From positions 1-34,909 of the forward strand of contig JALOOQ010000004.1 in assembly GCA_025454305.1 (NCBI GenBank): DNA of 34,909 nt, given 5' to 3'. The DNA comes from Cyanobium sp. Prado107 (GTDB lineage Bacteria > Cyanobacteriota > Cyanobacteriia > PCC-6307 > Cyanobiaceae). The notes beneath the pieces are model-generated. The model was given only the letters and a program-made list of their open reading frames with translations, searched no databases and was not told where the DNA came from. A program made the translations under genes and the position numbers. Positions 1-34,909 of this stretch are shown piece by piece. Each line of letters begins with the position of its first letter. Position 1 is the first letter of the stretch.

Positions 1-34
1 CCGCGTTGATGATCGAGTTGGAGACGATGCTCAT
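1..34 (-). CDS. apcA: Allophycocyanin alpha subunit, N-terminal fragment (cut by window edge)
   Basis: Reading leftward from the ATG at 34, the 11 complete codons give MSIVSNSIINA, which matches the very conserved start of ApcA, the alpha chain of the phycobilisome core protein allophycocyanin. A GAGG sequence (complement of 44-47) lies nine bases before the ATG and could serve as ribosome binding site. The gene follows apcE on the same strand, the usual apcE-apcA-apcB-apcC order, which supports the call. Everything after codon 11 lies outside the window, so chromophore-binding residues cannot be checked. Only the short N-terminus supports the identity, but the match plus context leaves little alternative. 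Confidence 0.85.
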   Translation of the reverse strand, partial: MSIVSNSIINA

Positions 35-310
35 GCAGTTCTGCCTCGAAACAAGCGGTCGCCTTGACGGTGACCGGTATCCGGTGGGTAAGGGAGTGAT
101 CGACTCGCGCCGATCGCCGAATCATTCTGTGGCAACGCCCCTGGCCTCCCCGGAGCACGGTAACAGTTCTTCACGGCATACGGCGAAGTCAGATCCCTTG
201 CAGCGCAAGCGCTTTGGCCTGCATCGCTGATAGTTCCCGCTGGTCACGATTGTTGACGATCCGAGGTGCTCGATTGTTCGGCTGTGTTGACTGATTCAAC
301 GCAGCTGAAC
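35..310 (-). promoter_or_regulatory. Untranslated leader/promoter region of apcA
   Basis: This is the part of the apcE-apcA spacer between the apcE terminator and the apcA start. With the terminator in between, apcA probably has its own promoter here, as is common for highly expressed apcABC transcripts; that is inference. I could not pick a convincing -35/-10 pair. A small inverted repeat ACCGG-TAT-CCGGT lies at 73-85, about 40-50 bases before the apcA ATG, inside the likely leader. A 74-codon open frame at 6-230 on the plus strand runs antisense across the apcA start and resembles nothing known to me; I do not call it a gene. Confidence 0.45.
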
Positions 311-357
311 AACAAAAGAAGCATGATCACTCCGGCCTCTGGCGGGGGTGATCATGC
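311..357 (-). terminator. Rho-independent terminator after apcE
   Basis: Arms GCATGATCAC (321-330) and GTGATCATGC (348-357) form a perfect 10-bp stem, extendable by about three more pairs including one G-U. Read on the minus strand, the stem is followed at once by TTCTTTTGTT (complement of 311-320), a U-rich tail in the right place. It lies about 120 bases past the apcE stop. It would end or attenuate apcE transcription and let apcA be made in excess from its own promoter, which fits phycobilisome stoichiometry: few core-membrane linkers, many allophycocyanins. Confidence 0.85.
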
Positions 358-476
358 ATTGGTGGATCGATCGGCCAGGTGCAGCGGGATCTGATCAGTG
401 GATCTGATCAGGCCTCTGGTTTCAGGGCCCGAACTGCTTCAGAAGCCCGGCTGGATGCCGTGATGGTTGTGCCCGG

Positions 477-3400
477 TTAGATGGCCCCCTTCGGAGAAGG
501 GGTCAGCCCGGCGTTCCCGCCATACAGGGAAGCCGTACGGTTGACCGTCGCCAGGGGGATACCGTCGCTGGTGGTGAGCCCGCGCACATAGGGCACTGTG
601 TCCTGGCCGAAGGCTGCTGCGTAGGCGGGGCTGTTGAGCAGATCGTCGATCGCCGCGACCAGGCCGCGACTCGTGCGCAGAGCCAGGAAACGGCTGGTCT
701 CTGCCGGCTGAGCGGCCCTGCCGAGCAGAGCCAGATGGGCGGCGGTGGCAGCGCGCAGGGGCGCCATGCGGTTCAGCCGTTGCTGGAACAGATCGCTCGC
801 GGCGACCACGGCCACGAATTCGGCGACCGTGAGCTGGTTGTTGCGGAACTGGGACTCGCTGTCCAACAGCCGCTCGGCGGCAAGAGGGATCCGGTTCAGC
901 AACTGGCGGTAGACCGCTTCGATGGCGGTCCGGACGTCCAGCTCAGAGGTGGTGCGCCCCACCTTGAGCGGGCGAGTGAGGCTCTGCCGACGCCTGAAGC
1001 CTTGGGGCTGACCGGGACGCAGGGCCTGGGCCATGGCGGCGCCGGGTTGCTTGGCTGGAACCGCTGCCAGGTTGGTGCTGACGGTCTTGCTCCAGATCCC
1101 CGCCACGGGTGCAGGAGCAGCCGAGGGTCGGATCCCTGCGCCGCCTGGGGTGCTCCAGAAGGCCTTGGCTTCATCCGCTCGCCAGCGGCGGCTGGGAGGT
1201 GGGCTGGTGCGGAGACTGCCCGGGCCTGTGCTCCTGGCTGGAGATGCGGGAGCGGCTGCGGCGCCTCCGGCGATCTTGGCGGTCCAGACGCCGCGGATCA
1301 CGGTGCGCCGGTCCGGCAGGTTGCGCGGGGTGATGTCGGCGGTGGTGCGCAGTGTCTGGTCGGCTCGCGTCTCGGGGCGCTGACGGCCGGAGGGGTCGAC
1401 GTAGCGACTCGCATCGAAGCCCGGGTTGAGGCCAGGCACCTTGCGGGCGTTGCGGTCGCCTGCTGTGATGAAGCGCTCGTAGGGAACGGTGTCCTCGCCG
1501 AAGCAGTCGTTGTATTCCCGGCTGTTGAGCATCCGGTCGACCACGCCGTAGAAGCCGGAACGGGCAGCGGTGTCGAAGTAGGCGTCGATCTCCCAGCGCC
1601 CGAAGGTGGGGCGACCGAGCAGGCGCCGGTGCATCACCTCGATGGCCTTGGTGATGTAGAGGCCGCTCCAGTAGCGGCGCCGGAAGGCGGCACTTCGGGC
1701 CACCTGGCGCACGAATTCGCGCAGGCTGATGTCGCCGTTCTCAAGCTTGATTTCCTCAACCTTGTTGCGCTCGCCGGCATAGCCGGCGTTGCCGAGCACC
1801 TGCACATACACGGCGTTGATCACGGCCTGGGTGCTGCTCTCGGTGCCCCGGACGCTGGGCTGGCCGCCCCGGCGGGGGACGGAGTTGCCGCCGGTGGCGA
1901 TCTGCTGCAGGCGCACAACCTTGGGGCCCACCCGGCGCGGCGTGGCCCGGCGGAATCCGGGGCTGTCCATCTGGCCGGGCTGGGCCATGCCGTTGCCGAT
2001 CAGGATGCGGCGGGTGTCGTAGCTGAAGGGCGCCGGTCTGGTGGCCACCTTCGCCGTGCCGGAGGGGAAGATGGCCCCGTAGGTGAGGGCCAGGGGGTCG
2101 TTGCCACCTCCGTAGGGATGCTGGTCGGCCAGGGGCTGGCGGTAGGACGCGTAGAGCGTCACATACTGGGGAGCACCCTCGAAGGGAGCGCTGAAGCGGA
2201 ACAGCTTGCGGTTGCTTCCCCAGCCGGCGCTCTCCTGAGCCTCCTCACCGAGGTCGCGCAGGAAGGGAACCGTCTCCTCCCCGAACACCCTGGCGTATTC
2301 CATGGAGTTCACCAGGGAGTCCACCAGCCCCGGCAGTCCCTGCTCGCTGACGATGTCGAAGTAGCGGGTGAACTCCTCCCGGGAGCTGATGCCGCGCCCC
2401 AGGAAGTGCCGGAACGCCAGCTCCACCGCGCGGCTGTTGGAGAAGCGGCCGTAGAACTGCTTTTGATAGTCCTTGCTGCGACCGAGGGCGCGGATGAATT
2501 CGCGCATCGAGATCTGGCCCTGGCGCGCCTGGGTGGCCTCCACCGGACACACCTCCAGGCTGTAGCCCTTGACGATGTCCCGCTCGAACACCTGCCGGTA
2601 GGCGGCCCGGATCACCTCGGCCTTCTGGGCCCCGGTCATGTTGGGCTTCATGATGAAGCGCTGGGCCTTGCCCTGGGCGCCGAGGGCGTAGGTGGCGGGC
2701 AGTTGCAGCCCCTGGTTGACGCTGCTGCCGAGGCGCTGGCGGGCTGACGGGGTGGGGATCGCCAGCTCCGCGATCAGCACGTTGAAGTACTGGATGACCA
2801 GGGCGCGGGTCTCAGGCTCGTCCTTGAACAGGCCGGCGGCCGCGGCTCGCATCTCCTGCAGGGCAACATTGGTGGCCGCCAGGGAACAGGCCTTCTCGAG
2901 CACATCGCGCAGGCCGCGGGTGTTCACGGCGAGAATGCTGGGGTCGCCCGCCACCAGGGCATAGCCCACGTAGCGCAGGAACCAGGCCAGGTCGCGGATC
3001 GACTTCTTCATCCGCGCCGTGCCGTAGCGTCCGACGGCGATCGGGCTGAAGCCCGAAGGCAGGACGACGCGCACGTCGGCATCGCCGCCGGCACCCTCCA
3101 GCAGCCGGCCGATCAGATTGCCGCGAGCGCTGCCGGCCGCCGTGCCCACGAAGGTCTGCACCGAGCGCTGGAAGGCCGCCTGGTCCGCCGCCAGAGGTGC
3201 GCTCTCGGCTGCGCCGGCAGGCGTGAGGGGCGAGTCCAGGTACGAGAGGGGGGTGCCGCCCGAGAAGATGCGGTTGGCGGCCTTGGCCACGATGAATTCC
3301 GCGTTGGCCGTGATCCGCCGGGCGGCCTCAACGCGGCGCTGGCCGCTCTGGAAGAAGATGATGAGGTTGTCCAGTTCGCCCCCGTCGGGGAAGCGATCCT

Positions 3401-3500
3401 CCTGTTCCGCCTGACGGACGCTGGACAGCGGCAGGGTGTCGTAGCGCTGGGGAGCAACCCTGGTGCTGCCGCTGCTGCCGCTGCTGGCGGTCACGGTCAT
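477..3500 (-). CDS. apcE: Phycobilisome core-membrane linker ApcE (Lcm)
   Basis: ApcE organises the allophycocyanin cylinders of the phycobilisome core, ties the core to the thylakoid membrane and is a terminal energy emitter. The 1007-aa product starts with a phycobiliprotein-like domain (about 15-250) containing a loop insertion (about 85-145) and Cys205 (in EKACS) at the position of the bilin-binding cysteine. Three linker repeats (REP, PF00427) follow at about 285-420, 555-685 and 855-975, each ending in a GxDTVPY/GEETVPF-type motif. Three REPs are the number known from tricylindrical cores. The arm between REP2 and REP3 (about 700-850) is rich in Ala, Pro, Ser and Arg and probably disordered. 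I chose ATG 3500 (MTVTASSG, the usual ApcE start); an upstream in-frame TTG at 3527 would add nine residues. apcA follows downstream. Confidence 0.97.
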   Translation of the reverse strand: MTVTASSGSSGSTRVAPQRYDTLPLSSVRQAEQEDRFPDGGELDNLIIFFQSGQRRVEAARRITANAEFIVAKAANRIFSGGTPLSYLDSPLTPAGAAESAPLAADQAAFQRSVQTFVGTAAGSARGNLIGRLLEGAGGDADVRVVLPSGFSPIAVGRYGTARMKKSIRDLAWFLRYVGYALVAGDPSILAVNTRGLRDVLEKACSLAATNVALQEMRAAAAGLFKDEPETRALVIQYFNVLIAELAIPTPSARQRLGSSVNQGLQLPATYALGAQGKAQRFIMKPNMTGAQKAEVIRAAYRQVFERDIVKGYSLEVCPVEATQARQGQISMREFIRALGRSKDYQKQFYGRFSNSRAVELAFRHFLGRGISSREEFTRYFDIVSEQGLPGLVDSLVNSMEYARVFGEETVPFLRDLGEEAQESAGWGSNRKLFRFSAPFEGAPQYVTLYASYRQPLADQHPYGGGNDPLALTYGAIFPSGTAKVATRPAPFSYDTRRILIGNGMAQPGQMDSPGFRRATPRRVGPKVVRLQQIATGGNSVPRRGGQPSVRGTESSTQAVINAVYVQVLGNAGYAGERNKVEEIKLENGDISLREFVRQVARSAAFRRRYWSGLYITKAIEVMHRRLLGRPTFGRWEIDAYFDTAARSGFYGVVDRMLNSREYNDCFGEDTVPYERFITAGDRNARKVPGLNPGFDASRYVDPSGRQRPETRADQTLRTTADITPRNLPDRRTVIRGVWTAKIAGGAAAAPASPARSTGPGSLRTSPPPSRRWRADEAKAFWSTPGGAGIRPSAAPAPVAGIWSKTVSTNLAAVPAKQPGAAMAQALRPGQPQGFRRRQSLTRPLKVGRTTSELDVRTAIEAVYRQLLNRIPLAAERLLDSESQFRNNQLTVAEFVAVVAASDLFQQRLNRMAPLRAATAAHLALLGRAAQPAETSRFLALRTSRGLVAAIDDLLNSPAYAAAFGQDTVPYVRGLTTSDGIPLATVNRTASLYGGNAGLTPSPKGAI

Positions 3501-3625
3501 TGACGAGAGCGAACCGGGCTGGGCCAACTTACGGCTGGCCCCTCAGGGCCCTGGGAGGGCATGAACAAATGTTTGCAGCGCCGGCGCTGCCGCCGTGAAA
3601 TGCTCCATCCAGCGATCCAGCAGCC
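3501..3625. promoter_or_regulatory. Divergent apcE / methyltransferase intergenic region with palindromes
   Basis: The 125 bases between the divergent starts must carry the apcE promoter. They hold a perfect 16-bp palindrome (GCAGCGCCGGCGCTGC, 3575-3590) and an inverted repeat GGGCCA/TGGCCC (3521-3526 with 3536-3541) that would form a hairpin in the apcE 5' leader. No clear -10 or -35 could be assigned. The palindrome could be a dimeric regulator site or chance in GC-rich DNA; nothing here decides. Confidence 0.4.
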
Positions 3626-4825
3626 GTGCCAGCCAGCGATGCCGCCACCCCGGTGGTGAGTGCCTTCTACGACCGCTTCCCCTACCCTGCCGATCCGCTT
3701 CAGGACGGTCCGCCGCCCGGATACAACTGGCGCTGGTGCGTGGACAGCGCCCGCGCCTTCAGCGTCGGGGCCCTGCCGCCGCCACCTCCCGGAGGGACGC
3801 GCCGCTGGCGGATCCTCGACGCGGGCTGCGGCACCGGCGTGAGCACCGATTACCTGTGCCACCTCAATCCCGGATCGACCGTGCTGGCGGTGGACATCAG
3901 CGCGGGGGCCCTGGAGGTGGCGCGGGAACGGACCCGCCGCTCCGGAGCAGCCGCCGTCGTGGACGATCTGCGGATCGAACGGCGCAGCCTCCTGGATCTG
4001 GCGGGTGAAGGTTCATTCGACTACATCAATTCCGTCGGGGTGCTCCACCATCTGCGCGAGCCGCAGGCAGGGCTGCGGGCGCTCGCCGACCTCCTGCGGC
4101 CCGGCGGGCTCCTTCACCTGTTCCTGTATGCCGACGGCGGCCGCTGGGAGATCCATCGCGTTCAGCGCAGCCTCAGCCGTCTCGGGGTGGGCAGCGATGC
4201 GGACGGCCTGCGGCTGGGACGGCAGCTCTTCTCCGACCTGCCCGAGCACAACCGGCTGCGGCGTCACCATGAGCAGCGCTGGGCCCTGGACACGGCGGCC
4301 GACGCCAACTTCGCCGATATGTACCTGCACCCCCAGGAGAGCAGCTACGACATCCCTGGCCTGCTGGCCTTCGTGGCCAGCGCCGATCTGGAGTTCGCCG
4401 GATTCTCCAATCCCCAGGTGTGGGATCCGGCCCGGCTCCTCAGCGGTGAATTGCTGGAACGCGCCCTGGCGCTGCCGGACCCCCACCGCTGGGCCCTGGT
4501 GGAGGACCTTGACCCGGACATCAGTCACTTCGAATTCTTTCTCGCCAGACCACCACTGCCGCGGCCCGACTGGAGCGACGATGGCGTCCTGCTGGCCGCC
4601 CGTGCTCAGCGCAACCGCTGCCTCTGGGGTTGGCCGTCCACGGACCTGCTCGGCCCCGACCTCATGCCCCTGACCATCGAGGCGCAGGATCTGGCTCTGG
4701 TGCAGGCCGTCGAGGCGGCCCCGGCATGTCCTCTGGGGAGCCTGGAGCTGAACCAGGACCCGGCGGAGCGCTGCGTGCGGATCCGCCGCCTGATGGGACT
4801 GGGGGTGCTGCAGCTGGTGGCTTAA
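3626..4825 (+). CDS. Class I SAM-dependent methyltransferase
   Basis: The 399-aa product has a Rossmann-type SAM-binding core. Motif I is DAGCGTG (65-71), followed by an acidic residue at the end of strand 2 (VLAVDIS, Asp90) and a VGVLHHL segment typical of motif IV. The N-terminus carries an aromatic stretch, FYDRFPYPADPL (14-25), and about 200 residues follow the core without a family I recognise. The substrate cannot be told; small-molecule or protein methylation is possible. The start is GTG 3626 and no better start is visible. It lies upstream of and on the same strand as the ATP synthase operon, 40 bases before atpI, so it may be co-transcribed with it; a role in ATP synthase function is only a guess. 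Confidence 0.85.
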   Translation: MPASDAATPVVSAFYDRFPYPADPLQDGPPPGYNWRWCVDSARAFSVGALPPPPPGGTRRWRILDAGCGTGVSTDYLCHLNPGSTVLAVDISAGALEVARERTRRSGAAAVVDDLRIERRSLLDLAGEGSFDYINSVGVLHHLREPQAGLRALADLLRPGGLLHLFLYADGGRWEIHRVQRSLSRLGVGSDADGLRLGRQLFSDLPEHNRLRRHHEQRWALDTAADANFADMYLHPQESSYDIPGLLAFVASADLEFAGFSNPQVWDPARLLSGELLERALALPDPHRWALVEDLDPDISHFEFFLARPPLPRPDWSDDGVLLAARAQRNRCLWGWPSTDLLGPDLMPLTIEAQDLALVQAVEAAPACPLGSLELNQDPAERCVRIRRLMGLGVLQLVA

Positions 4826-4865
4826 CGCTCCGTGATAAGTTGCGCGGGCTTTACGACACCGGCGC

Positions 4866-5315
4866 TTGCAGGCCACCACAGCCGCCACTGCCGCCCCAGC
4901 CGACACCGGCAATCCCAGTGACCGGCACAGGCTCCCAGTGCCTGCAGGTGATTCATCCACCCCGTGCGAGTCGACGGCGGATGCCGAGTACGGACGCCTT
5001 CAGGGCCGACTGCTCCTGGCCACCCTCATCGTCACGGTGCTGGCCACGGCCATCTGCTGGCCCGCCTTCGGAGGAGTTGCCGCCCGAAGCCTGCTTCTGG
5101 GTGGATGCTGCGGGCTGCTCTATCTGCGCCTTCTGGCCAGAAGCGTCGCTCGGATCGGTCCCGAGTCGCGCTCCCTGGGACGCTTCCAGATCGTCGTACC
5201 CGCCCTGCTGGTGGTGGCTGCCGCGCGCATCCCCGCCATCGAACTGTTGCCGGCTCTTGCCGGTTTTGTTCTCTACAAACCGGCCCTGCTCCTGCAGGCC
5301 ATCCTTGCCCCCTGA
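4866..5315 (+). CDS. atpI: ATP synthase subunit I (AtpI)
   Basis: A small membrane protein of 149 aa (or 125 aa from GTG 4938) at the head of the F-type ATP synthase operon. After a hydrophilic, Pro/Ala/Thr-rich N-terminus of about 45 residues it shows roughly four hydrophobic segments. AtpI proteins help c-ring assembly and are not part of the finished enzyme. Sequence conservation in this family is low, so the call rests on membrane topology, size and position just before atpB. The TTG at 4866 gives the longest reading; GTG 4938 would drop the low-complexity N-terminus and is a plausible true start. Its stop lies 14 bases before the atpB start. Confidence 0.85.
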
Positions 5316-5329
5316 ACCAACCGCATCCC

Positions 5330-6058
5330 ATGGTTCCTTTGCCCCTCGCCCTTCCGTTCGCCGAACTGGAGGTGGGTCAGCAGTTCTATTGGCAACTCGG
5401 TCGCCTTCACCTGCACGGCCAGGTGTTTCTCAGTTCATGGGTGGTGATCGGAGCCCTGCTGGCCCTGGTGGTGCTCGGCAGCCGAAAGATGGAGCGGGAT
5501 CCCCGCGGTCTGCAGAACCTGCTGGAGTTTCTCTGGACCTACATCCGTGATCTGGCCCGGGAGCAGATCGGCGAGAAGGCCTATCGCGACTGGTTGCCGT
5601 TCATCGGCACCCTGTTCCTGTTCATTTTCGTCTGCAACTGGGGTGGAGCCCTGATCCCCTGGAAGATCATCGAGCTCCCCAACGGTGAGCTGGGCGCACC
5701 CACCGCAGACATCAACACCACGGTGGCCATGGCACTGCTGGTGTCGCTCTCCTATTTCTATGCGGGCCTCAGTCGCAAGGGCCTGCGCTATTTCGAGTAC
5801 TACGTGGAGCCCACGCCGATCATGCTCCCCTTCAAGATCATCGAGGATTTCACAAAGCCCCTGTCGCTCTCCTTCCGTCTCTTCGGCAACATCCTTGCCG
5901 ACGAACTGGTGGTGGCGGTGCTGGCTTTCCTGGTACCGGTGATCGTTCCCCTCCCAGCCATGTTCCTGGGCCTCTTCACCAGTGCCATCCAGGCTCTGAT
6001 CTTTGCCACGCTCGCAGCCAATTACATCGGCGAAGCGGTGCACGAGGAACATCACTGA
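5330..6058 (+). CDS. atpB: F0F1 ATP synthase subunit a
   Basis: Subunit a (242 aa) forms the proton half-channels next to the c-ring in the thylakoid membrane. The segment [16 protein letters not shown] contains the essential arginine (Arg183) and the family asparagine (Asn187). Five to six hydrophobic helices are visible, with the conserved [16 protein letters not shown] region after the first. ATG 5330 gives the usual cyanobacterial length; the same frame stays open upstream to 4964, but that part is the shadow of atpI. A 175-nt spacer with three inverted repeats separates it from the c-subunit gene. Confidence 0.97.
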
Positions 6059-6482
<424 letters not shown>

Positions 6483-6493
6483 TCCTGCACATC

Positions 6494-6515
6494 GGGGGCG
6501 ACTGACTTCGCCCCC
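6494..6515 (+). other. Intercistronic hairpin after the c-subunit gene
   Basis: GGGGGCGA (6494-6501) and TCGCCCCC (6508-6515) form a perfect 8-bp GC-rich stem with a 6-nt loop, 11 bases past the c-subunit stop. The following bases (TTCGTGAC) are not U-rich, so full termination is unlikely. It may protect the upstream message from 3' exonucleases or act as a weak attenuator. Confidence 0.65.
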
Positions 6516-6555
6516 TTCGTGACTGCTCAACCGTCCCACCGGCGATCCCTTCCCC

Positions 6556-7047
6556 ATGACCAGCTGGCTCCTGCTCGCCACAGCCGACGCCGTCACCGGC
6601 GCTGCGTCCCGCTCCCAGGAGGGAGGTCTCTTTGACCTTGATGCCACCCTGCCGCTGATGGCGGTGCAGGTGGTGCTCCTCACCTTCATTCTCAACGCCC
6701 TGTTCTTCCGCCCGGTCGGTCGAGCTGTGGAGGAGCGTGAGGGCTACATCAACACCAGCCGAGCTGAGGCCAAGCAGAAGCTTGCCCAGACCGAGCGACT
6801 TGCGGCTGACCTGTCCGAACAGCTGCGCGGGGCCCGTCAGGACGCTCAGAAGCTGATCGTGGAAGCCGAGCAGGAGGCGGACAAGCTCTACCGCGAGGCC
6901 CTGGCCACGGCCCAGGCCGAGGCCATCACGGTCCGTGAGCAGGCCCGTCGCCAGATCGAGTCAGAGAAGGAACAGGCCCTCGCTTCCCTCAAGGCTGACG
7001 CCGATCGTCTCGGCGCCCTCATCGTCGATCGTCTGCTCGCCGCCTGA
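6556..7047 (+). CDS. atpF2: F0F1 ATP synthase subunit b' (b-prime)
   Basis: Photosynthetic bacteria build the peripheral stator stalk from b and b'. The 163-aa product has an N-terminal extension of about 33 residues, one membrane helix (about 34-54, [20 protein letters not shown]) followed by the conserved [10 protein letters not shown], and then a long charged coiled coil rich in Ala, Glu, Gln and Lys. Gene order c-b'-b-delta confirms which b-type subunit it is. Its stop TGA shares one base with the ATG of the next gene (7047), suggesting coupled translation of the two stalk partners. Confidence 0.95.
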
Positions 7048-7577
7048 TGAGTTTCTCCACCTCTTTCACCGCACTGTTCGCCCACCACGGCGGCTTCGGT
7101 CTCAACCTCAATCCTCTGGAGACCAACCTGATCAACCTGGTCATCGTGATCGGGGTTCTGGTCTGGTTCCTCCGGGGTTTTCTGGGCGGGATCCTGGAAC
7201 GCCGCAGGCAAGCCATCCTGGCCGACCTCTCGGAAGCCGAGCGGCGCCTTCAGTCGGCCACTGCGGCCCTCACCCAGGCCCAGCAGGATCTGGCCGCCGC
7301 TCGTCAGAAGGCCGAGCAGATCCGCCAGGAGGGACAGACCCGTGCCCATGCGGTGCGGGTCGAGAGCCAGCAGCGCACCATCGAGGAGATGGCCCGGCTC
7401 AAGGAAGATGCCACCGCCGATCTCAAGGCCGAGGCGTCCCGGGTCACGACCCTCCTGCGGCGCGAAGCAGCCCGGCAGGCGATCGAACAGGCCCTGGGCG
7501 CCCTGCCCGGCAAGCTTGATGAGACAGCACAGGCCCGACTCATCGATCAGTCCATCCAGACCCTGGGGAACGCCTGA
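7047..7577 (+). CDS. atpF: F0F1 ATP synthase subunit b
   Basis: The second stator stalk subunit, 176 aa. It has a membrane helix (about 27-48, TNLINLVIVIGVLVWFLRGFL) followed by GGILERRRQAI, the usual juxtamembrane motif of cyanobacterial and plastid b, then a long alpha-helical coiled coil. Start and stop codons each overlap the neighbouring gene by one base (TGATG at both ends), so b', b and delta form a tightly coupled trio. Confidence 0.96.
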   Translation: MSFSTSFTALFAHHGGFGLNLNPLETNLINLVIVIGVLVWFLRGFLGGILERRRQAILADLSEAERRLQSATAALTQAQQDLAAARQKAEQIRQEGQTRAHAVRVESQQRTIEEMARLKEDATADLKAEASRVTTLLRREAARQAIEQALGALPGKLDETAQARLIDQSIQTLGNA

Positions 7578-8125
7578 TGCCACTGCTGAACACCATCGCC
7601 ACCCCCTACGCCGAGGCCCTTCTCCAGATCACCGAGGCGCGGCAGGAGACGGACGCCGTGGCCCTGGAGGTGAGAGACCTTCTGGCCATCTGGGATGCCA
7701 CGCCCGAGCTGCGAGCGGCCATGAGATCTCCGGTGCTGGAGCCGGAAGCCAAGAAGGCTGCGCTGATGGCTCTGTTCGCCGAGCAGACCAGCCCTTCCCT
7801 CCAGAACCTGCTCAAGCTGCTGGCCGACCGTCAGCGCACGCCGGTGCTGGATTCAGTGCTGCAGCGCTTCCTGGAGCTCTACCGCCAGCTGCGCGACATC
7901 ACCTTCGCCAGGGTCACCTCCGCCACTCCCCTCAGTGAGGAGCAGCAGAGCCAGCTCAACGCCAGAGTGCGCTCGATCGCCGGCAGCAAGGCCGTTGAGT
8001 TGGACCTCACGGTTGATCCCTCGCTGATCGGGGGCTTCATCGTGAGCATGGGATCCCAGGTCATCGACGCCAGCCTCTCAGGGCAGGTTCGTCGCCTGGG
8101 TCTCGCCCTGGCCAAGGCCAGCTAG
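7577..8125 (+). CDS. atpH: F0F1 ATP synthase subunit delta
   Basis: The delta (OSCP-like) subunit of 182 aa joins the b/b' stalk to the top of the alpha3beta3 head. The N-terminal helical domain begins with IATPYAEALLQITE, equivalent to the ...YAxAL.. signature of the family. The C-terminal end carries the signature DPSLIGGFIVSMGSQVIDASLSGQVRRL. It overlaps atpF by one base and is followed by a 95-nt gap before atpA. Confidence 0.96.
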   Translation: MPLLNTIATPYAEALLQITEARQETDAVALEVRDLLAIWDATPELRAAMRSPVLEPEAKKAALMALFAEQTSPSLQNLLKLLADRQRTPVLDSVLQRFLELYRQLRDITFARVTSATPLSEEQQSQLNARVRSIAGSKAVELDLTVDPSLIGGFIVSMGSQVIDASLSGQVRRLGLALAKAS

Positions 8126-9738
<1,613 letters not shown>

Positions 9739-9750
9739 GGAACTGAGCCG

Positions 9751-10704
9751 ATGGCGAACCTCAAGGAAATCCGCGACCGCATCAGTTCGGTCAAGAACAC
9801 TCGGAAGATCACCGAGGCCATGCGCCTCGTGGCGGCAGCCAAGGTGCGCCGTGCCCAGGAACAGGTGCTGCGCAGCCGGCCCTTCGCTGACCGCCTGGCG
9901 CGGGTGCTGGAAAACCTTCAGTCCCGCATCGGCTTCACCGATCTCGATGTGCCCCTGCTCACCGATCGCCCCGTCGAGTGCATCACCCTGCTGGCGGTGA
10001 CCGGCGACCGTGGCCTCTGCGGGGGCTACAACGCCAACATCATCAAGCGCACCGAGCAGCGTCACGCCGAACTCTCTGGCCAGGGCTTCAAGGTGGATCT
10101 GGTGCTGATCGGGCGAAAGGCGATCAGCTATTTCCAGAACCGTTCTGACACCTACACAGTGCGGGCCACCTTCACGGGCCTCGAGCAGGTGCCGAATGCC
10201 GAGGAGGCCCGTGGCATCGCCAACGAAATCCTTGCCGAATTTCTCTCCGGATCCTGTGATCGTGTGGAGATCATCTACACCAAGTTCATCAACCTGGTGA
10301 GCTCCCAGCCGGTGATTCAGACCCTGCTCCCCCTCGATCCTCAGGGAATCGCGGCGCCGGAGGATGAGATCTTCCGACTCACCACCCGCGAAGGCCGCCT
10401 CGTCGTGGAGCCTGGAACGCAGCCGAATCCGGAGCCCAACCTCCCCTCGGACATCGTCTTCGAGCAGAGCCCCGAGCAACTGCTCGATGCGCTGCTGCCC
10501 CTCTATGTCCAGAACCAGCTGCTGCGCTCCCTCCAGGAGGCGGCCGCATCGGAGCTGGCCAGCCGGATGACGGCCATGAACAACGCCAGCGACAACGCCA
10601 AGGCGTTGGCCAAGACCCTCACCCTCGACTACAACAAGGCCCGCCAGGCGGCCATCACCCAGGAGATCCTGGAGGTGGTGGGCGGAGCCTCGGCGATGGC
10701 CTGA
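9751..10704 (+). CDS. atpG: F0F1 ATP synthase subunit gamma
   Basis: The central rotor shaft, 317 aa. The N-terminal helix ([20 protein letters not shown]) and the C-terminal helix (ending [18 protein letters not shown]) are classical. Between them lies an extra segment at about residues 198-232, which matches the insertion found in cyanobacterial and chloroplast gamma but lacks the paired cysteines of the redox-regulated plant form. The only cysteines are elsewhere (78, 90, 169). It is the last atp gene of this operon; a 73-bp palindrome follows. Confidence 0.97.
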
Positions 10705-11094
10705 GCTTCCGGCTCTCGCCCCTCCCAGGACAACCTGAATCCCCGGGTTTTTCTCGGCGGTCAACGCACGCTGTGCGTGCGACACCGCCTCCGAAAAACC
10801 CGGGTATTCGTGCTGCAAGGGCCTCGTGTCAGTGGCCAGTGTTCCGTGGGGCTGGCGGTACCAACGGGGCAATCACGACGGGAAGCAGCAAGCACGGATT
10901 GAATTGTCCGGGAGAATTTTCGGGAGAAGCTCACAACGCACTGCCGTTCTGCAGGCAGGAACCCGGCACTGCTGTCTTCAGCACCTGTCCCTGCCGAACC
11001 TCGTCTCCTGGATGCTGCGGCGACCGACCGAATCACCAGCGGCGGGTGCCCGCGCTGGGAAGCTGGAGCTGATGGCCCCGCCGGATTCCAGCCC
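10705..11094. other. 390-nt intergenic region after the atp operon
   Basis: This gap holds a large palindrome at 10737-10809 (separate entry). The remaining 285 bases up to the oxygenase-like gene show no RNA gene or coding pattern I trust; frames open across it continue into other genes out of phase. A short inverted repeat GCGGG/CCCGC lies at about 11042-11053. The promoter of the next gene is presumably here, but I could not assign it. Confidence 0.5.
10737..10809. repeat. 73-bp imperfect palindrome downstream of the gamma-subunit gene
   Basis: The arms run GAAT-c-CCCGGGTTTTTC...GGCGGT (10737-10761) and ACCGCC...GAAAAACCCGGG-t-ATTC (10784-10809). CCCGGGTTTTTC/GAAAAACCCGGG is an uninterrupted pairing, and an inner stem CGCACG/CGTGCG (10765-10770, 10776-10781) closes a 5-nt loop. 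The whole can fold into one long hairpin on either strand. It begins 32 bases past the gamma stop, so it may end the atp transcript. However, the T-run is inside the 5' arm rather than after the stem, unlike a standard intrinsic terminator. A small dispersed palindromic element is an alternative. Confidence 0.75.
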
Positions 11095-11841
11095 ATGCCA
11101 CTGCCCCTGCCTGTGCCGGGACCATTGCAGATCCAGCCGCTGTTTCCAGTGGCGCTGGGGCAGGTCCAGCTGCGGCCCGATCCGCTGGAGCTGGCGGAGC
11201 AGGTGCAGGCCCTGCATGCACTGCGCGGCGACGCGGACGGCAATCCCGATCCCGGCTGTGCCTGGACCGGCGACCTCAACGGCGTCTGGCAACTGCATCT
11301 CCATCCCACGTTCGCGCCCCTCATCGCCACGCTCACCGGTCACGCCCGCTGCTACCTGGAGGAACTGGGCTTTGATCGCCGCCGTGTGGTGCTGCACCTC
11401 CAGCGCTGCTGGCCGGTGCTCAGCGAACCGGGCCAGGTGGTGGGGCGCCACCACCACCCCAACGCTCACCTCAGCGCCATTTATTACCTCAACGGCGATG
11501 GCAGCGGCCGCTCGGGGTGTCTGCGCCTGTGGCCGCCCCGCCAGCTCAACGAACTGGTTCCGGGTCTGGGGGCGGGTCATGGCGGACCCCTGACCCCCAC
11601 CTGCTGGACGGAGCCCTGGCTGGATGTGGCGCCGCGGGCGGGGTTGCTGCTGCTGTTCCCCTCCTGCATCGACCATGCTGTGCTGCCCAACGACGATCCT
11701 GATGATCTGCGCTGCTCACTGAGCATCGATTTCATGCTCACGGCGCCTCCCACCCCTGAAGGCCAGGCGCCTCCGGAATATCTCGCTCCCCATCCCGGCC
11801 AGTGGCAGGCGATCACGGAGGATGGGGTGCAGCCGGCCTGA
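11095..11841 (+). CDS. Putative 2OG-Fe(II) oxygenase-like protein
   Basis: The 248-aa product has a histidine-rich stretch RHHHPNAHLSAIYYLNGD (118-135), a region typical of TIGR02466-like putative 2-oxoglutarate/Fe(II) oxygenases. Later FPSCIDHAVLPND (188-200) supplies a probable distal metal-ligand histidine (His194), and LRCSLSIDF (205-213) the arginine that would bind 2-oxoglutarate (Arg206). These are the elements of a double-stranded beta-helix fold. The assignment is from pattern memory; the substrate is unknown. ATG 11095 has no obvious ribosome binding site. A ferredoxin gene starts 38 bases after its stop on the same strand, so the two may be co-expressed. Confidence 0.7.
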   Translation: MPLPLPVPGPLQIQPLFPVALGQVQLRPDPLELAEQVQALHALRGDADGNPDPGCAWTGDLNGVWQLHLHPTFAPLIATLTGHARCYLEELGFDRRRVVLHLQRCWPVLSEPGQVVGRHHHPNAHLSAIYYLNGDGSGRSGCLRLWPPRQLNELVPGLGAGHGGPLTPTCWTEPWLDVAPRAGLLLLFPSCIDHAVLPNDDPDDLRCSLSIDFMLTAPPTPEGQAPPEYLAPHPGQWQAITEDGVQPA

Positions 11842-11879
11842 AGCGGCCGGGGCGGCTCCGAGTCCTTCCTCAATCATCC

Positions 11880-12203
11880 ATGCGTGCCAGCTTCACCGTC
11901 GTCGCCACCCTCGACGGCGCCACCCATACCTTCCCCTGCCGCGAGGACCAGACCGTCCTGTCCGCAGCGGAGGAGGCCGGCGTGCCCCTGCCCAGTTCCT
12001 GCTGTTCGGGGGTGTGCACCACCTGCGCCGCCCTGATCAGCGAGGGCACGGTGCACCAGCCCGACGCCATGGGCGTGAAGGCGGAACTGCAGCAGCAGGG
12101 CTATGCCCTGCTGTGCGTGGCCTACCCCCGCAGTGACCTCAAGTTCCAGGCCGGCATGGAGGATGCCCTCTACGAAGCCCAGTTCGGTCAGTTCCAGAAG
12201 TGA
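11880..12203 (+). CDS. [2Fe-2S] plant-type ferredoxin
   Basis: A 107-aa electron carrier. Cysteines 41, 46, 49 and 79 fit the plant-type [2Fe-2S] pattern C-x4-C-x2-C-x29-C, within SSCCSGVCTTCAAL and LLCVAYP. The C-terminal tail after the cluster is somewhat extended and ends AQFGQFQK. It differs from the main photosynthetic PetF in its N-terminus and tail, so it is likely a minor paralogue with special partners. The true start is the ATG at 11880; upstream frame is not conserved. Its stop overlaps the GTG start of the next small gene (GTGA, 12200-12203). Confidence 0.93.
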   Translation: MRASFTVVATLDGATHTFPCREDQTVLSAAEEAGVPLPSSCCSGVCTTCAALISEGTVHQPDAMGVKAELQQQGYALLCVAYPRSDLKFQAGMEDALYEAQFGQFQK

Positions 12204-12394
12204 GCCGGCCGTCCGGCGCTGGGGTCCTGCGGCCGGTGGTGCTGTGCTTCCAGCGTGCCCCTGGTCCCCTGCTGCCCCAGATTCAGGACGCTCTGGCTGC
12301 CCATGGCGAGCCCCTGCGCTGGGCCATCAGCGGGGTGCGCGGCGATGAGCTCCGTCTGGAGGCGGTGGTGCTGACATCAACCCCCGCGCCATGA
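12200..12394 (+). CDS. Conserved-looking 64-aa protein of unknown function
   Basis: A short frame with a GTG start overlapping the ferredoxin stop (GTGA) and a TGA stop overlapping the DUF3326 start (ATGA, 12391-12394). The precise double overlap is strong evidence that it is translated. The product has no cysteine cluster (one Cys, residue 16), no membrane segment and no signal peptide. The central part, HGEPLRWAISGVRGDELRLEAVVL, reads like a compact beta-rich fold seen in small cyanobacterial hypothetical proteins. I do not recognise a function. Composition matches the neighbours, so there is no sign of recent transfer. Confidence 0.7.
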   Translation: MSRPSGAGVLRPVVLCFQRAPGPLLPQIQDALAAHGEPLRWAISGVRGDELRLEAVVLTSTPAP

Positions 12395-13521
12395 CGTCCT
12401 CGGCCGTGCCGGCGTCCACAGACGCCCTGGCCACCGTGATGGTGGTGCCCACCGGCCTGGGCTGTGCCACCGGCGGCTATGCCGGCGACGCCCTGCCGGC
12501 AGCCCGGCTGCTGGCCGCCGCCAGCGGCTGTCTGATCACCCATCCCAACGTGGTCAACGGTGCGGCGCTCTACTGGCGCGATCCCCGCATCCACTACGTG
12601 GAGGGCTGGGCCCTCGACCGGTTCGCGGCCGGCGACCTCGATCTCCGGCCGGTGCGCGCCCAGCGGCTGGGTCTGCTGCTCGACGCCGGCATCGAGGACG
12701 ACCTGCGCCTGCGCCACCTGCAGGTGGCCGATGGCTGCCGGGCCACCCTGGGCCTGGACATCGGTCCGGTGGTGACGACCGATGCGCCCCTCGCCGTGAG
12801 TCTGGAGCGGGGACCCAGCGGCGCCAGCTGGGGCAGCCTGGGTCGGCCGGATGCCCTGCTGCGCGCCGGTGAACGGCTCCGGGCCGCCGGCGCGACGGCG
12901 ATCGCGGTGGTGGCCCGCTTGCCCGACGATCCCGGCAGCAGCGCCCTGGCGGCCTACCGCCAGGGTTCAGGTGTCGACGCCCTGGCGGGGGCCGAGGCGG
13001 TGATCAGCCACCTGCTCAGCCGCCATCTGCTGCTGCCCTGTGCCCATGCCCCAGCCCTGCAGCCGCTGGCTCTGCAGCGCGGCCTCGACCCCCGCGCCGC
13101 CGGGGAGGAGCTGGGCACCACATTCCTGCCCTGTGTGCTGGTGGGCCTGAGCCGGGCTCCTGACCTGGTGGCCAGGCCGCCGGCAGGCTGGATCAATACC
13201 CCATTGCCACACGCCCCATCCACCAGCGCCCCAGTGGATGGCCCGCTGCTGCGCAGCGAGGGGATCGGCGCCGTGGTGGCGCCGGCTGGAGCCCTCGGCG
13301 GCGAGGCGGTGCTGGCCTGCGTGGAGCGGGGTGTGCCCCTGATCGCGGTCGACAATCCCTGCGTGCTGGAGGTCACCGCCGCCGCCCTGGCCCTGGCCGA
13401 GGCCGGTGCCACGGTTCTGCCCGCGGCGGGCTACGAGGAGGCCGCCGGGCTGCTGCTGGCCCTGCGGGAGGGCATCGCCCCGGCGGCGCTGCGTCGGCCC
13501 CTGGCCCCGCTGGAGTGCTGA
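12391..13521 (+). CDS. DUF3326 family protein
   Basis: The 376-aa product matches the cyanobacterial/plastid-lineage DUF3326 family as I remember it: an N-terminal VVPTGLGCATGGYAGDA segment, the ITHPNVVNGAALYW motif, and a C-terminal nucleotide-fold-like part (GAVVAPAGALGGEAVLACVERGVPLIAVDNP). Function is not established. The glycine-rich segments suggest a ligand- or cofactor-binding site, which is inference. It is soluble by appearance, with no leader peptide. The start overlaps the stop of the 64-aa gene, so it is probably translationally coupled with it and the ferredoxin. Confidence 0.9.
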   Translation: MTSSAVPASTDALATVMVVPTGLGCATGGYAGDALPAARLLAAASGCLITHPNVVNGAALYWRDPRIHYVEGWALDRFAAGDLDLRPVRAQRLGLLLDAGIEDDLRLRHLQVADGCRATLGLDIGPVVTTDAPLAVSLERGPSGASWGSLGRPDALLRAGERLRAAGATAIAVVARLPDDPGSSALAAYRQGSGVDALAGAEAVISHLLSRHLLLPCAHAPALQPLALQRGLDPRAAGEELGTTFLPCVLVGLSRAPDLVARPPAGWINTPLPHAPSTSAPVDGPLLRSEGIGAVVAPAGALGGEAVLACVERGVPLIAVDNPCVLEVTAAALALAEAGATVLPAAGYEEAAGLLLALREGIAPAALRRPLAPLEC

Positions 13522-13544
13522 GGCCGCACGCGAGATGGGGCCTC
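13520..13544. terminator. Candidate hairpin between convergent genes
   Basis: GAGGCC (13520-13525) and GGCCTC (13539-13544) form a 6-bp stem in the 25-base gap between the DUF3326 gene and the antiporter gene, overlapping the DUF3326 stop. It could act on both converging transcripts, but there is no T-tract on either side, so this is a weak call. Confidence 0.35.
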
Positions 13545-13546
13545 GA

Positions 13547-14905
13547 TCAGCCTGCCGTCGCCGGAGCGGAAAGCAGCGATTGACGGTTGAGCACCAGCCG
13601 CAGCAGTACAGGTGCCAGGAATGTGGTGCCGATCACCATCACCAGAACCCCGGCTTCCAGGGATGGATCCAGCACGCCGGCCTGGGCACCGAGACCGAGG
13701 AAGATCAGCCCCACCTCTCCTCGGGGCAGCATGCCCAGCCCCACCACCAGCCGGTTGGTGGGTTCGGCCATGCGGTAGGTCCAGCCGGCAGCCAGCTTGG
13801 TGATGGAGGCGACGCTGAGCAGAAAGACCGCCAGCACCAGACCCTGGCGGTTCTCCGGAACCAGGGGGTTGAGCACCGAGAGGTCCATCGTGGTGCCGAT
13901 CACCACGAAGAACACCGTGGCGAACAGGGCCACCAGGGGCTTGATCGCCTCTTCCATGGCGTGGGCATGCCGGGAGCCGCTGAGGATCAATCCCGCCGCG
14001 AAGGCCCCCAGGGCGGCCTCGAGACCCACGGCCTGTGCGGTGAAGCAGGAGAGGCAGAGCACCAGAAAGGCCGCCACCACCACATCACCCGGTGCCTGCA
14101 GCCGGTCCAGGACAGCATCGAACAGAGGGGCCGCGCGGCGGCTGAGCAGCAGCGACACGGCCACGAATGCCACCGCCGCGAGCACCAGCCGCAGGATGGG
14201 CTGCAGGGCCACACTGCCGCTCCCGGCCAGGGACACCACCACCGCCAGCAGCACGATGCCGAGAATGTCGTCGAGCACGGCGGCGCCGATCACGATCTGA
14301 CCCTCGCGGCTGCGCAGCACCTTCAGCTCTCCGAACACGCTGGCGGTGATGCCGATGCTGGTGGCCGTCATCGTGGCGCCGGCGAAGACGGCGGCGATCA
14401 GCGGCACGTGGAAGATCCAGAGCAGCCCGAAGGTTCCCAGCGTCAGTGGCAGCAGCACGCCGGTGAGTGCCACCCCACCGGCCTGGAGGCCCACCGCCAT
14501 CAGCTCATCCAGCTCGCATTCCAGGCCTGTGAGGAAGAGCAGGGCGAACAGCCCGATGGTGCCGATGGACTGGAGGTTGGGGAAGGTCTCGATGTAGACA
14601 TCCCGCACGACGTCGGGGCCCACGTGGGCCAGGGAGCCCAGCAGTCCCAGGAACCAGCCGCTCACCTCGGCCTGGGTCTCGGGGGGCAGGATCAGGTGCA
14701 GGCCCGACAGGCCGATCAGGATGCCGGCCACCAGCTCACCCAGGATCGTGGGCAGGCGGAGCCGCACCATCCCCTCGGCCAAGGCGCGGGCGGCGAGGAA
14801 GATCACGAAGAACCGCGCCGCCGCGATCAGCGTTTCCGCGGTTTCGAGCTGATGGCTGCTGGCGGTCTCGCTGGCGACCGCCAGCACCGTGGAGACGATG
14901 GACAT
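13547..14905 (-). CDS. CPA2-type cation:proton antiporter (Na+/H+ exchanger family)
   Basis: A 452-aa integral membrane protein with about twelve hydrophobic helices. LPTILGELVAGILIG (51-65) is the signature early helix of the KefB/NapA-type CPA2 family, and the ion-binding Asp-Asp pair is visible in AAVLDDILGIV (Asp212-Asp213). No TrkA-N or other cytoplasmic regulatory domain follows, so it is the short, NhaS3/NapA-like form. The likely role is Na+/H+ or K+/H+ exchange for ion and pH balance; the ion is not determinable. ATG 14905 is preceded by AAGGA at suitable distance, better than the farther upstream start at 14998. It follows rlmH by 89 bases on the same strand. Confidence 0.92.
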   Translation of the reverse strand: MSIVSTVLAVASETASSHQLETAETLIAAARFFVIFLAARALAEGMVRLRLPTILGELVAGILIGLSGLHLILPPETQAEVSGWFLGLLGSLAHVGPDVVRDVYIETFPNLQSIGTIGLFALLFLTGLECELDELMAVGLQAGGVALTGVLLPLTLGTFGLLWIFHVPLIAAVFAGATMTATSIGITASVFGELKVLRSREGQIVIGAAVLDDILGIVLLAVVVSLAGSGSVALQPILRLVLAAVAFVAVSLLLSRRAAPLFDAVLDRLQAPGDVVVAAFLVLCLSCFTAQAVGLEAALGAFAAGLILSGSRHAHAMEEAIKPLVALFATVFFVVIGTTMDLSVLNPLVPENRQGLVLAVFLLSVASITKLAAGWTYRMAEPTNRLVVGLGMLPRGEVGLIFLGLGAQAGVLDPSLEAGVLVMVIGTTFLAPVLLRLVLNRQSLLSAPATAG

Positions 14906-14994
14906 GGCCGAGATCCTTCCGGCGGCCGGTCCGCCTGCACTGGCGGCAGGGTAGGGGTAAACCTGATCGGAGAAGCACCCGGATGGGCGTCCGC

Positions 14995-15444
14995 TCAATC
15001 ACGGTGGTAGGGCCCACCCTGGAGGATCGACTGGGCCCGGTAGAGCTGCTCGAGCAGCAGCAGGCGGGCCAGTTCGTGGGGAAACGTGAGCGGGGAGAGG
15101 CTGAGGCGCCAGAAGGCCTCGGCGCGCAGAGCGGGCTCGAGGCCATCGGCGCCACCGATGGCGAAGGCCAGCCGACTGGCCTCGCCGCTGGCCTGCAGGG
15201 CCGCCAGATGGGTGGCCAGGGCACGTGAGTTCAGGTTGCGGCCCTCTTCGGTGAGCACCACCAGCCGCTCGTCGGGCCGCAGTTCGGCGCGGATCGTCGC
15301 CGCCTCGCGCTCGGGCGTGCTGTCCCTGAGCTCCACGACCGTCAGGCCGGGCAGGCGCTTGCGGTAGAGCGCGATGCCCTCCCGCACCCAGACCTTGCGC
15401 ACCTTGCCCACCGCCAGGATGCGGATACGGGCGGGGTTGAGCAT
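14995..15444 (-). CDS. rlmH: 23S rRNA (pseudouridine1915-N3)-methyltransferase RlmH
   Basis: RlmH methylates pseudouridine 1915 in helix 69 of 23S rRNA using SAM. The 149-aa product shows the SPOUT (YbeA) hallmarks: the [17 protein letters not shown] segment, the SAM-loop [13 protein letters not shown], and the C-terminal knot [31 protein letters not shown], in which [15 protein letters not shown] and YHR/D are typical. Length is normal. ATG 15444 has GGAG just upstream. It lies 12 bases after ald. Confidence 0.96.
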
Positions 15445-15456
15445 GGGCTCCGGCCT

Positions 15457-16599
15457 TCAGCGCAGGCACGCCATCGGATGGCGGGTGGCCACGCCCAGGG
15501 CGCGGGCCACGCCGGGGTGACACACGGCTCCGTCTGCGGTGTTGAGCCCGGAGAGCAGCTCGGGGCGGTCGGTGACGGCCTCGGCCAGCCCCCGCCCGGC
15601 CATCACCATGATGTAGGGGAGGGTGACGCTGACCAGCGCTTCGGTGGAGGTGAAGGGCACGGCGCCGGGCATGTTGCCCACGGCGTAGTGCTGCACCCCG
15701 TGCAGGGTGTGCACCGGATCGGTGTGGGTGGTTTCGCGGCTGGTGGCGATGCAGCCCCCCTGGTCGATGGCCACATCCACGATCACCGAGCCGGGTTTCA
15801 TCCGCTGCACCAGGGCTTCATCCACCAGCATCGGTGCGCGGCTCCCGGGGGTGAGCACCGCACCCACCACCAGGTCGGCGGCCGGCACCAGCCGCTCCAC
15901 CAGGCTGCGGCTGCTCACCAGGCCCACGAGCCGGCCGCGGCGTTCCGCCTCCCGTGAGCGCAGGCGCTGGGGGGAGCGGTCCAGCAGAAACACCTCCGCG
16001 TCCATGCCGGCGGCGATCCGGGCCGCGTTCCAGCCCACGGTGCCGGCGCCGAGCACCACCACCCGTGCCGGCCGCACCCCGGTGCAGCCCCCGATCAGCA
16101 CCCCGCGCCCGCCATGGGGCCGCTCCAGCAGGTGGGCCCCCACCTGGGCCGCCAGACGGCCGGCGATCTCGCTCATCGGCGCCAGCAGCGGCAGGCTGCC
16201 GTCCTCCAGCTGCACCGTCTCGTAGGCCACGGCGGTGGTGCCGGCCTCCAGCAGGGCACGGCCCACGTCCGGGTAGGCCGCCAGGTGCAGGTAGGTGAAC
16301 AGCACCAGGTCGGGGCGCAGGTAGGTGAACTCCTCGGGCTGGGGCTCCTTCACCTTCACCACCAGGTGGGCGGCCCAGGCCTCCTCGCGGCTCACCAGCC
16401 GGGCGCCGGCCGCGGCGAAGGCCTCGTCGTCGATGCCGGCCCCGATGCCTGCGCCGGCCTGCACCCGCACTTCGATGCCCTGCCCCACCAGCTCCTGCAC
16501 CCCATCCGGGCTGAGGGCCACTCGGCGCTCGTCCCGCTTGATTTCCGTGGGCACGCCGATGGTGGCCATCGGTGCGGTGAGGGTGGGCGGGGCTGCCAT
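15457..16599 (-). CDS. ald: Alanine dehydrogenase
   Basis: Catalyses L-alanine + NAD+ + H2O to pyruvate + ammonium + NADH. The product (380 aa from ATG 16599, 370 aa from ATG 16569) begins with MATIGVPTEIKRDERRVALSP at the second Met, the classical start of the family, so the shorter form is quite possible. VVKVKEP and FTYLHLAAYP carry the catalytic Lys and His. VVLGAGTVGWNAA is the NAD-binding GxGxxG, and the C-terminal region has HYAVGNMPGAVPFTST. Directly upstream on the same strand are NAD-synthesis genes (30-base gap); co-transcription with them is likely, a functional link to NAD supply is speculation. Confidence 0.95.
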   Translation of the reverse strand: MAAPPTLTAPMATIGVPTEIKRDERRVALSPDGVQELVGQGIEVRVQAGAGIGAGIDDEAFAAAGARLVSREEAWAAHLVVKVKEPQPEEFTYLRPDLVLFTYLHLAAYPDVGRALLEAGTTAVAYETVQLEDGSLPLLAPMSEIAGRLAAQVGAHLLERPHGGRGVLIGGCTGVRPARVVVLGAGTVGWNAARIAAGMDAEVFLLDRSPQRLRSREAERRGRLVGLVSSRSLVERLVPAADLVVGAVLTPGSRAPMLVDEALVQRMKPGSVIVDVAIDQGGCIATSRETTHTDPVHTLHGVQHYAVGNMPGAVPFTSTEALVSVTLPYIMVMAGRGLAEAVTDRPELLSGLNTADGAVCHPGVARALGVATRHPMACLR

Positions 16600-16629
16600 C
16601 GCGCCGGAACGGGTGCTCCCAAGCCTGGC

Positions 16630-18348
16630 TCAGACGGCGGCGATCGGCATGCGCCAGCCGCTGCCGAAGGCCTGGGCGCTCACCTTGAGCACCGGGGCCG
16701 CCTGCCGCCGTTTGAATTCGGCCCGCCGCAGCAGGCCCATCACCCGCGTCACCAGCTCGGGGGCCGCACCCTCGCGCACCAGCTGCTCCGGGCTGCAGCG
16801 CCGCTCCACAAGCGCCTTCAGCACCGGATCGAGCACGCCGTAGTCGGGCAGGGAATCGCTGTCGCGCTGGTCGGGGCGCAGTTCGGCGCTGGGGGGTTTG
16901 CCGCGGATGGCCTGCCCGATCAGTTCCCCCTCCGGCGGCAGGCCGAGTGTCTCGCGGCAGGTCCGGGAGGCTGGGCTGTCCAGCCAGGCGCACAGCCTGA
17001 AGACGCTGGTCTTGTAGAGATCGCCGATCACCGCCAGGCCCCCGTTCATGTCGCCGTAGAGCGTGCAGTAGCCCACCGCCAGCTCCGACTTGTTGCCGGT
17101 GGAGAGCAGCAGCCGTCCCTCCTGGTTGGCCACCGCCATCAGCAGGGTGCCGCGGATGCGGGACTGCAGGTTCTCCGCCGTGAGGCCGTCCGGACGGTGG
17201 CCCAGGGCAGGTTCGAGCGCGCTGTCGAAGGCGCGCATCAGGTGGCCGATCGGCACCGTGCGGGCGTCGAGTCCGAGGCGTCCCGCCAGGTCTTCGGCGT
17301 CGCTGACGGACCCGGCTGAACTCCAGGGAGAGGGCATCAGCAGAGCCTGCACCTGCTCGGCACCCAGGGCCGCCGCGGCGATCACCGCCACCAGGGCCGA
17401 GTCGATGCCACCGCTGAGGCCCAGCAGGACCCGCTGGAAGCCGCATTTGCGGGCATAGTCGCGCACGCCCAGCACCAGGGTGAGGAACAGTTGCTCCGGC
17501 AGCTCGGGCGGCTCGATCGCTGCTGCGGCCATCGCCGGGGGCTCCGGTGCCCCGTGCCCGCCGGCCGGCTGCCACATCTGCAGGGCTTCCGCACAGCACG
17601 GCAGCCGGACCACCGCGACACCGCTGGCGTCCACTACGAAGCTGGCGCCGTCGAACACCAGCTCATCGTTTCCGCCCACCTGGTTCACATACACCACGGG
17701 GCAGTTGAGGCGCCGCGCCGCCCGGCCGGCCAGGTGCTGGCGCAGTGCCAGCTTCCCCTGGCCGAAAGGAGAGGCGGAGTGGTTGACCAGCAGGTCAACG
17801 CGGTGAGCCTGAAGAGCGGCCACCGGATCGGGTCCGGCCAGGCGCTGGCCGACCAGTTCCTCCTCCACCCACAGGTCCTCGCAGATGGTGAGGCCCAGCC
17901 GCAGCTGCCGGCCGGCGCAACTGAGGTCGAGAACGGCAGGGGCGGAGGCTGGGCGGAAGTACCGGCGCTCGTCGAAGACGTCGTAGCTGGGCAGAAGCTG
18001 CTTGCGGGCCACCACCCGCCACCGTCCGCCCTGCACCAGGGCCATGGCGTTGTGCAGGTTGGGCAGCTGCCGGTCACCGCTGGCCGCGGCGATCCCCACC
18101 AGCAGCGCGAGATCGCCGCTGTGCTCAGCCAGCTGAACGGCCAGCCGCTGCAGCGCCTGCTGTTGCTGTTCCAGCCGGGCCGGCAGCAGCAGAAGGTCGC
18201 GGGGGGGATAGCCCCAGAGCGAGAGCTCCGGGGTGAGCACCACATGGGCCCCCTGGGCGTGGGCCTGGCGGCAGGCTTCGAGAATGCGCGCGCCATTGCC
18301 GGCCAGATCCCCCACCACCGGGTTGAGCTGGGCCAGGGCAAGACGCAT
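16630..18348 (-). CDS. nadE: Glutamine-dependent NAD+ synthetase
   Basis: Makes NAD+ from nicotinate adenine dinucleotide, ATP and glutamine. The 572-aa protein is the two-domain form. The N-terminal nitrilase-type glutaminase (about 1-250) has the triad Glu41 (TPELSLWGYPPRD), Lys116 (RKQLLPSYDVFDERRYF) and Cys156 (LTICEDLW). The C-terminal synthetase domain has the pyrophosphate loop SGGIDS (312-317) and the NKSELAVGYCTLYGDMNGG motif. ATG 18348 gives the family start MRLALAQLNPVVGD; the frame open further upstream is the shadow of nadD. It starts four bases after the nadD-like gene, which supplies its substrate. Confidence 0.97.
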   Translation of the reverse strand: MRLALAQLNPVVGDLAGNGARILEACRQAHAQGAHVVLTPELSLWGYPPRDLLLLPARLEQQQQALQRLAVQLAEHSGDLALLVGIAAASGDRQLPNLHNAMALVQGGRWRVVARKQLLPSYDVFDERRYFRPASAPAVLDLSCAGRQLRLGLTICEDLWVEEELVGQRLAGPDPVAALQAHRVDLLVNHSASPFGQGKLALRQHLAGRAARRLNCPVVYVNQVGGNDELVFDGASFVVDASGVAVVRLPCCAEALQMWQPAGGHGAPEPPAMAAAAIEPPELPEQLFLTLVLGVRDYARKCGFQRVLLGLSGGIDSALVAVIAAAALGAEQVQALLMPSPWSSAGSVSDAEDLAGRLGLDARTVPIGHLMRAFDSALEPALGHRPDGLTAENLQSRIRGTLLMAVANQEGRLLLSTGNKSELAVGYCTLYGDMNGGLAVIGDLYKTSVFRLCAWLDSPASRTCRETLGLPPEGELIGQAIRGKPPSAELRPDQRDSDSLPDYGVLDPVLKALVERRCSPEQLVREGAAPELVTRVMGLLRRAEFKRRQAAPVLKVSAQAFGSGWRMPIAAV

Positions 18349-18352
18349 GGGC

Positions 18353-18934
18353 TCAGACAGGGGAGGTGAGGCCGTAGAGATTGTGCTGGAGTAGCAGCGG
18401 CCACACGGCCTCCGGGATCTGGTCGCACAGCGGTTGCCGCCGCGCCTCCGTGCTGGCCGTGGCGGGCACCTCGAGCGGCAGCACGTCCACCCGGCCCCCC
18501 AGAGCCCGCAGAGCCGCCAGCTGCGCATCCCGCAGGGGCCAGCCCCGGCGCGGCACGATCGCCAGGCGGCAACGCTGCACCACCGTTGAGGCCTGTTTCC
18601 AGCGGGGAATCTGGCCGGCCAGATCACTGCCCACCACGAACACCAGCTCTGCCCCCGGCCAGCGCTGTTCGGCCCGCTCCAGGGTCGTGATCGCCCAGGG
18701 GCTGCTGAGTTCCTGAGCCAGCTCCAGGCGCGGGTCGCCGATCGCCCTCACCAGAGCCTCCAGCAGCTCCGCCCGCTGCTCGAGAGGAGCCCCGTGGCGC
18801 TTCATCGGGTTGTCGCTGGCCCAGGTGGCCACCCGGGGGAAACGGTCCAGCAGGCCTTCCAGCAGGGCCTGGTGGCCGCAGGTGGGCGGATCGGCGCTCG
18901 TGCCCAGCAGGGCGATGACCTCGCTGGCGGTCAA
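18353..18934 (-). CDS. nadD: Nicotinate-nucleotide adenylyltransferase (NadD-like)
   Basis: The 193-aa nucleotidyltransferase has the HxGH-type signature as GTSADPPTCGH (11-21), a variant of GGTFDPxHxGH, then the substrate motif WASDNPMKRHG and FVVGSDLAGQIPRW as in NadD proteins. The final ISSTxxR motif is recognisable only as ATASTEARRQ. It would adenylate nicotinate mononucleotide, and the next gene, nadE, completes NAD+ synthesis. The start is a TTG at 18934 whose bases overlap the stop of the GTPase gene (TTGA); no other in-frame start precedes the signature. A cyanobacterial variant acting on nicotinamide mononucleotide cannot be excluded. Confidence 0.85.
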   Translation of the reverse strand: MTASEVIALLGTSADPPTCGHQALLEGLLDRFPRVATWASDNPMKRHGAPLEQRAELLEALVRAIGDPRLELAQELSSPWAITTLERAEQRWPGAELVFVVGSDLAGQIPRWKQASTVVQRCRLAIVPRRGWPLRDAQLAALRALGGRVDVLPLEVPATASTEARRQPLCDQIPEAVWPLLLQHNLYGLTSPV

Positions 18935-20271
18935 GGCAGGAGCACCTGCAGGGGGGCTGCCGGCCGTTCGTCCGCCGGCATCGCGCCATGACCCTCGAGC
19001 CAGTGCCGCACCAGCGGATCGCTGGCCATCAGCCGGCGCCGCAGGGCGCCCGGCTGGCCACCCCGTTCACCGCGCCGCAGCAGCTCGCGCGCCGCCAGCC
19101 GCCCGGTGCGGCGGGTGGTGTGCACCGCCAGGGCGGCCTGGGCCAGGGCCACCGGTGCCGCCGGTGCCAGGCTGAGGCCGCCGCTGAGGGGCGCCGCCAG
19201 CAGCAGCAGCTGTCGCAGGGCTCCCAGCATCAGCTGGATGCCGATCTGGGCACCGCCGATCAGGGCGTTGTGGCGGGACAGCTGGCCGAGCAGGTCCCGG
19301 GCTGCCGCCGGGTCCATCGGCAGTCCGTAGAGCTGGCAGAGCTGGCCCACCAGGGCGGCGTCGCAGGCCAGGCTCCCGGCCAGATCCAGCAGCAGCAGGG
19401 GATTGGCGGCCAGGCCCGCAGCCTTCAGAGCCGCATAGCGGCCGATCAGGCCCTGGGCGGCCTGGCGTCCGTGCCCCAGGCGGCCCTGGTGCAGCTGCCG
19501 CTGGAAGGATTCGGCGGCCCGCAGGCTGTTGAGGGCGAGCAGCAGCTCCCCCTGCTCCTCGAGCAGCGCCAGCAGGTGGCGCCGCAGCGGCTCAATCTGC
19601 GGCGCCGCCGGGTCGGTGCGCACCCGGCCATCGGCCCGCAGCCGAGCCTGCCGGGGCGCTGCCGCCACCGCCAGCAGGGGCAGCGTCCCGGTTCCTGCGG
19701 CCCCCACGGCCCGCAGCCGCCCGCGGATGCTGGCCTGCAGCTGGCGGCATTCCTCGGCCGACCAGCAGTCGCTGCGGTTGAGCACCGGCAGCAGCGGCTT
19801 GCCGCTGCTCAGCAGTGCCGCGATGGCGTCCTCATCGACCCGGGTGAGGTCGCCATCCAGCACCATCAGCACCAGATCGGCTCCACGGGCCACCCGCGCG
19901 GCCAGGCGTTCCCGTCCGGCTGCGGCGATCTCATCGATTCCCGGCGTGTCCACCAGCTCGACCCGCTCCAGGCTGCCCAGGCTCTGGAGCCAGCCGGCCG
20001 TCTGCTGGCGGCGTGTGCAGCCATGGGCCACGTCGGTGGCGAAGGCCGGCTCCCCCAGCAGGGCATTGAGCAGGCTGGACTTGCCCACGCCCACCCGGCC
20101 GAACACCGCCACCCGCAGGTGTCGCCGCTCCAGCCGGTCCAGCTGCCGGTCCAGCACAGCCAGGGACCCCGCCAGCAGACTGCGCTCACGGCCGCTGAGC
20201 GCAAGCTCCCGGCGCCACTGGCGCAGCAGCAGTCTGCAGCGCTCGGCAGCCGGGGGGGGGCTGCCATCCAT
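18931..20271 (-). CDS. Dynamin-like/Era-type GTPase with C-terminal DUF697-like domain
   Basis: A 446-aa GTP-binding protein. G1 is GRVGVGKSS (58-66), G3 DTPG (108-111), and G4 is NRSD (165-168) in place of NKxD. The N-terminus is a charged helical stretch. The C-terminal half (about 285-420) is alpha-helical with hydrophobic segments (LIGGAQIGIQLMLGALRQLLLLAAP) and resembles the DUF697/YcjF-type membrane-associated domain of cyanobacterial GTPases. The cellular role is unknown; membrane association is inferred. Its ATG (20271) overlaps the stop of the CNNM-like gene (ATGA) and its stop overlaps the nadD start, so all three are translationally coupled. Confidence 0.88.
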   Translation of the reverse strand: MDGSPPPAAERCRLLLRQWRRELALSGRERSLLAGSLAVLDRQLDRLERRHLRVAVFGRVGVGKSSLLNALLGEPAFATDVAHGCTRRQQTAGWLQSLGSLERVELVDTPGIDEIAAAGRERLAARVARGADLVLMVLDGDLTRVDEDAIAALLSSGKPLLPVLNRSDCWSAEECRQLQASIRGRLRAVGAAGTGTLPLLAVAAAPRQARLRADGRVRTDPAAPQIEPLRRHLLALLEEQGELLLALNSLRAAESFQRQLHQGRLGHGRQAAQGLIGRYAALKAAGLAANPLLLLDLAGSLACDAALVGQLCQLYGLPMDPAAARDLLGQLSRHNALIGGAQIGIQLMLGALRQLLLLAAPLSGGLSLAPAAPVALAQAALAVHTTRRTGRLAARELLRRGERGGQPGALRRRLMASDPLVRHWLEGHGAMPADERPAAPLQVLLP

Positions 20272-21284
20272 CAGCCGGCCTCCTGATCGACGCTCTGGGG
20301 CCGGCGCCACCAGCCGGCCAGCACACCCAGCACCGCTTCGGCGCCGATCACCCCCACGAAGCCGCCGAACTCGTCCACCACCACGCGCACGCCACCGCTG
20401 TTGCGCCGGAAACCGGTGAGCAGCCGGTCGGCGCGGATCATCTCCGGCACATACTCCACCGGTTCGCTGAGCTCTGCGGGAGTCTGGGCGCCCTGGCCCT
20501 GGAGCAGCGCTGTGAGCAGCCGCTCGCGACTGGCCACGCCCACGACTTCGTCGACTTCCTCGCCCAGCACCACCCACCAGGGGGCGTGGTTGGCCAGCAG
20601 CTGAGACCGGGCGGATTCCAGCCGTTCGACGGCGGCGAGCGTGGGTGCGGCCACTCGTGGCGTCATCAGATCCCGGGCGGTGAGGTCGTTGAGCTGGAAC
20701 ACCTTGGCGATCATGGCGGCCTCGTCGGCCTCGATCTGCCCCTTCTGGGATCCCAGCCGCGCCAGCAGGCGGATCTCGTTCTCGTCGGTGCTCAGCTCGT
20801 TCTCGGCGCTGATCGCCGGCAGCAGCCGTTCCAGCAGCAGCACCAGCGGTCGCATCACCAGTCCCACCACGTGCAGCAGAGGCGCGCTGGCCAGGGCCAC
20901 CGGCAGTGCCAGACGGCTGCCCACGGCCTTGGGCAGGATCTCACCCAGCAGCATCACCAGCACCGTGAGGCCCACGGAGAACAGGGGCAGGCCGAGGCCT
21001 TCGATGCCCCGCCGCTGAAACACCTGGGCGGCGACGGCGCCCAGCATCAGGCTGCCGCCGATGTTGAAGCCGTTGTTGGCGATCACGAGCACGGCCAGGG
21101 TGCGGCCGAGCCGTTGCCGCAACTGCTCCAGCCGGAGGGCACCTCTCACCGGCCGGGGCCGCTGCGCCAGTTCGTGGATGCGCACCGGGTTCACCGTGAG
21201 CAGCGCAGCCTCCACCCCGGAGCAGAGCGCTGAGCCGGCCAGCACCACCAGCACCAGCAGGGCCAGGACCAGCAGGTCGTTCAT
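20271..21284 (-). CDS. CNNM/CorC family membrane protein (DUF21 plus CBS domains)
   Basis: A 337-aa protein with an N-terminal DUF21 membrane domain: three or four helices, SALCSGVEAALLTVNPVRI near the start and GEILPKAVGSRLALPVA in the middle. A linker with the EGLIEADE-like signature (SQKGQIEADEAAMIAKVFQL) and DLMTPRVAAPTL leads into a CBS pair (about 210-325). It lacks the C-terminal CorC_HlyC domain, so it is the short form. Family members have been linked to Mg2+ or Co2+ transport. ATG 21284 gives the family start MNDLLVLALL; the upstream nine residues are not conserved. It heads the minus-strand run that ends at the antiporter. Confidence 0.9.
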   Translation of the reverse strand: MNDLLVLALLVLVVLAGSALCSGVEAALLTVNPVRIHELAQRPRPVRGALRLEQLRQRLGRTLAVLVIANNGFNIGGSLMLGAVAAQVFQRRGIEGLGLPLFSVGLTVLVMLLGEILPKAVGSRLALPVALASAPLLHVVGLVMRPLVLLLERLLPAISAENELSTDENEIRLLARLGSQKGQIEADEAAMIAKVFQLNDLTARDLMTPRVAAPTLAAVERLESARSQLLANHAPWWVVLGEEVDEVVGVASRERLLTALLQGQGAQTPAELSEPVEYVPEMIRADRLLTGFRRNSGGVRVVVDEFGGFVGVIGAEAVLGVLAGWWRRPQSVDQEAG

Positions 21285-21325
21285 GGGGTGGGTGGGCCCT
21301 GGGCCATGCACCCATTAAATCGGTC

Positions 21326-22676
21326 GTGGCGACGATTGCTCCAGACTGGACGCCAGTTGCGCTGCGGCAGGGGGTTCGCGTTCCGTTGATCAGCACCCAG
21401 ATCTATGCCCAGCGTCGCGACCGTTTCCTGCAGCGGCTCGGGAGTGTGGCTGCGGTGATTCCCGCGGGCCCCCTGGTGACCCACCACGCCGACACCGAGT
21501 ATCCGTTCCGCCAGAACAGCGATTTCTGGTATCTCACCGGTTTCGATGAACCCGATGCGGTGGCCCTGCTGCTGCCCCACCGGCCCCCCGGCGAACGCTT
21601 CGTGCTGTTCGTGCAGCCCCGGGACCCCGGTGCTGAGGTGTGGACCGGCTTCCGCTGGGGTACGGAAGGGGCCGTGGAGCGCTTCGGCGCGGACATCGCC
21701 CATCCCCTCGCTGAGCTGTCCGAGCGTCTGGCCGACTACCTCAGTGGCGCCGAGGGCATCGCCTTCCGGATCGGTCGGCATCCCAGGGTGGAACCCCTGG
21801 TGCTTTCCGCCTGGGCGCGGCAGCTGGACCGTGCCCCTCGCAGCGGTACCGCCGCGCTGGGACTGGTGGCCCCCTGCCCGATGCTGCATGAGCTGCGGCT
21901 GTGCAAGCAGCCTGAGGAGCTGGAGCGGATGCGTGAGGCCTGCCGTATCTCCGCCGAAGCCCATGAACTCGCCCGGGAGGTGGCCCGGCCGGGCCTGAAC
22001 GAGCGTCAGGTGCAGGCGGTGATCGAACAGCACTTTCTGGAGCGGGGGGCGCGAGGGCCGGCCTATGGCTCGATCGTGGCCGGAGGTGACAATGCCTGCG
22101 TGCTCCACTACACCGCCAACAGCGCCCCGCTGCGCGACGGGGATCTGCTGCTGATCGATGCCGGTTGCTCGCTGCAGGACTACTACAACGGCGACATCAC
22201 CCGCACCTTCCCCGTGAACGGGCGCTTCTCTCCCGAGCAGAGAGATCTGTACGACCTGGTTCTGGCCGCCCAGGAAGCGGCCGTGGCGGCCGTGGCGCCG
22301 GGACAGACGGCCGAGGGGGTGCATGACACCGCCGTGCGGGTGCTGGTGGAGGGGCTGGTGGAACTCGGTCTGCTCAGCGGCGATGTGGAGGGGATCATCG
22401 AGCGTGGCGCCTACCGGCACCTCTACATGCACCGCACCGGCCATTGGCTGGGCCTCGATGTGCATGACGTGGGTGCCTACCGCCTCGGTGAGCACCCCGT
22501 GAAGCTGGAGCCCGGCATGGTCCTCACGGTGGAGCCGGGGCTCTACGTGAGTGACCGCCTGCCGGTGCCCGACGATCAGCCCCCCATCGGGGAGCGCTGG
22601 AAAGGCATCGGCATCCGCATCGAGGACGACGTGGCCGTCAACGAGCACGGCCACGAGGTGCTCACCGCCGCCGCCC

Positions 22677-22705
<29 letters not shown>
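21326..22705 (+). CDS. pepP: Xaa-Pro aminopeptidase (aminopeptidase P)
   Basis: Removes N-terminal residues before proline. The 459-aa protein has the N-terminal AMP_N domain (NSDFWYLTGFDEPDAV) and a pita-bread metallopeptidase domain with all five metal ligands: Asp278 and Asp290, His373 (TGHWLGLDVHD), Glu403 (TVEPGLY) and Glu433 (RIEDD). The GTG start at 21326 is only six bases after a -10-like CATTAAAT (21313-21320), so translation may really begin at an in-frame TTG at 21386 (ISTQIYAQRRDRF), which still keeps the whole AMP_N domain. Its 3' end overlaps the opposite-strand HAD gene by 29 bases. Confidence 0.95.
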
Positions 22706-24057
<1,352 letters not shown>

Positions 24058-24082
24058 GCTGTGGGCGCCATGCGTTCTGGAC

Positions 24083-24105
24083 AGCGCCCTTCGGGGCGCT
24101 TTTTT
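24083..24105 (+). terminator. Rho-independent terminator of the PSRP-3 gene
   Basis: AGCGCCC (24083-24089), a TTCG tetraloop and GGGCGCT (24094-24100) are followed by a run of T to 24105. This is a textbook intrinsic terminator with an extra-stable UUCG loop, 44 bases past the stop. Confidence 0.93.
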
Positions 24106-24178
24106 ACGGCCTTGTTCCTGGTCCCTGCAGTGGGTGAGCGCAACCGCTGCCTCAACACAGAACAAGACCAGACCACAG

Positions 24179-24203
24179 AAAAAGCCATCCCCGCGAGGAT
24201 GGC
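24179..24203 (-). terminator. Rho-independent terminator of atpD-atpC
   Basis: On the minus strand GCCATCC, a 6-nt loop and GGATGGC (complement of 24184-24203) are followed by five U (complement of 24179-24183). It lies 27 bases past the epsilon stop and ends the beta-epsilon operon, facing the PSRP-3 terminator. Confidence 0.9.
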
Positions 24204-24229
24204 ATCAGCTGGTGAAGCAGGTGGATCGT

Positions 24230-24637
24230 TCAGACCGCCTTGCTGGCCTGGAGCCAGGCCCGGGCCCGGGCCAGTTCCTGACCGGCCTTGATCTTCTCGG
24301 TGCTGGGGGGCTGGCCTTCATAGGTGCCGGCAGACTGGCGGGCAGCCTCGAAAGCCGCCTCCGCAGCCGCCGTGTCGATGCTGCTGCCCAGTGCGGCACC
24401 GTTGACGAGCACGGTGACCTCGTCGGCCTCCACCTCGGCAAAGCCGCCGAGCAGGGCGATCGTCTTCCACTCGCCACCGTCACGGAGGCGCATGACTCCG
24501 GTCTCGAGGGCGGTGAGGAGGCTGATGTGACCGGGAAGGATGCCCACCTGGCCGGTGGTGCAGGGCAGGATCACCTCGTCGGCGCTGCCATCGAAGACGC
24601 TCTGATCTGGGGCCAGAACGCGAAGGGTGAGAGTCAT
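24230..24637 (-). CDS. atpC: F0F1 ATP synthase subunit epsilon
   Basis: The 135-aa epsilon subunit binds the gamma shaft and c-ring and can inhibit ATP hydrolysis. It has the N-terminal beta sandwich (LTLRVLAPDQSVFDGSADEV, then GQVGILPGHISLLTALETG) and a C-terminal helical hairpin. Length and motif spacing are normal for cyanobacteria. It follows atpD by 32 bases on the same strand, with a hairpin over the atpD stop. Confidence 0.96.
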   Translation of the reverse strand: MTLTLRVLAPDQSVFDGSADEVILPCTTGQVGILPGHISLLTALETGVMRLRDGGEWKTIALLGGFAEVEADEVTVLVNGAALGSSIDTAAAEAAFEAARQSAGTYEGQPPSTEKIKAGQELARARAWLQASKAV

Positions 24638-24661
24638 GGATGGGGTTCCTCAGGACAACCG

Positions 24662-26217
<1,556 letters not shown>

Positions 26218-26336
26218 TTACCACCGGGCCCATGCGTCCGGCCTGAAAGCCCTCCCTCCGGCCAGCCCCTTCGGCCGGTGTGGTTCGGTCACCCGCACAG
26301 CGCTGCGCTGGTGCCTTGCGGGCGCTCCGGCATAAA

Positions 26337-26363
26337 TTGGCACTCGCGGAGGAGGAGTGCCAG
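26337..26363 (+). promoter_or_regulatory. CIRCE operator upstream of groES
   Basis: TTGGCACTC (26337-26345), nine bases, GAGTGCCAG (26355-26363). This is the CIRCE inverted repeat (consensus TTAGCACTC-N9-GAGTGCTAA) with eight of nine pairs matched, the site for the heat-shock repressor HrcA. It is 82 bases before the groES start and overlaps the presumed transcription start, where repressor binding would block RNA polymerase. Confidence 0.93.
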
Positions 26364-26404
26364 CTCCGAGGGCTTCGGCCCGCTTAGCGGCCCCCCTTCC
26401 CGCA

Positions 26405-26423
26405 ATGGCGTCCGTGACGCCAT
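26405..26423 (+). other. Perfect hairpin in the groES 5' leader
   Basis: ATGGCGTC (26405-26412), loop CGT, GACGCCAT (26416-26423): a perfect 8-bp stem with a 3-nt loop, 22 bases before the groES ATG. It would be in the mRNA leader. A role in translation control or mRNA stability under heat is possible but not shown; no T-tract follows, so it is not a terminator. Confidence 0.6.
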
Positions 26424-26445
26424 GTCGTTGCTGTCGCATTGATCC

Positions 26446-26757
26446 ATGGCTGCTGTTTCCCTCAGCGTTTCCACTGTCAAACCCCTTGGAGACCGCATTT
26501 TCATCAAGGTCTCCGAGTCTGAAGAAAAGACTGCCGGCGGCATCCTGCTGCCCGACACCGCCAAGGAGAAGCCCCAGGTGGGCGAGGTGGTGCAGGTTGG
26601 CCCCGGCAAGCGCAACGAAGACGGCACCCGCCAGGCTCCCGAGGTGAGCGTGGGCGACAAGGTGCTCTACAGCAAGTACGCCGGCACCGACATCAAGCTC
26701 GGCGCCGATGAGTACGTGCTGCTGTCCGAGAAGGACATTCTGGCTGTCGTCAACTGA
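26446..26757 (+). CDS. groES: Co-chaperonin GroES
   Basis: The 103-aa lid protein of the GroEL chamber. [33 protein letters not shown] contains the mobile-loop signature, and [16 protein letters not shown] and [14 protein letters not shown] complete the fold. Full length with a short cyanobacterial N-terminal extension. It is the first gene of the CIRCE-controlled groESL operon, 45 bases before groL. Confidence 0.98.
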
Positions 26758-28437
<1,680 letters not shown>

Positions 28438-28511
28438 TCGAAACACTGGGGGCCTGGATTCCGCTCCAGGTCTCCAGACCCGTCACCCATGAACACCCTG
28501 CAACCATGAAC

Positions 28512-28540
28512 AAAAGGGAGGGCCACCGCCCTCCTTTTTT
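28512..28540. terminator. Bidirectional terminator between groL and msrB
   Basis: AAAA-GGGAGGGC, loop CACC, GCCCTCC-TTTTTT at 28512-28540. The stem GGAGGGC/GCCCTCC (28517-28523 and 28528-28534) has an A-run before and a T-run after, so it works on the plus strand for groL (75 bases past the stop) and on the minus strand for msrB (about 47 bases past its stop). Confidence 0.92.
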
Positions 28541-28587
28541 CATGCGTTCATTTCTTCATGCGTTCATCCTCCCCGAACGCTCCGCCG

Positions 28588-29091
28588 TCAGTCCGGCCGG
28601 AACGTGAGTGCCACGCCGTTGTTGCAGTAGCGCTTGCCGGTGGGGCGGGGACCGTCGTTGAAGACGTGTCCCTGATGACCGCCGCAGCGGCGGCAATGGT
28701 ATTCGGTGCGCGGCACGATCAGCTTGAAATCGCGCTTGGTGCCGATCGCCTCCGGCAGCGCCGCGAAGAAGCTGGGCCAGCCGGTGCCGCTCTCGTACTT
28801 CGCCCTGGAGCTGAACAGGGGCAGCCCGCAACCGGCACAGAGGTAGGTGCCCGGCCGTTTCTCCCGGTTGAGTGGGCTGGAGAAGGGGGGCTCGGTGCCT
28901 TCCCGCCGGAGCACGGCGTAGCTCTCGGGACTGAGCCGCTCTCGCCATGCACGGTCACTGAGGCGCCAGGCCGGATCCGCGGCCGGGCTTGAGGCATCAG
29001 CTGGTCGGGTGCGGCCCAGGAAGGCCGCCAGTGCGGGGCCCGCGGCGCCCAGACTCAGAGCGGCTAGCAGGATTCGGCGGGTGATCGGCAC
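28588..29091 (-). CDS. msrB: Peptide-methionine (R)-S-oxide reductase with N-terminal export-like segment
   Basis: Reduces methionine-R-sulfoxide in proteins. The 167-aa product has two zinc-binding CxxC pairs (Cys85/Cys88 in CAGC, Cys133/Cys136 in CRRC), the SGTGWPSF motif, GGHQGHVF, and the catalytic Cys156 in KRYCNNGVAL. No cysteine is seen at the usual resolving position in the SGTGWPSF region. The N-terminus, MPITRRILLAALSLGAAGPALA, has a twin arginine followed by a hydrophobic stretch and a possible AxA cleavage site, so export to lumen or periplasm, perhaps by Tat, is likely. GTG start at 29091, five bases after secG. Confidence 0.95.
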   Translation of the reverse strand: MPITRRILLAALSLGAAGPALAAFLGRTRPADASSPAADPAWRLSDRAWRERLSPESYAVLRREGTEPPFSSPLNREKRPGTYLCAGCGLPLFSSRAKYESGTGWPSFFAALPEAIGTKRDFKLIVPRTEYHCRRCGGHQGHVFNDGPRPTGKRYCNNGVALTFRPD

Positions 29092-29096
29092 AGGCC

Positions 29097-29327
29097 TCAG
29101 CCCAGCCAGCCCGCGCTGAGCACCACGGCCAGGGCAAGGAACACCAGCAGCAGCGTCCAGGTGATGCGGTTGAGGGTCTGCTCGGCGCTGCGGGCACTGG
29201 TGAACATCGAGCCACCGCTGGCGGCCAGCCCACCCATGCCGTCACCTTTGGGGCTGTGGAGGAGGACTGTGATGATCAGCAGCAGCGCCGAGGCGAACCA
29301 CACCCAGGTGATCACGGTGGTGAGCAT
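29097..29327 (-). CDS. secG: Preprotein translocase subunit SecG
   Basis: A 76-aa accessory subunit of the SecYEG channel with two membrane helices (about 5-24 and 54-73) around a cytoplasmic loop containing LLHSPKGDGMGGLAASGGSMFTS, the glycine-rich signature of SecG. ATG 29327. It lies 27 bases after gpmI and five before msrB. Confidence 0.95.
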   Translation of the reverse strand: MLTTVITWVWFASALLLIITVLLHSPKGDGMGGLAASGGSMFTSARSAEQTLNRITWTLLLVFLALAVVLSAGWLG

Positions 29328-29354
29328 GGGCGTCGCTGCGGTTCTGCAGCCAGG

Positions 29355-31058
29355 CTAGACGCCCAGGGTCTGGGGCACGCGCGTGGTCGCGGCTGCCACG
29401 GTCGCGGGAACCACCAGCGAGCGGCCCGTCATCGTGTCGGGCTGGGGCAGACCCAGCAGTTCCAGGAGCGTGGGAGCGATGTCGGCCAGGCCTCCTTCGT
29501 CCCGGAGGCGGATGTCGTTGCCGTGCCCGACCAACTTGCGCTGTTCCCCTTCCACCAGAATCACCGGCACCGGATTGGTGGTGTGAGCCGTCCAGGGGCG
29601 TCCGTCAGGCCCTTGCATCACCTCGGCGTTGCCGTGATCGGCTGTGATCAGCATGCTGCCGCCCATCCGGCTCGTGGCTTCCAGCAGCCGGCCCACGCAG
29701 CGGTCGACGGTGCTGATGGCTTCGGTGGTGGCCTCCATGCGGCCTGTGTGCCCCACCATGTCCGGATTGGCGTAGTTGATCACCACCAGTGAATAGATCC
29801 CCTTGCGGATGGCGGCGATGCAGCTGTCGGTGAGTTGCTCGGCCGACATGGCCGGAGCCTGGTCGTAGGTGGCCACCCGCGGCGAGGGCACCAGATGGCG
29901 GTCTTCCCCCGGGAAGGCCTGCTCGATGCCGCCGTTCATGAAGTAGGTGACATGCGGATATTTCTCGGTTTCCGCCGTGCGGAACTGGCGCAGCCCCGCC
30001 TCCGACACCACCTGTCCCAGCAGCCCGTCCAGGGACTCGGGCGGGAAGGCCACGGCCACGGGCAGCCCCTTTTCGTACTGGGTGAAGGTCACCACATCCA
30101 GGTCGGGGATCAAGGTGCGCGGGAAACAGGCGAAGTCAGGCATCACCAGAGCCCGGATCAATTGCCGCACGCGATCCGGACGGAAGTTGAAGCACACCAG
30201 GCCATCGCCGGCCTTCACCACCCCGTCGCTGAGACGCAGTGGTTCGATGAACTCATCGCCGATCTCCTCTCCGTAGGAGGCCTCAATGGCTTCGGCCGCG
30301 CTGAGGGGGTAAACCGGCCCGGCCTCGGTGAGCAGCCGGTAGGCCTTTTCGGTGCGCTCCCAGCGGCTGTCCCGGTCCATGGCCCAGTAGCGGCCGCAGA
30401 GGGTGGCGATGCGGCCGACGCCGGCGTCCTCGATCTGCTGCTCCACCCGTGCGATGAAGCCCGGGGCGCTGTTGGGGGCTGTGTCGCGACCATCGGTGAT
30501 CGCATGCACACACACATCGCGGAGACCGCGAGCTGCGGCCCACTCCAGCAGTCCAGCGAGGTGTTCGATGTGGCTGTGGACCCCGCCGTCGGAGCACAGG
30601 CCGATCAGGTGCAGGGTGCCGCCGGTGGCGATCAGCCGGTCGCCGAGTGCATTGAGCGCGGGGTTGGCGGCCAGGGATCCATCGCGCACCGCCTGGCTGA
30701 TGCGCACCAGTTCCTGGCGGATGATGCGGCCGCTGCCGATGGTGAGATGCCCCACCTCCGAATTGCCCATCTGGTCATCGGGCAGACCCACTGCAGCGCC
30801 GCTGGCTTCGATCAGCGTGTGGGGGTAGGCATGCCAGAGGGCATCCATCACCGGGGTGTCGGCGGCCCGGATGGCGTTGTGATCGTCTCCGGGGCGGAAA
30901 CCCCAGCCGTCCAGAATGGTCAGCACCACCGGTGCGACAGGGGTGGATCCGGAGTGTGAGCTTGCGACGGGCGAATCCGGCCTGGGATCGTCGTCCAGGC
31001 TGTTGTTCTTGCCGGTGGTGGAAGGGTTGGCCTGCGGGTGGGCGGGGGAACCTGGCAT
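29355..31058 (-). CDS. gpmI: 2,3-bisphosphoglycerate-independent phosphoglycerate mutase
   Basis: Interconverts 3- and 2-phosphoglycerate in glycolysis with two Mn2+. The 567-aa product has the metal site VLTILDGWG, the phosphoserine Ser100 in [42 protein letters not shown] and [10 protein letters not shown] non-conserved Ser/Pro/Asp-rich N-terminus of about 42 residues precedes the catalytic domain. I chose ATG 31058; a GTG at 31079 in frame would add seven residues but lies inside a tandem repeat. Confidence 0.96.
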
Positions 31059-31069
31059 CTGGAACGGAC

Positions 31070-31103
31070 TCGAATTCACCGGACTGTCGAATTCACCGGA
31101 CTG
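31070..31103. repeat. Tandem 17-bp repeat between gpmI and pyrR
   Basis: TCGAATTCACCGGACTG occurs twice head to tail at 31070-31086 and 31087-31103. A partial third copy (CGATTCACC) follows at about 31112-31120. It lies just upstream of the gpmI ATG in the divergent gpmI/pyrR region. Each copy contains a GAATTC palindrome. It may be a double regulator site or a chance slip duplication. Confidence 0.85.
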
Positions 31104-31252
31104 CTTTCACCCGATTCACCTCTCGACGCAAGGCGACCGCCTGCGGTAACCAAACCTACAGCCCGCCTGTTGGGGCCCCTTCGCGGCCTGCCATTCAGGT
31201 CAGGCTTTGAGCACACGCTCGCCCCTAGGCTGACCACAGCCGCGATGGCGTC

Positions 31253-31783
31253 ATGGAGCGCCTCGAGATCCTCTCCGGCGCTGAACTGGAACGCACGCTC
31301 GACCGGCTCGCCACCCAGGTGCTCGAGGAGGCCGGGGACAGCCGCAGCCTGGTGCTGCTCGGCATCCCCACCCGCGGGGTGGCTCTGGCCGAGGTGCTGG
31401 GCGTGCATCTCGCCGAGCGCTGCGGCCACCCCGTGGAGAAGGGCAGCCTCGATCCCACCTTCCACCGCGATGACCTGGAACGCATCGGCACACGGCTCGT
31501 GCAGGCCACCGATCTGCCGACGGACCTCGATGGCCGCCATGTGGTTCTCGTGGACGACGTGATCTTCACCGGCCGCACGGTGAGGGCTGCGCTGGATGCG
31601 CTGCAGGCCTGGGGTCGCCCCCGCCGGGTGAGCCTGCTGGTGATGGTGGACCGGGGACACCGGGAGTTGCCCATCCAGCCGGATTTCTGCGGCCGCATCG
31701 TGCCTACCCGGCGGCAGGAGACCATTCAGCTCTGCCTGATGGCTGTCGATGGCGAGGAAGGGGTGTACCTGCTGCGACCCTGA
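31253..31783 (+). CDS. pyrR: PyrR, pyrimidine operon regulator / uracil phosphoribosyltransferase
   Basis: The 176-aa protein has the phosphoribosyltransferase PRPP loop VVLVDDVIFTGRT (97-109), LLGIPTRGVALA, and the PyrR-specific GSLDPTFHRDDL and DRGHRELPIQPDFCGR. In Bacillus PyrR binds RNA to attenuate pyr operons; in cyanobacteria it may act mainly as an enzyme. No pyr gene or PyrR-binding leader is seen nearby. ATG 31253. It converges on ftrV with an 11-base gap. Confidence 0.94.
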   Translation: MERLEILSGAELERTLDRLATQVLEEAGDSRSLVLLGIPTRGVALAEVLGVHLAERCGHPVEKGSLDPTFHRDDLERIGTRLVQATDLPTDLDGRHVVLVDDVIFTGRTVRAALDALQAWGRPRRVSLLVMVDRGHRELPIQPDFCGRIVPTRRQETIQLCLMAVDGEEGVYLLRP

Positions 31784-31794
31784 GCGCGGGATCT

Positions 31795-32013
31795 TCAGGC
31801 CGGCTCCAGCTCATCAGCCCGGAAATGGGCCCGGAACTTGCCGAAGGCCACGATCACCGGAAGTGTGGGGCTGATCACGCGGCCTTTCCAGTCGTTGAGG
31901 ACGGACACCACCTCGCCCTGCTCTCCCTGCAGATCGAACGCCTCGCCGCGGTGCTGGGGATGGTGGTACACGACAACGCTCCGGCAGACCTTCACCTGAT
32001 CTCCTGGCTGCAT
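31795..32013 (-). CDS. ftrV: Ferredoxin-thioredoxin reductase variable (alpha) chain
   Basis: A 72-aa SH3-like subunit that supports the catalytic chain of ferredoxin:thioredoxin reductase, which passes electrons from photosystem I to thioredoxin. VVVYHHPQHRGEAFDLQGEQGEVV and PVIVAFGKFRAHFRADELE are the conserved parts of this family. ATG 32013 fixes the typical start; the frame open further upstream is a shadow. The catalytic chain (ftrC) is not in the window. It is last in a minus-strand run with an Hsp70-like gene. Confidence 0.93.
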   Translation of the reverse strand: MQPGDQVKVCRSVVVYHHPQHRGEAFDLQGEQGEVVSVLNDWKGRVISPTLPVIVAFGKFRAHFRADELEPA

Positions 32014-32057
32014 GGCACCGCGTGGATTCCCGCGCCCAATCCTGTCACGCGGTGGGG

Positions 32058-32906
32058 TCAGCGCTGGCAGGCGGATTCCGGTCCCATCTGCACCACCCGG
32101 CCTCCCAGGGCCTGACAGGCTTTGTTGAAGGCCTGCCAGTCGTCCATCCCCTGGGCGATGAGCCTGCTCACCTCGGCGTCCAGGCGCTCGATGGGAACCC
32201 CATGGGGCAATGCTCCATGACCGTCGCGCTGCCTCTCCTCTCCGCTCAGGCGGCTGATGCCCCGCTGCACCTGTGCGCGCACCGTTTCTCCCTGCTGCTG
32301 CCACCAGGGATGGTCAAGCCGGTTCACGGCGTCGAGGGCCTCCCACCACCGCTCTTCCTCCGCCAGTCGGCGGGCCCGTTCCAGGCTCTGGCGGTTGCGC
32401 TCCCAGATCTGGCGCAACTGGTCGCCCAGGGCGGAGCGGTCGGCGCGCTGGTGCTCGCCCATCGGCTCCAGGCGGGCCAGACTGCCGTCCAGATCGCCAG
32501 CCTGGAACAGCTCCAGAGCCTGCTGCTTGAGATCGTTCTGCCAGCTGTCGAGCAGGCGGCGGTCGTCGGGCTGGCCCGCCTCCGAATTCACCAGCTGGAG
32601 CTGCAACTGGAGAGCTGCGGCCCACTGCTGCTGTTCCCAGAGCTGGGCGGCCCTGCGCCGCCGACATTCGCCCTGGGCTCCGGGGGCCCGGTCCCCCAGC
32701 CAGCGCAGGGCCTGCAGCTGTTCGCCGTAGCGCAGACAAGCCTCAAGATCGCCACGGGCTGCGGCCGCCTCAAGCCGGTGGGGCAGTTGACGCTCCCACC
32801 AGTAGACCGCGCCCAGACCGGCGGCCACGAGCCCAAGAGTGAGGCCCAGCCAGAGTCTGGGCAGCCTGTGCTGGCGCAGGGCCAAGGGAAACGCGCGCGA
32901 TCGCAC
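32058..32906 (-). CDS. Membrane-anchored alpha-helical protein of unknown function
   Basis: A 282-aa product from a GTG start. One membrane segment is visible (about 17-37, LPRLWLGLTLGLVAAGLGAVYWW), preceded by basic residues, so the rest is likely outside the cytoplasm or lumenal if it acts as a signal anchor. The remainder is helical, rich in Leu, Gln, Arg and Trp, and has TPR-like spacing (QWAAALQLQLQLVNSEAG, ...ALELFQAGDLDGSLARLE). I do not recognise a family. It starts 90 bases after an Hsp70-like gene, and a link between the two is a guess. Confidence 0.75.
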   Translation of the reverse strand: MRSRAFPLALRQHRLPRLWLGLTLGLVAAGLGAVYWWERQLPHRLEAAAARGDLEACLRYGEQLQALRWLGDRAPGAQGECRRRRAAQLWEQQQWAAALQLQLQLVNSEAGQPDDRRLLDSWQNDLKQQALELFQAGDLDGSLARLEPMGEHQRADRSALGDQLRQIWERNRQSLERARRLAEEERWWEALDAVNRLDHPWWQQQGETVRAQVQRGISRLSGEERQRDGHGALPHGVPIERLDAEVSRLIAQGMDDWQAFNKACQALGGRVVQMGPESACQR

Positions 32907-32996
32907 CTGGTGATCCCATTATGGGAACCAGTCGGTTCTCTGCACGCCCACGGGTGCGGCGGCCACTGTGTCCACCCCCCTGCTAGGGCAGCGGCA

Positions 32997-34547
32997 TCAG
33001 CGAACCGCCCCCAGCCGCAGCGGCCCGCGAGGCTCGCCGCTGACCAGGTCGGTGGTTTCCACCTGCAACTGGCTGTCGGCGCCGATCGTGAACGCCAGCC
33101 GCAGCCGGTCCTCACCCTGCCGGCCGGGGGGGCTGAGGGGCAGCGCAATGGCGCCCTGATCCCAGGGTTTCACCCGGGCAGCGCCGGCAGGCCGGCGACG
33201 CAGCACCGGCAGGCCGGCTTCGAACACCACTTCGCTGCGGTTGTCGGCCTCCGGCTCCCCCAGCACCAGTTCGATGCTCTCCTGGCCGTCGCGGCTGCAG
33301 GCCAGCACCAGCTCCAGGGGACGGTCGGTGGGCCAGCTCTGACCGGCCATGAACAGCGGGTGCCAGTGATGCCGGCCGCTGCGCCGCTCCCAGCAGCGCA
33401 GGGATACGCCCCGGGCGAGCACGTCCTTCACCTGCACCCCGGGCGTGAGGGCCAGGGCCCCGAGGGCCACGGCCTCCACCGGCCGCTGATCGCGGATCGG
33501 CACTGCACCGCAGCGGCTCTGGAGCCAGTCGCGGATCGCCGGCAGCCTGCTGCTGCCGCCCACCGGCAGCACGGCCGTGATCCGCTCCAGGGGGAGTCCG
33601 GCACCACGGCCTGCAGCCAGCACCTCCTCCAGCAGGGCATCGAGCTGCGTCAGCAGTCCCCGCTCGCGCAGCAGCCGCTCCAGGCCGGCGCGGTCGAGGC
33701 GCAGTTCCCGGGTGGGGCCCTGGGTAGGGCTCCACAGCGCCACGGCCTCGTGCTGTTCACTGAGGTGGCACTTCAGCCGTTCACTGGCCTCCAGCAGGCC
33801 GCCGCTGAGGGGCTGGTCGGGGCAGAGCAGGCGCGCGATCCAGCGGTCGATGTCCCGTCCCCCCAGGCGCACGCCGGCCTTGCCGATCACGCGCGCACAG
33901 CGCAGGTGCTGGCGGCTGTCCTCCAGGTCTCGACCGGCAAAGCGCAGGAGCTGGGCGATGGGCGCCGCCCGGCCCTCGCCCCCCTGGAGCTGTACCAGCG
34001 ACAGGTCGATGGTGCCTCCGCCCAGATCGACCACCAGAACCGTGCTGCCGGGGGGCAGGCCGGCGCCGATGGCGGCCGCCGTGGGTTCATCCACCAGGGC
34101 CAGTTCCGGCACGTCCAGATCACGGCATACGGTCAGGAGCCACTGGCGGTAGCCCCGATAGGCCTCGATCGGAGCCGTGAGCACCAGCCGCCGGGGCCCC
34201 AGGTCGGCCGGCAGGGCCTGCCAGAGGTGATGCAGCAGGAGGCGGCCGGACTGCTCGGCGGACAGGATGGCGCCAGGCTCCGGATCGGCGGCGCCGGCAC
34301 CGATGCGCCGTTTGAAGTCGCGCTGCAGGGCGGGGTCGTCGTGGTGGGCCAGGCCGGCGTCGAGCACCTGCCTGCCGATCAGAGGACGGGGCTGCTCCGG
34401 GTCGCTGAGCCAGAGCAGCGATGGCACCACCACCGGCTCAGCCAGGCTGTAGGGCGGCAGGGCCAGCAGCCCGGCGGCGGCGCCGGGGGCCTGGTAGGCC
34501 ACCACGGTGGTGCTGCTGCCCAGGTCGATCGCCACGGTGCCCTGCAT
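32997..34547 (-). CDS. Hsp70 family protein (DnaK-like, no C-terminal lid)
   Basis: A 516-aa DnaK relative. The ATPase motifs are phosphate-1 IDLGSSTT (7-14), connect DEPTAAAIGAG (153-163), phosphate-2 DLGGGTID (174-181) and adenosine loop VGGSSRLPAI (329-338). After the ATPase domain (about 1-370) a substrate-domain-like beta region remains (VKDVLARGVSLRCWERR...), but the helical lid is absent and the protein ends at about residue 516 instead of about 630. So it differs from canonical DnaK. Clients are unknown. Divergent from rpoZ. Confidence 0.9.
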   Translation of the reverse strand: MQGTVAIDLGSSTTVVAYQAPGAAAGLLALPPYSLAEPVVVPSLLWLSDPEQPRPLIGRQVLDAGLAHHDDPALQRDFKRRIGAGAADPEPGAILSAEQSGRLLLHHLWQALPADLGPRRLVLTAPIEAYRGYRQWLLTVCRDLDVPELALVDEPTAAAIGAGLPPGSTVLVVDLGGGTIDLSLVQLQGGEGRAAPIAQLLRFAGRDLEDSRQHLRCARVIGKAGVRLGGRDIDRWIARLLCPDQPLSGGLLEASERLKCHLSEQHEAVALWSPTQGPTRELRLDRAGLERLLRERGLLTQLDALLEEVLAAGRGAGLPLERITAVLPVGGSSRLPAIRDWLQSRCGAVPIRDQRPVEAVALGALALTPGVQVKDVLARGVSLRCWERRSGRHHWHPLFMAGQSWPTDRPLELVLACSRDGQESIELVLGEPEADNRSEVVFEAGLPVLRRRPAGAARVKPWDQGAIALPLSPPGRQGEDRLRLAFTIGADSQLQVETTDLVSGEPRGPLRLGAVR

Positions 34548-34631
34548 CGGGGTCTTCTAGCGGCTCGCCGTCCCGGCGCGGAGGGTGACCTCATCCCCGT
34601 CCATTAGTTTGGGGGCTGTGGCTGCCGACGG
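34548..34631. promoter_or_regulatory. Divergent Hsp70-like / rpoZ promoter region
   Basis: The 84 bases between the two divergent starts must hold both promoters. An AT-rich patch CATTAGTTT (about 34603-34611) is the only -10-like sequence and lies about 20-28 bases before the rpoZ ATG. No operator or hairpin of note. Confidence 0.4.
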
Positions 34632-34862
34632 ATGCAAACCGGAATCGAGGTGAGTTCCAAGGATCTGGCCCAGCGGGCCGAAAGCCTGATCCGCCATTCC
34701 AGCAACCGTTACCTCACCACCGTGCGCATCGCCTTCCGGGCCAAGCAGCGCCGCTTCGACGATTTCGACGGCCTGCTCGACGACTCGATGATCAAGCCGG
34801 TGCAGCGGGCCATCATCGAGCTCAGCGATGAACAGGACCAGCCTGCCCTGCTGCCCGGCTGA
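34632..34862 (+). CDS. rpoZ: DNA-directed RNA polymerase omega subunit
   Basis: The 76-aa omega subunit helps assemble RNA polymerase by holding beta'. [29 protein letters not shown] and [13 protein letters not shown] match cyanobacterial RpoZ. ATG 34632. The next gene begins two bases after its stop. Confidence 0.95.
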
Positions 34863-34864
34863 GC

Positions 34865-34909
34865 TTGCAGATTCAGGAGGGACCCGGCTGGCGCTTCTGT
34901 GTCGATCCT
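34865..34909 (+). CDS. DUF1818-like protein, N-terminal fragment (cut by window edge)
   Basis: From a TTG at 34865 the last 15 codons of the window read LQIQEGPGWRFCVDP. The EGPGWR...DP pattern matches the start of the cyanobacterial DUF1818 family often found after rpoZ. The remainder is outside the window. Function is unknown. The short fragment and the TTG start limit confidence; the two-base spacing from rpoZ supports co-transcription. Confidence 0.65.
   Translation, partial: MQIQEGPGWRFCVDP

Follow-up and report, generated by a model that had tools for sequence, protein, structure and literature searches.

We found that a small gene and a DUF3326 gene form the durable core of a four-gene cluster in the window, the whole 34,909-nucleotide stretch of Cyanobium sp. 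Prado107 DNA analysed here. The cluster itself is already known, and this genome is a new instance of it; the oxygenase gene in front is a recent, lineage-specific neighbour. Across the Cyanobacteriota the DUF3326 protein is INDEPENDENCE from Fed3, the ferredoxin encoded in the cluster, and photosynthesis.

Gene organisation of the cluster

All four genes are on the forward strand. The first (11095-11841) encodes a 248-aa protein predicted to be a 2OG-Fe(II) oxygenase through profile matches (PF13759, 62.6 bits against a cut-off of 27; TIGR02466, 63.9 against 62.5). After a gap of exactly 38 bases (11842-11879) follow the genes for a 107-aa plant-type [2Fe-2S] ferredoxin (11880-12203), a 64-aa protein with a GTG start (12200-12394) and a 376-aa DUF3326 protein (12391-13521). 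The ferredoxin and small genes overlap by GTGA at 12200-12203, and the small and DUF3326 genes by ATGA at 12391-12394. The original prediction had given the same gap and overlaps and had claimed that these three genes are coupled; with both four-base overlaps exact, the coupling is supported here. The ferredoxin/small overlap was seen again in 67 of 117 loci and the small/DUF3326 overlap in 60 of 161, far above chance.

The closest genome among the loci fetched was Cyanobium sp. CH-040, with 92% identity over DUF3326. An Rfam scan of 9700-14000 gave no match, and no ORF matching two of the cluster's families was found as a fusion.

Linkage to DUF3326

DUF3326 loci were fetched across Cyanobacteriota and the upstream genes were classified in the 175 loci that had 1.2 kb or more of upstream sequence, an uneven sample with many Prochlorococcus and Synechococcus. 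The small gene, the ferredoxin and the oxygenase were all found upstream of DUF3326 in 40 loci, the small gene and the ferredoxin without the oxygenase in 75, the small gene alone in 41 and none of the three in 19. A ferredoxin adjoining DUF3326 without the small gene was found in 0 of the 175. Cumulatively, the small gene is linked in 156/175 loci, the ferredoxin in addition in 115/175 and the oxygenase as well in 40/175; from the per-class counts the linkage is therefore nested, DUF3326 then small gene then Fed3 then oxygenase. On the DUF3326 tree (138 loci), the minimum number of parsimony changes in linkage was 8 for the small gene, 13 for the ferredoxin and 5 for the oxygenase.

This gene-order survey had been set beforehand as a check, and the ferredoxin-small-DUF3326 order proved to be kept in many families, far beyond near relatives. 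The oxygenase, which the original prediction had placed in the same unit, is confined at this position to the family group of the window, the 40 loci given above.

The order itself has been published. The fed3-duf650-duf3326 arrangement is the conserved "cluster d" of the Synechocystis ferredoxin neighbourhoods, described from many cyanobacteria, among them Prochlorococcus MED4 and MIT9312 (Cassier-Chauvat & Chauvat 2014, PMC4284462). Cluster d and the window have a common order on one strand, ferredoxin-hypothetical-DUF3326, so the idea of an undescribed functional unit gives way to that 2014 report. In the accessible part of the paper, however, cluster d comes without an oxygenase and without a proposed function, and the account also omits the non-photosynthetic relatives and the loss of fed3. 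The middle gene is labelled DUF650 there; Pfam searches with six members gave no match (the window protein at E 1, five homologues at E 10), and the window's identity with cluster d stands on the order and the flanking genes.

DUF3326 without Fed3 or photosynthesis

DUF3326 is present in 288 of 292 Cyanobacteriota genomes, including families f30-f39, and PsaA/B was absent in 15/15 genomes tested from these families. Among 14 control genomes DUF3326 was found in one, Synechococcus elongatus, and the viral contigs contained no DUF3326 relative. The only DUF3326-less genomes among the 292 were G044 and three genomes of genus g93 (G052, G084, G132); DUF3326 can therefore be lost, as seen in g93. 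The g93 genomes keep a weak small-protein match though they are without DUF3326.

At four loci of the non-photosynthetic classes (L034-L037) the small gene lies directly 5' of DUF3326, and no Fed3-like ferredoxin was found beside the pair there. Around DUF3326 in the non-photosynthetic genomes we saw no shared neighbour theme. In one photosynthetic genus, three reduced genomes, which we take to resemble diatom endosymbionts, have lost or broken psaA/psaB: G147 gave no match, and G183 and G268 contained stop-filled fragments. Despite this, the small gene and DUF3326 are intact in all three (L016, L026, L007). For any photosynthesis-linked gene, these genomes provide a natural test of what follows the loss of photosynthesis.

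Five genomes (G114, G165, G223, G276, G264) contain only the Fed1 and FdC2 types and no Fed3, and G147 has neither Fed3 nor FdC2; the small gene and DUF3326 are kept in all six. Fed3 is present and unlinked to DUF3326 in, for example, G014, G054, G056, G143 and G268. DUF3326 thus persists where Fed3 has been lost, lies elsewhere or never occurred; it does not need Fed3 as a partner, and Fed3 is probably not what drives it. Another ferredoxin might stand in for Fed3 in the Fed3-less lineages.

Outside the cyanobacteria, the occurrence of DUF3326 in plants has one annotated potato gene as its basis (PMC13294368). A record titled Bifidobacterium breve (L114) contained a typical Synechococcus-type DUF3326 locus and is probably a mislabelled bin.

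The 64-aa protein

Homologues with a PLRWAIT...VEAV core across the phylum show that the 64-aa ORF represents a real gene. Two residues, R40 and W41, do not vary among 43 aligned sequences, and the profile made from these 43 members found the family in 226 of 292 genomes, with one copy in practically every photosynthetic-class genome, linked or not. No match was found in Pfam or NCBIfam.

In the gut-type family f31 the matches are weak (E 1e-8 to 0.009). In non-photosynthetic genomes (L232-L234, L236, L239) the small gene directly adjoins, often with touching ends, a gene that we take to be glmS (glucosamine-6-phosphate synthase), recognised from its N-terminal sequence. The f31 small genes are probably real: each genome has a single one, its length is as expected, and it has an LRWAI core and this glmS adjacency. 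In two other genomes, G011 (L179) and G116 (L249), the small gene pairs with Fed3 without DUF3326. Because of the frequent glmS adjacency in gut-type genomes and these Fed3-small pairs, the small protein may have another role than one with DUF3326. It might be identical with ssr3189, described as a cyanobacterial signature protein of 55 aa (PMC2823733).

The ferredoxin

The ligand pattern of the ferredoxin is complete (C41-X4-C46-X2-C49-X29-C79). It matched PF00111 with 66.9 bits and PDB ferredoxins down to 2.1e-20, and its TIGR02008 score of 80.9 was just below the cut-off of 81.15. Three plant-type ferredoxins were found in the window's genome. In trees of the plant-type ferredoxins from this genome and many cyanobacteria there were three groups, Fed1, FdC2/Fed2 and Fed3, and the window ferredoxin fell together with all DUF3326-linked ferredoxins in the Fed3 group (SH-aLRT 96-97 in two trees). 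The Fed3/Fx3 protein of Synechocystis (slr1828) is the ferredoxin of cluster d and is of the plant [2Fe-2S] type like that of the window; the name Fed3 used here rests on the cluster assignment and the three-clade tree.

The FdC2/Viridis-k ferredoxin is the electron donor of the Mg-protoporphyrin ester cyclase, the chlorophyll cyclase (PMC8408499). An FdC2/Fed2/Viridis-k identity was considered for the window ferredoxin and rejected: that type forms another clade, the window protein's tail ends in QFGQFQK and is not the longer FdC2 C-terminal tail that follows QFGR, and a distinct FdC2-like gene (G000:C107, L212) is present in this genome. Being in the Fed3 clade, the window ferredoxin is therefore not the one serving the cyclase. 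The reports on fed3 (slr1828) are in conflict: it is called essential in one paper (PMC4284462), but a later one deleted it fully, and the mutant grew normally under photoautotrophic and poorly under photomixotrophic conditions (PMC8887894).

Structure predictions

The DUF3326 protein matched PF11805 with 458.9 bits (gathering cut-off 25) over profile positions 2-337 of 337. Its model, predicted from 66 sequences, had a mean pLDDT of 92.7 and a pTM of 0.90. Comparison of the DUF3326 profile with PDB sequences gave nothing significant (best E 0.16), and Foldseek against PDB gave a best E of 3e-3 with low TM-score. The Z scores of VIA-align were as high as 9.1, for about 100-130 residues within 90-256, with matches to the LacI core, arylmalonate decarboxylase, hydantoin racemase and lumazine synthase; the PDB fold searches effectively covered residues about 63-263. 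The predicted fold is of a widespread Rossmann-like type, and these searches gave no clear relative for it in the PDB. The invariant residues are Gly, Pro, Asp, Asn, Glu, His, Tyr, Ser, Ala and Leu. There is no invariant Cys in the alignment, which makes an Fe-S cluster unlikely, and a flavin or a metal is possible.

In locus L009 the ferredoxin, small and DUF3326 genes are in one frame, and reading through the stops gave one chain of 530 residues. The alignment for this chain had 131 rows with each part on its own block; all three parts were paired in only four of these rows. AlphaFold2 predicted the chain with pLDDT 89.9 and pTM 0.68, with linkers under 50; the small protein was predicted as beta-alpha-beta-beta with pLDDT about 90. 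By our own rough estimate, the pTM should be about 0.65 for undocked parts and about 0.9 if all were docked. A complex of the three proteins, whose prediction had been proposed as a check, was thus not found with confident docking, and this weak test speaks weakly against a stable ternary complex. Docking of the small protein on DUF3326 was likewise not predicted in the read-through chain, with its four fully paired rows.

Possible functions

We give about an even chance to the explanation that DUF3326 is a housekeeping enzyme independent of Fed3 and photosynthesis, with the small protein as candidate partner and with Fed3 and the oxygenase as separable neighbours. DUF3326 would be a soluble enzyme of Rossmann-like fold without an Fe-S cluster, and the invariant D33, N53, N56, E71, D196, E202, H207, H219 and E239 may form its putative active site. 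The 64-aa protein would be a small partner or regulator in the same process, made together with DUF3326 by translational coupling; Fed3 would be a separate electron carrier co-expressed with both, and the oxygenase gene would have joined them recently as a neighbour. That DUF3326 outlives this ferredoxin and photosystem I weakens a photosynthetic-redox reading and directs attention to housekeeping metabolism, and a small family missing from the Pfam and NCBIfam copies searched becomes a concrete candidate partner of a near-universal protein. Against the explanation as a whole, there is no homologue of known function and the structural matches are middling; against the partnership, the small-DUF3326 linkage is not universal, being absent in 19/175 loci with 8 parsimony changes. 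A wider form, in which the two proteins are a phylum-wide enzyme-partner system older than oxygenic photosynthesis, kept after its loss and serving an undiscovered housekeeping reaction also in plants, is a tentative possibility.

The original prediction was that the ferredoxin may feed electrons to DUF3326, with the small protein acting as adaptor. In favour of electrons passing from Fed3 to a redox enzyme DUF3326, the three genes are tightly linked and translationally coupled in 115/175 loci, and Fed3, a plant-type [2Fe-2S] protein of the ordinary kind, can carry electrons. But DUF3326 outlasts Fed3 in several lineages and is present in classes without it, has no invariant Cys, and in the read-through chain shows a pTM near that estimated for undocked parts, and we regard this model as very improbable. 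For the small protein, partnership with DUF3326 stays plausible and the role of adaptor between the ferredoxin and DUF3326 is unlikely. The main partner of the small protein might instead be Fed3, which it could for instance stabilise or help to dock, with DUF3326 as a passenger. The Fed3-small pairs without DUF3326 in G011 and G116 fit this, together with the ferredoxin/small overlaps in 67/117 loci and the lack of any locus where the ferredoxin adjoins DUF3326 and the small gene is missing; the Fed3-less lineages, including the non-photosynthetic classes, keep the small gene mostly beside DUF3326 (41 small-only loci), which makes it improbable. It is also rather unlikely that co-expression explains everything, that is, that housekeeping genes with separate roles were grouped 3' of well-transcribed ATP synthase genes. 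The cluster does follow atpG in several families, and its linkage broke repeatedly (ferredoxin 13, small gene 8, oxygenase 5 changes), the oxygenase being clearly recent; however, the small gene and DUF3326 are neighbours again in non-photosynthetic genomes, in which the cluster does not follow atpG, and mere hitchhiking fits this poorly.

Position after the ATP synthase genes

In the window, the upstream neighbour of the cluster is the atpG ORF (ATP synthase gamma, 9751-10704, forward strand). With this atpG as query, cluster genes were found 3' of atpG in 98 loci, including L003, L021, L048, L083 and L187. Fed3, with or without the small gene and DUF3326, follows atpG in these five and in L249; as such loci include cyanobacteria far from the window's family, the link between cluster and ATP synthase genes looks old, and this suggests that the position after atpG is old.

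The gap from atpG to the cluster is only 14-16 bases in some Prochlorococcus, and the window and its close relatives have a strong hairpin between them. In the window it is a long imperfect inverted repeat 3' of atpG (10737-10809, fold z -5.6); the hairpins found at this place in the relatives differ from it but match it in strength. The repeat is probably the terminator of the ATP synthase operon, separating the atp genes from the cluster. It is a single copy in the genome and matches itself inverted at 77%.
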